A DNA stretch of 64,000 nt from Niallia circulans (GTDB lineage Bacteria > Bacillota > Bacilli > Bacillales > Cytobacillaceae): NCBI RefSeq assembly GCF_003726095.1, contig NZ_CP026031.1, positions 2,046,001-2,110,000 on the forward strand, given 5' to 3'. The translations under genes and the position numbers were made by a program. The notes under the pieces were generated by a model, which did not search any database, was not told the DNA's origin, and saw only the letters and a list, made by a program, of their open reading frames with translations. Shown here one piece after another: positions 1-64,000 of the stretch (its first letter is position 1; each line of letters opens with the position of its first letter).

Positions 1-261
1 AGGTTCTTGCTTAGCCAAATACTTTCCCCTTTAGCGCTAAGATTTATTTTAAAATAACTTTTCATTTTAGTGAGTATCTCTTTTTAGTAAGCCCTATTCT
101 CGCCTTACCCATTATTTTAAAGAATAAATGGAACGTTTTCAAACTTCAGTAACACTTAATCTTATGTAAAATGTACTGTCTTAAAATTATATACTAATTT
201 GGAAGCACAATAAAGAGAAAGAAGTAGGGAGTGATTAATGAACGTATAAAACCCCCAAAAT
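1..261. other. AT-rich stretch without a recognisable gene
   Basis: No open frame with a ribosome binding site or recognisable protein is visible here on either strand. In B. subtilis dgkA is followed by cdd and era; neither is present in this left edge. The dgkA transcript appears to end at the hairpin at 262-340. Confidence 0.5.
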
Positions 262-340
262 AAAAAGCTACCTTTTAAAAATTAAATCTTAAACAAATAA
301 TTATTTGTCTAAAATTTAATTTTTATCAGATAGCTTTTAT
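262..340 (-). terminator. Long hairpin after dgkA
   Basis: An imperfect inverted repeat pairs the outer arms AAAAGCTA (263-270) and TAGCTTTT (331-338), with further A/T pairing inside. On the minus strand it follows the dgkA stop and runs into a T-rich tail, as expected for an intrinsic terminator. Confidence 0.6.
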
Positions 341-343
341 TCT

Positions 344-739
344 CTAACCTGTTATAGCGCTCCATATTTTCGGGATAAAGATGATTCCGCCAATCACAAT
401 CGAAAGAATTGCTGCGATAAAAACAGCACCAGCAGCTATGTCCTTTGCCTCTTTTGCCAATGGATGATATTCACTAGTAACAAGATCCACCACACGTTCT
501 ATTGCCGTATTTATCAGTTCTAGGCTAATTACTAATCCAATACAAAACGCAATAAACATCCATTCCTGTTTGGACAAATCATTTAAAAGGCCCAATATAA
601 TAACAAGAATGGTAATAACCAAATGAATCTTTACATTTCTTTCTTGTTTAATAGCAGTTAATATTCCCAATATCGCTAAACGGAAGGAGGATAATTGACT
701 GTTCTTTCGAATTCTATTATCTTTGTAATCCGAACTCAT
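344..739 (-). CDS. dgkA: Diacylglycerol/undecaprenol kinase, DgkA family
   Basis: 131 residues, close to the usual 120-130 of Gram-positive DgkA. After a short basic N-terminus there are three hydrophobic membrane segments. The family motif [12 protein letters not shown] (about residues 74-85) carries the catalytic and metal-binding glutamates. Gram-positive members mainly phosphorylate undecaprenol at the membrane, recycling the cell-wall lipid carrier, although the name says diacylglycerol kinase. The start overlaps the end of ybeY by 23 bases, so the two are probably translationally coupled, as in B. subtilis. It is the last gene of the phoH-pgpH-ybeY-dgkA run. Confidence 0.93.
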
Positions 740-1187
740 CTAAAATATCCTTTTGAAGAGTAAACATCACTTTTTCATCTTCTTCTGTCATATGGTCATA
801 TCCTAGTAAGTGCAAGAAGCCATGAACAGATAAAAACCCAAGTTCTCTCATATAAGAATGACCATAATCATTAGCCTGTTCCTCCGCTTTATCGATAGAA
901 ATGACAATATCTCCTAACATTCTAGGAAGTCCCTCTCCAACCAATTCCATTTCGCCTTCTCCTAATTCCTCCAGCGCAAAAGAAATAACATCTGTCGGTT
1001 GATCCTTTTCTCTATATTCTTTATTTATTTGTTGAATTTGTTCATTATGAACGAAGGTAATGGAAAGCTCAATTTCTCCTTGGAGATTTAGTTTTTCGGC
1101 TGCAAATTGTAAGACTTCCTCGATTTTCGCAATTTCACTTTCCTTCACCTTTTCGGTTTCATCAATAAAATCAATTTCTAAATTCAT
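717..1187 (-). CDS. ybeY: Endoribonuclease YbeY
   Basis: 156-residue YbeY (YqfG) homologue. The zinc-binding signature [11 protein letters not shown] lies near residues 121-131 and supplies the three metal-coordinating histidines. The conserved TDVISFAL stretch is near residue 65. YbeY is a single-strand endoribonuclease acting in 16S rRNA 3'-end maturation and ribosome quality control. It lies 12 bp after pgpH and overlaps dgkA, the standard Bacillus order. Confidence 0.95.
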
Positions 1188-1199
1188 ATTCGACTTCCT

Positions 1200-3371
1200 T
1201 TACTTTTTCATTTCTGGATATTCGATTCGCGAATGAAAAATCCCTTTTAACGTTTCACTTAATGTATTTCGAACAATATCTAATTCCTTTAATGTTAAAT
1301 CACATTCATCCAATTGTCCATCTTGCAAACGGTCAGAAATAATATTCTTAATTAATGAGTCAATTTGCTCGGTGGTTGGTGCATTTAAACTTCTTACAGC
1401 AGCTTCTACACTATCCGCAATTCCTATAATTGCTACCTCACGCGTTTGAGCTTTTGGGCCTGGATAACGGTAATCACTTTCTTTTACCTCTCCCCCTTTT
1501 TCCTTTGCCTTAAAATAAAAATATTTTAAGAGAGAGGTTCCATGATGCTGTTCGGCAATATCGACGATTTCCTTCGGTAATTTATATTTTCTTAATAACT
1601 CAGCTCCATCTGTTGCATGGGCAATAATGATATTTTTACTAGCCTGTGGGGGAATACGGTCGTGTGGATTTCCCATATTCATTTGATTTTCAATAAAAAA
1701 ATGTGGCCTTTTTGTTTTCCCGATATCATGATAATAACAACCAACTCTTGCCAATAATCCATTGGCGCCAATCGCTTCACATGCTGATTCCGCTAAATTG
1801 GCAACCATTACACTATGATGATACGTACCAGGTGCCTCTGTTAAGATTTTACGTAATAATGGATGGTTAGGATTGGAGAGCTCAATTAACTTAATGGTAG
1901 AAAGCACCCCAAACCCGGTTTCAAGGAAAGGTAAGAAACCGATTGTTAAAACAGCTGAACTTATTCCGGAAATAACGGCCAGTAAAAGGAATACACCGTA
2001 TTCTTTTGCACCATAATGTCCGTTTTGCAAATATAAAATCGCTAATATCGTAACAATATTTATGAAAGAAATAAAGAATCCTGCATAAAGAATATTGGTC
2101 CGCTGATTTCTTTTATTTAAAAATAAAATACTGGCTAAACCACTAGTAATAATATATATACCCATTCCTACATTAAAAGTTCCAGCAACACCTTCATTAA
2201 ACATAATCATTCCACAAACCGCAAGCATAATCGTTACTAATAAAGCAGATTTTTCTTCCATTAATATCTTAATTAACATAACCGCCATAGCAGCTGGAAA
2301 TATATAGCCAATCTCTGTGTATTCAAACTGTTGGAAGGCGCTTATTGTTTTCATTAATACAATCGTTACACTAATTATAAGAAAGAACATTAAATAGAAC
2401 TGGATATTATTCTCCTTCTCCTTCGATGTTCTTTTAAGTGTATAAAAATAAAGTGCCGCTAGCATCGCCAGGATGATTAAACCTAAACCGATAAATGGCT
2501 GAATGGAATTATCGCTGTCTAATAATCCAACAAGTTCAAGCTGTCTATGTATCTCTCTACTTATCAGTTGGCCTTCTTCCACAAGAACTTGGCCTTGAAG
2601 TACTCTTATCGGTTCCACACCATCAACAGCTTGCTGACGCATCTCTTCTGTTGCAGTAGGATCGTAAAATTCATTTTGAATGATTGCAAATCTACCTAAA
2701 TCGATACTTGCACTCTTTAAATCAGATGTTAAACCATCGTTTACCTTTAAGATATCCTCCACTCTTTTTTTAGCATTTTCCACCTCATCTGAAGGAATCT
2801 TACCATTCATTACTGTATGTATAGCTGTAACCGTAATATCTTTTGCGATTTCTAACTGATCTTCCGAATAAGGAATAAGAGATTTTAAAGAGCGGTCCAT
2901 AATTTCATTCGTTACTTCATTTGTCAGCTTACCTTTTAGTAATTCAAGCTTCTCATCAACGGACGGCTCTTTTATTGATTCTTTATTCTTCTCTTCCTCT
3001 TCTGCTTTCTTTCTTTTTTCTTCCAGTTGTTTCTCAACGTCATTATTTACCTCTGTTACAGAATCAAATATAGAAGATATTAAATCCACACGATTCTGGG
3101 CAATTTCTTTATTAACCACATAGACATCCTGTACTTGATTTTTTGCTTCTTCCTTCTTTTTCTCTGTACTTTCTTTATCTTCCACCGTTATGGGCGACCT
3201 AATAGTTTGATCCGCTACAGAAAATAACTGTACATTTAATTTTTCCGGCTTTACGTTTCCATAGAGTGTAAAGAATAAAATGACACCAAGTAAAACAAAG
3301 AGAATTATTTTAAAAAAGGTAATATTCATTAGTTTTATTAAGTTATTACGCATTCTCTGCCAAACGTTCAT
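1200..3371 (-). CDS. pgpH: c-di-AMP phosphodiesterase PgpH (7TM-HD, YqfF)
   Basis: 723 residues. A membrane segment near residues 18-38 is followed by a long, charged extracytoplasmic 7TMR-HDED-type domain to about residue 290. A block of about seven membrane helices (290-485) comes next, then a cytoplasmic HD domain with HHSVMVANLAE and YYHDIGK (about 515-555). The HD residues bind the metal pair that hydrolyses cyclic-di-AMP. In B. subtilis PgpH and GdpP share turnover of this essential second messenger. It sits between phoH and ybeY as usual, but a 314-base gap with a strong hairpin separates it from phoH, so it may have its own promoter. Confidence 0.93.
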   Translation of the reverse strand: MNVWQRMRNNLIKLMNITFFKIILFVLLGVILFFTLYGNVKPEKLNVQLFSVADQTIRSPITVEDKESTEKKKEEAKNQVQDVYVVNKEIAQNRVDLISSIFDSVTEVNNDVEKQLEEKRKKAEEEEKNKESIKEPSVDEKLELLKGKLTNEVTNEIMDRSLKSLIPYSEDQLEIAKDITVTAIHTVMNGKIPSDEVENAKKRVEDILKVNDGLTSDLKSASIDLGRFAIIQNEFYDPTATEEMRQQAVDGVEPIRVLQGQVLVEEGQLISREIHRQLELVGLLDSDNSIQPFIGLGLIILAMLAALYFYTLKRTSKEKENNIQFYLMFFLIISVTIVLMKTISAFQQFEYTEIGYIFPAAMAVMLIKILMEEKSALLVTIMLAVCGMIMFNEGVAGTFNVGMGIYIITSGLASILFLNKRNQRTNILYAGFFISFINIVTILAILYLQNGHYGAKEYGVFLLLAVISGISSAVLTIGFLPFLETGFGVLSTIKLIELSNPNHPLLRKILTEAPGTYHHSVMVANLAESACEAIGANGLLARVGCYYHDIGKTKRPHFFIENQMNMGNPHDRIPPQASKNIIIAHATDGAELLRKYKLPKEIVDIAEQHHGTSLLKYFYFKAKEKGGEVKESDYRYPGPKAQTREVAIIGIADSVEAAVRSLNAPTTEQIDSLIKNIISDRLQDGQLDECDLTLKELDIVRNTLSETLKGIFHSRIEYPEMKK

Positions 3372-3685
3372 ATTTACCTCCTATTTCAAAAAGTAGGTTC
3401 ACTTGCTTATTCTATCATCTTAAACCTATTTTTTAATCCTTAACCTATCTAGATGTAAATTCTCCTTCTAAAAGCTGATTCAAACACTTATTACTTTCCT
3501 CAATAGATAAGTAAAACCACTATTAATTAAAAAGAAAAAAATCTGATGATATGTAAAATGATAACAGTTTTTTCGATCGTTTTCATCCTTTTTCGAATAT
3601 TTCATGTATCTTGAATGTATCCAATATAGAAAGAAGGACAATATCGTAAGTTTGAATAAACTTACGATATTGTCCTTCTTTTCTT
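3372..3685. other. phoH-pgpH intergenic region
   Basis: 314 bases without a credible gene. It contains a very long perfect hairpin next to the phoH stop (3631-3680). The remainder is AT-rich and presumably holds a promoter for pgpH, but I could not pick a convincing -35/-10 pair. Confidence 0.5.
3631..3680 (-). terminator. 20-bp perfect hairpin after phoH
   Basis: A perfect inverted repeat with 20-base arms (3631-3650 and 3661-3680) around a 10-base loop begins 6 bases past the phoH stop. On the minus strand it is followed by a moderately T-rich tail (TTCTTTCTATATT). On the plus strand the tail is also T-rich, so it could work in both directions. Confidence 0.7.
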
Positions 3686-4651
3686 TTACATAACTTGCTT
3701 TCCATATGCATGAATAATTTTTCCGACTAATGGATGTCTCACTACATCGCTTTCTTCTAAATGAACAAAACCAATCCCATTTACATTTTGCAGAATTTGT
3801 TCTGCAACTACTAAACCTGATTTAACGCCCTTTGGCAGATCTATTTGTGTTTTATCACCTGTAATTACCATTTTGGATCCAAAACCAAGTCTTGTTAAAA
3901 ACATTTTCATTTGTGCATGGGTTGTATTCTGTGCTTCATCTAATATAACAAAAGCATCATCCAATGTTCTCCCGCGCATATAGGCAAGTGGAGCTACTTC
4001 AATTGTATTCCTTTCAATCAAACGAGCAGTATGCTCCATACCAAGCACATCATGCAATGCATCATATAACGGTCGTAAATAAGGATCTACTTTTTCTTTT
4101 AAATCTCCTGGCAAAAAACCTAAACTTTCCCCCGCTTCCACTGCAGGTCTTGTTAAAATAATTCTATTTACTTTCCCGCTCTTTAAAGCATTTACCGCCA
4201 TCACAACGGCTAAATACGTCTTACCTGTTCCTGCGGGACCAATCCCAAAAACTAGATCATTTCTTCTAATCGTGCGTATATACTCGCTTTGGCCGATCGT
4301 TTTTACTCTAATTGATTTTCCTTTAATCGTTTTCGCTATTTCTTCATCGTATAGTGACCCAAAATATTCAAGCGTTCCTTTCTTTGCCAAAGAGATCGCA
4401 TACACCACATCTCGTTGACTGATGGAAACACCCTTTCGGATTACTTGTAAAAGTTTATCAACAATATCCCCAACGAGCTCTATTGAATCAGGATTCTCAG
4501 AAGAAACAAGCAGCGTTTCTCCTCTCGTTACGATGTTACAATCTAATTCTTTTTCAAGCACTTGCAGATTGCTATCTCCATTACCAAGTAAAGCAATTGC
4601 TTCGTTTGGATCTTTCAACTTTACATTCATCGTTTTTAAATCTTCTGTCAT
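3686..4651 (-). CDS. phoH: PhoH-family ATPase
   Basis: 321 residues. An N-terminal KH-like segment (about 1-100) precedes the PhoH P-loop domain. Walker A GPAGTGKT is near residue 137 and Walker B FVILDEAQN near residue 235. The family is linked to RNA metabolism and is often beside ybeY; the exact substrate is not settled. Its ATG overlaps the stop of yqfD by 4 bases (4648-4651), showing translational coupling with the sporulation genes upstream. Confidence 0.93.
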   Translation of the reverse strand: MTEDLKTMNVKLKDPNEAIALLGNGDSNLQVLEKELDCNIVTRGETLLVSSENPDSIELVGDIVDKLLQVIRKGVSISQRDVVYAISLAKKGTLEYFGSLYDEEIAKTIKGKSIRVKTIGQSEYIRTIRRNDLVFGIGPAGTGKTYLAVVMAVNALKSGKVNRIILTRPAVEAGESLGFLPGDLKEKVDPYLRPLYDALHDVLGMEHTARLIERNTIEVAPLAYMRGRTLDDAFVILDEAQNTTHAQMKMFLTRLGFGSKMVITGDKTQIDLPKGVKSGLVVAEQILQNVNGIGFVHLEESDVVRHPLVGKIIHAYGKQVM

Positions 4652-5841
4652 TCTGTATCTCCTTGAGTTAGAGGTTGTGCTTTCGCAATGTTTTCTATTG
4701 TTGTAAAAGCTATATTTAATTTAACTTTACCATTCTTTATATCTTGTTGTAAAATTTTTTCCTCCTTAATTTTCCCATCTTCACCAATTCGTTTCATAAT
4801 ATCCTTTCTAGCATCCTCCTTCCCTTTCTCGATAGCTTCCTTCTCACTATATCCTCTTGTTACAATCTCTTTTTCCCGATATGTTTTATTTACAATCTTA
4901 ATTGGTAATTCCCATTTAAAAAACTTAACGTTTGACTCATTCTCCTCTTCCTCATATTCCTTATACTCTATTTTGCCAAACCCCCATACAGGAATACTCC
5001 ACTTACCAAGCTTCATATAAATTTTTTGCTTTTCCGCTCCATTAAATACTTGGAAAGTAGTTTTCAAAGGAACAGTCACTTCTGTCGTATACCACACTTC
5101 TCCCCATACTTTCCCTTTAGCAGATACGCTTTTCGCATGATCTTCATTCCCTATTTTGCCTGCAACTAACAATTGTCCTTTTCTCACAACCTCATTGATG
5201 GCATATCGTTTTGTACCAGATTCCACAAAATCTGTTACAATTGTCGCTTTCTTCGTCGCTATTAAATTTTGCGGACCAGCTTCTTTCTTTTTCTTCGGCT
5301 CGTTTTTTTCAACCACCTGAAAATGATAAGTTGTCCCTTTTAACTCCACACCAATCCATGTAATTGCATCAATATTATTCGTTAATTCCGCTTGGATTTC
5401 ATCTAATTCCTTTGCAAAAAACTGTGATTTACCAATTTTTATGTCCATCTTATCCAGCTGCTTACGAATTTGATATTCAGTCGCCGGATTCGCTCCCTTG
5501 ATTTCTATTCCCCAGACCATATTGGATAAAGTAAGAACTAGTCCTAAAAAAAGGAATAACCCGAGCACAAAACCGCTGTTTTTCCACATTCTTTTATATA
5601 GAAACGGAGCTCCAGCTCGGCGCTGAAACTCTATTTTTATACCGCTCCCTCTAACTAAATGACGAAGAGAATGGATATTCTTTAGACTAATCTGAAAGGT
5701 TACAGCTTGCGGTCCGTGCTTCTTTACGTTCCAAACAGACATACCATTTTTTAATAACTTATTTAAAAACCTTTCTAAACCTTTTCCTGTTGCTTTCACT
5801 GTAATAATCCCTGTTAAATATTCTATCCAATGATTTTTCAT
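4648..5841 (-). CDS. yqfD: Sporulation protein YqfD
   Basis: I place the start at the ATG at 5841 (MKNHW), giving 397 residues. A GGGAGG site lies 7 bases upstream, and the length and N-terminus match B. subtilis YqfD (398 aa). An upstream in-frame ATG at 5859 lacks a site of its own. One membrane segment lies near residues 90-110, ending in SNMVW, and the rest is predicted extracytoplasmic. YqfD is a mother-cell sporulation protein needed for efficient spore formation; its biochemical role is not established. It forms a coupled pair with yqfC. Confidence 0.92.
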   Translation of the reverse strand: MKNHWIEYLTGIITVKATGKGLERFLNKLLKNGMSVWNVKKHGPQAVTFQISLKNIHSLRHLVRGSGIKIEFQRRAGAPFLYKRMWKNSGFVLGLFLFLGLVLTLSNMVWGIEIKGANPATEYQIRKQLDKMDIKIGKSQFFAKELDEIQAELTNNIDAITWIGVELKGTTYHFQVVEKNEPKKKKEAGPQNLIATKKATIVTDFVESGTKRYAINEVVRKGQLLVAGKIGNEDHAKSVSAKGKVWGEVWYTTEVTVPLKTTFQVFNGAEKQKIYMKLGKWSIPVWGFGKIEYKEYEEEENESNVKFFKWELPIKIVNKTYREKEIVTRGYSEKEAIEKGKEDARKDIMKRIGEDGKIKEEKILQQDIKNGKVKLNIAFTTIENIAKAQPLTQGDTE

Positions 5842-5855
5842 AATTTCCTCCCAAA

Positions 5856-6140
5856 TCATTCATTTATGTATAAAACTTGATCTATTTTCCCTTCTAATAA
5901 TATTTCTTCTGGTAAAATTGTCTTTATAACAAACCCTTTTCCTTTAATCAACAGCTGCCCTTGTTTTAAAAGCAATCGCAATTCTTTATCTGAAAAGGTT
6001 ATTAACCCTCGGTGGTTCTCTACATAAATATGTATTTGTCCGATCATTGTGATTCTAGGTAAGTCCATCATGACATCTTGAGGAAGTTCTAAATTTTTTA
6101 TCATCCAGTTCCGCAAGTTGTGTCCCCATTTTTTAGCCAT
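5856..6140 (-). CDS. yqfC: Sporulation protein YqfC
   Basis: 94 residues from the ATG at 6140, supported by the AAAGGGGG site just upstream and by the usual family length (about 93 aa). The frame stays open 28 codons further, but that extension is not typical of the family. The conserved core LPQDVMMDLPRITMIG and the ending LPEEILLEGK are clear. It is a small mother-cell sporulation protein, homologous to YabP, of unknown biochemical role. Its stop overlaps the first in-frame ATG of yqfD. Confidence 0.93.
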   Translation of the reverse strand: MAKKWGHNLRNWMIKNLELPQDVMMDLPRITMIGQIHIYVENHRGLITFSDKELRLLLKQGQLLIKGKGFVIKTILPEEILLEGKIDQVLYINE

Positions 6141-6372
6141 AAAAAAAGAACCCCCTTTCCTCTCTTTTATGAGATTCTCTGGATAGACAGTACGCTTTCT
6201 TACACTTACTATCATCATATTCACGGAGTCCTACATTATGCTAAGAAAAACTTTTACATCGCGCATTCGCGGACATTTTCTTCAAATTATCCTTTTATAC
6301 AAAAAAGAGCTATTATCTAGCAAGTCAATTCTCCAAAGAGAAATAACGCTCGATAATAACTCTCTATTGTTT

Positions 6373-6819
6373 TTATTTTCTATTTGTTACTCTGTGTTGC
6401 ATTGAAGCTCGATGTGGATTTCTTGAACGAGGCGATGCTAATACTTCCGAAAATACTACTGCCTGAACAATATTATCCTTTGTAAATAAGCCTTCAGACT
6501 CTTTAGGAAATTGGTTCTTATTTAAAGTTGGTCCTGAAACGACTCTATTTCGTTGTTTTTCCATCATTTTAATCTTCTTTTGTAAACTTGCATTTTCCCT
6601 TTGCAGCCTTTCCAGCTCAGAAAGCGGCTTTTCCTCCTGAACCACTTTTTTGGGCCTTACAGGGGCAGTCATGACTTGTCGTTCTCTCTCCACTTCTGCA
6701 TTTACTTGTTTTGGCACCTGTGGTCTCTTTGGTTTGGGCACCTGCTTTTTTTTACTATTATCAAAAACAGAAGAGAAGAGAAAAACTACAACCGCAATTA
6801 TAATTGGAAGGATTTCCAA
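6373..6819 (-). CDS. yqfB: YqfB-position small membrane-anchored protein
   Basis: 148 residues starting at a TTG (6819) with a strong GGGAGGG site upstream. An N-terminal membrane segment (about residues 2-17) is followed by a basic, proline-rich linker and a short coiled-coil stretch (about 68-92). I do not recognise an enzymatic domain. It directly follows floA, the position of yqfB in the sigma-W-controlled yqeZ-yqfA-yqfB operon of B. subtilis; the name rests on that synteny, not on recognised sequence. A role as a small partner of the flotillin/NfeD pair is inference. Confidence 0.6.
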   Translation of the reverse strand: MEILPIIIAVVVFLFSSVFDNSKKKQVPKPKRPQVPKQVNAEVERERQVMTAPVRPKKVVQEEKPLSELERLQRENASLQKKIKMMEKQRNRVVSGPTLNKNQFPKESEGLFTKDNIVQAVVFSEVLASPRSRNPHRASMQHRVTNRK

Positions 6820-6844
6820 ATCTTTTCCCTCCCTTTCTTAAAGT

Positions 6845-7843
6845 TTACTCATCATCTTTATTTTTCTGGTCATCTGTTAATTTACCGATAGAGCCTCTCA
6901 TTTCTGTATCAGCCGTGATATTTTGTAAATTCATATAGTCCATTACTCCCATATTCCCTGAACGCAACGCATCAGACATAGCCATAGGAACTTCCGCTTC
7001 TGCTTCGACAACTTTCGCACGCATTTCTTGAACTTTTGCTTTCATCTCTTGTTCTTGGGCAACAGCCATCGCTCTACGCTCTTCTGCTTTTGCTTGAGCA
7101 ATTTTCTTATCTGCTTCTGCTTGCTCTGTTTGTAATTCAGCGCCAATGTTTTTACCGATATCTACATCTGCAATATCAATCGATAGAATTTCAAAAGCTG
7201 TACCAGCATCCAACCCTTTAGATAAAACGGTTTGAGAAATCATATCTGGATTTTCTAATACTTTTTTATGATTATCAGAAGAACCAATTGTCGAAACAAT
7301 ACCTTCCCCAACTCTGGCTACAATCGTTTCTTCACCAGCTCCACCTACTAGTCTTTCAATATTAGCACGAACAGTAATTCTTGCTTTCGCTTTTACTTCA
7401 ATACCGTCCATTGCAACACCAGCGATAAAAGGTGTTTCAATTACCTTTGGATTAACACTCATTTGTACGGCTTCTAATACATCACGCCCTGCTAAATCAA
7501 TTGCAGCACATCTTTCAAATGTTAGCTCAATATTAGCACGATGGGCAGCAATCAAAGCATTTACGACCCTATCAACATTACCACCGGCAAGATAATGACT
7601 TTCTAATTGGTTGATTGTTACATTTAATCCCGCTTTATGGGCTTTAATCAACGGATTTACAACGCGACTTGGTATAACCCTTCTTAAACGCATCCCTACT
7701 AATGTAAAAATGCTAATTCTCACTCCGGCAGCTAAAGCAGAAATCCAGAGCATTACTGGCACAAACGTTAATAGCACCCCTAATAAAATAATTGCCAATA
7801 CTACAACAATAATCCAAAATATTTCAAATCCGCCTACTAGCAT
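6845..7843 (-). CDS. floA: Flotillin-like protein FloA (YqfA)
   Basis: 332 residues. A hydrophobic N-terminal hairpin (about 5-50) is followed by the SPFH/band-7-like domain and a helical tail rich in A, E and K (about 235-285). FloA organises membrane microdomains and affects membrane fluidity. Its ATG overlaps the nfeD stop (TAATG), with AGGAGG just upstream, so translation is coupled. Operon partners are nfeD upstream and a yqfB-position gene downstream. Confidence 0.95.
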
Positions 7844-9183
7844 TACTCATCCTCCTTTTGTATATCTATCGTTAGTATTTCCCTTACAACAATTCTTGAA
7901 CCTTCTGCTTTTACTACTTTTACTTTCTTACCTTTATCAATAAAACTACCATCACTCACGACATCGATTCTTTCATCCTCAATAAGTATGACTCCGGCAG
8001 GACGTAAGGCAGTTAAGGTAACGCCTGTTTTCTCCACCAAATCATTGCGGTTCTGATTAGAAACATACCCACTTTCTGTATTGGTTGAGTCTGTTAATAT
8101 GATTTTTTTAAAGAATTTCATTTTTCTACCAAACACCTTTACTAATAAGATAGATGCTATAATCGAAACTCCTATTGCGATTGCAAGGCTTATCCCTATG
8201 ACCGCAATATCTCCACTTGCAAGAAACATGCTTGCAATGACAGCAACAATCCCTATTGCTCCAGCTATTCCACCGACGACAAAGAATTCCAGTATAATTA
8301 AAAGGATTCCAATCACAAAGAGAATGAGACTTTCGTATCCTGCAAGTCCTGCAACTAAATGACCATAGAAAAAGAGCAATAAAGCAGATATTCCCGCTAT
8401 TCCCGGCAGTCCAAATCCAGGTGAATATAATTCGATGATTAACCCGAGACTCCCAATTGATAATAAAATAGGAATGATAATAGGATTTGTTACAAACCTT
8501 GCCATTTTCTCTGCAAAGCTTTCATCAACTTTTTCTATCTTTGCATTCTGTAACCCTAAATGATTTAGCACATCATCTAAACTATTTACTGTACCATTGG
8601 AATAATTTATCTCTTTTGCTTCAGATGAAGTTAAAGTTAAAAACTTGCCAGCTTCCTTCATACCTGGAATAGAAATAGATTTATCTGCCATCGCCATTGC
8701 ATAAAGTGGATCTCTCCCTGTTTTTTCTGCTGCCCCTTTCATGGCAGAGATCCAGTAAGATTGAGCTTTTTCCTCTGCTGCATTCCCTTGTCCGTCTATC
8801 ACGCCAGAGGATCCTATTCTTCCTCCCTCCACCATGTAGATCTCATCGGTATTTAATGCAATATAGGAACCAGCGGAAATGGCATCTTGGTTAATAAAAG
8901 TAACCGTTTTTATGTCGGTTTCTGCAATTCTCTTTCCTATTTCAATAGCAGCCGACACATCTCCGCCAGGTGTATGCATATCAAAGACTATCGCACTAGC
9001 CTGATTTTCTTCTGCTTCGGTAATTGCCCGATCTATAAACTGACTTAACCCTTTTTCAACCGTATCCTTTATTGGCACTACATATACTTTTTCTTCATTA
9101 TTAGCGTAAATGATACTAGGAATGAAGGATAGAAAAAAAATAAAAAGAAGAGGAATCATCCATATTTTCTTTTGTCTTCTCAA
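7843..9183 (-). CDS. nfeD: NfeD-family membrane serine protease (YqeZ)
   Basis: 446 residues. A signal peptide (about 1-28) is followed by a ClpP-fold protease domain with the serine motif [13 protein letters not shown] (about residues 98-110) and [10 protein letters not shown]. About five membrane segments (about 235-350) and a C-terminal OB-fold NfeD domain (about 375-440) follow. It is the long, protease-bearing type of NfeD that partners flotillins. The gene heads an operon with floA and yqfB. A sigma-W promoter sits 48-75 bases upstream, pointing to induction by cell-envelope stress. Confidence 0.93.
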
Positions 9184-9230
9184 ATTCTCCCTCCTTTCCT
9201 AAATGGTAATAGAAAAATGTTATGGCTATG

Positions 9231-9258
9231 TATACGTTTAACTAAATAAAAAGTTTCA
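9231..9258 (-). promoter_or_regulatory. Sigma-W-type promoter for nfeD-floA-yqfB
   Basis: On the minus strand TGAAAC (9258-9253) and CGTA (9236-9233) are separated by exactly 16 bases, matching the ECF sigma-W consensus. The B. subtilis yqeZ-yqfA-yqfB operon is known to be sigma-W dependent, so sequence and synteny agree. Confidence 0.88.
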
Positions 9259-9432
9259 TTTTTTAAAAATTTTATTTAGTTAATGATTTTTATCGTTAAA
9301 TCGAGAAAAACAAAGGATAAGATATGGCCCTACCGAAGGAAAGCAACAGAGTTACTTTTTTAATAAAATCATCTATTTTTATTATATGTTATATTAGAAA
9401 TAGATAAAACAAAAAATCTATTAACTATGTAA

Positions 9433-9461
9433 AAAGGCTGCAGATATAATCCGCAGCCTTT
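9433..9461 (-). terminator. Intrinsic terminator after yqeY
   Basis: Inverted repeat AAAGGCTGC (9433-9441) and GCAGCCTTT (9453-9461) with an 11-base loop. On the minus strand the stem is followed by TTTTT, just past the yqeY stop. Confidence 0.88.
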
Positions 9462-9476
9462 AAAACATAAACTTAT

Positions 9477-9920
9477 TTATGAAAGGTGTTGTTGTACAAG
9501 TTTATTTACTAGTGAACCGTCTGCTTTTCCTTTAACTTTAGGCATTAAAGCAGCCATCACTTTTCCCATTTCTTTCTTTGAAGAAGCTCCAGTATCAACG
9601 ATTGCTTGTTTCACAATCTCTGCTAACTCCTCTTCTGAAAGTTGTTCTGGCATATATATTTCAACATGTTTTAACTCCGCACGTATTTTGTCAACAAGAT
9701 CTTCACGACCTGCTTTCTCAAACTCATGGAGGGAGTCTTTGCGTTGTTTTACTTCGCGAGAAAGGACAGATAACTCGTCTTCTTCAGAAAGATCTCTACC
9801 AAGCTTAATACTTTCATTCTGAATGGCAGCCTTAATCATTCGAATTACAACTAGTTTATCTTTTTCTTTGTTTTTCATCGCTTGCTTCATATCATTATTT
9901 AAGCGTTCGAGAAGACTCAA
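9477..9920 (-). CDS. yqeY: GatB/YqeY-domain protein YqeY
   Basis: 147 residues, a complete YqeY. It is all-helical and related to the tail domain of the amidotransferase subunit GatB. Conserved stretches are [17 protein letters not shown] near the start and [17 protein letters not shown] near the end. The function is not defined; tRNA-related binding is suspected from the GatB relationship. It follows rpsU after 17 bases, the usual Bacillus pair. Confidence 0.93.
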
Positions 9921-9937
9921 TTTTGCTACACCCTCTC

Positions 9938-10111
9938 TTAGAACTTACGTTTTCTTGCTGCTTCTGATTTTTTCTTACGTTTCACACTTGGTTTCTCGTA
10001 GAATTCGCGCTTTCTAGCTTCCTGCAAAGTACCAGTTTTTGATACTGAACGTTTGAAGCGACGAAGAGCATCTTCAAGCGATTCGTTTTTACGAACGACG
10101 GTTTTAGACAT
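9938..10111 (-). CDS. rpsU: 30S ribosomal protein bS21
   Basis: 57 residues from the ATG at 10111, preceded by a GGAGGGA site. The frame remains open for 21 more codons upstream, but these run into the promoter and are not family-like. The sequence [19 protein letters not shown] and the basic C-terminus [14 protein letters not shown] are typical of S21. It is a small-subunit protein near the mRNA entry region. It forms an operon with yqeY behind a strong promoter. Confidence 0.96.
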
Positions 10112-10172
10112 TCTCTTTCCCTCCCTCCGAACACAACACACTAACATCAACATGGTTTCCATGTACCTTGAC

Positions 10173-10201
10173 ATTATAATATATCAAAGTTACAAGGTCA
10201 A
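10173..10201 (-). promoter_or_regulatory. Sigma-A promoter for rpsU-yqeY
   Basis: Minus strand TTGACC (10201-10196), a 17-base spacer and TATAAT (10178-10173): near-perfect housekeeping promoter about 62 bases before the rpsU ATG. Confidence 0.88.
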
Positions 10202-10438
10202 CTGTATTTGACCTAGTTAGACAAATTGTTTTAAAAAAACGTAAAAAAAAGGTGTTTTATATAAGGAATTAGCCTTTTTCTCCCTCCAATCCCTTCTCTT
10301 TTTGTATTTTTCCCTCTATCCATTTTTTTAAACACTCTGTCCTCTAGTATAAGTGCCAGGTTTGTCCTTATTAATTAGTTAAAAATGACATGTCCGCCTT
10401 CTTTATTTCATATAGTTCTGATAAGGAGGAAGTCTAGA

Positions 10439-11356
10439 ATGATTTATCTTATACTTTTTATTATACTTATTCTTTTATTTATTTATGGGATGACCCTTTT
10501 ACGGACAGGTTTATTTAATTTATCTTCTCAATCACTAAAAAACTCGCTCGAAAAATTGACAGATAAGCCATGGAAGGGGTTACTTGTTTCTATTATTATT
10601 ACAGCACTTCTTCAAAGCAGCGCTGCCGTTATGGTTTTAACGATTGGACTAATTTCAGCACGAGTCTTAACCTTTCCTCAATCTATCGGGATTATTTTAG
10701 GAACAAATATCGGCACCACATTCACAACTGAATTTATTACTTTTAACATGAATAATTATCTGCTGCCACTTGCCATCCTAGGTGTGCTCTTGATTATCAT
10801 TAACAAATATCAATTAAGAAGTATCGGCTTCATTTTATTCGGTATTTCCATTGTCTTTACAACCATGCGAGGCTTTAAATATTTCGCTGGAATGATGGAA
10901 CATCATCCTGCATTAAATTCCTTTTTCCTTTCATTAGCAGACCGTCCTTTCATCGCCCTTATAGTTGGCATTATTATAACTGCCCTAATCCAATCAAGTA
11001 CAGCGACAATTGGGATTATAATGGGCTTTTTATCAGCAGGATTGCTTCCAATTGAAATTGCTATAGCCATTATGTTGGGGTCTAATATTGGTTCCTGTAT
11101 AACTTCTTTTTTAGCCTCAATAGGCACAGAAAAAAGTGCAAAACTCTGTGCTTATGCCCATATTTGGTTAAATATTGGAGGGGTCATTTTGTTTTATCCA
11201 TTTATCAATGATTTAGCTGCTATTGTCAAAAATATGACAGCAGAAATGGATGTTCAATTAGCTCATGCAAGCCTATTATTTAATGTTCTGTCCTCGCTCC
11301 TAGTTCTACCCTTTGCCGAGCGCTTTGGCAAATTGATTATGCGATTACACAGCTGA
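10439..11356 (+). CDS. yqeW: Na/Pi-cotransporter family protein (YqeW type)
   Basis: 305 residues from the ATG at 10439, preceded by AAGGAGGA. It is an integral membrane protein with the two inverted Na_Pi_cotrans repeats. QSSAAVMVLTIGL and GTNIGTTFTTEF mark the first half; QSSTATIGIIMGF and GSNIGSCITSFLA mark the second. The QSS motifs form the substrate and sodium site in this family. It resembles B. subtilis YqeW, which also neighbours rpsU. Phosphate as substrate is family inference. Transcribed divergently from rpsU. Confidence 0.9.
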   Translation: MIYLILFIILILLFIYGMTLLRTGLFNLSSQSLKNSLEKLTDKPWKGLLVSIIITALLQSSAAVMVLTIGLISARVLTFPQSIGIILGTNIGTTFTTEFITFNMNNYLLPLAILGVLLIIINKYQLRSIGFILFGISIVFTTMRGFKYFAGMMEHHPALNSFFLSLADRPFIALIVGIIITALIQSSTATIGIIMGFLSAGLLPIEIAIAIMLGSNIGSCITSFLASIGTEKSAKLCAYAHIWLNIGGVILFYPFINDLAAIVKNMTAEMDVQLAHASLLFNVLSSLLVLPFAERFGKLIMRLHS

Positions 11357-11379
11357 TGGATTATAGTGAAATGCTAAAA

Positions 11380-11730
11380 AGAGAGTGGGACATAAGTATT
11401 TCAACTAAATCTAACCCCGAACAATTATACGTACACATTAAAAAAAATTCGTATAATTGTTTGTGTTTTTTATTATTTTAAGAAAGAAGGTATGTGGTAA
11501 TCACCCGCAGCCTGAATACACTTCGCTTTCCATGGGGCGAGCGCCAAACCTCCTCGTTCCTGCGGGGTCTTGGACTTTCTCGCAGCTCCCATAGGAGTCT
11601 CCGTGTATTCAGTCTGCTCCATTTAGTTTCTTTTGAAAAAAATGTTGGAACGAAATACTCTTTAAAAATGGAGTGGAAGACACTCAACTCCTGCGGGAAA
11701 TAGAGCAAAGCCTAAGACCCCACAGGCTTG
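11380..11730. repeat. GC-rich dispersed repeat, left part (interrupted by IS3)
   Basis: This stretch is much more GC-rich than its surroundings and contains nested inverted repeats. It includes the CGCTTTCC...GGGGCGAGCG...CCTCCTCG...CTGCGGGGTCTTGGAC style blocks seen repeatedly in Bacillus intergenic regions. It starts with AGAGTGGGACATAA, and a hairpin with 11-base arms (11421-11431 and 11450-11460) plus a T-run can also end the yqeW transcript. The right part resumes at 13168 after the IS. No convincing protein is encoded. Confidence 0.7.
11421..11472 (+). terminator. Hairpin after yqeW
   Basis: Perfect 11-base arms ACAATTATACG and CGTATAATTGT, followed by TTGTGTTTTTT on the plus strand. 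It lies 65 bases after the yqeW stop and forms part of the dispersed repeat. Confidence 0.6.
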
Positions 11731-11785
11731 TGAACTGCACCCCAATTGTTAGACACTATCTACAATAATTGGAGGTGCAGTTTTT

Positions 11786-12295
11786 TTGTCCAAATTTACT
11801 GCGGAAATGAAGCTACAAGCCGTAACTCGCTATTTAAGCGGAAAAGAAAGTTACAGAGAAATTGGAAAATCAATTGGAATAGATCACAAATCGATTGTTA
11901 AATGGGTAAGACAATACAACTACAATGGTGCAGAGGCATTGATGAAACGTTGTACAAGTTATACACAAATGTTTAAACTAGAAGTACTACAATATATGAC
12001 TGAAAATGGTACTTCTCTATGTGAAACGGCAGCTATTTTTAATATCCCAGCGCATTCCACTCTAGCTGTTTGGAAAAGAAAGTTTGAAACACAAGGGATA
12101 GAGGCCCTTCAGTCACAGGAACAGGGGCGTCTATCCATGAAAAAAGATTCAAATAAACAAAGTTCTACTGACCGTTCTTTTGAAGCACTAGAAGATCGAA
12201 TAAAACAACTGGAAATGGAAAATGAGTATTTAAAAAAGTTGAATGCCTTAGTTCAAAACAAGGAAAAATCACCAAACAAGACAAAGCACAAGTAG
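11786..12295 (+). CDS. IS3-family transposase OrfA (DNA-binding subunit)
   Basis: 169 residues from a TTG at 11786 with GGAGGTG upstream. Two helix-turn-helix regions (about 5-50 and 60-105) recognise the IS ends. They are followed by a leucine-zipper-like coiled coil (LEDRIKQLEMENEYLKKL, about 132-150) used for multimerisation. Near its end lies the heptamer A-AAA-AAG (12232-12238), where a -1 slip joins OrfA to OrfB. Alone, OrfA usually acts as a regulator of transposition. Confidence 0.9.
   Translation: MSKFTAEMKLQAVTRYLSGKESYREIGKSIGIDHKSIVKWVRQYNYNGAEALMKRCTSYTQMFKLEVLQYMTENGTSLCETAAIFNIPAHSTLAVWKRKFETQGIEALQSQEQGRLSMKKDSNKQSSTDRSFEALEDRIKQLEMENEYLKKLNALVQNKEKSPNKTKHK
12232..12238 (+). 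promoter_or_regulatory. Programmed -1 frameshift heptamer A-AAA-AAG
   Basis: The heptamer is in the correct phase relative to OrfA (tTA AAA AAG). After a -1 slip the frame reads KKVECLSSKQGKITKQDKAQ and continues without a stop into OrfB, giving the OrfAB transposase expected of the IS3 family. Confidence 0.85.
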
Positions 12296-12321
12296 TCTAT
12301 GAGTTAAGGCATAAGTATTCG

Positions 12322-13131
12322 GTGAAGTCACTCGTAAAACTCGCTGGCATTCCACGCAGCACCTATTATGATTTAGTAAAACGAATGAATCGACCTGATC
12401 CAGACACCGATATAAAAAGAGAAATCCAAGCCATTTATGAAGAACATCAAGGTCGTTACGGATACCGACGTATTCGGGATGAGCTAGTGAATCGTGGAAA
12501 AAAAGTAAATCATAAAAAGGTTCAACGAATCATGAAAGAGCTGGGTTTAAAATGTCTAGTGAGGATGAAAAAATATAAATCTTATAAAGGCACAGTCGGT
12601 AAAATTGCGCCAAATCATTTAGACCGTCAATTTAGTGCGGACGCACCAAATGAAAAATGGGTAACAGATATTACAGAATTCAAGTTATTTGGGGAAAAGC
12701 TGTATCTATCGCCTGTATTAGATTTATTTAATGGGGAAATTATTACGTATACCATCGGTTCTCGACCAACGTATTCATTAGTTTCGGACATGTTAGAAAA
12801 AGCATTAGAATCCTTACCAAAAAGGCATCAATTACTCATGCATTCCGACCAAGGTTGGCATTATCAAATGAAACAATATCGCAACTTGCTTCAAGCAAAA
12901 GGGATTAAACAGAGTATGTCACGTAAAGGGAACTGTTACGATAACTCTGTAATGGAAAACTTCTTTGGGATACTGAAGTCAGAACTCCTTTATTTTAAGG
13001 AATTTGAAAGTGTGAACCACTTTAAACTAGAATTAGAAAAATATATAGAATACTATAATAGAAAACGGTTAAAGGGAAAATTCAAAATGAGTCCGGTACA
13101 ATACCGAACTCATTTTCAACAAGTTGCCTAA
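12322..13131 (+). CDS. IS3-family transposase OrfB (DDE integrase core)
   Basis: 269 residues counted from a GTG at 12322; in vivo it is mainly made as OrfAB by frameshift from OrfA, so this start is only nominal. An HTH_21 region (about 30-85) precedes the rve/DDE core. Its catalytic residues lie in WVTDITEF (D), LMHSDQG (D) and VMENFFG (E). The spacing between the second D and the E matches the family's D35E. All three are intact, so the enzyme should be functional. Confidence 0.92.
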   Translation: MKSLVKLAGIPRSTYYDLVKRMNRPDPDTDIKREIQAIYEEHQGRYGYRRIRDELVNRGKKVNHKKVQRIMKELGLKCLVRMKKYKSYKGTVGKIAPNHLDRQFSADAPNEKWVTDITEFKLFGEKLYLSPVLDLFNGEIITYTIGSRPTYSLVSDMLEKALESLPKRHQLLMHSDQGWHYQMKQYRNLLQAKGIKQSMSRKGNCYDNSVMENFFGILKSELLYFKEFESVNHFKLELEKYIEYYNRKRLKGKFKMSPVQYRTHFQQVA

Positions 13132-13167
13132 TGAAATAACTGCGTCTAACTTTTAGGGGTCACTGCA

Positions 13168-13300
13168 TTGCCGAGGAGGCTTAGGTTGCTCCCCGCGGAA
13201 AGGGAGTGTCTGTAACGCAATGGAACGAATTGGATTCACCACTAAATTAGAGATTGTTCGTCTTTATCCATTATTTATTTTGCTTTGTCCCTCCCTCCTT
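13168..13300. repeat. GC-rich dispersed repeat, right part
   Basis: Continues the repeat interrupted at 11730. GCCTAAG before the IS and CTTAGG after it form the two arms of a palindrome, followed by CTCCCCGCGGAAAG. It ends in TTTGTCCCTCCCTC, roughly the complement of the GAGTGGGACA start of the left part, so the whole unit (about 470 bp without the IS) has imperfect inverted ends. Confidence 0.6.
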
Positions 13301-13302
13301 TT

Positions 13303-15084
13303 TTACATAACCTTCAATAAATCATATTGTGATTGATATAAATGATAATATAATCCTTTTTGTGCCATTAACTTATCATGGGTGCCTTTTTCTGCAACTC
13401 TCCCACCATCCACATAAAATATTTGACTACTATTTTTAATTGTTGATAGACGGTGGGCAATAATGAAGGATGTCCTTCCTTTTAACAATTCAGTAATTCC
13501 TTCCTGGAGAAGTTCTTCCGTCTTTGTATCAATGCTGCTGGTTGCTTCATCTAATATCAATATTTTGGGATTTGCTAAGAGAGCTCTTGCGAAAGATATT
13601 AACTGTCTTTGCCCCGCTGATAAAGTACTACCTCTTTCTTCTACCACAGTATGGTATCCATCCTTTAAATCTTTTATAAAGTCATGTGCTCTAACAATTT
13701 TAGCTGCGGTAATCACTTCTTCTTCTGTTGCATCTAGCTTTCCATAGCGAATATTATCTAGAACGGTTCCAGAAAATACAAAGGTATCTTGAAGCATCAC
13801 ACCCATTTGCGACCGTAAAGATTTTAATGTTACATCTCTTACATCAACCCCATCAATTTTGACACTGCCTTCATTTACATCATAAAACCTACTTAACAAA
13901 TTTATAATAGTAGATTTACCTGCACCTGTGGGGCCGACTAATGCGATACTCTGACCTGCATTTATATGAAAACTGACATCACTAAGTATGTTTTTCCCTT
14001 CTTCATAACGGAAGGTAACTCGTTCAAAGGTGACATTCCCTTTAATCGCTGGCATTGGGATTGCTTTTGGCTGATCCTTAATATCTGGTTCAACATCCAG
14101 AGTTTCAAAAATACGTTCCAAATAAGCAGAAGCAGTGATAAGCGCATTATAGAAGTTCCCCATATTAATAACTGGGTTCCAGAAATTATTGACATAGCCA
14201 ATAAACGCTACAAGTGTACCTGTACTAACATCTACCCCAATTTGCCGTATTCCTACGAAGTAAATTAAGCTTGTTGTTAAAACAGAGATATTTTGAACAC
14301 CTGGCCATAGAAGAAACTGGATTGAAACTGCCTTAAGCCAGGATGTTCGCGTTTCATTGCTTACTTCATCAAAAATTTCAAAATTCTCTTCTTCCCTTGC
14401 AAAGGATTGCGTAATTTTTATGCCGGCAATACTTTCATGAATATAGGCATTCATATTGGACTGTTTATTGCTTAACACTTGATACGCTTTTCTCTGCATA
14501 TTTTTGATTACCCATACTAAGACTCCTAAAATCGGCAGCAGTGCTAAACTATATAGTGTTAGTTTTGCGTCAATGGCAAACATAAACATTAACGTTATAA
14601 TGACACTGATGATATCAGAGATCAGGTTTATCAGCCCATTACTTAATAGATCACTTAATGTATTAATATAATTAACGACTCTGATTAATATTTTCCCATG
14701 AGGGCGATTATCAAAATAGGAAAAGGGCAGCTTCTGTAAGTGCTGAAAAATATCTAAACGCATATCCTTTAGAATATTTTGACCAATCTGCGTAATCCAT
14801 TGAATGCGATACCGCATACATATACCAATTACAAATAGAGAAAGAACAAATAAAATACTAATCCCGATTAATAATGGAATATTTTTATCTGGGATAATTT
14901 CATCAATTGCTATTTTTGTAAAAAACGGACCGAGCATTCCTGCCACGTTGGCTGTTAAGATGATTAGCAATGTAATAAACAATGCCTTCTTATAAGGTTT
15001 AATATAAGCACCAATTCGTTTATAGTGACTCCAGTTAAATTCGGTCTCTAATTCTTCGTCGACATTAAACTTATTACGGGCCAA
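13303..15084 (-). CDS. ABC exporter half-transporter, canonical ATPase (YfiC-like)
   Basis: 593 residues from a TTG at 15084 (GGAGGAG upstream). Six membrane helices (about 35-320) are followed by the nucleotide-binding domain: Walker A GPTGAGKST near 390, signature LSAGQRQL near 495, Walker B ILILDEATS near 518 with catalytic Glu. It starts inside the end of the preceding ABC gene (11-base overlap), so both are made together as a heterodimer. Similar to B. subtilis YfiB/YfiC, a putative multidrug exporter. The substrate cannot be told from sequence. Confidence 0.88.
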   Translation of the reverse strand: MARNKFNVDEELETEFNWSHYKRIGAYIKPYKKALFITLLIILTANVAGMLGPFFTKIAIDEIIPDKNIPLLIGISILFVLSLFVIGICMRYRIQWITQIGQNILKDMRLDIFQHLQKLPFSYFDNRPHGKILIRVVNYINTLSDLLSNGLINLISDIISVIITLMFMFAIDAKLTLYSLALLPILGVLVWVIKNMQRKAYQVLSNKQSNMNAYIHESIAGIKITQSFAREEENFEIFDEVSNETRTSWLKAVSIQFLLWPGVQNISVLTTSLIYFVGIRQIGVDVSTGTLVAFIGYVNNFWNPVINMGNFYNALITASAYLERIFETLDVEPDIKDQPKAIPMPAIKGNVTFERVTFRYEEGKNILSDVSFHINAGQSIALVGPTGAGKSTIINLLSRFYDVNEGSVKIDGVDVRDVTLKSLRSQMGVMLQDTFVFSGTVLDNIRYGKLDATEEEVITAAKIVRAHDFIKDLKDGYHTVVEERGSTLSAGQRQLISFARALLANPKILILDEATSSIDTKTEELLQEGITELLKGRTSFIIAHRLSTIKNSSQIFYVDGGRVAEKGTHDKLMAQKGLYYHLYQSQYDLLKVM

Positions 15085-16834
15085 TGGCTGCTCCTCCTTT
15101 TTCCTGCTCTACTAATCCTAATTGTCTTCTATACACATCGTAATACATCCCTTTTTTCGCCACAAGCTCTGTATGTGTCCCTTGTTCTTTCACTTCCCCT
15201 TTGTCAAGAACTAAAATAAAGTCCGCATCCCTTACAGATGAAATACGGTGTGCAATAATGAAGGTTGTTTTATCTTGTGTCAATTGATTTAATTCCTTTT
15301 GGATTTTACTTTCTGTTTCCATATCTACAGCAGATGTTGTATCATCTAATATCAAGATAGATGGATCCTTCGCTAACGCTCTTGCTAAGGAGATTCTTTG
15401 CTTTTGACCACCAGATAATCCCACCCCGCGCTCGCCTACGATTGTATCGTACCCTTCCGGCATTTTAACGATAAAGTTATGGGCATCGGCAATCGCAGCC
15501 ACACGCTGTATTTGCTCCATGTTTAAATATGGTTTTCCAAAGGAAATATTTTCTTCAATTGTATTTGAAAATAAAAAAATGTCTTGCATAACCATCGAAA
15601 TTTGATCACGAAGCTTCCTCACTGGCCATTCTTTTGCATTTATTTGATCAATTAATACTTCTCCTTCTGTTGGATCATAGAATCTTGCAATTAAATTAAC
15701 AAGCGTTGATTTACCAGATCCGGTTTCCCCTAAAATCCCAACAGTTTGCCCCGGTCGGACGGTAAAGGAAACATTTTTTAAGATAGGGGTTTCAGGGTCG
15801 TCGGAAAACGCAAAAGAGACATCTTTAAATGTTACATATCCAGCAATTTGCTTGCCTTTCTTTTTGTCTTCTACCATAATTTGTGGTTCCGTTATTAATA
15901 AATTTCTAATTTTTACACAAGATGCATTAAATCGCTGTACATCATTTATCAACCATCCACTCATGCGCATTGGCATATTTAAAAGCCACATAAATCCGTT
16001 AAATGCAACCAAGTCACCTATGGACATATTCCCCTGTATAACAAATAAGCCACCTAATAATAAAGTAATGACAGCTAATACTCCGGCAAATCCGTCCAGC
16101 CATGGCAAATACTTTTTTGAAACATTAGCAGAATCAAGATTACGTTTTCGATAGTCATCATTAAAATGATTAAATTTTTCGATTTCATACTCTTCCCGAG
16201 AAAATGCCTTAACTACTCGGTTGCCGCTAATATTTTCTTCCACCATGGAATTTAGTCTGGAAAAACTTTCACGGATTTCTAGAAACACTGGATGAGCTGC
16301 TTTGGACATTTTTTGTGTAAAAATAAAGATAAACGGTGTAACAGCAAGTAATGCTAACGTTAATTTCCAGTCGATGTTCATCATTACGATAATGGCAACG
16401 ACAAACCAGATAACACATTCAGCGATATTATAGCAGACCCATGAAACAAAATGGCGTATAGCGTCCATATCACCAGTCATTCTCGCCATAATATCACCTA
16501 CTCTATTATGATTAAAAAAGTCAAAATCAAGCTCTTGAAGCTTTTTATACATATCTTGCCTAATATCAAACTGTGCGTCTTGACCAACATATTCATATAA
16601 CATTTGATAGATGTAACGAGTAACAGTTCTGATCAGTGTCGCTCCTATCATTGCTAGTAAAATAGGTACTAAGAGTTGGACTTGATTATTCTCAATGACT
16701 TCATCAATTAATCTTCCGCTTAAAATAGGAATAATCACTACAAAGAAAGAATTTGCTAATAAAATCAAGGATGCAACAATTACTTTTTTCTTATTCTTCT
16801 TTACGTAACTCCAAATCCATTGGTAATTATTCAA
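15074..16834 (-). CDS. ABC exporter half-transporter, degenerate ATPase site (YfiB-like)
   Basis: 586 residues with six membrane helices (about 18-300) and a nucleotide-binding domain: Walker A GETGSGKST near 375, signature LSGGQKQR near 480. In Walker B the usual catalytic glutamate is aspartate (ILILDDTTS). Its partner keeps Glu, so the pair fits heterodimeric exporters with one consensus and one degenerate ATP site, as in BmrCD-type systems. Transcribed divergently from the AraC-type regulator 476 bases away, which probably controls it. Confidence 0.88.
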   Translation of the reverse strand: MNNYQWIWSYVKKNKKKVIVASLILLANSFFVVIIPILSGRLIDEVIENNQVQLLVPILLAMIGATLIRTVTRYIYQMLYEYVGQDAQFDIRQDMYKKLQELDFDFFNHNRVGDIMARMTGDMDAIRHFVSWVCYNIAECVIWFVVAIIVMMNIDWKLTLALLAVTPFIFIFTQKMSKAAHPVFLEIRESFSRLNSMVEENISGNRVVKAFSREEYEIEKFNHFNDDYRKRNLDSANVSKKYLPWLDGFAGVLAVITLLLGGLFVIQGNMSIGDLVAFNGFMWLLNMPMRMSGWLINDVQRFNASCVKIRNLLITEPQIMVEDKKKGKQIAGYVTFKDVSFAFSDDPETPILKNVSFTVRPGQTVGILGETGSGKSTLVNLIARFYDPTEGEVLIDQINAKEWPVRKLRDQISMVMQDIFLFSNTIEENISFGKPYLNMEQIQRVAAIADAHNFIVKMPEGYDTIVGERGVGLSGGQKQRISLARALAKDPSILILDDTTSAVDMETESKIQKELNQLTQDKTTFIIAHRISSVRDADFILVLDKGEVKEQGTHTELVAKKGMYYDVYRRQLGLVEQEKGGAAIGP

Positions 16835-17310
16835 TAGGAATCTACACGCTTTCTTTTTTTAATTTGTTTACTTCCAAAATAATATTTCAAAAGATAGCTA
16901 AATATACTTATAAATAAATTTTCCGAAGAGGAGATTTTTCCTTCTCCTTAACTATGGGTAATCGCCTTTAATAGGCTTGGTAAAATTTTTTCACTAAGTA
17001 AAATCAATAATATCTCTTAAAACATGTAAAGGTGTGTATACAAAATTTATAATCATTTTTACTTTCTCTCCCATCCTCGGCGCTGTTCTCCAATTATTAC
17101 AAACAGGCAGCAAATGACTTAATCATAATCCTCCTTTTTAGCCATGAATAAACGCAATAAATGGGAACGTTACCATTTTATAATGTTATGCGATAAGAAA
17201 TGAGAAAACCTTTTCTTATCACAGATTAATTTTAGTCACGAAGGTTTGACGTAACTAGTACTTAAATTGTATAATTATGGACAAAATTTGACTTGAAAGG
17301 AGTACATTGA
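16835..17310. promoter_or_regulatory. Divergent control region between ABC exporter and AraC regulator
   Basis: 476 bases without a gene. It carries an inverted repeat GATAAGAAA (17192-17200) and TTTCTTATC (17212-17220), whose arms are 11 bases apart. This is a plausible operator or attenuator for the exporter operon (inference). Downstream of it lies the AraC-gene promoter at 17246-17275. Confidence 0.5.
17246..17275 (+). promoter_or_regulatory. Sigma-A promoter for the AraC regulator
   Basis: TTGACG (17246-17251), an 18-base spacer and TATAAT (17270-17275), 35 bases before the ATG. Confidence 0.75.
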
Positions 17311-18096
17311 ATGTTATACTATCAATCAAATTATTTTGGACAAAATGGAGATTTTGATCGTATATCAGCATTCAATCCTACCAACCTGCCTCATTTTCAC
17401 CGCAGCTTGGAGCTGGTGATGGTTGATAAAGGCACACTGGAGCTTACCATACAAGATAAATCTTATACTCTCCACGAAGGAGAAAACGCTCTCATTCTTT
17501 CGAATCAAATACATAGTTTACAAAGCAATCAGAAAAACCACGCCTGGATTTATGTTTTTTCTCCAGAATTGGTTAATCAATTTTATCAGCTTAGTAAAAA
17601 CAAAGATTTAATTCATCCAATATTTCAGTTACAGGCTGCCACAAGAGAGATGATAAAGGAGATATTCTCCAACAATAATAGTTCGATGTTTGCCAAAAAA
17701 GGGGTTCTGTACTTAATTTGTGCGGAATTGCTAAATCAAACATCTTTCAAAGAGGAAACAAGGAGAGATGATTATTTATTACATGATTTACTGAACTATA
17801 TCCAAAATCATTTTACCGAGGAGCTTTCCTTAAAGGATTTATCACAAAAATTTGGATACGATTATTCCTACCTATCAAGATTTTTCACGAAAATACTGCA
17901 TATACCATTTGTTGATTTTGTGAATGGGCATCGTGTAACCTTGGCCTCTCAATTATTAAAAACAACGGATAGTAAAATTACCGAAATTGCCGATATGGTT
18001 GGCTATCGAAACATTCGCAGCTTTAATCGAAACTTCGAAAAAATCATGAACACTACCCCAACTAATTATCGAAAAATTTATATGGAAAGTTATTAA
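17311..18096 (+). CDS. AraC-family transcriptional regulator
   Basis: 261 residues with GAAAGGAGT upstream. The N-terminal half (about 10-100) is a cupin-type sensor with FHRSLELVMVDKG. The C-terminal AraC/XylS domain (about 155-258) has two helix-turn-helix units, LSLKDLSQKFGYDYSYLSRFF and ITEIADMVGYRNIRSFNRNF. The divergent position before the ABC exporter suggests local control, as in the B. subtilis yfiB-yfiF neighbourhood, where an AraC regulator also lies near a YfiBC exporter. The ligand is unknown. Confidence 0.88.
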   Translation: MLYYQSNYFGQNGDFDRISAFNPTNLPHFHRSLELVMVDKGTLELTIQDKSYTLHEGENALILSNQIHSLQSNQKNHAWIYVFSPELVNQFYQLSKNKDLIHPIFQLQAATREMIKEIFSNNNSSMFAKKGVLYLICAELLNQTSFKEETRRDDYLLHDLLNYIQNHFTEELSLKDLSQKFGYDYSYLSRFFTKILHIPFVDFVNGHRVTLASQLLKTTDSKITEIADMVGYRNIRSFNRNFEKIMNTTPTNYRKIYMESY

Positions 18097-18120
18097 TGAC
18101 ACAGCAGCGATAGATTGACA

Positions 18121-18164
18121 AAAAAATCCTTAGAAAACAAATAATTGTTTTCTAAGGATTTTTT
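18121..18164. terminator. Bidirectional terminator between araC-type gene and deoC
   Basis: A perfect 18-base stem (18121-18138 with 18147-18164) and an 8-base loop. The outer bases are A-run and T-run, so it can end transcription from both convergent genes. Confidence 0.93.
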
Positions 18165-18175
18165 AAAAGGATATA

Positions 18176-18841
18176 TTAATAATCACTATTGCTTGTCAAA
18201 CCATTCACAATTGCAACTCCAGAGCTTGCTCCGATTCTAGTAGCCCCAGCAGCAATCATTTTCTCCGTGTCTTCACTGCTGCGTACACCTCCAGAAGCTT
18301 TCACACCTATATCTGGTCCAACTGTTTTTCTCATTAATGTTATGTCCTCAACTGTTGCTCCGCCTGTTGAAAATCCTGTTGATGTTTTTACAAAGTCAGC
18401 TCCTGCTTCTACTGCTAATTTACAAGCAATTTCTTTTTCCTCATTTGTTAGGAGACTAGTTTCAATAATCACTTTCGATAAGGCTTTACCTTTTGCCGCA
18501 TCCACAACCGCTTTAATATCTTCTTTGACTAAATCAAAATTTTTATCCTTTAAAGCGCCAATATTAATAACCATATCTACTTCTGTTGCCCCATTTTTAA
18601 TGGCATCTTCTGTTTCAAATGCTTTTGTTGCTGAAGTAGATGCTCCTAAAGGGAAACCGATCACTGTACATACCTTTACTTCTGTACCATTAAGCAATTC
18701 ACTTGCAGCTTTAACCCATGTTGGATTTACGCAGACAGAAGCAAATTTGTATTGCTTAGCTTCTTCACAAAGAGTCACAATTTGTTCTTTCGTTGCATCA
18801 GCTTTTAATAAAGTGTGATCAATCATTTTTGCAATGTTCAT
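18176..18841 (-). CDS. deoC: Deoxyribose-phosphate aldolase
   Basis: 221 residues, full length, with AAAGGAGAA upstream of the ATG. TIM-barrel aldolase cleaving 2-deoxyribose-5-phosphate to glyceraldehyde-3-phosphate and acetaldehyde. The Schiff-base lysine lies in [15 protein letters not shown] (about residues 150-164), and GVKASGGVR carries the second active-site lysine. It stands alone, without the nupC/pdp genes of the B. subtilis dra operon. Confidence 0.95.
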
Positions 18842-18974
18842 TAAGATTCTCCTTTGATATATGTACTAATTAAAGATATATGCCAAGCTCTTTGAACAAA
18901 CAAAGAGCTTCCACATTTAATGTTATTAAAATTAATTTTATAAAACAAAAAGGAACAGTTGTAGCTAGCTTAAC

Positions 18975-20327
18975 TTAAGAAACAATCGCAGCTTGATCTT
19001 CTACTTCCTCTAAAACCCGGACAAATTGTCCTTCATTTACAGGGTAGCCAGCTTTCGTTATTTTGACTTTCACAATTTTCCCAACCATTTCTTCTGTTGC
19101 TGGGAAAACTACTTTTAAATAGTTGTCTGTATATCCAACATAAAGCTTTCCATTGCCATCTTCTTTGTAGACTTCCTCTGGAATAACTTCCACTACCTCG
19201 CCTTCATAGTTAGACGCATATTCCTTTGCTAATTGATCAGAAAGCGAAATTAAACGATGGACTCGTTCGTTCTTTACATCTTCCTCAATTTGATTATCCA
19301 TTCGCGCAGCAGGAGTTCCTGTTCGTTTTGAATATGGAAACACATGCAATTCAGAGAATTTATGCTCTTTAATAAAATTATAAGTTTCCATAAACTCTTC
19401 TTCTGTCTCTCCTGGGAAACCAACGATTACATCAGAGGTAATGGCCAACCCTGGCAAGGCTTCTTTTAATCTTGTAATTCTTTCAGCAAAGAATTCCATC
19501 GTATATTTTCTTCTCATTCTTTTTAAAACAGTATCTGATCCAGATTGAATCGGGATGTGAAGATGATTTACTATTATTTTTGATTTATCTAAGACTTCAA
19601 TCACTTCATCTGTTATTTGGCTTGCTTCGATAGAAGAAATACGAAGGCGTTTTAGTCCCTTCACCTGGGATTCTAAATCACGCAGTAAATTAGCTAAGTT
19701 ATAATCCTTCATATCTGAGCCATATCCACCTGTATGAATTCCTGTTAATACAATTTCTTTATAGCCAGCATTCACTAATTGCTGCGCTTGCTTAATAACC
19801 TCTTGCGGGTCTCTTGAGCGCATCAATCCCCGTGCCCATGGAATAATACAGAATGTACAAAAATTATTGCATCCTTCTTGGATTTTTAAGGAAGCTCTTG
19901 TTCTATCCGTAAAAGCAGGTACATCCATTTCTTCGTACACACGATTTTTCATGATGTTTCCAACAGCATTTATTGGTTGTCTTTCTTCTTTATACTGCGT
20001 AATATACTCTAGCATTTTCACGCGATCCTGTGTACCAACTACAATATCAACTCCAGGAATAGCCATTATTTCTGCTGGAGAAGTTTGGGCATAACACCCT
20101 GTAACACAAATAACTGCATCAGGATTTTTACGAACTGCACGACGAATTACTTGGCGGCTCTTTTTATCCCCTGTATTTGTAACGGTACATGTATTAATAA
20201 CATATACATCAGATATATTTTCATATTCTACACGTTCATAGCCTTGTTGTTTAAACAACTGCCAGATCGCTTCTGTTTCATAATGGTTTACTTTACATCC
20301 TAAAGTGTGAAAAGCAACTGTTGGCAT
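18975..20327 (-). CDS. mtaB: tRNA-t6A37 methylthiotransferase MtaB (YqeV)
   Basis: 450 residues from the ATG at 20327; a GGAG lies 8 bases before it, which favours this start over the GTG three codons upstream. An N-terminal UPF0004 domain with three cysteines precedes the radical-SAM domain with CNNFCTFC (about 150-157). A C-terminal TRAM domain binds RNA. It converts t6A37 to ms2t6A37 in tRNAs reading ANN codons. It lies just downstream of rsmE, as in other Bacillus. Confidence 0.95.
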   Translation of the reverse strand: MPTVAFHTLGCKVNHYETEAIWQLFKQQGYERVEYENISDVYVINTCTVTNTGDKKSRQVIRRAVRKNPDAVICVTGCYAQTSPAEIMAIPGVDIVVGTQDRVKMLEYITQYKEERQPINAVGNIMKNRVYEEMDVPAFTDRTRASLKIQEGCNNFCTFCIIPWARGLMRSRDPQEVIKQAQQLVNAGYKEIVLTGIHTGGYGSDMKDYNLANLLRDLESQVKGLKRLRISSIEASQITDEVIEVLDKSKIIVNHLHIPIQSGSDTVLKRMRRKYTMEFFAERITRLKEALPGLAITSDVIVGFPGETEEEFMETYNFIKEHKFSELHVFPYSKRTGTPAARMDNQIEEDVKNERVHRLISLSDQLAKEYASNYEGEVVEVIPEEVYKEDGNGKLYVGYTDNYLKVVFPATEEMVGKIVKVKITKAGYPVNEGQFVRVLEEVEDQAAIVS

Positions 20328-20332
20328 TTTTA

Positions 20333-21076
20333 TCACTCCATCAATTCAAAATGATAAGATACAGCAGACAATAGGTATAATGGGGCAGTCTCTGTTCTTA
20401 ATATTCTTGGACCAAGTCCGCATGTCATAAAACCATGCTCTTTTAATAATGCTACTTCAGATTCAGTCAGGCCACCTTCTGGGCCGAATAGAGCAAGGAT
20501 AGATTGTCCTTTTGTCATCGATTGCAAGCTTTTCGTTAACACGGACGATTCGCCTTCTCTTGCCTCTTCTTCATAGGCTATTAATTTTACATTATAACCT
20601 TCTGAAAGTTTTATCAACTCTTTTATACTAATTGGAGAACTTACTTCTGGTATCATGGTTCGATGGGATTGTTCTGCTGCTTCTTTTGCAATTTTATTCC
20701 AGCGAACTAATTTTTTTCCACCCTTTTTCTCATCCCATTTAACGACAGAGCGAGCTGCGATAAAAGGGATAAACTTAAAAGCACCTAATTCTGTTCCTTT
20801 TTGGATAATCCATTCCAGCTTATCCCCTTTTGGCAGTCCGCTCACAATAGAAACAGAAACAGGTAATTCTATTTCTCCTTCTAACCATTGTACCACTTTT
20901 GCAATGACTTCGTTTTCGGAAATTTTTTCTATTCTGCACCGTGCTGCCTGCTGAAGACTGTTGACACAATATATTTCATCGTCAATATCCATTCGCATCA
21001 CACGTACAATATGATGATAATCATCCTCTTGAATAAAAAATGTATCCTCTTCGTTTTTAGCAAAATAACGCTGCAA
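20333..21076 (-). CDS. rsmE: 16S rRNA m3U1498 methyltransferase RsmE
   Basis: 247 residues. An N-terminal PUA-like domain is followed by a SPOUT/trefoil-knot methyltransferase domain with LALFGPEGGLTESE (about 192-205) and LGPRILRTETA near the end, which bind SAM. It methylates U1498 of 16S rRNA in the assembled 30S subunit. It sits between prmA and mtaB in the usual order. Confidence 0.95.
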   Translation of the reverse strand: MQRYFAKNEEDTFFIQEDDYHHIVRVMRMDIDDEIYCVNSLQQAARCRIEKISENEVIAKVVQWLEGEIELPVSVSIVSGLPKGDKLEWIIQKGTELGAFKFIPFIAARSVVKWDEKKGGKKLVRWNKIAKEAAEQSHRTMIPEVSSPISIKELIKLSEGYNVKLIAYEEEAREGESSVLTKSLQSMTKGQSILALFGPEGGLTESEVALLKEHGFMTCGLGPRILRTETAPLYLLSAVSYHFELME

Positions 21077-21194
21077 TCGAATACCTACTTTCCTTTAAGC
21101 AATAGAGAAGGAAGAATCGTAAGACGAAACTTCCTTTTTCCTTTAGAATATACGCTTACTCTTATAGCTTGTTGCTATGAAAGATTTTCTTCCA

Positions 21195-22136
21195 TTAGCT
21201 CTTTTTCTGAGCCGTAATGCTTACCCAATCTTCCATTTGTACTGTTTCTATTATTTCTAGGCCTGATGCGATAATAGCATCCTTTACTTCTTCTTTTTTC
21301 TGAAGAATGATGCCAGAAGCAATAAAGTATCCATCTTTTTGAAGTAAACGATAAACATCATCTGTAAAACGAACAATTACCTCTGCCAAAATATTTGCGA
21401 CAATTACCTCTGCCTGCTCCTCTATACCATTTAAAAGATTATTTTGACGGACAGATGTTTTCTCATGAACCTTGTTCAATTTAATATTTAATTTAGCAGA
21501 ACGGACAGCCACTTCATCCAAGTCTAAAGCAAGCACAGATTTAGCTCCCAGCATGGCTGCTGCAATACTTAGTACACCAGAACCTGTACCAACATCGATA
21601 ACCATATCGCCTTTTTTTACTATTCTTTCCAAAGCTTGGATACATAATACAGTTGTCGGATGCGTTCCTGTTCCGAAAGCCATCCCTGGATCCAATTCGA
21701 TGATTAATTCATCCGTATGGACCGGTGTATAATCCTCCCAAGTAGGCACAATCGTAAATTTCTCGGATATTTTAACAGGATGATAGTATTTCTTCCAAGC
21801 TGTTGCCCATTCTTCTTCATTTACTTCCATAATGGAAACTTTATTTAATCCAATATCAATATTAAACAGTACTAAATTATTGATATTTTCTTTAATTGCC
21901 TCTACTGTTTCACCAAGAAAACTATTGATTGGTAAATACGCTTTAACTAGAACGCCTTCTTCTGGATAATCATCAGGATTTAGTTGGTAGATTTCGCCGA
22001 ATTGGTCTTCTCTTTCTTTAATTAATTCAAAGGGATCTTCAATAACTACCCCACTAGCACCTGCTTCATGCAAAATATTTGAAATAGGTTCAATCGCTTC
22101 ATTTGTCGTATGAATTGTGATTTCTGACCATTTCAT
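21195..22136 (-). CDS. prmA: Ribosomal protein L11 methyltransferase PrmA
   Basis: 313 residues from the ATG at 22136 (MKWSEITIH), which has GGAG 9 bases upstream; an in-frame TTG three codons earlier has no room for a site. The SAM motif [15 protein letters not shown] lies near residue 178, followed by the acidic LDLDEVAV loop. It methylates lysines and the N-terminus of uL11. It follows dnaJ by 20 bases. Confidence 0.95.
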
Positions 22137-22156
22137 TTCTACCAACTCCTTTTTGA

Positions 22157-23281
22157 TTATTCACCTTTAAATGCTTTTTTTACCTTAGAGAAAAAACTGT
22201 CCTCTTCTTCTCCACGAGGAGTATCTCCAGATACTTCAGCAAATTCCTGTAATAGTTGTTTTTGTTTATCAGATAATTTTGTAGGTGTAATTAAGCGAAT
22301 GATTACATGCTGGTCACCTTGGCCATATCCACGTACATTTGGAATCCCTTTGCCTTTAAGGCGGAATTTTGTTCCAGTCTGTGTTCCCGCAGGTACTTTC
22401 AATTTCACTTTGCCATGAATGGTAGGTACTTCCACTTCATCACCTAGAGCAGCCTGAACAAAAGTAATCGGCATTTCACAATATACATCTTCTCCATCAC
22501 GCTCGAAGAAGTCATGTCTTCTTATGTGGAACACAACATATAAATCTCCTGCTGGCCCGCCGTTTATGCCAGGCTCTCCTTGCCCAGAGACTCTTAATTG
22601 TTGACCATCATCGATACCTGCTGGAATTTTAACACTAATTTTGCGACGTTTTTTCACTTTTCCAGTTCCGCCACAAGTTGAACATTTATGCTTAATCTCT
22701 TTACCAGTTCCATTACAGTAATTACATGTTCTTCTATTCACAATACGTCCGAATGGTGTATTTTGCTCCACATTCAATTGTCCAGTACCACTACAATGCT
22801 TACATGTAACTGGCTTAGTCCCTGGTTTTGCTCCCGTGCCATTACATGTTTCACAATTTTCTTCTCTTGGTATTTCAATTTCCGTTTCTTTCCCAAATGC
22901 TGCTTCTTCAAATGATAGTGTCATCGTATATTGTAAATCAGCCCCTTGACGCGGAGCATTCGGATCTCTTCTTCTTGATCCTCCACCACCAAAGAAAGTG
23001 CTGAAGATATCTTCAAAACCACCGAAACCACCGAAGTCTCCGCCGCCGCCGAAGCCTTGATTAGGATCTGTATGTCCAAACTGATCATAGTGCGCTCTTT
23101 TTTGATCGTCACTCAGTACTTCATAGGCCTCTTTCACTTCTTTAAACTTTTCATTTGCATCTGCTTCTTTATTAATATCTGGATGATACTTTTTTGAAAG
23201 CTTACGATACGCTTTTTTTATTTCATCCTTAGAAGCCCCTTTACTGACTCCAAGGACTTCATAGTAATCCCGTTTATCCAT
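22157..23281 (-). CDS. dnaJ: Chaperone DnaJ
   Basis: 374 residues. The J domain has HPD near residue 33 and stimulates DnaK ATPase. A glycine/phenylalanine-rich linker (about 70-110) follows. Four CXXCXGXG zinc repeats lie at about 145-210, and the C-terminal substrate-binding domains complete the protein. It closes the chaperone part of the hrcA-grpE-dnaK-dnaJ operon; a terminator-like hairpin between dnaK and dnaJ may lower its expression. Confidence 0.97.
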
Positions 23282-23402
23282 AATTGATTACCACTCCCCG
23301 ATTCTTTTCACATAGATGCTATTGTATCATTTTGCTTTTCTAAAGTACAATAGTTTATTGCTATCTTTCCTAATTATCGCTTAAAAAACTTCCGATTGAA
23401 AA

Positions 23403-23440
23403 GAAAAGTCAAAGTCAAGATAACCTGACTTTGACTTTTC
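23403..23440 (-). terminator. Terminator-like hairpin between dnaK and dnaJ
   Basis: Perfect 15-base arms (23403-23417 and 23426-23440) with an 8-base loop and a T-rich minus-strand tail, 27 bases past the dnaK stop. Since dnaJ follows in the same direction, it probably attenuates, processes or stabilises the transcript rather than fully ending it. Confidence 0.75.
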
Positions 23441-23466
23441 GCTAGACGTATATGGTTTTATTTCTT

Positions 23467-25942
<2,476 letters not shown>

Positions 25943-26057
25943 CTCCCTTAAAGGATTATTTACATAAAGACGGGACAGATTGGCAAATAGAAATTCACCA
26001 ACCTTCTCTTTACTTACTTTAGACCTTCAATCCACACTTTTAAATATTCCACAGAAG

Positions 26058-27086
26058 TTACTTTTGATACAAATTAGTGAGTACTTTTGTCAGGTCATTC
26101 GATAATATATTTAATAAGCTCACAACTCTTGAATATTCCATTCTTGTTGGGCCAAGAATCGCAATCGATCCAATTTGCTCATTCCCAATCCGATAAGAAG
26201 CAGAGATAATACTGCAATTTTCCATTGCCGTATTATTATTTTCTCTCCCGATTTTAATACTAATATCGGATGAGTTATTACGAATGAGCTCTGGTATTCC
26301 ATCCTCTTTTTCAATCATATTTAACAAATTTCTTATTTTTGTAATATCATGAAATTCAGGCTGTCTCAAAATATTTGTCTTGCCACCAAAAAATAACTTT
26401 TCATGGGTATCGATTTTCACGGTTTCAGAAAGAGAGTTGATAAAATACTCATAATTGCTAATATGCTGTTTCAATAAGGTAGCGACTTCCTTATAGATTT
26501 TATTATGAAGCTTATCAATCGGCACACCCGTTAACCGGTCATTTAAAATATTTACTAGTTTCTCTATTTCCCCTGCGTGAACAGAATCTGGCAAGTGAAA
26601 CATTCTGTTTTCCACATGTCCTGAGTCTGTCACAATAATAGCAATGGCCGTATGGTTGTTTAAAGGAACAATTTGAATCTTCTTCAATTTATTTTCTTTA
26701 ACGGCAGGCCCAAGGACAATAGTAGTATAATTTGTTAAATCAGACAATATTTTAGCAGATTTTTGTACAATATTTTCTAATTCGTATATTTTTTCTGCAA
26801 ACAGTGAGTTAATTCTCAATATTTCTGAACGCTTTAATTTCTGTGGTGATAAAAGATGATCAACATAAAAACGATAACCCTTCTCTGAAGGAACACGCCC
26901 AGAAGAAGAGTGGGTTTTTTCGATAAAACCAGATTCCTCTAAATCTGCCATCTCATTGCGAATAGTGGCGGAGCTAAATGTAATGTTTTCTTTCTTTGAT
27001 AAGCTCCTTGAGCCTACTGGTTGTGCTGTTGAAATAAAATCATCAATAATCACCTGCAATATTAATAATTGACGATCAGTTAACAC
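26058..27086 (-). CDS. hrcA: Heat-inducible repressor HrcA
   Basis: 342 residues from the GTG at 27086; AGAGGTGA precedes it and the protein then starts [10 protein letters not shown] as in other Bacillus HrcA. A winged helix lies in about 1-75 ([18 protein letters not shown]) and the effector/dimer domain in the rest. It represses its own operon at the CIRCE element immediately upstream and needs GroEL for activity. The frame stays open seven codons upstream, into the CIRCE, which argues against the longer form. Confidence 0.95.
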
Positions 27087-27100
27087 ATTAATCACCTCTG

Positions 27101-27127
27101 TTAGCACTCTTTATTAACGAGTGCTAA
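27101..27127 (-). promoter_or_regulatory. CIRCE operator (HrcA binding site)
   Basis: Perfect inverted repeat TTAGCACTC, nine spacer bases, GAGTGCTAA, located 15-41 bases upstream of the hrcA GTG, in the transcribed leader. Confidence 0.97.
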
Positions 27128-27137
27128 ATCTATATAT

Positions 27138-27167
27138 AAAGTAGCAAAAACAAAGGGGCTGTGTCAA
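27138..27167 (-). promoter_or_regulatory. Sigma-A promoter of the hrcA operon
   Basis: Minus strand TTGACA (27167-27162), 18-base spacer and TACTTT (27143-27138), ending 11 bases before the CIRCE, so HrcA bound at CIRCE would block initiation or early transcription. Confidence 0.75.
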
Positions 27168-27239
27168 TAATTTGCACCTTATTTCTATAAGAAATTTTTC
27201 CCTTCTCGTATACTACTTCATGACAAACCTAGATTATGA

Positions 27240-28382
27240 TTATTCAAGAACTCCGATAAAGGATTGAAACACTTCATTCCCTAAAAATCTGCCTTTATGT
27301 GTTAATTTTAAATAATCACTTTCTATTTCAATAAGCTCTCTGCTTATTAGCTTGTTTATTTCCTTATCAAATAGCTCTAATACATTTTCATTATATTTTT
27401 GTTCAAATGAAGATAAACTTACTCCTTTATTTTCCCTTAACCCAAGGAATAATTCCTCTTCCATTTGTTCTATAACGGTTACCTTATGTTCATGCATAAT
27501 CGGAAACTCACCTTGCTCTAAAGGCTGCATGTATTTCTTTAAAGGTCCATAATTAGAATAGCGATTCCCATGTACATAACCATGGGATCCAGCTCCAAAC
27601 CCAAAGTACTCTTCATTATTCCAGTATGTGAGATTATGCCGACTTTCGAATCCAGGCTTCGCAAAATTACTAATTTCGTATTGCTGAAAACCATGTCTTG
27701 CCATCTCGTCCATTAAGACGCTGTACATACCTGCTTCCACATCTTCTCCAGGTGTAGGTAGTTTTCCTTTTCTCATTAAGTTATAAAAGACAGTTTTAGG
27801 CTCTATAATTAAAGAATATCCTGAATAATGCTGAATATCTAATGTAAATGCTGTCTTTAATGTTTCTTGAAAGTCTTCTAACGTTTGACCTGGTAAACTA
27901 TAAATTAAGTCTACACTGATATTATTAAAACCGATTTTTTTAGCTGCTTCAATGGATGAAAACACATCTTCCGCCTTATGCGTTCTCCCAATTCTCTTTA
28001 GTAGCTCATTATTAAAAGACTGTACTCCAAAGCTAAGACGATTCACGCCTCCTTCATACAAAGCTTTTAATTTATCTTCTGTTAAATCACCAGGATTGGC
28101 TTCAAACGTATATTCTTGCTCTGGACGAAGCTTAAGTTCTTTATTCACCATTCCACAAAGTCGTTCTAATTGGGAAGCTGATAAGCTTGTTGGTGTACCT
28201 CCTCCGACAAAAATCGTTGACAGCTCTTGTTGTCCATATTTTTCAATGGTCAGCTTCATCTCTTTCTCTAAAGAGTCTAAGTATTCATCAACTGGCTGTC
28301 CTTTTAAAAATACTTTATTAAAATCGCAATAGTGACAAATATGTTCACAAAATGGAATATGGATATATGCTGCTTGTATCAA
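27240..28382 (-). CDS. hemW: Heme chaperone HemW (radical SAM, HemN-like)
   Basis: 380 residues from a TTG at 28382. The radical-SAM cysteines are in CEHICHYC (about residues 12-19). The motif HNLTYWNN near residue 250 is the HNxxYW signature that separates HemW, a heme-binding chaperone, from true coproporphyrinogen oxidase HemN. It sits between lepA and hrcA, as in B. subtilis. Confidence 0.93.
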   Translation of the reverse strand: MIQAAYIHIPFCEHICHYCDFNKVFLKGQPVDEYLDSLEKEMKLTIEKYGQQELSTIFVGGGTPTSLSASQLERLCGMVNKELKLRPEQEYTFEANPGDLTEDKLKALYEGGVNRLSFGVQSFNNELLKRIGRTHKAEDVFSSIEAAKKIGFNNISVDLIYSLPGQTLEDFQETLKTAFTLDIQHYSGYSLIIEPKTVFYNLMRKGKLPTPGEDVEAGMYSVLMDEMARHGFQQYEISNFAKPGFESRHNLTYWNNEEYFGFGAGSHGYVHGNRYSNYGPLKKYMQPLEQGEFPIMHEHKVTVIEQMEEELFLGLRENKGVSLSSFEQKYNENVLELFDKEINKLISRELIEIESDYLKLTHKGRFLGNEVFQSFIGVLE

Positions 28383-28562
28383 TTTTTCACAACCTTTAAA
28401 TTAATTAAACTATATTAACCAATAAGTTTCTCCTACTTGTTTCAATAAAAATAAGAAAAGAGGTTGATACCTACCTGGCATCTACCCCTTTACTTATAGC
28501 AGTCCATGTTGCGATTAGCAAGTTTCTTGCATAATGACCATGCAATGCTTTTATTGTCATTT

Positions 28563-30398
28563 TTACTTTTTCGTATTATTGTCGTCCATACGTAATACAG
28601 CCATAAACGCTTCTTGCGGTACTTCAACCGAACCAACTTGTTTCATTCGTTTTTTCCCTTCTTTTTGCTTCTCTAGCAATTTACGTTTACGAGAAATATC
28701 TCCACCATAACATTTAGCCAATACATTCTTGCGCATCGCCTTAATAGTAGAACGAGCAACAATCTTTTGCCCAATTGCAGCTTGGATCGGCACTTCAAAT
28801 TGCTGACGCGGAATAAGCTCTTTTAATTTCTCTACAATAACTTTTCCTCTTTCATAAGCAAAATCCTTATGAACGATGAAGCTAAGTGCATCTACTTGTT
28901 CTGCATTTAACAGAATATCCATTTTAACCAACGTCGATGTTTTATAGCCAATTAGTTCATAATCAAAAGACGCATATCCTCTTGTATTTGATTTCAATTG
29001 GTCAAAGAAATCATAAACAATTTCCGATAAAGGAATTTCATACGTTATTTTAACGCGAGTCTCATCCATATATTGCATATCGATGAAGACACCTCTCTTT
29101 TGCTGGCATAATTCCATAATCGCACCAACATATTCATTTGGGGCCATCATCGTTGCTTTTACATATGGTTCTTCGATTCTGTCAATTTTTTGAGGATCAG
29201 GCATTGCTGATGGATTATCTACTTTTATTTCTGTTCCATCTGTCAAAATAACATCATAAATAACACTTGGTGCAGTAGTAATTAGGTCAATTTTAAATTC
29301 GCGCTCGATGCGCTCTTGAATAATTTCCATATGAAGCAAACCTAGGAAACCACAACGGAAACCAAATCCTAATGCTTGCGATGTCTCTGGTTCAAATTGT
29401 AACGCAGAATCATTAAGCTCTAATTTTTCCAATGCTTCACGTAAATCATTAAACTTTGCACTATCTATTGGATATAAACCACAATAAACCATTGGATTTA
29501 GCTTACGGTAGCCAGGCAGTGCTTCTGTTGCACCGTTCTTCGCATTAGTGATAGTATCACCTACTCGAGTATCGCCAACATTTTTAATTGCTGCTGTTAA
29601 GAATCCTACGTCCCCAACAGATAAATGATCGGCATTAACTGCTTTTGGTGTAAACACACCTACTTCAATAACTTCAAATTCTTTTCCTGTTGCCATCATT
29701 TTGATTTTGTCACCAGGTTTAACTGTTCCATCGACTACTCGAATATAAGTAACAACACCACGATAAGCATCATATAAACTATCAAAAATAAGTGCCTTTA
29801 ATGGTGCTTCTGGATCTCCTTGTGGTGCAGGAACCTTTTCTACGACTTGTTCGAGGATATCTTCTATCCCAATACCAGCCTTCGCAGAAGCCAGCACTGC
29901 TTCAGAAGCATCTAACCCTATAACATCTTCAATTTCATTTCTAACCCTTTCAGGATCAGCACTTGGTAGGTCAATTTTATTAATAACTGGAACAATTTCC
30001 AAATCATTATCAATCGCTAAATAAACGTTAGCCAATGTTTGAGCTTCAATTCCTTGAGCGGCATCAACTACTAATACAGCCCCTTCACAAGCAGCCAAGC
30101 TTCGAGATACTTCATATGTAAAATCCACGTGTCCCGGTGTGTCAATGAGATGTAATGTATAAATTTCTCCATCTTTTGCTTGATATTTTAATTGGACGGA
30201 ATTTAGTTTAATCGTGATTCCGCGTTCTCTTTCTAAATCCATTGAATCTAAAAGCTGATCTTTCATCTCACGTGCTGTGAGTGCATTTGTTTTTTCTAAT
30301 ATTCTATCAGCGAGGGTTGATTTCCCATGATCTATATGTGCAATAATAGAAAAATTTCTAATTTTTGATTGTCTCTTTAACATCTCTTCTCTGTTCAT
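28563..30398 (-). CDS. lepA: Elongation factor 4 (LepA) GTPase
   Basis: 611 residues. G-domain motifs are AHIDHGKST (G1, about 19-27), DTPGH (G3) and NKIDLP (G4). Domain II, EF-G-like domains III and V, and the unique C-terminal domain ending near [14 protein letters not shown] follow. LepA acts on ribosomes in initiation/elongation under stress. It follows yqxA and is separated from hemW by 180 bases. Confidence 0.97.
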
Positions 30399-30500
30399 TT
30401 AGTTCACTCCTACAATAATCGCGCATGTACACTATTTTTGATTATAGCAGTGTGAAGAATAAGATTCAACGAAAAGTAAAATGATTTACTAAACAGTCTT

Positions 30501-30857
30501 CTATTTTTCTTTTTCTTCCATTATATCTCCAACAAGATTGACTCCTTTTTCTGCTACAGAAGATATCGTATCTGCTACTCCTTTTCCGATGCTAGACAAT
30601 AAATTAAAAGCTTTCATTTCCTCTAATTGCTGTTTCTTTTCATCCAGATCATGACTAGTAATATTTTCTCCAAGGACAGATGCTTCTAAATTTCCATTCT
30701 CCTTATTTATGGCTACAGCACTTTGGAATCCCTCATCTTCATACCCTTTCATTTTATGAATTCCACTATTTGCTTGCTGCATGCCAAATAATACACAAAT
30801 AAACATCAACAAAACAATTCCGACAGCACCTAATGTATATAGTTTCAACTTGATCAA
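30501..30857 (-). CDS. yqxA: YqxA-like membrane-anchored protein (DUF3679)
   Basis: 118 residues. One N-terminal membrane segment (about 7-26) precedes a predicted extracytoplasmic, charged and helical part. Size, the GMQQANSGIHKMKG stretch after the membrane helix, and position directly upstream of lepA match YqxA of B. subtilis, whose function is unknown. In B. subtilis it is preceded by spoIIP; here the next gene upstream is gpr, 107 bases away. Confidence 0.8.
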   Translation of the reverse strand: MIKLKLYTLGAVGIVLLMFICVLFGMQQANSGIHKMKGYEDEGFQSAVAINKENGNLEASVLGENITSHDLDEKKQQLEEMKAFNLLSSIGKGVADTISSVAEKGVNLVGDIMEEKEK

Positions 30858-30964
30858 TCTCCTTTATTTTCAGTACCAAGTTTGTATTTTCCAAAACTAC
30901 CATCCCTAGTAACTCTATTGAAATATATGAAGTAACTAGAAATGGTAGAACCCTTTTAATAAAT

Positions 30965-32086
30965 TTAGTGGGTATTGTACCCTACATTCTCTTGATTGAT
31001 CGCTGAATGAAGCGCCGCATTTAAGCCATTTGCAAGTAAATTCGCCATGTCTTCTATAAAGACATCGACCTCTTTAGGTGTTACCATTAAGTTATGACCA
31101 ATTGGTGATAATACTTCATAGATTAGCTTTCTCTTTTCTTCCTCAGGCAATGTTCCAACAATACCTAGAAATGTCTTACGATGCTGCTCTTCTGGTAAAT
31201 CTTCATCCGTTAATTTTCTTTGTTCACCAAAGGTCAAGCCAGCTGGCGCCAAAGCTCTCGATGGTTTATTTCCTTCTCTTAGCTCCTTGCCAAAATGCTT
31301 TAATATATAATCAATTGTGTCACTTGTAATAGACACAGCATCTACGACAGTTGGTACACCGATAGCAATTACTGGTCTGCCTAGCGTTTCTTTACTTAGT
31401 TCCTTCCGTTTATTACCTACACCAGAGCCAGGATGGATACCTGTATCGGAAACTTGAATCGTAGAATTCACACGATCAATAGAGCGGGATGCAAGAGCAT
31501 CAATAACAATCACAAAATCAGGATTTGTTTTCTCGACAACCCCTTTTATAATGTCACTTGTTTCGATTCCTGTTAACCCCATCACACCAGGGGCTAAGCT
31601 TGATACCGGTCGATAGCCCTCTTCCACACTTTCTGGCTGCAATTCATATAAATGTCTCGTTACTAGTATATTCTCACAAACCTGGGGTCCTAATGCGTCA
31701 GGAGTGACATTCCAGTTCCCAAGACCAACTAATAAACAAGAAGCATCCTCTTTTATATCGCTCTGCTTTAAAAATTGAGAAAACTCTTTTGCAAATACTT
31801 GCTCTACCTTTTCTTGCAATTTAGTATCTTGCTGTCGAATACCTAACACTTCTATCGTTAAATATTTCCCTTGTTTTTTCCCGATTAGTTCTTCGCCCTT
31901 TTTGGTGACCTCCACATAGGACATCTTAATACCATTTTCTTCTTTCTCCTTGATAATTACCCCATCGAGACGTGACTGATCTTGTTCATTTTGAACAAGC
32001 CCTTGATTATGTAAAGCTAAATCTTTTGCTTCAATTGCCAAATCTGTTCGTACTGAATACATACTTAAATCTAGTTTTTCCTCCAT
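30965..32086 (-). CDS. gpr: Germination protease GPR (spore protease)
   Basis: 373 residues from the ATG at 32086, preceded by GGAAGGGG; a TTG seven codons earlier overlaps that site and is unlikely. A short propeptide precedes the conserved [12 protein letters not shown] start of the mature enzyme. GPR is made in the forespore, self-activates late, and degrades small acid-soluble spore proteins at germination. [17 protein letters not shown] and VIDALASR are typical of peptidase family A25. Confidence 0.95.
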
Positions 32087-32179
32087 TGTTATCCCCTTCC
32101 TATTCAATTAATCATTTTATTATTACTAGCATTGCCTTTCTCTCAAAAAAATTCATATTGTGCAATTTGACTGGAGGTA

Positions 32180-32208
32180 TTGCATTATTAGTCCTCGTTT
32201 GATAAAAT
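32180..32208 (+). promoter_or_regulatory. Probable promoter of rpsT
   Basis: TTGCAT (32180-32185), 17-base spacer, TAAAAT (32203-32208), 86 bases before the rpsT ATG, leaving an untranslated leader of roughly 75-80 bases. No specific leader structure was recognised. Confidence 0.6.
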
Positions 32209-32293
32209 ATCACTTGTTCTTTAAGTTTTTTAGGAATGTATATATCGAGTTTAAATAATGAACTTGATGCTTCGTTTTAGGAGGTGAACGTAA

Positions 32294-32560
32294 ATGCCAA
32301 ATATTAAATCTGCTATTAAACGTGTGAAAACTAGTGAAGCTCGTAACGCTCAAAACACTACAGTTAAATCTGCAATGCGTACTGCTGTTAAAAAGACTGA
32401 AGCTGCTATTGCTCTTAATGATACAACTGCTGCAAATGAAAGTTTTGTAGAAGCTGCTAGTAAGTTAGACAAAGCTGCTGCTAAAGGTCTTATTCATAAA
32501 AATGCTGCTGCTCGTAAAAAATCTCGTTTAGCTAAAAGAAAAAATGCTTTAAACGCATAA
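32294..32560 (+). CDS. rpsT: 30S ribosomal protein bS20
   Basis: 88 residues with GGAGGTGA upstream. [21 protein letters not shown] and the basic alanine-rich C-terminus are typical of S20, an rRNA-binding small-subunit protein. It is transcribed divergently from gpr and converges on holA, as in Bacillus. Confidence 0.97.
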
Positions 32561-32565
32561 TGAGT

Positions 32566-32598
32566 AAAAAAGACTATCTTCCTGATAGTCTTTTTTTA
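32566..32598 (+). terminator. Intrinsic terminator after rpsT
   Basis: Stem AGACTATC / GATAGTCT with a 5-base loop, followed by a run of seven or more T, six bases past the rpsT stop. Confidence 0.92.
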
Positions 32599-32650
32599 TT
32601 TATAAAGCTTGGGCAAACTGATTCCACTAAACATGAATTAAACAGAGAAA

Positions 32651-32682
32651 AACCTGAACAATTTCATACAATTGTTCAGGTT
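32651..32682 (-). terminator. Intrinsic terminator after holA
   Basis: Inverted repeat ACCTGAACAAT / ATTGTTCAGGT, followed on the minus strand by TTTTTCTCTGTTT, about 80 bases beyond the holA stop. Confidence 0.8.
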
Positions 32683-32760
32683 AAAAAGTTTTATCGTCAC
32701 CACACTCAAGACACCTATAGGAACGAGAGGCAGTCCTACCTCATTTTGATTAGATCGCCT

Positions 32761-33783
32761 TTATACTCCACGTCCTATTTGAAACAGAATCATTTCTATG
32801 ACCATGTTTTTAGGCATTGTCCCTGTTTTTAATTGATAGTCACCTTCCGCAAATAGACGGATACACTTTGTTAGTTCCTCTTCTGTAAATCGATTAGCTT
32901 GTCCAGCTGCCAATTTTACTCGGAATGGATGAACTTTTAAAACACTAGCAATTTGCTGTTGTCCATATCCTTTTTGTGCAAGTCCTTTCACTTGATAAAT
33001 TAAGCGAAATTGATTCGTAATGATAGATAGAATCTTCAACGGTTCCTCATTTTGTTTTAATAAGTCATAATATATCCGCAAAGCTTCATCTATTTTTTTA
33101 GAGATTACTTTATCGACAAGAGAAAAAATATTTTGCTCAAGCGATTTAGCAACTAATTCTTCCACAATCTCTTTCGTAATTAACTTTGAATCTTGGACGT
33201 ATAAAGCCATCTTATCAATTTCAGTTGTCAAAAGAGACAAATTAGTTCCAGCGAGACTTAAAATAGTATCAAGTCCATCTTCATTTATCTCCACATGATT
33301 ATATGCAGCACGTTGTTTTAACCATTTCTTTAGTTCTTGTTCATTTAATTTTTTTGCTTCTAAAATAGATGCTGTTGTTTTTAGTTGTTTGGTTATCTTC
33401 TTTCTTTCATCTAATTTTTCGTAACTTCCTATAAAAATCATAATTGTAAACGGAGATGGCTCTTTCAAATATTCCTCTAGTTTTTTTACATTATGTTCCA
33501 CTTTAGACTTAGACTTTTCAGCTGTTAAGAAAAAGGGATTATTTAATACAACAACCTTTCTTTCTCCAAAAAATGGGATTGTCTCTGCATCCTCTATCGC
33601 TACTTCTATTGGTGTTTCCTCTAAATCATATGTAGATAAATTAAAATCCTCATCTTCTTCGTTTAATAATGATTGCAATAATAAATATTTTGTTTCATTT
33701 ATTAGAAAAGACTCAAGCCCATATAATAGATAGACAAAAGAAAAATCTCTATTCTTTATTTTTTTCCATAATTCTTCGATCAT
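32761..33783 (-). CDS. holA: DNA polymerase III delta subunit
   Basis: 340 residues (YqeN/HolA type). The N-terminal AAA+-like domain begins with FVYLLYGLESFLINE and lacks a functional P-loop, as expected for delta. The C-terminal part (about 210-335) is the helical collar domain, with LLKQNEEPLKILSIITNQFR. Delta opens the sliding clamp within the clamp loader. Convergent with rpsT. Confidence 0.93.
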   Translation of the reverse strand: MIEELWKKIKNRDFSFVYLLYGLESFLINETKYLLLQSLLNEEDEDFNLSTYDLEETPIEVAIEDAETIPFFGERKVVVLNNPFFLTAEKSKSKVEHNVKKLEEYLKEPSPFTIMIFIGSYEKLDERKKITKQLKTTASILEAKKLNEQELKKWLKQRAAYNHVEINEDGLDTILSLAGTNLSLLTTEIDKMALYVQDSKLITKEIVEELVAKSLEQNIFSLVDKVISKKIDEALRIYYDLLKQNEEPLKILSIITNQFRLIYQVKGLAQKGYGQQQIASVLKVHPFRVKLAAGQANRFTEEELTKCIRLFAEGDYQLKTGTMPKNMVIEMILFQIGRGV

Positions 33784-34244
33784 TTCTTCTCCCCATTCCC
33801 TAAAAAAACCATTGTTCCTTATTTACATAGAAAACTATCCCTAATCAATTATTATATACGAAATTCCTAACAGTTGTCCTTCTTTTCGAAAATTTACATA
33901 CAGAAAGAAGGTCCTTTCGACATCATCTCTTGTTAACGAAACTCTATCCTAAAGCTTTGGTTTAAGCTCTAGGAAGATTTACTAGCAGCAAAGAAATGAC
34001 TATCTTAAGGACCTTCCTTCAATCTATAATGAACGTTACACATTAAGGCCTAGGATACTTAATGTGTAACGGTGCAATTATATTAATAGTGTGCTCCAAT
34101 GGCTAAATTCTATTTGTGTCAACTCTTGACAACAAAGGAAATCAGTACGATTCATGTCCATATAGGTAAGTATTTTTTATTCCAATCGGATAGGTATTTA
34201 GATGACATTTTTCCATTATTATAGCCATTCACTATTGCTATATT
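33784..34244. other. comEC-holA intergenic region with long inverted repeats
   Basis: 461 bases. In B. subtilis the small gene yqzM lies here; I find no matching frame. It holds a perfect 13-base inverted repeat (34035-34047 with 34058-34070). It also has a larger nested structure, about 33907-34019, whose outer arms are AAGGTCCTT and AAGGACCTT. On the minus strand that structure ends in CTTCTTTCTGT. A TATATAAT box on the minus strand (about 33850-33860) may be the holA promoter -10. Confidence 0.45.
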
Positions 34245-36575
34245 CTATGGAATTTGCAATTGAAACGTGCCACCTTTTTCCGAAAAATAAAAAGAAATTC
34301 CCCCATTTTCATCTGTTCTGAATACTTTCACTTTATAGTCCTCTAAAATGGTGAGCACATCCATACTGGGATGATGATACCTATTATTTATCCCAACTGA
34401 TATAACGGCAATTTTCGGTCTAAGCTGCTCTATAAATACACTCGTTGAAGAAGTTTTACTACCATGATGTCCTACCTTTAAAACGTTTATTTCTCTTAAA
34501 TCCGGATATTTGTTCATAAGTGCTAATTCTCCTTCTTTTTCTAAATCTCCGGTAAATAACCATGTAATACCAGCGATCTTTGCAAAAATGACAATCGAGC
34601 TATTATTTTTTGTTAAATTCTCCTTCTCTATTGGTGCTAAAACCATAAAAGACTCCTTCCCCGTACTCCACTTCTGACCTGCTTGCATAAAACGAATGGG
34701 GATTCGTTTCTTTTCCACTAATTTTAGTAAGTGCTCTTCTTCCACAGACCAATCTCCTTTCACATTTGGATACATTATCTCTTTTACACGTAATTGTTCA
34801 ATAATAGCAGTACTTCCTCCTATATGGTCTAAATCACCATGGGTTAAGATTAATTTATCAATTGTACGAATCCCTTTACTTTTTAAAAAGGGGACAACGG
34901 TCTTGGCTCCCACTTCATAAGGGTCTTTCCTCTTTTGCCAGTCTTCTTTCGGGAAATTGACAGTACCACCGGTGTCTATTAAATAAGTTCCTTTATTATA
35001 TGGCAGTTGAATAAGAATGCTGTCCCCTTGCCCAACATCAATAAAAGTAATTTCTCCTTTTGGTGGATAGATATTGTTTAGAAATTGAACACTCAAAAGC
35101 AAGAGTGGAAGACAATATAACCACTTTCTTACAGTCTTCGCCAAATTCTCGTATAAATAAAAGAAGATGGGCAGGCTGAGACTATAAGCGCACATAAAAA
35201 AGAAGGATGGCCTTCCCAATATAATGGTGCTAAATGGAAAATTCGATAATTTCAACACCAGCTTATCAGATAATAGGATGACAGCATCTAACGGGAAAGA
35301 AAAAAAAGAAATAAATGGTGGGAATACAAAGGAAAGGACATAGAGAACAAGTAAGTACGGCAAAACAATTACCGTATAAAAAGGAATAAAAATAAGATTT
35401 GCTAGTAAAGATAAGGTGGGAATTTCAAAAAAGTAGTATAGGATAACGGGGATAACAGCATACTCAGAAATAAATGTCAGGAAGAAGTACATTTTAATGG
35501 TTGAGGAATGGTATTCTTTAATTAGTGAGGATGAAACAATGAGAAAAAAACAGACGATAAAAGATAATAAAAATCCAACACTAAATAACATTCTTGGTTG
35601 AATAAATAAACATACGGTAAAAACTATACTGATTATATCGATCATCGGCAAAGAAGAGGAAGTATAAAATTTATTTATAGCTAAGAGGATAAAAGCAGAA
35701 AATACAGCTCTAATTACGGATGGGCTTAGCCCGGTTAAAACTGCATATATTGGTAAAAGCAATAGCAGAATAGTACTAGCTCTTTCTCTCGTTAAACCAA
35801 CTCGTATTAGTAAAAAATAAACGATACCTATTAAAACGACAACATGGGAACCAGAAATAGCTAGTAGATGAATAATGCCTATACGTTGAAATGCTTTTTG
35901 CAGATCTTCCTCCATCATACTACGATCACCAAAAATTAAAGCTTCTGCAATTGGAATTGTTGTTTCTGAAAAATGATTTTCAATCCAAATAGTCCCTTTT
36001 TCTCTTAGCTGCTTTAATGATAGAATAATATTTCTTTCTGTCACACAACTGCTTAAATCCAAATTCCCCACTGATACTAGCCAATAAATAGAATTATTTT
36101 CCAGGTATTGCTGATAATTAAAACCATTTTCATTTCGCTGAGAAGATGGAAGTGACAAAGATCCCTTAATAGAGCATGTCTTCCCTATCACCCTCTTCGC
36201 TTTTAAAAAGGCTTTTTCTTCTTTCGTTTCTATTTTGTAAGAAAGCAGTAGCTTTTCTTTTGTTTGTTTTTCCCTACCTACTACCCGCCACCTATCTCCA
36301 TCTATCTCAGCTGGTTCTATAAAAGTAACGAAGAAAGAGGAAGTATCCTCCCTTATTTTCGAGCTGTTCCCATGATCATCATAACCTCCTCGAACAAGGA
36401 ATAAAAGAAATGTACACAGCAGAAAAGCAGCTAATTTCCATCTCCCTTTCTTCATAAAAAGTAACCAGCCTATAAATAAAAAATAGAATATATAGACCAA
36501 TACCTGTTGTGTATAGGCACACAACAAGCCGAATAAGGCTGATACTGCGAAGTACAATAGCTTTGTTTGAATCAT
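34245..36575 (-). CDS. comEC: DNA uptake channel protein ComEC
   Basis: 776 residues. Several membrane segments and an extracytoplasmic OB-like region (about 1-200) are followed by the ComEC/Rec2 membrane core (about 220-480), including LLAISGSHVVVL. The C-terminal metallo-beta-lactamase-like domain (about 500-775) has THGDLDHIGG and KVGHHGS, the metal-binding nuclease-type motifs. ComEC moves single-stranded DNA across the membrane during transformation. Lies 48 bases after comEB. Confidence 0.95.
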   Translation of the reverse strand: MIQTKLLYFAVSALFGLLCAYTQQVLVYIFYFLFIGWLLFMKKGRWKLAAFLLCTFLLFLVRGGYDDHGNSSKIREDTSSFFVTFIEPAEIDGDRWRVVGREKQTKEKLLLSYKIETKEEKAFLKAKRVIGKTCSIKGSLSLPSSQRNENGFNYQQYLENNSIYWLVSVGNLDLSSCVTERNIILSLKQLREKGTIWIENHFSETTIPIAEALIFGDRSMMEEDLQKAFQRIGIIHLLAISGSHVVVLIGIVYFLLIRVGLTRERASTILLLLLPIYAVLTGLSPSVIRAVFSAFILLAINKFYTSSSLPMIDIISIVFTVCLFIQPRMLFSVGFLLSFIVCFFLIVSSSLIKEYHSSTIKMYFFLTFISEYAVIPVILYYFFEIPTLSLLANLIFIPFYTVIVLPYLLVLYVLSFVFPPFISFFSFPLDAVILLSDKLVLKLSNFPFSTIILGRPSFFFMCAYSLSLPIFFYLYENLAKTVRKWLYCLPLLLLSVQFLNNIYPPKGEITFIDVGQGDSILIQLPYNKGTYLIDTGGTVNFPKEDWQKRKDPYEVGAKTVVPFLKSKGIRTIDKLILTHGDLDHIGGSTAIIEQLRVKEIMYPNVKGDWSVEEEHLLKLVEKKRIPIRFMQAGQKWSTGKESFMVLAPIEKENLTKNNSSIVIFAKIAGITWLFTGDLEKEGELALMNKYPDLREINVLKVGHHGSKTSSTSVFIEQLRPKIAVISVGINNRYHHPSMDVLTILEDYKVKVFRTDENGGISFYFSEKGGTFQLQIP

Positions 36576-36623
36576 AAATCGCTCCTCACAAGACCGCTGT
36601 AGACAGGCAGTAGAGAGGTTTAA

Positions 36624-37202
36624 TTAAATAGACGTTTTTGCGGTAGGTATAATGGAGAATAATTCTGCCGCTCTTTTTTCCAAAGCCTTTGCCTCTACAG
36701 AATCTGCATTATTTTCTTTTAATTGTTTTACAAGAGCTTCTACTAATGCCTTTTTCTCCTCTTTTTTCTCCAGCTCTTTTCTTTCCACTTGCACTGTTTC
36801 AATATTAGCCTGTTCAAACAACTCTAGCGCATATGGATGATTTTTATAATCCAATTCGTAATAAACTGTTTTAATACCTGCTTGGACAATCGCCTTACAG
36901 CATTGAAGACAAGGAAAATGCGTAACATATATATCTGCCCCAGCAGTTGGAACGCCGAATTTAGCACATTGTAAGATAGCATTCATCTCCGCATGGATAG
37001 TTCTGACACAATGATTGTCAATTACATAGCAGCCTTCATCAATACAATGAACACCACCAGCGATGCTGCCATTGTACCCTCCAGCAATTATCCGTTTATC
37101 TCGAACTATTGTTGCCCCCACTGCCAATCTTGTACATGTGCTTCTTAAAGCCAGCAATTCGCTCTGTGCCATAAAATACTCATCCCATGAAATTCTTTCC
37201 AC
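36624..37202 (-). CDS. comEB: ComE operon protein 2, dCMP deaminase family
   Basis: About 192 residues if started at the GTG at 37202 (VERISWDEYFMAQ), the family-like N-terminus. An in-frame ATG at 37220 has no site before it, while GGAG lies between the two, so a GTG start (37208 or 37202) is likelier. Zinc-binding HAEMNAI and PCLQCCK mark the cytidine/deoxycytidylate deaminase fold. The C-terminal 45 residues are charged and helical. Despite its operon, the B. subtilis homologue is not needed for transformation. Confidence 0.88.
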   Translation of the reverse strand: MERISWDEYFMAQSELLALRSTCTRLAVGATIVRDKRIIAGGYNGSIAGGVHCIDEGCYVIDNHCVRTIHAEMNAILQCAKFGVPTAGADIYVTHFPCLQCCKAIVQAGIKTVYYELDYKNHPYALELFEQANIETVQVERKELEKKEEKKALVEALVKQLKENNADSVEAKALEKRAAELFSIIPTAKTSI

Positions 37203-37360
37203 TTTCACTTTCACTCCCATACATAAACCGAATTGAGAAAAACTCTAATACTTTTCATTCCTCATTAAGTTTATCGAGAACTATGTCACCAGTCAATTGC
37301 GAAAAGGATTTCCATGCGGCACATAAAGCAATCTCTTGCTTTAAATACATATCCCTAGAT

Positions 37361-37996
37361 TTATTTTATCGAAATAAAGGATTCTAATTTTTCATATGTT
37401 TTTTCTCCAATTCCACTTATGTTTTTTAAATCCTCTTTTGTAGAAAAACCTCCATTCTGTTCACGATACTCCACAATGGCCGCTGCTTTAGACGGACCCA
37501 CTCCTGGTAATTCAAGCAATTCCGTTTCACTAGCTTTATTAATATTTACTGTACCTTCATTTGAAGGAACGGAAGTCTCGTTACCAACTGCATTTCCATT
37601 AGCTGCTTCCCCCTCTTCTCCTATATAAGGAACATTAATAATCATTTCGTCTGTCACTCTCATTGCAAAATTCACTGCATTTTTTTCTCCATCTTTCAAA
37701 ATTCCGCCTGCCTTTTCAATCACATCATTCACCCGTTCTCCTTCATTCGCTTCATAAACACCTGGATTCTTAACCGCCCCTTTCACATCTACCAGCATTA
37801 CGGTAACAGGCGGTTCTTCCTCTAGTGCTTCTTCTGGCTTCTCCTCTAAGTTTCTTTCAGCAAACAAGTTTTCATGGGGAATTTGTTCTTCTTCACTACT
37901 CGAGATAAGAATAGGGTAAAAACGATATAGCAATAAAAGTACGATGCCACCTAAACCAAAGAAAATTATTTTCTTATTTTTACGAAGCCAGTCCAT
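37361..37996 (-). CDS. comEA: Competence DNA receptor ComEA
   Basis: 211 residues. A membrane anchor (about 10-28) is followed by an acidic linker, a SLBB domain (about 64-125, VMLVDVKGAVKNPGVYE) and a C-terminal helix-hairpin-helix DNA-binding domain (about 147-210, with LLELPGVGPSKAAAIVEYRE). ComEA binds double-stranded DNA outside the membrane and hands it to ComEC. First gene of the comE operon; divergent from comER. Confidence 0.95.
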   Translation of the reverse strand: MDWLRKNKKIIFFGLGGIVLLLLYRFYPILISSSEEEQIPHENLFAERNLEEKPEEALEEEPPVTVMLVDVKGAVKNPGVYEANEGERVNDVIEKAGGILKDGEKNAVNFAMRVTDEMIINVPYIGEEGEAANGNAVGNETSVPSNEGTVNINKASETELLELPGVGPSKAAAIVEYREQNGGFSTKEDLKNISGIGEKTYEKLESFISIK

Positions 37997-38084
37997 GATA
38001 ACTAATCATCCTTTCAGGTATATTTTGAAATGTTGCTACATATCGTTATATGAGAAAACGCTCAATTTAAGGGGGGAAGGAAAA

Positions 38085-38918
38085 TTGAAAATTGGAATGA
38101 TTGGTACAGGAAATATGGGGAAAATACTAATAGAATCAATGATTGATGGAAAAGCGGTTTCCCCCGAAGACTTATTTATTTTCAATCGAACAAGAAACAA
38201 AGCTTTAGAAATTAAGGAAGAGTATCCTACCATAAATATATGCGATAGCGACATCGAAATAGCAAAAAAAGCAGAGCTTATCTTTTTATGTGTAAAGCCA
38301 CATGATATGTATGAGGTAGCCCATACTATTTCTCCCGTTTTAACAGAAGAAAAATGCGTTATTTCGATTACTAGTCCAATAAGCCCTGACCAGCTTGATT
38401 CTTTATTTAGGTGCTCTGTTGCTCGCATTATACCAAGCATTACCAATAGAGCATTGGCAGGCGTTTCTTTGTTTTCCTTTGGAAGCAATTGTACGGAAGA
38501 GTGGAAAAAACAATTAGAAAGTTTGTATGAAAAATTTTCGACACCATTAGAAATTGAAGATGACATTACGAGGGTTGCCTCTGATATAGTAAGTTGCGGA
38601 CCAGCTTTTTTCAGCTATCTTACCCAAAGATTTATAGAAGGCGCTGTAGATGAAACAGAAATTGATACAGAAACAGCAACAAAATTAGCTAGCGAAATGC
38701 TTATTGGCTTAGGAGAATTATTAAAGAAGGGCTATTACACTTTACCTACATTACAGGAAAAGGTATGTGTAAAGGGCGGGATTACAGGCGAAGGAATAAA
38801 TGTTTTGGAACGTCAAATAGGAGATACTTTTAATCAACTATTTCAAGCAACACAGGCAAAATATGAGGATGATAAGCAATCCCTTAAAAATCTTGTCACA
38901 TGGCATAAAAATATATAA
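38085..38918 (+). CDS. comER: ComER, pyrroline-5-carboxylate reductase-like protein
   Basis: 277 residues from the TTG at 38085, with GGGGGGAAGG just upstream. The frame is open for 47 more codons but that part overlaps comEA antisense and lacks a site. A Rossmann fold with IGMIGTGNMG starts the protein, and the C-terminal dimer domain has VKGGITGEGINVL. It belongs to the ProC family but is not required for proline synthesis or competence in B. subtilis. In some Bacillus it affects sporulation entry. Confidence 0.9.
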   Translation: MKIGMIGTGNMGKILIESMIDGKAVSPEDLFIFNRTRNKALEIKEEYPTINICDSDIEIAKKAELIFLCVKPHDMYEVAHTISPVLTEEKCVISITSPISPDQLDSLFRCSVARIIPSITNRALAGVSLFSFGSNCTEEWKKQLESLYEKFSTPLEIEDDITRVASDIVSCGPAFFSYLTQRFIEGAVDETEIDTETATKLASEMLIGLGELLKKGYYTLPTLQEKVCVKGGITGEGINVLERQIGDTFNQLFQATQAKYEDDKQSLKNLVTWHKNI

Positions 38919-39013
38919 TGCTCCTATTACTTTCTACTTTACCCATTCGAATTCCTTCTCCCTTTTCAAATTTTTCAAAAAAAATTACAAATGGCTGTTT
39001 TTAGAATAGGAAA

Positions 39014-39050
39014 AAGGGAAATGATCCATCCAAGGACCATTTCCCCCTTT
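39014..39050 (+). terminator. Hairpin after comER
   Basis: Arms GGGAAATGATCC / GGACCATTTCCC with one mismatch and a 6-base loop, followed by CCTTT on the plus strand, about 100 bases after the comER stop. Confidence 0.6.
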
Positions 39051-39153
39051 CACATTTTCGCCATAAAAAACAATATGTAGGAAGGATGTTTCCAAGTTTT
39101 CTCCTAGAAGCATTTATCTTGCAACTGCAAAACTGCTTTACTGAGGAAACATC

Positions 39154-39900
39154 TCATTTTTTCTTACAATAAAAGAAAATTCGCTCTGCCTTTTCATCTA
39201 ATATATCTTGAGAAAAATCGGCTTCAACTTTCAATAAAGTAAACCCAGTTTGTTCGAGCCATTCCGAATATTGGTCAACGGAATAAGTTCGTTGAAAATG
39301 GAGTTCATCATATCGACGATACATTCCTGAGGCTGCATCTAATTCAAAAAAACTTAAATCATGTTCAACACTATTGGGATATTCTCCTTCATAGCATTGC
39401 CATATAAGGCTTAAATCCTCATCATTGACTGTATAGGTTTGATTGATAAATAATTGATTCATTTTATACAAGGAATGCACATCAAATATAAATAAGCCTT
39501 TTTCATCTAAATGGGCATAAACACTTTCAAAAGTATTTATGACTTCTTCTTCGGTTCTTAAATAGTTGATGGAATCACAGCAAATACAAATAAGATCGAA
39601 AACGGGTAAGCCCTCTAGCTGAGACATATCTTGTTCTATATAAAATACAGATTCTCCTGCTTCCATTGTCTTCGCTTGAGCAACACTTAGCATATCCTCC
39701 GATAAATCAATCCCAGTTACATTATAACCAGTCTGTGCCAGCCTAATCGATAACTCTCCTGTTCCACAGGCTAGGTCTAAAAGGTTTGCTCCATTAACTT
39801 TATAATCGGCTGCTGCCTTTTTGATAAGCTGTATCCACTTCTCATAAGGTACATCATTCATTAAGCGATCATAAAGATAGGCAAACTGCTCATAACTCAT
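39154..39900 (-). CDS. yqeM: SAM-dependent methyltransferase YqeM
   Basis: 248 residues from the ATG at 39900, which overlaps the rsfS stop by one ATGA, the sign of coupling; the frame upstream of it is inside rsfS. Class I methyltransferase motif NLLDLACGTGELSIRLA lies near residue 40. The substrate is not known. It closes the yqeG-yqeM operon. Confidence 0.88.
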   Translation of the reverse strand: MSYEQFAYLYDRLMNDVPYEKWIQLIKKAAADYKVNGANLLDLACGTGELSIRLAQTGYNVTGIDLSEDMLSVAQAKTMEAGESVFYIEQDMSQLEGLPVFDLICICCDSINYLRTEEEVINTFESVYAHLDEKGLFIFDVHSLYKMNQLFINQTYTVNDEDLSLIWQCYEGEYPNSVEHDLSFFELDAASGMYRRYDELHFQRTYSVDQYSEWLEQTGFTLLKVEADFSQDILDEKAERIFFYCKKK

Positions 39901-40253
39901 TGACTGATCACACTTTCCACATTTTCCACTGGTGCATCTCCCCAAAGACGCTCTAAATTGTAATAAGTTCTTTCATCGCGGTGAAAGACATGGACAATAA
40001 TATCTCCTAAATCAACTAAGATCCATTTTGCCTCATTATAACCTTCAAAACGTTTAACCGTAATTCCAAGTTCACCAGACTTTTCTTTAATTTCATTCGC
40101 AATAGCCTGTACTTGCTTGTCAGAATTACCATGACAGATTACGAAATAATCAGCAACAAGAGAAATACCTTTCATATTTAGGGCAACAATATTCTCTGCT
40201 CTTTTGTCATCAGCTGCCTTTACAGCAGTCCATAATAAAGTACGTTCATCCAT
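39897..40253 (-). CDS. rsfS: Ribosome silencing factor RsfS
   Basis: 118 residues (YqeL, Iojap family). Conserved AADYFVICHGNSDKQVQAIANE-like region and EGYNEAKWILVDLGDIIVHVFH are seen. RsfS binds uL14 and blocks subunit joining in starvation. Its ATG at 40253 is immediately next to the yqeK stop and it overlaps yqeM by 4 bases. Confidence 0.95.
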   Translation of the reverse strand: MDERTLLWTAVKAADDKRAENIVALNMKGISLVADYFVICHGNSDKQVQAIANEIKEKSGELGITVKRFEGYNEAKWILVDLGDIIVHVFHRDERTYYNLERLWGDAPVENVESVISQ

Positions 40254-40823
40254 TCAATCAACCTCCATTTTTATACAATAACTGTTATATGTTTCAAAGC
40301 TTAAAGGAAATACAGCTCGATTATTCCGAATAAGAAACATAATCGTGTTTTTCACCGCTTGCAAAAAAGCTCTTTCTAAACTCACTTCTGCCAATTCTCT
40401 TACTTCATCTACCCCTGGAAAAGCTCGGCCAGGTTCAATATAATCGGCTAAATAGACTATTTTTTCTAGCATACTCATTTCAGGTCTTCCTGATGTATGG
40501 TATCTAATAGCATCTAATATTTCTCTATCTTTTATTCCGACTTCTTTCTCAACTAAAAAAGCACCAACTGGAGCGTGCCAAAGTTCTGAATGAAATAATA
40601 AAAGATTAGGATCCATATTTTGCTGTATGATAATCTTTTTCATTTCATCCTTTGGGCGAAATTTTGCGTAATCGTGAAAAATCGCTGCTATTTCTGCCTT
40701 TCTAGCATCTCCACCGTACTTATTCGCTAACTTAATTGCTGTTTCCATTACACCGATTGTATGAATATAACGCTTTTCCGTTATTTGTTCTTTTACTATT
40801 TGTAATGCTTCTTCACGATTCAT
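40254..40823 (-). CDS. yqeK: HD-domain Ap4A hydrolase YqeK
   Basis: 189 residues from the ATG at 40823 (MNREEALQIV); the upstream TTG at 40841 coincides with the GAGGAG site. HD motifs RYIHTIGVMETA, IFHDYAKF and HSELWHAPVGA coordinate two metals. Family members cleave diadenosine tetraphosphate symmetrically. It overlaps nadD by 11 bases. Confidence 0.92.
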   Translation of the reverse strand: MNREEALQIVKEQITEKRYIHTIGVMETAIKLANKYGGDARKAEIAAIFHDYAKFRPKDEMKKIIIQQNMDPNLLLFHSELWHAPVGAFLVEKEVGIKDREILDAIRYHTSGRPEMSMLEKIVYLADYIEPGRAFPGVDEVRELAEVSLERAFLQAVKNTIMFLIRNNRAVFPLSFETYNSYCIKMEVD

Positions 40824-41382
40824 ATAGACGATTCTCCTCAATATATCTCTTTACTTCATCTCTGACTAAAAAGGAAATGGTTTCCCCTTCCTTAACCCTT
40901 TCACGAATTAAGCTCGAAGAAATATTTATATCAGGAACCTTTACATACTGCACTGGGTAAGCCGTTTCTAGTTGATATTTAGGGCGGTTCACACTTATGA
41001 ATTGTACAATTTCCATAAGTTCTTGAATTTTATACCATTTTGGCAAATATTCTACCATATCGGCTCCAATTATAAAATAAAAATCATTGTCTGGGTAAGC
41101 CTCATTTAAAAGCTTCATCGTATCATACGTATAGGATTTCCCCTCTCTGTCTAATTCCATCGTTTCGATGCGAAAAGAGGAAGTGGATTCTATTGATAAT
41201 TGTAACATTTCTACTCGTTGAGTATTTGTTACCGTCCCTGTTTTTATTTTATGTGGAGGTTCTTGATTTGGCATAAACCATATTTCATCTAATTTTTTTG
41301 CGTGCAGTACTTCATTTGCTATAATTAGATGTCCTATATGAGGAGGATCAAACGTCCCTCCCAATATTCCAACTTTTTTCAA
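40813..41382 (-). CDS. nadD: Nicotinate-nucleotide adenylyltransferase
   Basis: 189 residues. GGTFDPPHIGHL at the N-terminus and ISSSLIRERVKEG near the end are the nucleotidyltransferase motifs. It makes nicotinate adenine dinucleotide from the mononucleotide in NAD synthesis. Part of the yqeG-yhbY-nadD-yqeK operon. Confidence 0.96.
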   Translation of the reverse strand: MKKVGILGGTFDPPHIGHLIIANEVLHAKKLDEIWFMPNQEPPHKIKTGTVTNTQRVEMLQLSIESTSSFRIETMELDREGKSYTYDTMKLLNEAYPDNDFYFIIGADMVEYLPKWYKIQELMEIVQFISVNRPKYQLETAYPVQYVKVPDINISSSLIRERVKEGETISFLVRDEVKRYIEENRLYES

Positions 41383-41404
41383 AAAAATCGCCTCTTCTAC
41401 CGAC

Positions 41405-41698
41405 TTATGATGGTAAATTTATCGTTTTATTTTCTTTTGATTCTTTATATAATACAATTGTATTTCCTATAATTTGAACTAGCTCACTTTTTGTTCCATT
41501 TACTAATTCACTTGCTACCGTATCTTTATCCTCATCACAGTTTTGCAAAATACTTATCTTTAATAGTTCTCTAACCTCTAATGCCTCACTAATTTGTTTA
41601 ATCATATTGTCATTAACGCCACCTTTTCCTACTTGGAATATAGGGCTCAAATGGTGTGCTTTTGCTCGTAAAAACCTTTTTTGTTTACCTCTTAACAT
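41405..41698 (-). CDS. yhbY: CRM-domain RNA-binding protein YhbY (YqeI)
   Basis: 97 residues covering one CRM domain; the family GKGG loop appears as QVGKGGVND and the GNT(I/V)VLY ending is present. It binds pre-ribosomal RNA and is linked to 50S assembly. Its start overlaps the aroE end by 7 bases. Confidence 0.94.
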   Translation of the reverse strand: MLRGKQKRFLRAKAHHLSPIFQVGKGGVNDNMIKQISEALEVRELLKISILQNCDEDKDTVASELVNGTKSELVQIIGNTIVLYKESKENKTINLPS

Positions 41699-42528
41699 GA
41701 TGATCCTCCTAATTGTGTTAAAACATTTTGTCTCATTCTAGCTGTATCTGGGAAAATTCCTTGCCATTTCTCAAACGCTAAAGCTCCTTGATATACAAAC
41801 ATATCAATTCCATTTTGCGTTACAGCGCCTTTGGCTTTTGCATCTTTTAATATTTTTGTTTCTAATGGATTATAGATGATATCACTAACGAATGTGCCCT
41901 GCTTCAAATTTCTTACTTGAATAGGCGAAACATCTATCTTTGGTGACATTCCAATGGAAGTTGTTTGGATGATAAGATCATATTCCTCAAGATTTTTGTC
42001 CACTGAAGCAACTTCCAGTATATTTGTTACAACTGAAAAAGGACACGCTTCTTTCAGCCTTTCTGCATTTGAAAGCGTACGATTACAAATATCTATATGG
42101 TGTACTCCATAATTAGCTAGTGAAAAATAGATTGCTCTTGCGGCACCGCCACTACCAATAATCAATGTTTTTTTCTGCTTCAAGTTAGATAGCTGGTCTA
42201 ATAGACTTCTTAAATACCCTTCCCCATCCGTATTATACCCAACCCACTTTCCATTTTTACAAACCACCGTATTAACTGCGCCAATCGCTTCACTCAATGG
42301 GTCTAGTTCATCCAAAAAGGGAATGATTGCTTGTTTATGGGGGACGGTAACATTAAAGCCATCTATATTACTATCCCTCAAACTTTTTAGTCCCATTTCG
42401 AGCCTCTCTGTTTTAATATGCATTTTTTTCATTTCAGCATCCAAACCATAGAAATGAAAAAGATCATTATGCATAACAGGTGACATCGAATGCTGAATTG
42501 GATCACCAATTACTGCATAGTTCTTCAT
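41692..42528 (-). CDS. aroE: Shikimate dehydrogenase
   Basis: 278 residues. Substrate-binding IQHSMSPVMHN and NVTVPHK (catalytic Lys) precede the NADP-binding IIGSGGAARAI. It reduces 3-dehydroshikimate in aromatic amino-acid synthesis. Placement inside this ribosome-assembly operon is the Bacillus norm. Confidence 0.96.
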   Translation of the reverse strand: MKNYAVIGDPIQHSMSPVMHNDLFHFYGLDAEMKKMHIKTERLEMGLKSLRDSNIDGFNVTVPHKQAIIPFLDELDPLSEAIGAVNTVVCKNGKWVGYNTDGEGYLRSLLDQLSNLKQKKTLIIGSGGAARAIYFSLANYGVHHIDICNRTLSNAERLKEACPFSVVTNILEVASVDKNLEEYDLIIQTTSIGMSPKIDVSPIQVRNLKQGTFVSDIIYNPLETKILKDAKAKGAVTQNGIDMFVYQGALAFEKWQGIFPDTARMRQNVLTQLGGSSC

Positions 42529-42571
42529 AAATAGCTGCTCTCCTTTTCCCCTTGCTTTATTGCAAAACAGA

Positions 42572-43675
42572 TTATATCAACGATTTACGCAACAAGGCAT
42601 GTACCCCTTTAGGCACATAAACAGAAACTTGAATATTCGGTTCATTAATCGTTATCCAGCCTAAGCCTGAAAACACAATATCTGTTTTTGGTTCTTTTAT
42701 AGAAAAATCATGCCTTACCAACTCTGGAAAAGCCTCCAAATGCTCTCTGTTGGGAGGTGTCAATAATTCACCTGCATGTTTTTCATACAGCTCATCTGCC
42801 TTTTCCAACTTCGTCCGATGGATCGTTATTTCATTAGAGAAATAGCATACAAAGCTACTGCGCTCGCCTTTTACAAAATCAAATCGAGCTAGCCCGCCAA
42901 AGAATAATGTTTGTTGATCGTTTAATTGAAAAATTCTCGATTTTATTTCTTTTTTTGGCGTGATAATTTTCAAATCTTTTTTATCAACAAAATGAGCCAT
43001 TTGATGGTGATTAATAATTCCAGGGGTATCCACTAGGTATTTACCATCCGACAATGGAATTTCAATGATATCTAGCGTTGTACCAGGAAAATGTGATGTT
43101 GTAATTACATTTTCTTCTCCAGATACCTCTTTAAGAATTCGATTAATAAAAGTAGATTTCCCTACATTTGTACAGCCCACTACATAAACATCTTTTCCGT
43201 TACGATGATATTCAATTGCATCCAGTACTTCTTTAATATTCTTTCCTTTTTCTGCACTGACAAGGTATACATCTTCTGGTCTCAATCCTAAATCCTTTGC
43301 TTCTTTTTTCATCCAATTGATAACCTTATGGTGTTTCACCGATTTTGGTAAAAGATCTACTTTATTTCCTATTAGTATTACTTTATTGTTCCCAGTAAAA
43401 CGATGAAGACCAGGTAACCAGCTTCCATTGAAATCAAAAATATCTACTAATTTTACTATTAGGCTGTCACTTTTCCCTATTTCATTTAGAATCTTTAAAA
43501 AATCATCGTCTGTTAAAGAAACATCTTGTACTTCGTTATAATGCTTTAAACGGAAACATCTTTGACAAATAACCTCTTCCTTTTCTAACGAAGAAGAAGG
43601 TGCATAACCTAATTCATTCTTATTCTCCGTCTGAATAACTACTCCACAGCCGATACAATGTATTCTTTCTGTCAC
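42572..43675 (-). CDS. yqeH: Circularly permuted GTPase YqeH
   Basis: 367 residues. An N-terminal zinc finger (CIGC ... CQRC) is followed by a GTPase domain with permuted motifs: NKVDLLP (G4) comes before GCTNVGKST (G1) and DTPG (G3). A C-terminal TRAP-like domain completes it. YqeH is needed for 30S assembly and affects DNA replication in B. subtilis. Four bases separate it from yqeG. Confidence 0.95.
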   Translation of the reverse strand: MTERIHCIGCGVVIQTENKNELGYAPSSSLEKEEVICQRCFRLKHYNEVQDVSLTDDDFLKILNEIGKSDSLIVKLVDIFDFNGSWLPGLHRFTGNNKVILIGNKVDLLPKSVKHHKVINWMKKEAKDLGLRPEDVYLVSAEKGKNIKEVLDAIEYHRNGKDVYVVGCTNVGKSTFINRILKEVSGEENVITTSHFPGTTLDIIEIPLSDGKYLVDTPGIINHHQMAHFVDKKDLKIITPKKEIKSRIFQLNDQQTLFFGGLARFDFVKGERSSFVCYFSNEITIHRTKLEKADELYEKHAGELLTPPNREHLEAFPELVRHDFSIKEPKTDIVFSGLGWITINEPNIQVSVYVPKGVHALLRKSLI

Positions 43676-43678
43676 GTA

Positions 43679-44194
43679 TTAATCCTCCCAAGTTAATTTT
43701 CCGTTTCTACGAAACCAATTCAAAATTCTTCTTTCGATTCTACGATTAATTCTAGTCATAAACCCATCTGTTTGCGCAACAGGCACGACTAAAATAGTAT
43801 GAAATCCACTACGATTCCCACCAAGAACATCTGTTAATAATTGGTCACCAATTACAACTGTTTCTTCTTTTTTTGTATTCATTTGCATGATAGCTTTTTT
43901 AAAAGCACGACCAAGCGGCTTTCTAGCAGCAAAAATAAAAGGAATATGCAACGGGTCAGAAAATGATTTTACTCTTGCTTCTTTATTATTAGAAACAATT
44001 GTGACTTTAATGTCATTTCTCTTCATTTCTGCAAACCATTCAATAATTTGAGGAGTCGCAAGCGGGCGATCCCATTCTACTAACGTATTATCTAAGTCTG
44101 TTATGATGCCTTTTATTCCTTTTTTCTTTAAATCATCTGGGGAAATTTCAAATATATTTTTAACAAACTGATTTGGCAAAAATTGATTTAACAC
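43679..44194 (-). CDS. yqeG: HAD-family phosphatase YqeG
   Basis: 171 residues. HAD motif I ITDLDNTLVEWD, motif II TIVSNN and VIGDQLLTDVLGG are all present. HAD_IIIA subfamily, probably a phosphatase of unknown substrate. It is the first gene of the yqeG-yqeM operon, whose promoter must lie in the DnaA-box region. Confidence 0.93.
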   Translation of the reverse strand: MLNQFLPNQFVKNIFEISPDDLKKKGIKGIITDLDNTLVEWDRPLATPQIIEWFAEMKRNDIKVTIVSNNKEARVKSFSDPLHIPFIFAARKPLGRAFKKAIMQMNTKKEETVVIGDQLLTDVLGGNRSGFHTILVVPVAQTDGFMTRINRRIERRILNWFRRNGKLTWED

Positions 44195-44781
44195 TAAAAA
44201 ACACCTCTTAATTCTTTCATTTCTATAGTTTAACCAGTTTAACCAGTATGTCTTCCTATTGTTATGGTAACCATTTTTACGATAGAAGAAAATAATATTA
44301 TACCGTTTTTCTTCTTAAAGAAGATACCATATTCATTCTTTTTTTAATAATAGCAAAATAATTTTCGACAAAATACGCATTTTTCAACATATGTGGATAA
44401 CATTATACACATAATACCCATTGATTTACATATAGTCCACATAGTTCTCAACAAAATAATCACAGGTTATCCACTGAACGCTGTGGATAAACGAACAGTT
44501 GTTCTCTATGTTTATTTTTGTTAAAGTAAGGATACAATATACTATCCAAAAAACTTCCAAGATTAATCCACTAAAAAAAGAAGATTAAAAGTGTTCTCTA
44601 CATAGCAATTTTTTTACATAGACAAGCTAGTTTTCTGATAAACATTGTCGAATGATACATCTAGTATGCACTTTTTAATCAGCGAATTAAAAAAATCTTA
44701 TTTCAACACTGAAAACAACTACATTTATATATGTTTTCTATGAAAATCTTCTCATTATATTTGAATGGAGGTGTTTCTGGC
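44195..44781. promoter_or_regulatory. yqeG-sda intergenic region with DnaA boxes
   Basis: 587 bases between divergent yqeG and sda. DnaA boxes: TGTGGATAA at 44392-44400, TTATACACA at 44403-44411, TTATCCACT at 44467-44475 (one mismatch) and TGTGGATAA at 44482-44490. In B. subtilis DnaA activates sda so that unreplicated chromosomes block sporulation, and boxes lie in this same intergenic region. The sda promoter itself was not pinned down. Confidence 0.88.
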
Positions 44782-44922
44782 ATGCGAAAACTGTCAGATG
44801 AATTATTGATTGAGTCCTATCATAAAGCAAGGGAATTAAACTTAAGCCCTGAATTTATTCGTCTCATCGAAACAGAGATTCACCGACGTTCTTTAAGCAA
44901 CAAGATAAAAGTCTCCTCTTAA
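44782..44922 (+). CDS. sda: Sporulation inhibitor Sda
   Basis: 46 residues from the ATG at 44782 with GGAGG ahead. The sequence [13 protein letters not shown] and the ending IHRRSL match Sda, a helical hairpin that blocks the KinA histidine kinase and so stops Spo0A activation when replication is disturbed. Same length as in B. subtilis. Preceded by a DnaA-box cluster. Confidence 0.95.
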
Positions 44923-44952
44923 CCCAATAAAAGTAATAATATATTCCATTTG

Positions 44953-44978
44953 AAAACAGCCTTGTACAAGGCTGTTTT
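44953..44978. terminator. Bidirectional terminator between sda and psd
   Basis: A perfect palindromic stem AAAACAGCCTT / AAGGCTGTTTT around GTAC, with T-runs for both convergent genes. Confidence 0.92.
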
Positions 44979-44990
44979 TCTTTTAAACTA

Positions 44991-45797
44991 TTAATTTTTG
45001 TATTCATTGCGCTTTTCGAAGCTCTCTCCAATAACCTCTCCTATTTTAACCGGATATGGAATGGAATGAAAGCCTTTCTGTTTAAATGTATTTTTTTCAA
45101 ATAGTAACACAACAGTTGAGCCAAATGAAAAATAAGCAATTTCCTCTCCCTGAACTACGCGGTCTTTCTTATGGTTTAGGACGATAGAGTTAATAAACAT
45201 GGCACCAACCTTCACAATACATATCCCGTTTCCTTCCTCTGTCTTTAATTCCGTTATAGACCGATAATTTTTGGAGAGGGTAGATTTCCCCCACTTTAAA
45301 CCATATTTATTAACAGGATACGATTTATTTCCAAGTGTCCAACGATTTGTTACAGTACCTGTGACAGGACAGTGAATGCGATGATAATGACTTGGGCTTA
45401 AATAAAATATTAAATAAGTTCCACCAATATATTTATCCACTGTTTTTTCATCCCCAAGCATTTCATGAATAGAATACGTTTTTCCTTTAACTAAAATAGA
45501 GCTATCTTCTCTTACTTCTCCAATATCCTCAATCACTGCATCAACAGGACTAATTATTTCTCTATGATCAGCATGAATATTTCGGCAGTTGGCTTTTAAT
45601 TTTCTAACAAAAAATTCATGTAAGGATCCGTATTCCTTTAGTTGTTTGTCCATTTCCTCTATATTTATTTTATAAACTTTTGCAAAGGAAGGAATTAAAT
45701 ATCGGCTCCATCTAGAATAAGCAAATTTCTTAATCATATAGGAACTCCATCTTCCATTTGTCAGTTCAATACAAAGTCGATAAATTGTTTCTTTCAA
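44991..45797 (-). CDS. psd: Phosphatidylserine decarboxylase
   Basis: 268 residues. Near the end FSFGSTVVLLFE holds the GST autocleavage site, where serine becomes the pyruvoyl cofactor. HYHRIHCPV supplies the active-site histidines. It makes phosphatidylethanolamine at the membrane. It is divergent from pssA, the enzyme of the preceding step; in B. subtilis pssA and psd are in one operon elsewhere. Confidence 0.95.
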   Translation of the reverse strand: MKETIYRLCIELTNGRWSSYMIKKFAYSRWSRYLIPSFAKVYKINIEEMDKQLKEYGSLHEFFVRKLKANCRNIHADHREIISPVDAVIEDIGEVREDSSILVKGKTYSIHEMLGDEKTVDKYIGGTYLIFYLSPSHYHRIHCPVTGTVTNRWTLGNKSYPVNKYGLKWGKSTLSKNYRSITELKTEEGNGICIVKVGAMFINSIVLNHKKDRVVQGEEIAYFSFGSTVVLLFEKNTFKQKGFHSIPYPVKIGEVIGESFEKRNEYKN

Positions 45798-45924
45798 TGA
45801 AGCAATCCTCCAATAAATAAAAATTTTTCTTTACGAATGATCATATACTAATTAGAATTATATATGATTATATAAAAAAATGGTTGTATGAAATGCAAAA
45901 CATTTCATACTAGGAGTGAATCTA

Positions 45925-46464
45925 ATGTTTTTACATGGAGTTTTAGAACAAACTATCAAGAAAATTAAAACTCAACTCGCTAATGTGTTAACTTTAACAA
46001 ATATTTCATTAGGTGCTTTTGCAATTATCTATAGTTTAAAGGGACATCTCCAATTAAGTCTATTACTTATTTTTATCGCTGCATTAGCAGATAGACTGGA
46101 TGGAATGACTGCCAGAAAATTTAATATCGAATCAGAGCTTGGCAAACAGCTTGATTCTATGAGTGATATCATTTCATTTGGGGTAGCACCGGCATTATTA
46201 GTGTATCAAGGGATTTTATTTGAGTTGGGAGCACCAGGATCTTTCTTTACAGTCCTTTATATTGTGTGTGGCGCTTTTCGATTAGCTCGATTTAATATTA
46301 CGGAAAGTCATGGCTTTTTTACAGGCCTGCCGATAACAGCAGCTGGCTGTATTTTAACCTTTAGCTGTCTATTTTTTACTTTTATACCGAGCCATATTTA
46401 TTTATTTCTTATGCTTATTCTTTCCATCTTGATGATTGGCAGTTTCAAATGGAAAAAAATATAA
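45925..46464 (+). CDS. pssA: CDP-diacylglycerol-serine O-phosphatidyltransferase
   Basis: 179 residues from the ATG at 45925 with AGGAGTGA upstream. Several membrane helices; the CDP-alcohol transferase signature DG-x2-AR-x8-G-x3-D-x3-D is complete in DRLDGMTARKF...GKQLDSMSD. It makes phosphatidylserine for Psd. Confidence 0.95.
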   Translation: MFLHGVLEQTIKKIKTQLANVLTLTNISLGAFAIIYSLKGHLQLSLLLIFIAALADRLDGMTARKFNIESELGKQLDSMSDIISFGVAPALLVYQGILFELGAPGSFFTVLYIVCGAFRLARFNITESHGFFTGLPITAAGCILTFSCLFFTFIPSHIYLFLMLILSILMIGSFKWKKI

Positions 46465-46494
46465 GCATTTACTAAAGCTATTCATCAAAAAATG

Positions 46495-46540
46495 AAGACC
46501 TCCTACACACCAGCAGCTTTTGGTATGTAGGAGGTCTTTT
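46495..46540. terminator. Terminator between pssA and the M3 peptidase
   Basis: Arms AAGACCTCCTACACACC / GGTATGTAGGAGGTCTT with one mismatch, followed by TT-rich sequence on the plus strand; convergent genes on both sides. Confidence 0.85.
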
Positions 46541-46607
46541 ATCTATATTCCTTTTAAACGAATGCTGTGGTTCTAGTCATTTCTATATAATCCTATAAAA
46601 AGACCTT

Positions 46608-48389
46608 TCATTCATTCGTTAATGCTAAAAATTCTTCTACATCCTTAATACAAAGATCTATAGCACTATTCCAGAAATCCTCTTTTGTTAAATCAATTTG
46701 AAGATGCTTAAATGCCAATTCTTCTACTGTCATGCTTGCTGTATCTCTTAATAGGGCAATGTATTTCTCTTCATAGCCCTTTCCTTCCTCTAATGCTTTT
46801 GCATAAATTCCAAGTGAAAATAGAAACCCAAATGTATAAGGGAAATTATAAAAAGGTACACCTGTAATATAAAAATGCAATTTTGAGCCCCAGAAAGAAG
46901 GATGGTATTCCTCTAAAGCATCCCCATATGCTTCTTTTTGGGCATTAAGCATTAACGTATTTAATTGCTCCTTTGAAATTAATCCATTCTGACGTTCTTC
47001 ATAAAATCTTGTTTCAAAAAGAAAACGAGCATGAATATTCATTAACAAAGCTATAGATCGCTGAATTTTATCTTCCAATAATACTAGCTTTTCATCCTCT
47101 GATTTAGCAGCCTTTAAAGCTGCATCGGATACAATCATTTCCGCAAATGTAGACGCTGTTTCTGCGACATTCATTGCATAATTTCTATTTAATGTGTGCA
47201 TATCGCGCATAGCGTATGTATGAAAGCCGTGCCCTAATTCATGGGCTAAAGTTGAAACATTTGATGGCGTGCCAGAATACGTCATAAAAATACGTGACTG
47301 AGCACTTTCAGGGAAATAGGTGTGAAAGCCTCCTGGTCTTTTCCCTTTTCTATCTTCTGCTTCAATCCATCTCTCTTCAAATGCTTTCTTTGCGAATCCT
47401 GACATTTTCGCACCAAATTGCTCGAAATGCTTAATAATAAATTCGGCACCTTCTTGGTAAGACATTTTTGTTTCTATTTTACCAAGAGGAGCATCCAAAT
47501 CATACCAGCTTAATTTTTCTAAACCTAACAATTTAGCTTTTCTATTTAAAAATTGTACAAATGGCTGTTTTTTCTTCGAAATTGCATTCCACATCGCCTG
47601 CAATGTTTCTTCTTGCATCCGATTAATCGCTAAAGGTTCTTTTAAGAAACTAGTCCAGCCTCTCATCCCATAAACATTTAATCGGAAACCAGCTAAATGG
47701 TTTAATGTTTTTGCCAGAATTTCCCCATTTGCATCCCATGCTTTTTCCCATTCTTTAAACACCTTTTTTCTAACCGCGCGTTCAGGGTTTGAAAATTTAT
47801 TAGCAGCTTGTCCAACGGAGAGATATTCTTCATCAAAAGGAATCTGAATTTTTCCAACGATGGTATCATACATTTGGCCCCAGCCATAATAGCCATCGAC
47901 ACTTAACTTATTTATCAGTGTTTCTTCTTCTTCGGATAATTTTTCTTTAGCAGCCGCTCTTCTTTCTGACAGGACAAAATAAAGTTCTTCTAGATTACTG
48001 CCTTTGAACAAGGAATCCCATTCCATATCACTATATAAGGATAATTTCCCATCTAGAACCGTTAATACATTTTGAAACGCAGCACTTAATTCAGTTACTC
48101 TACCTCTTAAAGCGCTTGCTCCTTTATCTTCCATATTCTGTGCCTCTAAACAACTGACAAAAGCACCTGCTTGTCTTACTTTCTTTACGACTACTTCAAA
48201 CTGATTCACAATTTGCTGCAATGAATCTTTGTCCGTCTCCTGTAATGGCTCATACTTATGTACATATGCTGATAATTTGTCAATTTCATCCATAGACAAA
48301 GCTAAATGCTCTCTAAACTCTTGAGAATTACTTCCTCCAGGAAATAATCCTTCTAAATCCCATGTAGCTTGATATTCTTCTATCTTCAC
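46608..48389 (-). CDS. M3-family oligoendopeptidase (PepF type)
   Basis: 593 residues from a GTG at 48389 (GGAAGGAGATGG upstream). Cytoplasmic zinc metallopeptidase: the HEXXH motif lies in LAHELGHGFHTYAM near residue 390, and the downstream glutamate in NVAETASTFAEM. The family cleaves short oligopeptides. Full length. No functional link with its neighbours is evident. Confidence 0.92.
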   Translation of the reverse strand: MKIEEYQATWDLEGLFPGGSNSQEFREHLALSMDEIDKLSAYVHKYEPLQETDKDSLQQIVNQFEVVVKKVRQAGAFVSCLEAQNMEDKGASALRGRVTELSAAFQNVLTVLDGKLSLYSDMEWDSLFKGSNLEELYFVLSERRAAAKEKLSEEEETLINKLSVDGYYGWGQMYDTIVGKIQIPFDEEYLSVGQAANKFSNPERAVRKKVFKEWEKAWDANGEILAKTLNHLAGFRLNVYGMRGWTSFLKEPLAINRMQEETLQAMWNAISKKKQPFVQFLNRKAKLLGLEKLSWYDLDAPLGKIETKMSYQEGAEFIIKHFEQFGAKMSGFAKKAFEERWIEAEDRKGKRPGGFHTYFPESAQSRIFMTYSGTPSNVSTLAHELGHGFHTYAMRDMHTLNRNYAMNVAETASTFAEMIVSDAALKAAKSEDEKLVLLEDKIQRSIALLMNIHARFLFETRFYEERQNGLISKEQLNTLMLNAQKEAYGDALEEYHPSFWGSKLHFYITGVPFYNFPYTFGFLFSLGIYAKALEEGKGYEEKYIALLRDTASMTVEELAFKHLQIDLTKEDFWNSAIDLCIKDVEEFLALTNE

Positions 48390-48498
48390 TTTTCTCCATC
48401 TCCTTCCACTGTTACTACTATGTCATTATAGTTTGACTATCGAAATATTTCCATTCTTTCTGTTAAAATAGTTAAATATTTCTGATAACAAAAGAAAA

Positions 48499-48530
48499 AG
48501 CATCGTTATCTAAAACAGATACATGATGCT
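48499..48530 (-). terminator. Terminator after the small Gly-rich gene
   Basis: Minus-strand arms AGCATC-GTATCT / AGATA-GATGCT followed by TTTTTCTTTT, about 80 bases past the stop of the gene at 48611. Confidence 0.7.
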
Positions 48531-48610
48531 AGAATCTATATGAATTAACCTGTTTGTATAGGAATTACTATATTTACTATTAGAACATCTAACTTTTTCG
48601 TCTTTTTCTC

Positions 48611-48823
48611 TTAGCGATAAAAGCCACCGAATGCCCAAAAACCCCAAAATAGAATGATAACAATAAAAAGAATGATTAAAAATGCGTACCAGAAACCACC
48701 AGCACCACCATATACACCGCCATAAGCAGGATAAGGGGCACCACCATAGCCAAAAGGTGCAGGTCCAAATCCACCAAGCGGAACAGCTGCTGGTACTTGA
48801 TTTGGGTATCCATAACCAGCCAT
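48611..48823 (-). CDS. Small Gly/Tyr/Pro-rich membrane protein, YjcZ-like
   Basis: 70 residues with GAGGAGG upstream. The first half is rich in G, Y, P and A (repeated GYG/PYPAYGG). The second half is one membrane segment, FWYAFLIILFIVIILFWGF. This layout resembles the small YjcZ/YtzL-type sporulation or coat proteins of Bacillus, but I cannot assign it to a named gene. The position next to a CwlC-type amidase and sigK fits a late-sporulation role (inference). Confidence 0.65.
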   Translation of the reverse strand: MAGYGYPNQVPAAVPLGGFGPAPFGYGGAPYPAYGGVYGGAGGFWYAFLIILFIVIILFWGFWAFGGFYR

Positions 48824-48929
48824 TCATTTTCCTCCTCTCTTTCTATAAAATATTCTTAATTTGTTGTGAATGTTTTAGGCAATTGTCCCATTTCTAACTT
48901 TTTCCTATATATCCGCAAATAAATGTTGT

Positions 48930-49697
48930 TTACTTACGAGATATAAACACATGAAACCCAGCTTCCTTCGCTTTTTCTGCTAAACGCTCTGCGTTCTTTC
49001 TATTACTAAATGCCCCGATTTGTACTTTAAACAGATTGTTTCGAAATAAAATAGCTGTATCAAATCCCTTTTCAGCTGCTTCCATTGCCTTTTTTTCTGC
49101 ATTTTCCTTTTCCTTATATGCTCCAATTTGTACACGATAGATCGGTGGTTGATTTTTCTTCTTCTGCAAAGAAAAAGCCCTTTCTAATCCTTGGACATGC
49201 CCTTTAGCAATTTTTGTAATAAAATTACTATCTTTTAACTGATTCACATCTGCTACTGTATCAATGAAGCCATTTTCTGTTAACAAAGCGGGCATGGTTG
49301 TTTCTCTTAATACATGGAAATTTGCATTTTTCTTTCCTCTATCATTAAATCCTGTCTCATCTATTACTTCCTTATGAATGTCATTCTGATAAGTCGTCGT
49401 AGGTGCACCAACTCCCGGATAAATATAACTTTCGAAGCCATTACCCCCACCTGCATTTACATGAATAGAAAGATAAAAATCAGCATTCCAGTTATTAGCA
49501 GCATTCACTCTTGCGGACAAACTTACGGCTGAATCATTATTGCGACTCATCCGAATTTCTACATCTTCATATTCATTCAGAAGAAACCTTCTAATCTGTT
49601 GAGCAATACTTAAGGTAATATTTTTTTCTTGCAGTCCATTTCCTACTGCACCTGAATCTGAACCACCATGACCAGGATCGATAAAAATTTTAACCAT
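48930..49697 (-). CDS. cwlC: N-acetylmuramoyl-L-alanine amidase, CwlC type
   Basis: 255 residues from the ATG at 49697 (AAGGTGGTGA upstream), the same length as B. subtilis CwlC. The amidase_3 domain (about 1-175) has zinc ligands in DPGHGG, GLQEKN and SIHVNAGG and the catalytic Glu in LLTENGF. Two tandem SPOR-like repeats follow (YRVQIGAYKEKENAE, FKVQIGAFSNRKNAE). No signal peptide is seen, as in CwlC, a sigma-K-dependent enzyme for mother-cell lysis. The sigK gene segment lies 1.4 kb away. Confidence 0.88.
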   Translation of the reverse strand: MVKIFIDPGHGGSDSGAVGNGLQEKNITLSIAQQIRRFLLNEYEDVEIRMSRNNDSAVSLSARVNAANNWNADFYLSIHVNAGGGNGFESYIYPGVGAPTTTYQNDIHKEVIDETGFNDRGKKNANFHVLRETTMPALLTENGFIDTVADVNQLKDSNFITKIAKGHVQGLERAFSLQKKKNQPPIYRVQIGAYKEKENAEKKAMEAAEKGFDTAILFRNNLFKVQIGAFSNRKNAERLAEKAKEAGFHVFISRK

Positions 49698-49858
49698 GCT
49701 TTTCACCACCTTTCTAATAGTATAGATAGATGGTGAAAATTCGCTTGTTTAAAAGCCCATATACCGAATGTTAGATTCTAGCCCTATTATCTGCGGGAAA
49801 ATGCCGGCATAATAGGCAGAGTTGAAAAAACAACAATTTTCTCTCTTGATTTATTTTT

Positions 49859-50320
49859 TTATGAAAAGATAATACTCTCTCTTTCTGTATTCTCGATAAA
49901 TTTCACCTCATGAATGGAATCATTTTCATCACAATAATAGATGGACTTACTTATAATGGAATTCTCATTTTCTCCAAAACTAAAAAACACGATAAACTTA
50001 ACCAATCCTTTTTGCAAACCTGCTATGTCAATGCTGTCATTTTCAGCAGTAAATTGATATGGTGTGTTTAAACCCAAATCAAATCTCCAAACTTCATTGT
50101 TATATAATTCCCCACTTACTACTGCATGCTTCATCGTGAAATAGGAGTTGATATCAGCTTTCTTTTGCATACTTCTTACCGCATCTTTTAGCTCAGAAAT
50201 GGAAATTTCGTCCCCCTCTTGATATGTAACATCCTGTAAATCATCTATATTAGGAATGGGCCAGAAATTGTTAATCAAGGATATCAATAATGTAATGAAT
50301 AGTATATGTCTCATAAACAT
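49859..50320 (-). CDS. Unrecognised secreted or anchored protein
   Basis: 153 residues. An N-terminal hydrophobic segment (about 4-20) suggests export. The rest is acidic and contains VSGELYNNEVWRFDL, a pattern seen in small beta-sandwich proteins, but no family is recognised. It lies between the amidase and the sigK segment on the same strand. It ends in a compositionally ordinary stretch; no frameshift is visible. Confidence 0.55.
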   Translation of the reverse strand: MFMRHILFITLLISLINNFWPIPNIDDLQDVTYQEGDEISISELKDAVRSMQKKADINSYFTMKHAVVSGELYNNEVWRFDLGLNTPYQFTAENDSIDIAGLQKGLVKFIVFFSFGENENSIISKSIYYCDENDSIHEVKFIENTERESIIFS

Positions 50321-50624
50321 AGGTCTTCAACCCCTTCGATGAACTTTAATCTTTTCTGCTTTTAGCAGATTTATATTTCATGTATATTACAAATGTTATA
50401 AAACATTTACAAGAATTGAAAAATTTTTTTGAGACATTTTTTGCATTCTAAGTTTGTACCTGTTCCCTTTTTTTATAAAAAAGGAAGGCCTGTACCTTTC
50501 TAACGATATGATTAACCCACTTTAAAAATGATTAAATTTTCCAATTACGCAATCGTTCTTCCTTTTCTTATTCGCATACTTCTAAAGGACATGCATACAA
50601 TGTATGGAAGGAGGAGAGCACAAA

Positions 50625-50945
50625 ATGAAAAAAATCTCTTTAATATCCATAATCATTCTATTGGGTTTTATTGCTTACATAGAAACACCAACCGCAAAAA
50701 TTAACAAAAATAATGTTCTCTTTTACGGAGCTATAAAGGAAGAGCAAGAAGTTAGCAGTAATGGAGATGAAATATTTGGAGCTCCTGATCTTGAATATAA
50801 ATTAGAAGAAACAAAAGAAGAGGATGGGTTTATAGTGGAAGTTTACCGTGAATATGAAATTTATAAAAATCGGCAAGGCGAAGTTGTAAAAACGGTAGCA
50901 ACCGACAATACAGAATCCCTTCATTATGCAAAAAATAAAAGATAG
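50625..50945 (+). CDS. Unrecognised small secreted or anchored protein
   Basis: 106 residues from the ATG at 50625 (MKKISLISIIILLGF) with GGAGGAGAGC upstream. A signal or anchor segment (about 4-20) precedes an acidic domain with YKLEETKEEDGFIVEVYREYEIYK. No cysteine lipobox. No known family. It converges on the sigK segment, with an inverted repeat GCTTAGTC / GACTAAGC (about 50954-50990) between them that may act as a terminator. Confidence 0.55.
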   Translation: MKKISLISIIILLGFIAYIETPTAKINKNNVLFYGAIKEEQEVSSNGDEIFGAPDLEYKLEETKEEDGFIVEVYREYEIYKNRQGEVVKTVATDNTESLHYAKNKR

Positions 50946-51084
50946 AATAAGCCGCTTAGTCAAATGTTAAAAAACGAAGCGACTAAGCTGCTCTTCTATC
51001 CCTTAAAATACCATTATTGATGTGTCTATATAAACGATTTCCTCATAAGAATGCAAATCTATAGAACATCCTTATGTAAAGTTT

Positions 51085-51459
51085 TTATTCATTTTTTCGC
51101 TTTTTTTCCTTTTCTGCTCGATAAAATTCATGGAACATCTTCATCAATGCTCTTTTCTCTATTCTTGAAACATAGCTTCTTGAAATTCCTAATTCTTTTG
51201 CAATTTCTCGTTGTGTTTTTTCCTTCTTTAAATCTAGACCAAACCTGCCGATGATTACTTCTTTTTCTCTTTCATCTAAAACATCAATATATTCCTTTAC
51301 TTTCTCCAGCTCCATATTCAACTGAATCGTATTCACAACATCTTCCGATTCTGATTTCAGCACATCAATAAGACTGATTTCATTCCCCTCTTTATCTTGA
51401 CCAATTGGATCATGCAAGGAAACATCTTTTTTGGTTTTTTTCAAGGCTCTTAGATGCAT
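51085..51459 (-). CDS. sigK: RNA polymerase sigma-K, C-terminal gene segment (spoIIIC)
   Basis: 124 residues from the internal ATG; the sigK coding match extends upstream to about 51471 ([20 protein letters not shown]). It is the 3' half of sigK, with region 4 helix-turn-helix [20 protein letters not shown]. The 5' half with region 2 is not in the window: beyond 51471 the sequence changes to non-sigK DNA running into a recombinase. This is the split state seen in B. subtilis, where spoIVCB and spoIIIC are joined only in the mother cell. It is not translated as a useful protein until excision. Confidence 0.95.
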
Positions 51460-51475
51460 AAGGATTTCGTTCTTG
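51460..51475 (-). other. sigK/skin junction (recombination site)
   Basis: Reading the minus strand, recombinase stop, short spacer, then AACGA (51471-51467) and in-frame sigK codons N-E-I-L-M-H. In B. subtilis SigK the same codons follow Cys-Ile-Glu, and the crossover is in AATGA at this place. Here the upstream codons are Val-Ile-Lys, so identity with sigK ends at the pentamer. The partner site lies beyond the right edge of the window. Confidence 0.8.
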
Positions 51476-51494
51476 ATTACAATAGGGTACTACA

Positions 51495-52994
51495 TTAAAA
51501 GATTTGTATATTTATAGTCTCACTGTCTACAACAATTACTTCTTTAATTACCCTTCTCAATATTTCTTGTTTGTGCTCAAAAGAAAATTCGTTTTTCTTA
51601 TTCTTCATAAACATATTGATCGCAGATTCCAAGGCAACCACACTTGGTTCTTTACCTGCAGCTACTTCATTTTCATTTAACATTTCGTTATACTTATCTT
51701 GTAACTTCTTTTCTTTTATTTGAAGATTTCTTATTTGTTCTTTGATTTCTTCCAGATCCATATCATCATCTTCACTTAGGCTGACAAGTTGGAATAAACG
51801 CTTGCGGCCCTTTTTAGCTTTTTCTATTTCTGCTAAGACGTATTCCATTTCTTCTTTTAAATAGGTCTTTTCATCTTGTTCTCTAAATTCAGCAATTTTC
51901 TTTGGATCGCTGAGTAAATCCACTATAGTGTCCCACACATACTTATTTAATTTGTTTTCGCTTATCTGTTTACCGCATCCCTTTGATTTTGAACCAGCAT
52001 AGTTTTTACGACATGTGTAAATAAAAAAATCTTTACCGTGTGATTTCGTTTTTTTACCTGTCATAGTTCCTCCGCAACGATCACATCTTACTAAACCAGA
52101 TAATAAATAATGATGAAAGCTAACTTTTGTTTGGCGTCTTCTCCCCTGCTCTAATAGGGACTGGGCATATTCAAATTGTTCTAGTGAAATAATTGCAGGT
52201 ATCTCCGTTTTTAACCATTCTTCTTCCGGCCTGATTTTTCCATATTCCACTTTTTCCCCTGCTTGTTTTTTTACATAATTACCAACCGTATCATATTTGT
52301 TCTGATAATAATTACCTGTGTATGCTTCATTCATCAATATTTGACGAACTACTTGCCGATGCCAGACCTTTGCACCACGTTTTGTTGGAATACTTATATC
52401 TGTCAGGTGAAGAGCAATACCATTTATACCCTGAAATTTACTGTTAGGATTGGTGTAATAGTCAAAGATCATCCTGACTACTTTTGCTTCCTCTTCATTT
52501 ATTTCGTATGTTTCTTTCTCTTTATTATAATGGTAGCCATATAAATGATTGTTCTTAACAACCTTGCCAGACTTGGCTTTTCGATATCTTCCTGTCATAG
52601 TATTATGTTTAATCTTAGCTTTATCAAATTCAGAAAAGGCACCCCTAACTTGGAAATACAATTGTCCTTCAGCGTCGTTTTTGTAATCACTTCTGACAAA
52701 CTGTAACTCTACGTTATTCTTCTGCAGTGTCTCCGTAATCATTAGCTGTACTAATAACTTTCTAGATAACCTGTCAGGATCATAACATATCACTTTATGA
52801 ATAAGTCCCTTTTCAATATCGTCTTGTAATCTAGTCAACGCAGGCCTATTCATTATTTCGCCAGTTATTCCTTCATCAACGTATTTTAGGTATTCTTCAT
52901 TTCCAGCTAATTGAATACACTCTTCAATCTGGCCGTTTATGCTGAATCCCTTTAATTGTTCCTCTGTCGACACCCTTGCGTAAATCCCTATCAA
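51495..52994 (-). CDS. spoIVCA: Site-specific serine recombinase, SpoIVCA type
   Basis: 499 residues from a TTG at 52994 (GAGGAG upstream). The resolvase domain (about 1-140) begins IGIYARVSTEEQ with the nucleophile serine, and includes YDPDRLSRK. A recombinase domain (about 150-260, with GAKVWHRQVVRQILMN), a zinc-ribbon (CDRCGG ... C ... C) and a coiled coil follow. Similarity to B. subtilis SpoIVCA is strong throughout. It should excise the element to restore sigK in the mother cell. Its stop is about 25 bases from the crossover pentamer. Confidence 0.93.
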   Translation of the reverse strand: MIGIYARVSTEEQLKGFSINGQIEECIQLAGNEEYLKYVDEGITGEIMNRPALTRLQDDIEKGLIHKVICYDPDRLSRKLLVQLMITETLQKNNVELQFVRSDYKNDAEGQLYFQVRGAFSEFDKAKIKHNTMTGRYRKAKSGKVVKNNHLYGYHYNKEKETYEINEEEAKVVRMIFDYYTNPNSKFQGINGIALHLTDISIPTKRGAKVWHRQVVRQILMNEAYTGNYYQNKYDTVGNYVKKQAGEKVEYGKIRPEEEWLKTEIPAIISLEQFEYAQSLLEQGRRRQTKVSFHHYLLSGLVRCDRCGGTMTGKKTKSHGKDFFIYTCRKNYAGSKSKGCGKQISENKLNKYVWDTIVDLLSDPKKIAEFREQDEKTYLKEEMEYVLAEIEKAKKGRKRLFQLVSLSEDDDMDLEEIKEQIRNLQIKEKKLQDKYNEMLNENEVAAGKEPSVVALESAINMFMKNKKNEFSFEHKQEILRRVIKEVIVVDSETINIQIF

Positions 52995-53091
52995 GATTAT
53001 TTTGCTCCTCTCTATATTTCTTTACAATATAATGATAGCAATCTTGGATAACTTTATTCGTATTAGGGCCCTCGATAATGTTGACCTTCAT
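52924..53091 (-). CDS. Small ORF overlapping the recombinase start
   Basis: 55 residues from an ATG at 53091 with a good GAGGTGA site; MKVNIIEGPNTNKVIQDCYHY starts it. It overlaps the first 71 bases of the recombinase in another frame. Similar short reading frames sit before serine recombinases in other Bacillus elements, as far as I recall. Function unknown; it may serve translational coupling, since the recombinase uses a TTG start inside it. Confidence 0.6.
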   Translation of the reverse strand: MKVNIIEGPNTNKVIQDCYHYIVKKYREEQNNLDRDLRKGVDRGTIKGIQHKRPD

Positions 53092-53481
53092 GTTGTCATC
53101 ACCTCATTTATCTATATGAAGTGATGGCTCGTATTTATTAGTCCAAAAAAATTATTATAATTGATCTTCAGCTTTGCTTACTTTGACATCTAGTACTCCC
53201 GATATATAACTCCTCTTATTTAATAATTGATGTAATTCACTGTAAAATGTGTTGAGTTTTCTTATATAACAACAAACGGGGCAGGTTAGTATAAGTGAAA
53301 GTACTCACAAATTTGGTTCATTGTCCTATGAGGGGTGCCATAAAATCATAGTAATATCTACTCATTATGCTATTTTTCCAAATAATTAACATTTCCCAAA
53401 AAGGTATTTAATACCAAAAGTAGAATAAGTACATTGTAACTAACAGTTATAAAAATTATTAAAAAAGGAGTGTTCCCAAAA
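53092..53481. other. Leader region between recombinase unit and secreted protein gene
   Basis: 390 bases. Contains the recombinase-unit promoter (not identified) on the minus strand and, near the right end, the leader of the gene at 53482: TGTAAC (53435-53440) and GTTATA (53446-53451). A closely similar arrangement precedes the paralogous gene at 58831. Confidence 0.5.
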
Positions 53482-53934
53482 ATGAAAATTAAGCAACTAG
53501 TTCTGAGTGCTACTGCAGCAATAGCTATTGTAGGTGGTTCTGCTATTCCAACTTTTGCTGCATCAGGAAATACTGAAAGCCAACTAACTTCAGCAAGTAA
53601 CGAACTATCTACACTATATGTGGATTTAAGTGCATATGCAGATTCATCAAGTGTTACTATAAGTCCGCCTGAATGGAAAGCGGTGTCAGGAGCTGTGGTT
53701 GGTAAAGGACAGTATGGTAAAATAAAGCTTTATTCAACTGGGATTGCAGGTTTATCTGTGCAAGAAAAGATCGGAAATAACTGGGTCACTATGGGCGGTA
53801 CTGGTTTAAGCTTGTTCGAAGAGGGTGGCGAAGCTACACTAGACTATTGGATGGAAAAAGGTAAGGAGTATAGGATCGAGATAATCTCAGGTACTGCGCA
53901 AAAAACAACTGGAACTATAAGAAATTCTCTATAA
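53482..53934 (+). CDS. Small secreted protein, paralogue A
   Basis: 150 residues from the ATG at 53482, with AAGGAG upstream. A clear signal peptide (MKIKQLVLSATAAIAIVGG, cleavage after TFA-A near 29) leads to NTESQL and then a beta-rich part with an LYVDLSAYADSSSVTISPPEW stretch and no cysteines. No known domain recognised. Signal peptide, the TESQ start of the mature chain and the leader resemble the gene at 58831. Its transcript may have lost its terminator to the IS200 copy that follows. Confidence 0.7.
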   Translation: MKIKQLVLSATAAIAIVGGSAIPTFAASGNTESQLTSASNELSTLYVDLSAYADSSSVTISPPEWKAVSGAVVGKGQYGKIKLYSTGIAGLSVQEKIGNNWVTMGGTGLSLFEEGGEATLDYWMEKGKEYRIEIISGTAQKTTGTIRNSL

Positions 53935-54001
53935 AAATACACTCATTGAATCGATTTCAAACTTATTTCCCATGTACTTAAACTTAACGGGTTCGTTTGT
54001 T

Positions 54002-54707
54002 AAGTAAGTATCCGCCGGTAGAACCGGCGGTTTTAATTTCGCCCTATAAGGGCACTTTACCAACGAAGCCCCTAAAGGGACCTCTAAATTGACCGCCAAC
54101 CGTTTACTCTCCCTACTTATCTTTAAATGGATCGACGTATTCTCGTTTGCTCATATTATCTCGCAAACGGTCCTCTGCTTCTTGCTCTCGTATATACTTT
54201 GCAATTGTTTTTTCGTTTAATCCAACCGTACTTACGTAATATCCTTTCGCCCAAAACGTTCGATTTCCATGATTATATTTTAAATTTGCATGTCTATCAT
54301 GGATCATCAATGAACTTTTACCTTTTAAATATCCCATGAAATACGAAACAGACATTTTCGGTGGTATTTTTACCAGCATGTGTATATGATCTGGCATGGC
54401 ATGTGCTTCCATTATTTCTACATCTTTCATTTCACATAGTTTTCTCAATATAGCACCTATATCTTTTCTTAATTTCCCATATACTACTTTCCTTCTGTAT
54501 TTGGGAATAAATACGATATGATACTTACAATTCCATCTTGTATGTGATAAACTATTGTCGCTCGACATGAGCAGAACTCCTCTCGTTATTTGAAGTTGGT
54601 TTGACGGCCATCTTCTATTATAACGATTGGAGTTTTTTTCTAATACGACTCTACAAGTTTTATTTTCACACAGGCAGAGCCTGTGGTTTAAAAAGAGTAA
54701 ATTAAAA
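54002..54707 (-). mobile_element. IS200-type element, copy 1
   Basis: 706 bp identical to 59737-60442 (constant offset 5735). A tnpA gene only; no tnpB. One end carries the palindrome CCGCCGGT-AGA-ACCGGCGG (54012-54030), the other CACAGGC-AGA-GCCTGTG (54669-54685), the stem-loops that single-strand IS200/IS605 transposases cut at. No target duplication, as expected for this family. Confidence 0.9.
54113..54568 (-). CDS. tnpA: IS200-family transposase TnpA (Y1 HUH), copy 1
   Basis: 151 residues, the normal length. The HUH motif is HIHMLVKIP near residue 62 and the catalytic tyrosine lies in IAKYIREQE near residue 126. Y1 enzymes move single-stranded DNA through the replication fork, recognising the end hairpins. 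Intact; identical to the copy at 59848. Confidence 0.95.
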   Translation of the reverse strand: MSSDNSLSHTRWNCKYHIVFIPKYRRKVVYGKLRKDIGAILRKLCEMKDVEIMEAHAMPDHIHMLVKIPPKMSVSYFMGYLKGKSSLMIHDRHANLKYNHGNRTFWAKGYYVSTVGLNEKTIAKYIREQEAEDRLRDNMSKREYVDPFKDK

Positions 54708-54739
54708 GAAAAGCCTCCTCTATTGAGTAGGCTTTTCTT
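54708..54739 (+). terminator. Terminator hairpin next to IS200 copy 1
   Basis: Arms GAAAAGCCT / AGGCTTTTC with TT tail, immediately right of the IS. It probably belonged to the secreted-protein gene at 53482 and was displaced 700 bp by the insertion. Confidence 0.65.
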
Positions 54740-54839
54740 ATGCGTGCAGCTTATAGTGTTTAGTAATGTAGGAGGCAGCTATATAGAATATACAATTATC
54801 TCCTATTATTTTGGTCTATAAATCCCTCTACCCTAAAGT

Positions 54840-54991
54840 ATGATAAGTGATCAGAATTTAGAAAACAAACAAGAAATTGATACAGCAAGTGAAATTCGTA
54901 AATCAAAGAATTGCTGGATGATGGGATTATTACTGTAGAATAATTTGAGAATAAAAAATATCTTTTAGACTTTTATAAAAACATCCCGTAA
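54840..54991 (+). pseudogene. SHOCT-domain remnant
   Basis: Not visible as one frame. ATG at 54840 gives MISDQNLENKQEIDTASEIRK; after a -1 shift the sequence reads KELLDDGIITVE, then a TAA in place of a sense codon, then FENKKYLLDFYKNIP. Together this is a classical SHOCT domain (IRKFKELLDDGIIT pattern). Restoring one T in CGTAAATC would give IRKFKELL. One deletion and one nonsense change therefore killed the gene. Confidence 0.75.
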
Positions 54992-55017
54992 GATGGGGCA
55001 CAGTTCACATACGATTC

Positions 55018-55139
55018 AGGTCTTTTTTATCATTTCTTTTTGTCTATTTTTGTCGAATCTATAGTATTATTTCCCTTTAAACTATAAAATGTATAGTGCT
55101 AAATAGATATAATTTCATAGTTATATAGGGGGAAACTAC
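55018..55139 (+). promoter_or_regulatory. Leader copy A with tandem Spo0A-box-like sites
   Basis: TTTGTCTAT (55039-55047) and TTTGTCGAA (55049-55057) are one helical turn apart; the second matches the Spo0A box consensus exactly. A possible -10 TATTAT follows (55065-55070). The whole stretch of about 115 bases recurs before the next gene (55510-55628). Confidence 0.65.
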
Positions 55140-55481
55140 ATGAAAGTTTGGGTTGCTGTTCTAAGTATACTTGGTGGAATTAGCGGTATTATCTCAGGAA
55201 TACTTGTTACTGCTGGAGGTGCTTTTACTGAATCTGCTGATATGGCCAATGACGGAGCTTCTGTATTTTGGTTGAGTATTTTAGCTATATTTGTAGGATT
55301 TTTATCATGGGTACCAAAATCAATTGTTAGAAAAGTATGTGGTGCTTTATTAATCATCTATTCATTCTATGGATTCGTAATCAATGGATTATTCTTTACA
55401 CTAGCATTCATCTTTTTACTAATTGCTGGATGCCTTGCATTATTCATGAAACCTAAATCAACAAAGACGGTTAATGCTTAA
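55140..55481 (+). CDS. Small four-helix membrane protein, DUF4064-like
   Basis: 113 residues with a GGGGGAAA site. Four hydrophobic segments (about 4-25, 42-58, 66-80, 83-106) with GGISGIISGIL near the start. It resembles the DUF4064 family of small Bacillus membrane proteins of unknown role. It shares a duplicated leader with the Ltp-type gene downstream, so both are probably expressed together. Confidence 0.65.
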   Translation: MKVWVAVLSILGGISGIISGILVTAGGAFTESADMANDGASVFWLSILAIFVGFLSWVPKSIVRKVCGALLIIYSFYGFVINGLFFTLAFIFLLIAGCLALFMKPKSTKTVNA

Positions 55482-55519
55482 TAAAAAAGACCCTTCTCAA
55501 ACGAGTTGGGTCTTTTTTA
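55482..55519 (+). terminator. Terminator after the DUF4064-like gene
   Basis: Arms AAAAAAGACCC / GGGTCTTTTTT right after the stop, with a T-run; it overlaps the start of leader copy B. Confidence 0.88.
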
Positions 55520-55628
55520 TTAATTTCCTCTTTGTCTATTTTTGTCGAATCTATAGTATTATTTTCTCTATAAATGTAAAATACTTGTTGCTAGATAGAT
55601 AAATATAGGAAATTAGGGGGAAATCATC
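55510..55628 (+). promoter_or_regulatory. Leader copy B with tandem Spo0A-box-like sites
   Basis: TTTGTCTAT (55531-55539) and TTTGTCGAA (55541-55549), followed by the same CTATAGTATTATTT stretch as in copy A, then a TAAATGTAAAAT / GCTAGATAGAT region that is similar but diverged, and an AGGGGGAAA site before the TTG start. Confidence 0.65.
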
Positions 55629-56297
55629 TTGGCAAAAAAAGAAAAAGTAAAAAAACCATTTTATAAAAAGTGGTGGGTTTGGTTATTAGCGGTTATCCTT
55701 ATCGGATCCTTAGCAAATATGGGCGAAGATAATGATCAAACCGCTCCAACTACAGACGAAAAGACAAGTGAAGAAGTAGCTTCAACAAATGATAGTAGTG
55801 AAAAAGCTGGAAAAGAAGAAGCAGAGAAGAAAGCAGCAGAAAAAAAGGCTGCAACTGAGGAAGCCGAAAAGAAAAAGGCTGAAGAAGAGAAAAAAGCCAA
55901 AGAGGAAGAAGAAAAGAAAGCTAAAGAAGAAGCAGAAAAGGCAAAAGCTGAAGCTGAGAAGAAAGCTGAAGAAGAAGCAGCAGAGAAGAAAGCTGCGGCC
56001 GCTGGAGTTGAAGGTGCTAATGCTTTAAATGCTGCTAGAGGATATATCGACTACACTTCTTTCAGTCATAAAGGACTTGCTGATCAATTATCATTTGAAG
56101 GCTATTCACAAGACTCAATTAACTATGCTATGGAAATAATGGACACGGAAGTAGATTGGAACGAACAAGCAGAGCTGACAGCACAAAGCTATCTGGATTA
56201 CACAAGTTTTTCACAGTCTGGACTTGTTGACCAACTAGTATTTGATGGATTTACTAATGAACAGGCACAGCACGGAGCAGACTTTGCATTTCAATAA
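55629..56297 (+). CDS. Ltp-family surface protein (superinfection-exclusion type)
   Basis: 222 residues from a TTG. An N-terminal membrane anchor (WWVWLLAVILIGSLANMG, about 14-31; no lipobox Cys) precedes a lysine/glutamate/alanine-rich helical stalk (about 55-125). Two tandem copies of the Ltp repeat follow: ALNAARGYIDYTSFSHKGLADQL and AQSYLDYTSFSQSGLVDQL. Ltp of streptococcal phage TP-J34 blocks DNA injection by related phages at the surface. A similar role here is inference. It is intact and has its own terminator and leader. Confidence 0.82.
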   Translation: MAKKEKVKKPFYKKWWVWLLAVILIGSLANMGEDNDQTAPTTDEKTSEEVASTNDSSEKAGKEEAEKKAAEKKAATEEAEKKKAEEEKKAKEEEEKKAKEEAEKAKAEAEKKAEEEAAEKKAAAAGVEGANALNAARGYIDYTSFSHKGLADQLSFEGYSQDSINYAMEIMDTEVDWNEQAELTAQSYLDYTSFSQSGLVDQLVFDGFTNEQAQHGADFAFQ

Positions 56298-56304
56298 TAA
56301 TAGT

Positions 56305-56338
56305 AATCCCCACTTACAAAGAGCGGGGATTTTTTTTG
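56305..56338 (+). terminator. Terminator after the Ltp gene
   Basis: Arms AATCCCC / GGGGATT followed by eight T, just past the stop. Confidence 0.9.
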
Positions 56339-56380
56339 TGCATCGTTTATAAAGTTCCAATGACTAAGTCAAATGTTTTT

Positions 56381-56614
56381 TCAAAAAGGCTTATGCATGC
56401 AATAATTCCCCTGCTCTTTTTTGAAGGAAGCAGCTAAAATGGAATCAACTTTAAAGATACGTGGCTGTTTCCTCGCTAAGCAATATGCCTTTATATATGT
56501 TTCGGTTACTCTATTTACTAAAATTGATCTTTGAGACACAGAATTATCTTTCTTAATATAGATACTCTCAATTGGTTTACCTTCCACAAATGCTCTTTTT
56601 AGTTGCTTTATCAT
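56381..56614 (-). CDS. Small WYL-domain-like protein
   Basis: 77 residues with GGAGGT upstream. The core RSILVNRVTETYIKAYCLARKQPRIFKVDSILAA matches the beta-barrel WYL fold (ITxxxIKAYCxLRxxxRxFKxD). There is no HTH, so it would be a stand-alone effector domain, as found beside yolD/uvrX genes of Bacillus prophages. Divergent from the yolD remnant, with two LexA boxes between. Confidence 0.72.
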   Translation of the reverse strand: MIKQLKRAFVEGKPIESIYIKKDNSVSQRSILVNRVTETYIKAYCLARKQPRIFKVDSILAASFKKEQGNYCMHKPF

Positions 56615-56646
56615 CTTAAGCTACCTCCTTTTCCAATTATTATATA

Positions 56647-56690
56647 AGAACTTTAGTTCGAAAATAACATTAAAATCGAACGATTGTTCT
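56647..56690. promoter_or_regulatory. Two LexA (DinR) boxes in a symmetric divergent promoter
   Basis: AGAAC-TTTA-GTTCG (56647-56660, complement CGAAC-TAAA-GTTCT) and CGAAC-GATT-GTTCT (56677-56690) match the Bacillus SOS box CGAAC-N4-GTTC. Both are flanked on the outside by TATATAAT on the strand leading away, so the entire block is a near-palindrome that can control both divergent genes. Confidence 0.85.
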
Positions 56691-56726
56691 TATATAATAA
56701 TCCTATCAAAAAGGAGTTAGGGATAT

Positions 56727-57054
56727 TTAAAAGACCGTGATACTAAGAAGTGGGTTGCAATTATGTTACCAGAGCATGTTGCAGGTGTAAAAGAAGTTAT
56801 TGTGAGAAATAATAAGATTGAGAAGCCTGGAACTAGACGAAGATAAGTGGAGTGATATAGACGTATTGATCCATGAAGCAATGGAATATAATCAGCTTCT
56901 TAAATACAGTCTATATAATAATGGATACATAAACACTTTGATTGGCCGTACTGTTTATATTGACTATCTTAATAATCAGTTACGTATACAAGATGAAAAA
57001 GATTATATACATTACGTATCATTTAGAAAATTAGTTGATGTAGAAAAAGCATAA
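56727..57054 (+). pseudogene. YolD-like gene, frameshifted
   Basis: The first part reads KDRDTKKWVAIMLPEHVAGVKE then KIEKP in one frame; the second reads LELDEDKWSDIDVLIHEAMEY in the next frame (open from 56818). One extra G in CCTGGAACT breaks PELDEDK. Upstream of KDRD the codon is TTA where an ATG/TTG start would be, although a GGAG lies 10 bases before. YolD genes accompany SOS-induced Y-family polymerases (UvrX); no such polymerase follows here. Confidence 0.8.
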
Positions 57055-57068
57055 ACGGAGCAGAAATA

Positions 57069-57431
57069 ATGAGTAGATTATCTGAAGACGATAGAAACAT
57101 ATTTGAAAATGCTATATACTTACCGATGCTTCTTACAGTACTTGATCGTGATTTAAAAGTTGCTAATGCAGCTCCCTTTAAGCTTAGGCAAGTCTATATA
57201 AACTTAATCGAACACACGATGAAACAGGTACAAAAAGATATGCGTGAAAACAATAATAAGATGTATAAACGTAGATGGAAGTTAGTAAAAGGTGAGAATG
57301 ATGGTTATTTTACCGAGTATAATTTCTATTTCAATGGTTTTCACGAAGTGCATAGATATTTTAATGACAACTTACGGAATAACACAGTAAAGCTACTTAA
57401 TTATTATTTTTTGCATCGTCATTTAGATTGA
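57069..57431 (+). CDS. Conserved prophage-type protein of unknown function (YhjD-like?)
   Basis: 120 residues, with GGAG 8 bases before the ATG, in line behind the yolD remnant. Soluble, mostly helical; conserved-looking RLSEDDRNIFENAIYLPMLL and FTEYNFYFNGFHEVHRYFN. It resembles a family of about 120-residue proteins found in Bacillus chromosomes and prophages (I think of YhjD), but I am not certain. It may be SOS-coexpressed from the LexA-box promoter. Confidence 0.6.
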   Translation: MSRLSEDDRNIFENAIYLPMLLTVLDRDLKVANAAPFKLRQVYINLIEHTMKQVQKDMRENNNKMYKRRWKLVKGENDGYFTEYNFYFNGFHEVHRYFNDNLRNNTVKLLNYYFLHRHLD

Positions 57432-57490
57432 TCTTTTACAGGAAATTGTTCTAAGAAGGGCCTCGTTATAAAGGGACACGTATAGGGGAA

Positions 57491-57525
57491 ATTAACCGCC
57501 GGTTCTACCGGCGGTTGCTTACTTT
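57491..57525 (-). repeat. Orphan end palindrome of the IS200-type element
   Basis: AACCGCCGGT-TCT-ACCGGCGGTT followed by GCTTACTT, the exact complement of the palindrome and near flank at the left ends of the two IS200 copies, here in the opposite orientation and without tnpA. It lies just past the stop of the membrane-protein gene at 57528 and could now act as its terminator. Confidence 0.75.
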
Positions 57526-57527
57526 CT

Positions 57528-57932
57528 CTATCTTTTAATCTTCTTTTTGTTTCTAATGCTAGTGAAAATTAGTGAACCAACACTGAATATAACCCCTAAC
57601 AACAAATTATAGAGGAATTCTAAATTATTTGTATTAGAGACACCAAATAAAATAGAAATCAATATTCCAAATAAAAATCCAGCGAACATCACATACAATT
57701 TACTATGATTTTTAAAAATTATAATTTGTTCTAAAATCATGCTAAGTATAATAACAATTACACTTAAATAAATAACCTGATAAAAAATTATTGTTATTAT
57801 ATATTCTGTACCAAATTGGTAAATAAAAACAAGAGAAAAAACGATTATATAATATACAATACTAATCAGATACGCCTTAATAAAATTCATATTATCAACT
57901 TTCTCTTTAAAATTGGATTTTAAATGAAGCAT
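57528..57932 (-). CDS. Four-helix membrane protein, unrecognised
   Basis: 134 residues from 57932, or 120 from the ATG at 57890 (MNFIKAYLISIVYY), which has a weak AGAAAG site. Four membrane segments (about 17-38, 44-68, 73-97, 105-126 of the long form) with a basic end RNKKKIKR. No family recognised. Directly upstream is a 36-codon ORF (57910-58020) that overlaps it; together they look like the tail of a larger gene plus a small membrane protein. Confidence 0.55.
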   Translation of the reverse strand: MLHLKSNFKEKVDNMNFIKAYLISIVYYIIVFSLVFIYQFGTEYIITIIFYQVIYLSVIVIILSMILEQIIIFKNHSKLYVMFAGFLFGILISILFGVSNTNNLEFLYNLLLGVIFSVGSLIFTSIRNKKKIKR

Positions 57933-58020
57933 TTGGCATTACTGGTACTAAATACTCAAATCCTTTATTTTTAGCTTGGAAAAGAGTTGCTCGCATATCA
58001 GTATTAACCTGATACATAAA
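57910..58020 (-). CDS. Short ORF, possible truncated C-terminus
   Basis: 36 codons from an ATG at 58020: MYQVNTDMRATLFQAKNKGF, then EYLVPVMPNASFKIQF. It has no ribosome site and reads like the end of a longer protein whose front is lost. It overlaps the start of the gene at 57528 by 23 bases on the same strand. Origin unknown. Confidence 0.3.
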
Positions 58021-58202
58021 TGGCCACATCACAAGCTAAAAAACTTAAAATTAAAACAATACGAGGTGTGGCAATAGCAACAATAATTGGTGTAGCTATT
58101 GATTTTGCTCTAAACTATAGTAATCTAGGAAGTATAATAGCAAATGTTATTGAAAGTAAAGATTGGTATAAAAAGAATGGATGGATTGATATCACAAAAT
58201 GA
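58020..58202 (+). CDS. Short ORF with one membrane segment, coupled to next gene
   Basis: 60 residues; an amphipathic basic start (MATSQAKKLKIKTIRG), a hydrophobic stretch (VAIATIIGVAIDFAL) and a polar end with ESKDWYKKNGWIDITK. No clear ribosome site, so it may be a fragment of a larger exported protein. Its TGA overlaps the ATG of the next gene (58199-58202), so the two are translationally coupled. Unknown function. Confidence 0.45.
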   Translation: MATSQAKKLKIKTIRGVAIATIIGVAIDFALNYSNLGSIIANVIESKDWYKKNGWIDITK

Positions 58203-58381
58203 GATATTTAGGATATTTATTATACTTCATTATTGCGACTATTTTATTTTATTACACAAGTGAATTTGTATCAAATCAAGAAGATGGTTCTGTGGGACAA
58301 TACGCTGGCAGAATTATACGTGTGTTGATTCTCCTTTTGACTGGATACTTAGTAGCTCTTAAATTTAAAAATAGAGCATAA
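58199..58381 (+). CDS. Tiny two-helix membrane protein
   Basis: 60 residues with two membrane segments (about 3-22 and 39-55) separated by an acidic loop SNQEDGSVGQYAGR. Overlaps the previous ORF by ATGA. The size and coupling resemble immunity proteins that follow membrane-active peptides or polymorphic-toxin tails, but no known family is recognised. Confidence 0.5.
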   Translation: MRYLGYLLYFIIATILFYYTSEFVSNQEDGSVGQYAGRIIRVLILLLTGYLVALKFKNRA

Positions 58382-58403
58382 GTCATCAATGGATTTTATT
58401 AAA

Positions 58404-58454
58404 AGTATCAGCATGAATGCTGTGTAAATAACATTCATGCTGATACTTTTTTTC
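58404..58454 (+). terminator. Strong terminator after the coupled pair
   Basis: 16-base arms AGTATCAGCATGAATG / CATTCATGCTGATACT, followed by seven T. Confidence 0.93.
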
Positions 58455-58830
58455 ATAGGGTACATTATTGAAACTCCATCCCCGTTACTTTATGCGGATT
58501 ATTTGTTTTGGATAAATAAGGTCTTTTTTTTGATACTTGGATTTAACTTCAAAATAAATATATTTTCTACTAATGTTCTATATCCTTAAAAAAATCATTC
58601 CTCATTCCTCCTTAATTAGTAAATAATTTCTCATGTTCTGGAAAAATCCTAGAGTATATATGAATAAATTTAGTCTGTTTGTATTTTTATTACTTATTAT
58701 GTGATATTTGTAACTACGCCTTAAGAATTTCCACATATTATTAACAATATTTTACAAGGAAATTTTATAGAAAAAGAGAATTAGTATAGTGTAACGTTAC
58801 AAAAATATAATTATTAAGGAGTGTTTAGGA
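58455..58830. other. AT-rich leader region before secreted paralogue B
   Basis: No gene seen. Near the right end lies the perfect palindrome TGTAACGTTACA (58790-58801) after TATAGT, then an AAGGAGTGTT site; the same order of elements precedes paralogue A at 53482. Confidence 0.5.
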
Positions 58831-59097
58831 ATGATCGTAAAAAAAATCGCAATTAGCGCCATTGCAGCACTAGCTTTTGCAGGTCCAGCCATTCCATCCT
58901 TTGCTTCAGCGTCAGCAATCACTGAAAGTCAACCAGAAAAATCAGTTGTAGCTCCTTTTGCATTAGTCGATAATTATGTTTACAAAACAGAAAATGTATT
59001 TGCAAATTCTTATACAGAAAACGGTATTACTTGGTATCTTAAAGGTATTACTTATTCTGGTGGATATTATATTGGGCATTATCAAGCTAATATCTAA
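58831..59097 (+). CDS. Small secreted protein, paralogue B
   Basis: 88 residues with AAGGAGTGTTTAGGA upstream. Signal peptide MIVKKIAISAIAALAFAGPAIP with probable cleavage after SFA-S; the mature chain starts SASAITESQPEK and ends in an aromatic-rich part with WYLKGITYSGGYYIGHYQ. The sequence before and after the start resembles the gene at 53482, although the mature parts are not obviously alike. Small, secreted and Tyr/Gly-rich like extracellular peptides; function unknown. Confidence 0.7.
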   Translation: MIVKKIAISAIAALAFAGPAIPSFASASAITESQPEKSVVAPFALVDNYVYKTENVFANSYTENGITWYLKGITYSGGYYIGHYQANI

Positions 59098-59141
59098 TTT
59101 TGTTCAATAATAATAAAAAGCTTATTAAACATAAGGTTTCG

Positions 59142-59169
59142 GGCTGTCGCAATTTGGCAGCCTTTTTTT
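59142..59169 (+). terminator. Terminator after secreted paralogue B
   Basis: Arms GGCTG / CAGCC followed by TTTTTTT. Confidence 0.8.
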
Positions 59170-59200
59170 ATTTTATAGGTCTTTAAGAACATTTAGTATT

Positions 59201-59228
59201 AAAAAGCCCCTACTCCGAAGAACAGGGC
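59201..59228 (-). terminator. Terminator after the Big_2 gene remnant
   Basis: Minus strand GCCCT ... AGGGGC followed by TTTTTA, 8 bases beyond the stop of the remnant. Confidence 0.65.
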
Positions 59229-59235
59229 ACCCATA

Positions 59236-59736
59236 TTAATATTCATCTATTACAAAACTTACAATCTCATCAAACATTATATATTCTGTTCTTGATTTGA
59301 TATTCCCAGTTGTTACATTTAGTTTAAATTCATAATATGGCTTACCTTCTCCTTTTTTATCTAACCAAGCTATGAAATTATTAATCTCAGTTCTAGATAA
59401 GTCATATTCATGCAAGTCACCAGTAGTGGTAGTTAATTTAAGGATACCTTTATTACCTTCTACTTCTGCTTCATTAACTGTCACTTCAGTTGTTGCTTTT
59501 AGATTACTACCGTCAGTAGTTTATGCTGTAATAGTGACCTTCCCGGGACTTTTTCCAATTACATTTCCATTATCATCTACAGTCGCAATTTCAGGATTAC
59601 TACTTGTCCATTTAATGGTTTTATTAGTTGCGTTCTCTGGTTCAATTGTTACCACTAACGATTCGTACGCCCATGCTGCCCCTTCTCCTCCGGTTGCAGT
59701 TCCGTTCAAGGATATTTCAATAAGATATAAAAGACC
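59236..59736 (-). pseudogene. Big_2-domain secreted protein, 3' remnant
   Basis: The frame is open from the IS200 boundary at 59736 (GLLYLIEISLNGTATGGEG), carries a Big_2 Ig-like domain (IEPENATNKTIKWTSSNPEI then ATVDDNGNVIGKSPGKVTITA), hits an in-frame TAA at 59521-59523 and continues TTDGSNLKATTEVTVNEAEV to a C-terminal part ending in DEIVSFVIDEY. All parts are in the same frame, so one nonsense codon splits it. The 5' part has been lost at the IS copy. It was probably a large exported surface protein. Confidence 0.82.
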
Positions 59737-60442
59737 AAGTAAGTATCCGCCGGTAGAACCGGCGGTTTTAATTTCGCCCTATAAGGGCACTTTACCAACG
59801 AAGCCCCTAAAGGGACCTCTAAATTGACCGCCAACCGTTTACTCTCCCTACTTATCTTTAAATGGATCGACGTATTCTCGTTTGCTCATATTATCTCGCA
59901 AACGGTCCTCTGCTTCTTGCTCTCGTATATACTTTGCAATTGTTTTTTCGTTTAATCCAACCGTACTTACGTAATATCCTTTCGCCCAAAACGTTCGATT
60001 TCCATGATTATATTTTAAATTTGCATGTCTATCATGGATCATCAATGAACTTTTACCTTTTAAATATCCCATGAAATACGAAACAGACATTTTCGGTGGT
60101 ATTTTTACCAGCATGTGTATATGATCTGGCATGGCATGTGCTTCCATTATTTCTACATCTTTCATTTCACATAGTTTTCTCAATATAGCACCTATATCTT
60201 TTCTTAATTTCCCATATACTACTTTCCTTCTGTATTTGGGAATAAATACGATATGATACTTACAATTCCATCTTGTATGTGATAAACTATTGTCGCTCGA
60301 CATGAGCAGAACTCCTCTCGTTATTTGAAGTTGGTTTGACGGCCATCTTCTATTATAACGATTGGAGTTTTTTTCTAATACGACTCTACAAGTTTTATTT
60401 TCACACAGGCAGAGCCTGTGGTTTAAAAAGAGTAAATTAAAA
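59737..60442 (-). mobile_element. IS200-type element, copy 2
   Basis: Identical over 706 bp to 54002-54707, same orientation. Its left flank is the middle of a Big_2 gene and its right flank the end of a holin gene, so the insertion was accompanied or followed by loss of DNA. Same end hairpins (59747-59765 and 60404-60420). Confidence 0.9.
59848..60303 (-). CDS. tnpA: IS200-family transposase TnpA (Y1 HUH), copy 2
   Basis: 151 residues, identical in protein and DNA to the copy at 54113, with HUH (HIHMLV) and Tyr (IAKYIREQE) intact. Identity suggests very recent duplication or gene conversion. Confidence 0.95.
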   Translation of the reverse strand: MSSDNSLSHTRWNCKYHIVFIPKYRRKVVYGKLRKDIGAILRKLCEMKDVEIMEAHAMPDHIHMLVKIPPKMSVSYFMGYLKGKSSLMIHDRHANLKYNHGNRTFWAKGYYVSTVGLNEKTIAKYIREQEAEDRLRDNMSKREYVDPFKDK

Positions 60443-60451
60443 TAAGGACAA

Positions 60452-60648
60452 TCAACTTTTTTTTAAAGCCTCTTGTCCTTTTGCGCTATTTAATTCTTTA
60501 TTTACAAATGCACATAATAATCCGGTCACATAATCGGCAAGCATGACTACTAACAGTACTGATACAGCTAGACCAAACCCCCCACCATTACTGACCAAAT
60601 CCCTCCAATAACACCTATTGCAAAACTTAATCCATGTTGTTTTTCCAT
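60452..60648 (-). pseudogene. Phage holin, frameshifted and truncated
   Basis: From the ATG at 60648: MEKQHGLSFAIGVIGGIWSV, MVGG, then a stop soon after a run of six G. In the next frame it continues FGLAVSVLLVVMLADYVTGL, LCAFVNKELNSAKGQEALKK and stops 10 bases before the IS200 copy. MLADYVTGLLCAFVNKELNS is the signature of the toxin-secretion/phage-lysis holin family. About half of the usual 130-140 residues remain. Too broken to appear as one frame. Confidence 0.8.
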
Positions 60649-60781
60649 TTTCCCCTTATCCTTTCATAGCATAATAAAAAGCCATCGTTTGATGACTTTT
60701 AGCCAATATATAGTTTTAACTAAAACAACTTACTCATTTTTCGTTTCTAAATCATGGACTTACCTTCTTAAAAGGGATAAA

Positions 60782-60807
60782 AAAGAGCCCCCATAATAAG
60801 GACTCTT
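60782..60807 (-). terminator. Terminator after the LamG-RCC1 gene
   Basis: Minus strand AAGAGTCC ... GGGGGCTCTT followed by TTTT, 25 bases past the stop at 60832. Confidence 0.7.
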
Positions 60808-60831
60808 GGACTCTTTAAACCTATAAATTTA

Positions 60832-61887
60832 TTAATCTTCGCTAACGATTTCGGATATTTCAGATTCTACTTCTACTGGACTCTTAATACTACCTATTTC
60901 ATCAGATAATACCCCAGAAGAATTATCTCCCCAACCATATACTTTTCCACTTTCACCTAATGCAATTACAAAATTTTGTCCAACAGATATATCTGTAACT
61001 TTTTCTGGAAGATTTATTTTCTCTTTTTTAGACAATGTTCTTTTACTTGTATCACCTAAACCTAGTTGACCATAGCTATTTTCTCCCCATGCATAAACTT
61101 CACCATTTGAAGTTAGTTTGTAGAAAGATTTATTACCTACATACAATTTTGACTTCGAAGTATGCTGTTCTTTACTTGGTTCAATTACATCGTTAAAAAT
61201 TTGAATACTATCTAATTGTCCTTCAAAGTAATAACTAGTAGCAACATCTTTAGTGACAGCTTTTCTACCAATTCGTAAATTACTTGTCCCTTTTTCTACG
61301 GCTTTTCTTGCATTGCCAGTTATATCAGGTTTCGAGAAATCATCAATATAGATTTTTACCGCATCACTTTTTGTAGTTCCATCCCAAACGACCAGGATAT
61401 CATGCCATTCACCATCATTTACTGATTTGTTAGATATAATATCAAAATTCCATGTGGAATTCTTATTCCCATTTGAATTAACATATTTTATCTTCCCATT
61501 ATTTAAAAACACCGAAGTACCAAAATCTTCAGTCCCATTTGTTTGCGATAATATAGCCGCAAGTTCTTTTTTACTACTAGTCTTAATTTTAAATTTTATA
61601 CTTTGCTTATCACTAGGAATGACAGGTTTATTGAAATCAATATAATCACTAGTCCCATTAAAACTTCTAACTTTTCCCTCTGGACCATCGACTAACTTAG
61701 TTCCATTTGCTGTACCTTTATATGAACCTTTTGAATCAGTGACTGTTGTTCCATTATCATTGTCAAAATTATACTCTGCAATAGGCGTTGGATTCTCTGT
61801 TGTTGCTGAGATATGAGAAGAACCTTCTGTTAATACAAAAGAAACTACTAATACCAGTGCTAAAAATAAAGCTAAAATCTTTTTCAC
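60832..61887 (-). CDS. Secreted LamG / RCC1-repeat protein
   Basis: 351 residues. Signal peptide (about 1-28, MKKILALFLALVLVVSFVL), a LamG/concanavalin-like domain (about 38-235, with VRSFNGTSDYIDF and WHDILVVWDG) and then two RCC1 propeller repeats (VYAWGENSYGQLGLGDTSKR and VYGWGDNSSGVL). RCC1 propellers need about seven blades, so two suggest a truncated protein, or one that completes the fold in trans. The Big_2 remnant beyond the IS may once have belonged to the same or a sister gene (inference). Confidence 0.75.
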   Translation of the reverse strand: MKKILALFLALVLVVSFVLTEGSSHISATTENPTPIAEYNFDNDNGTTVTDSKGSYKGTANGTKLVDGPEGKVRSFNGTSDYIDFNKPVIPSDKQSIKFKIKTSSKKELAAILSQTNGTEDFGTSVFLNNGKIKYVNSNGNKNSTWNFDIISNKSVNDGEWHDILVVWDGTTKSDAVKIYIDDFSKPDITGNARKAVEKGTSNLRIGRKAVTKDVATSYYFEGQLDSIQIFNDVIEPSKEQHTSKSKLYVGNKSFYKLTSNGEVYAWGENSYGQLGLGDTSKRTLSKKEKINLPEKVTDISVGQNFVIALGESGKVYGWGDNSSGVLSDEIGSIKSPVEVESEISEIVSED

Positions 61888-62061
61888 AATATTTCCCCAC
61901 TTTCAATATGTAATTATTCCCAAATAGATTAACATTGTAAAGGTAGTTTGTCTAGTTCTTTAAACCTGTTACTTTTCACCTAAAACTCATGTGAATATTG
62001 TAATAATTACAAAAAAGACTCCTCCTTGTGGAAGAATCTTTAAATATATTTATTAATGCTA

Positions 62062-62169
62062 TCATTTCAGAAAATTATATGCTTCAAAAATATAATTTTC
62101 GTTACCTTTATCTTTCTTTTGCTTTTGTTTTTTTCTTTTCAATAAATCATTTATAAATGTTGCTTTCAT
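62062..62169 (-). CDS. Very small basic ORF
   Basis: 35 residues from an ATG at 62169 with a good AGAGGTGATATTT site: MKATFINDLLKRKKQKQKKD then KGNENYIFEAYNFLK. Too short for recognition; the site is the only support. Confidence 0.35.
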   Translation of the reverse strand: MKATFINDLLKRKKQKQKKDKGNENYIFEAYNFLK

Positions 62170-62229
62170 AAATATCACCTCTACTAGTTATATTACATAC
62201 CTATTGGTTTGTTATCCCTCGTTTTCATT

Positions 62230-62571
62230 TTAGCTATATTTTGCTCCAATTGTTATTTTACTATTTCCACATATCCCTTCCAGACATAATAAAAAGTCTA
62301 TTCGGCTTCTTTTTCCTACAAGTGATTCAATCACTTTCTCTATGACTTTATCTTTCAAACTTTCTATGTCGCTGCTAATCGGTGAATATTCCTCAAATGT
62401 AAGTGGGATATACCCGTTTAACTTTATTGTTTGATGTTCATGTGTTGCAAAAAAGTTAACATTACCCCCGCTAACTGGAATGTTTTTGATATCAGATAAT
62501 TGTTTTACTGTTTTCACTATCCCCATTTTCTGCAACACACCCTTTACTTTGCTCATAAGTGATTTAAACAT
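62230..62571 (-). CDS. Portal-like N-terminus fused to an unrelated tail
   Basis: 113 residues. The first 34 (MFKSLMSKVKGVLQKMGIVK, then TVKQLSDIKNIPV) resemble the start of SPP1-type phage portal proteins, and the gene comes right after the large terminase as portals do. The remaining 80 residues, with KLNGYIPLTFEEYSP, do not. True portals have over 450 residues. Most likely a deletion joined the portal start to the end of another gene. The open frame may still be translated. Confidence 0.45.
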   Translation of the reverse strand: MFKSLMSKVKGVLQKMGIVKTVKQLSDIKNIPVSGGNVNFFATHEHQTIKLNGYIPLTFEEYSPISSDIESLKDKVIEKVIESLVGKRSRIDFLLCLEGICGNSKITIGAKYS

Positions 62572-62585
62572 TTAATCACCGCCTA

Positions 62586-63511
62586 CTAAAATTTAAGTCC
62601 TAACTTTTTCAAATTGTCGTTAACAAAGTACTGGAATCCATCGCAAGTATGGTCATCTACTTTAATAACTTTCGGATCATCTGTCTTTTTAGACTCAGCA
62701 TCCCATTGATACTTTTTATGCTCTTCAATAAATATCTTGTTATTATCTGTGTCCAAATAAAAAAACCTACCCTGTGCGAGCAAGTCTTGAACATTATCAA
62801 TCATATCGATTTTCTTTTTCTTAGCAACCCGATTTAACCGAAGGTGATAATCTTTGTATATTTGATTTCTTAATGCTCCTTCTGCGCTATCAATGGTCAT
62901 TTTATCGATAGGACGATGATATTCTTTTCGAATCTTATCAAGCCATTCTTTATAATCCTTTGATAGTTCACTTGGTGCTTTCTTTTCCACTTTGTTATCT
63001 GGACTATAATACCAGGTATCTAACAAAATAACGTTTCTCCGCTTAGTAAAACCAAAAGCTAAGTGAGTTGTAGCAGATACTTGGTGCCCTGTATCGGATG
63101 CTGTACTAATCATTAAGATATCATCATTAGTTGGTAATTCGCTTAACTTTTTGAAATGGTTCATGTTGTATACCATTTATCATCACAGCCATAGAAATAA
63201 AAGGCTGTATTTGTTGCCTTATGCTTTATCATTAGTAGACTCTTACCAAAGTAAAATTCCTCTTCTACTTTTAGCATATAAATGGCCCATTTTATTTGTT
63301 CGTAAATAGAAGTTGATAAGTACTTACCGACTTTTCTTAAACATACAACATTGCCTAATGGATCATTAAGGAAATCCGTAACAAGCTTTAAGCTAATTAC
63401 AGACGATTTCATGGAAGAACGTCCGCCTTTAGCAATTATATGAGACTGTTCGGCTAACCATAAGGAGTAGAAGTTCTTATTGATGAGGTCGGTTATCTTA
63501 ATTAGATTCAT
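62586..63511 (-). pseudogene. Phage terminase large subunit, central part deleted
   Basis: The front frame (63511-63161) has the PBSX/XtmB-type start NFYSLWLAEQSHIIAKGGRSSMKSS with Walker A, ending at FYFYGCDD. The back frame (63176-62586) carries the nuclease-domain part, with LLDTWYYSPDN, KMTIDSAEGALR and DDHTCDGFQYFVND. Together about 310 residues against about 430 in the family. The missing part includes Walker B and the coupling motif, and the join shifts the frame. It cannot package DNA. Confidence 0.88.
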
Positions 63512-64000
63512 CTTCTAATACCTTCCTCATTTCATCCTCGTTGGTTATGATAACTGTTTTAGATGAATCTATAAAATCAATGTAGTTCACTTCTACCATG
63601 ATTGGATTGCCATCTTCATCTTCCAAAGGACCAAAGGCTCCCATCGCTTGACTTCTTTTTTACCGAATTTTGCAAAGTCTGTTGCATCTGCGAAAGCTAT
63701 ATCAATGTATTTTTGAAGTACATCTTTAGCACCTAGCTTCAACTCATTCATTTGTTCTTCTTTTATTCTATCAATTTCTCTTGCAATCTTAGGATTTCTT
63801 AGATGGCGGTGCCCTTCTACCATAGCAGTCGAATAAGCACAACCGTAAGCCTTTTGATAGGCCTTAGTAGCATTAAAGTATTTAAGATGATAAATGCAAA
63901 AAAGCCTTTGTTTGTCCGTTAGTTCGTCCGAGTTAATAAAGGTTCCTGTTTTTCACTATTCTGTTTTCTCTGCAGCTTTTGCTGTTTGTTATTCTTTTGT
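63498..64000 (-). pseudogene. Phage terminase small subunit, frameshifted (runs off the window)
   Basis: Three frames are needed. QKLQRKQNSEKQEP reads near the right edge; SDELTDKQRLFCIYHLKYFN, then GYRKLRNP-like HRHLRNPKIAREIDR and YIDIAFADATDFAKFGKKEV in a second; MGAFGPLEDEDGNP to RKVLEDESN in a third. The last stop overlaps the ATG of the large terminase, as in phages. PBSX XtmA-like. At least two frameshifts. Confidence 0.82.

Follow-up and report, generated by a model that had tools for sequence, protein, structure and literature searches.

A skin-type interruption of sigK in Niallia circulans that has probably changed from an excising into an inverting switch

The locus analyzed here raises the question of how sigK is made complete, as the 64,000-nt window (the whole stretch of DNA under analysis, G000:C1:2046001-2110000, from a genome that is one contig of 5,175,203 bp) contains a 3′ half of the gene next to a recombinase gene. 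In the portions of the literature available to us, programmed sigK rearrangement has so far been described as an excision of the interrupting DNA, which is then lost with the mother cell. In Bacillus subtilis, excision of skin is carried out by SpoIVCA together with Skr, a 64-aa ORF that has a 101-nt overlap with spoIVCA, according to the accessible part of PMC6957869. The initial annotation described the 3′ half as the only sigK half in the window, ending at AACGA, with a SpoIVCA-type recombinase at this end that is co-oriented with sigK and stops about 25 bp short of the crossover; all of this agrees with our analysis (Table 1). The ORF part of the 3′ half matched profile positions 117-234 of 235 of NCBIfam NF004471 and 115-227 of 227 of TIGR02846, and, being a half gene, it alone scores under the whole-protein cut-offs of both profiles. 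Its similarity to sigK breaks off at AACGA, and since the core is preceded by AAC, the AACGA reading was right. The recombinase carries the three large serine recombinase (LSR) domains Resolvase, Recombinase and Zn_ribbon_recom.

Table 1. Features at the two sigK crossover sites and in the adjoining element; positions refer to the window except where genome positions are indicated.
Feature	Position	Strand	Basis
sigK 3′ half (spoIIIC-type), to its stop codon	51085..51468 (ORF part 51085-51459)	-	profile matches, rejoined frame
Crossover core GAAATCCTTAT, 3′-half site	51458..51468	-	start at 51468, AAC before it
Element arm CCCTATTGTAA, 3′-half site	51477..51487	-	pattern search and site comparison
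SpoIVCA-type large serine recombinase, 499 aa, TTG start	51495..52994	-	domains, alignment
Candidate Skr-like recombination directionality factor, 55 aa	52924..53091	-	overlaps recombinase start in another frame
Content of defective-looking prophage-like element within the window	53470..64000		domain and PHROG matches
Arm counterpart TTACAATAGGG, 5′-half site	genome 2125933-2125943	+	pattern search and site comparison

The 5′ half lies 15.6 kb past the end of the window, at genome position 2125605-2125946 on the plus strand, as found by a TIGR02846 search of the genome, and the 3′ half lies on the minus strand. A second copy of the core starts at genome position 2125923, also on the plus strand and thus inverted relative to the 3′-half core at 2097468, with 28,455 bp between the two. 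The initial annotation was correct in that a skin-type element splits sigK and has its recombinase at the 3′-half end, but the two halves are on opposite strands, which is not an excisable layout, and the proposed one-way switch with a circle that takes the recombinase gene away does not apply to the assembled sequence. A second complete sigK accompanied by a missing 5′ half had been named as the contrary outcome; the 5′ half is present, and the TIGR02846 search of the whole 5.18 Mb genome revealed no second complete sigK. The best full-length match, at 666730-667362, was rejected as an intact sigK, as spoIIGA-like and sigG-like ORFs are found on either side; from these neighbors we take it to be sigE. 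The two halves, the short core that they have in common, and the lack of an intact copy in the genome are as expected for skin, whereas the direct order of halves that is needed for the excision of a circle is not found. The inverted orientation of the recombination sites is instead what is seen in phase-variation inversion switches. Such switches have a small Hin/Gin-type invertase, whereas the protein here is an LSR of 499 aa with Recombinase and zinc-ribbon domains. Skin recombination belongs to the mother cell and is controlled by sigma-E and SpoIIID, and phase-variation switches flip reversibly while cells grow.

Where two sites are inverted, conservative recombination turns the DNA between them around and cannot excise it. 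With the crossover sites in this orientation, a segment of about 28.5 kb would be flipped and no circle would be set free. The SpoIVCA-type recombinase adjoining a half gene would be in line with an ordinary excision of a circle, as first proposed, but the sites are inverted in the assembled sequence, in which the geometry of the sigK halves is firm, and we consider this explanation extremely improbable. When the flanks are joined at the cores, a complete SigK of 239 aa results that differs in 2 residues from the intact SigK of the congener G001. The assembly shows a single orientation of the segment; the flipped form was not seen in any read or genome examined, with one assembly representing the species.

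The sequences at the 5′-half and 3′-half sites are GAGAATGAAATCCTTATTACAATAGGG and CCCTATTGTAATCAAGAACGAAATCCTTATGCAT, respectively. The 11-bp element arms at the two cores are mirror images of each other, and, in our own reading of both sites, the dyad of the implied attP would sit on the GA of AACGA. Two of the four exact genomic copies of the 3′-half arm word fall exactly on the two crossover sites; a reversed control pattern occurs three times in the genome of 5.18 Mb, so that the word as such cannot be called rare. A pattern search of viral contigs for an attP-like junction gave no matches.

The recombinase residues R7, S9, and R75, which we take to be catalytic, are unchanged across five aligned relatives. 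Among the best 8 of 548 records, the top-ranked phage relative was a protein of Alicyclobacillus phage MMB025 with 39.4% identity over the full length, and a comparison with solved structures gave six matches, all of them distant LSRs (best YokA, E 1.3e-20). According to the available parts of the literature, the B. subtilis recombinase gene adjoins the 5′ half, whereas here it adjoins the 3′ half; this is not unusual, as the same arrangement is found, for example, in Pseudoneobacillus rhizosphaerae (G027). As in skin, an ORF of the Skr type overlaps the recombinase start, and its assignment as a directionality factor (RDF) is putative, based on its position and on a resemblance of sequence seen by eye. 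An ORF of 40-119 aa precedes and overlaps the recombinase start in 13 of 13 loci examined, with 55 aa in this genome and 64 aa, counted from an internal ATG, in B. tequilensis. Twelve of the 13 look alike by eye and the ORF of Bacillus sp. DNRA2 (L121) is weakly similar, in a comparison that has no chance control and in which the recombinase gene constrains the sequence of the overlap. By-eye inspection of the region 5′ of the Skr-like ORF for promoter motifs gave nothing claimable.

Arms, frames, recombinase, and Skr-like ORF all look intact, and we regard it as highly probable that this skin-type sigK interruption, formerly an excision switch, has become one that acts by inversion. The inverted attL and attR sites would be recombined in the mother cell by the recombinase together with the directionality factor; the 28.5-kb segment would thereby be turned around, sigK would be restored, and attP would remain at the opposite end. 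The 5′ half together with its upstream DNA and fbp would be moved beside the 3′ half, and no DNA would leave. Since nothing is lost in an inversion, a return flip through attP × attB would in principle need no protein other than the recombinase, whereas after an excision the circle would have to re-integrate. From the intact parts, the recurrence described below, and the published enzyme behavior, we infer that the flip takes place in sporulating mother cells. The Clostridioides difficile recombinase CD1231 alone handles attP × attB, including an inversion between engineered inverted sites, and requires an RDF for attL × attR recombination (PMC5025042). Together with the Skr-like ORF, this behavior suggests that the direction control for an inversion switch seems to be present here. 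The published CD1231 inversion is an attP × attB reaction, and inverted attL × attR sites with an RDF are not among the reactions described in the accessible part of that paper (PMC5025042).

The comparison with known systems, for which the available parts of PMC2901330, PMC5154133, PMC5553647, and PMC10747680 were also used, points to a mixture of features. With B. subtilis skin, as far as described in the accessible part of PMC6957869, the locus shares the split sigK, the SpoIVCA-type LSR, the small RDF ORF over its start, and a defective prophage content, but skin is excised and the element with its inverted sites would stay here. The LSR and RDF logic is also that of skinCd of C. difficile (CD1231, CD1234; PMC5025042), but, in the accessible part of this source, natural skinCd is excised and its inversion was a plasmid assay only. 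The gin, vfbin, yin, and SPbeta/spsM elements likewise interrupt a sporulation gene that is rejoined during sporulation, but the mechanism, where it is named in the available parts of the sources, is excision. Inverted recombination sites and the flipping of DNA are shared with the C. difficile flagellar switch, but there, as far as covered by the available text, a sequence upstream of an operon is reversibly inverted, whereas here the target would be a coding sequence, put back together by an integrase/RDF pair and, presumably, in the mother cell alone. No report of a natural reconstitution of sigK by inversion was found in the literature searched, which was partly accessible and had most subscription papers and all preprints outside its scope.

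How the inverted arrangement may have come about is suggested by the comparison within the genus, in which the recombinase was found in 2 of 13 genomes. The congeners examined have an intact sigK or, in one case, a layout that fits direct halves. In G001 and G008, the intact gene lies in the order pepF..sigK-fbp-mcc, and relative to this order the block of fbp and sigK 5′ half is turned around in our genome. N. circulans NBRC 13626 (G012), which has about 95% DNA identity to this genome in long aligned blocks, carries on one contig the 5′ half followed by fbp, a cargo block, a recombinase remnant, and mcc; its 3′ half is at the end of another contig, and the two element arms stand at the ends of two further contigs. 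Its split sigK fits the ordinary direct layout, which no single contig spans, and on this basis the inversion, of about 12 kb including the 5′ half, would have taken place in the lineage analyzed here. The inverted block comprises a 45-bp element arm, the 5′ half, fbp, and the cargo up to the recombinase remnant. Homologous recombination between the IS200 copies was rejected as a cause of the inversion, as the two copies have the same orientation within the element and the breakpoints found map to other places, and so was an action of the recombinase at the core, as the breakpoint is by eye about 45 bp beyond it. Relative to NBRC 13626, the two sigK halves have 19 synonymous and 0 nonsynonymous changes and the recombinase has 31 and 6, respectively, and these counts also cover the time preceding the inversion. 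It was also observed that the four NBRC 13626 contigs C6, C20, C29, and C47 all end at the sigK crossover; the sample may have contained both recombined and unrecombined DNA, a reading that we do not rely on, as the ends are without k-mer overlap.

The direct fit of this closest split relative, together with the single assembly of the species, could mean that the inversion is an artefact of assembly or strain and that the true chromosome has a direct skin layout from which a circle is excised. One breakpoint does lie in a recombinase/Skr remnant, and a similar stretch of about 120 bp occurs elsewhere in the element, nearer the recombinase. However, the genome is a single contig of 5.18 Mb, the longest stretch that the two breakpoint regions have in common is 26 bp at 81%, about 90 bp of the remnant that is kept in NBRC 13626 are gone at one breakpoint (by eye), and inverted halves are found in three other genera, in two of which a relative was used to check the turned half. 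We therefore regard such an artefact as very unlikely and continue with the inversion switch as the preferred reading.

Inverted halves were counted by hand in 4 of 76 split sigK-like genes that have both halves on one contig, the other 72 being direct. The four are this genome (G000), Virgibacillus proomii N4 (G061), Bacillus sp. WMMC1349 (G091), and Shimazuella soli (G079). The 72 direct cases stem from a 61-genome set (2), tblastn loci (25), a 33-genome set (19), and a second draw (26), and the sampling went through the recombinase except in the 61-genome set. For the tblastn loci, a contig scan with recombinase alignment kept 80 of 105 relatives and sigK-like halves were searched in those 80 loci; the 33 genomes of the TIGR02846 search for sigK halves were among recombinase-bearing relatives. 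The second draw comprised 398 genomes of the class, 47 of them with the recombinase, of which the 46 besides this genome were searched for sigK; 10 of these share coordinates with genomes of the 33-genome set, and duplicates were removed. The 25 direct tblastn loci are counted on tblastn evidence, and some of them may encode other sigma factors, since the match to SigK is only about 41-68% for most of the metagenome loci and for Sporosarcina L114. Also counted as direct are G333 and G377, though each has a full-length sigK-like gene as well. Left out of the 76 were 18 of the 80 tblastn loci, where the second half was not in reach; 11 of the 33 TIGR02846 genomes and 10 of the 36 new second-draw genomes, which had split contigs, one half, or an intact gene only; and, from the 61-genome set, 54 that were over the cut-off, G012 and G024 with halves on different contigs, and G022 and G038 with a match start at 60-62.

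A complete two-half sigK was read in three of the four inverted cases; in S. soli, the last of three interruptions alone is inverted. In WMMC1349, the turned block is 758 bp long and consists of the 3′ half and about 350 bp of the element, with B. changyiensis, whose own halves are on different contigs, as breakpoint reference. In V. proomii, the 3′ half is turned relative to the downstream flank, with the direct Oceanobacillus indicireducens as reference. It is thus the 5′ side that is turned in Niallia versus the 3′ half in the other two, and these differing sides and the differing sizes of the turned blocks argue for separate inversion events in Niallia, V. proomii, and WMMC1349. The rejoined SigK frames of WMMC1349 and V. 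proomii are 241 and 234 aa long and 90% and 73% identical to the SigK of G001, respectively; the mirror-image arms are clear by eye in WMMC1349 and less exact in V. proomii. The S. soli frame rejoins at its one inverted junction, the sole junction that was joined.

These frames also bear on the possibility that the inversion broke the switch, with sigK no longer rebuilt and the strain asporogenous or blocked late. The conserved halves could simply reflect a recent inversion, but the halves, core, arms, recombinase, and Skr-like ORF are all intact, the inverted pieces rejoin in frame in all four genera (in Shimazuella with the inverted junction alone joined), and a skin recombinase works on inverted sites in a plasmid assay (PMC5025042), which makes such a dead end unlikely in our view.

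If true, the inversion version rebuilds sigK without DNA loss and uncouples the departure of the element from the rejoining of the gene, two ideas that are usually fused. Nature would thereby offer a test of whether it matters that the sporulation switch runs one way, and an integrase/RDF pair would be seen to drift into an invertible switch via one small inversion. Much more tentatively, inversion-type sigK switches might arise repeatedly because they are safer, as there would be no loss by premature excision and a misfire in a vegetative cell could be reset by the recombinase alone (attP × attB), so that the split state would be a reversible, self-restoring developmental switch; we offer this as a speculation that may well be wrong.

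Several further observations were made on split sigK genes. In S. soli, sigK is in four pieces that correspond to query residues 1-69, 64-123, 110-145, and 141-236 (L166:8431-13403, L167:8000-13927), with recombinase-like matches in all three gaps, partial in the last one, and with the last piece inverted. In 16 of the 46 second-draw genomes (G104, G166, G186, G196, G200, G220, G232, G248, G320, G337, G354, G381, G382, G448, G466, and G475), the last sigK piece begins at model position 134-140, which may point to a second interruption that leaves a short piece in the middle. G267, G333, G364, G377, G419, and G428 have a full-length sigK-like gene (2-8 to 225-227) and one or two half genes.

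The element itself reaches on to about genome position 2113.8 kb, and its part in the window encodes two IS200-type transposases, a superinfection-exclusion-like protein (PHROG match), an RCC1/laminin-G protein, and terminase pieces. As the genes for the small and large terminase subunits are fragmented (window 62586-63823), the prophage-like element looks defective. The two copies of the IS200-type transposase gene, at window 54113-54568 and 59848-60303, have identical translations. Remnants of a second recombinase copy, C-terminal as well as Skr/N-terminal (L024:11565-11798, L024:3759-3941, L058:12090-12252), border the cargo block of AraC, two Gfo/Idh, ThuA, and MerR genes beside fbp, and this block with its flanking recombinase remnants is present both in this genome and in N. 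circulans NBRC 13626.
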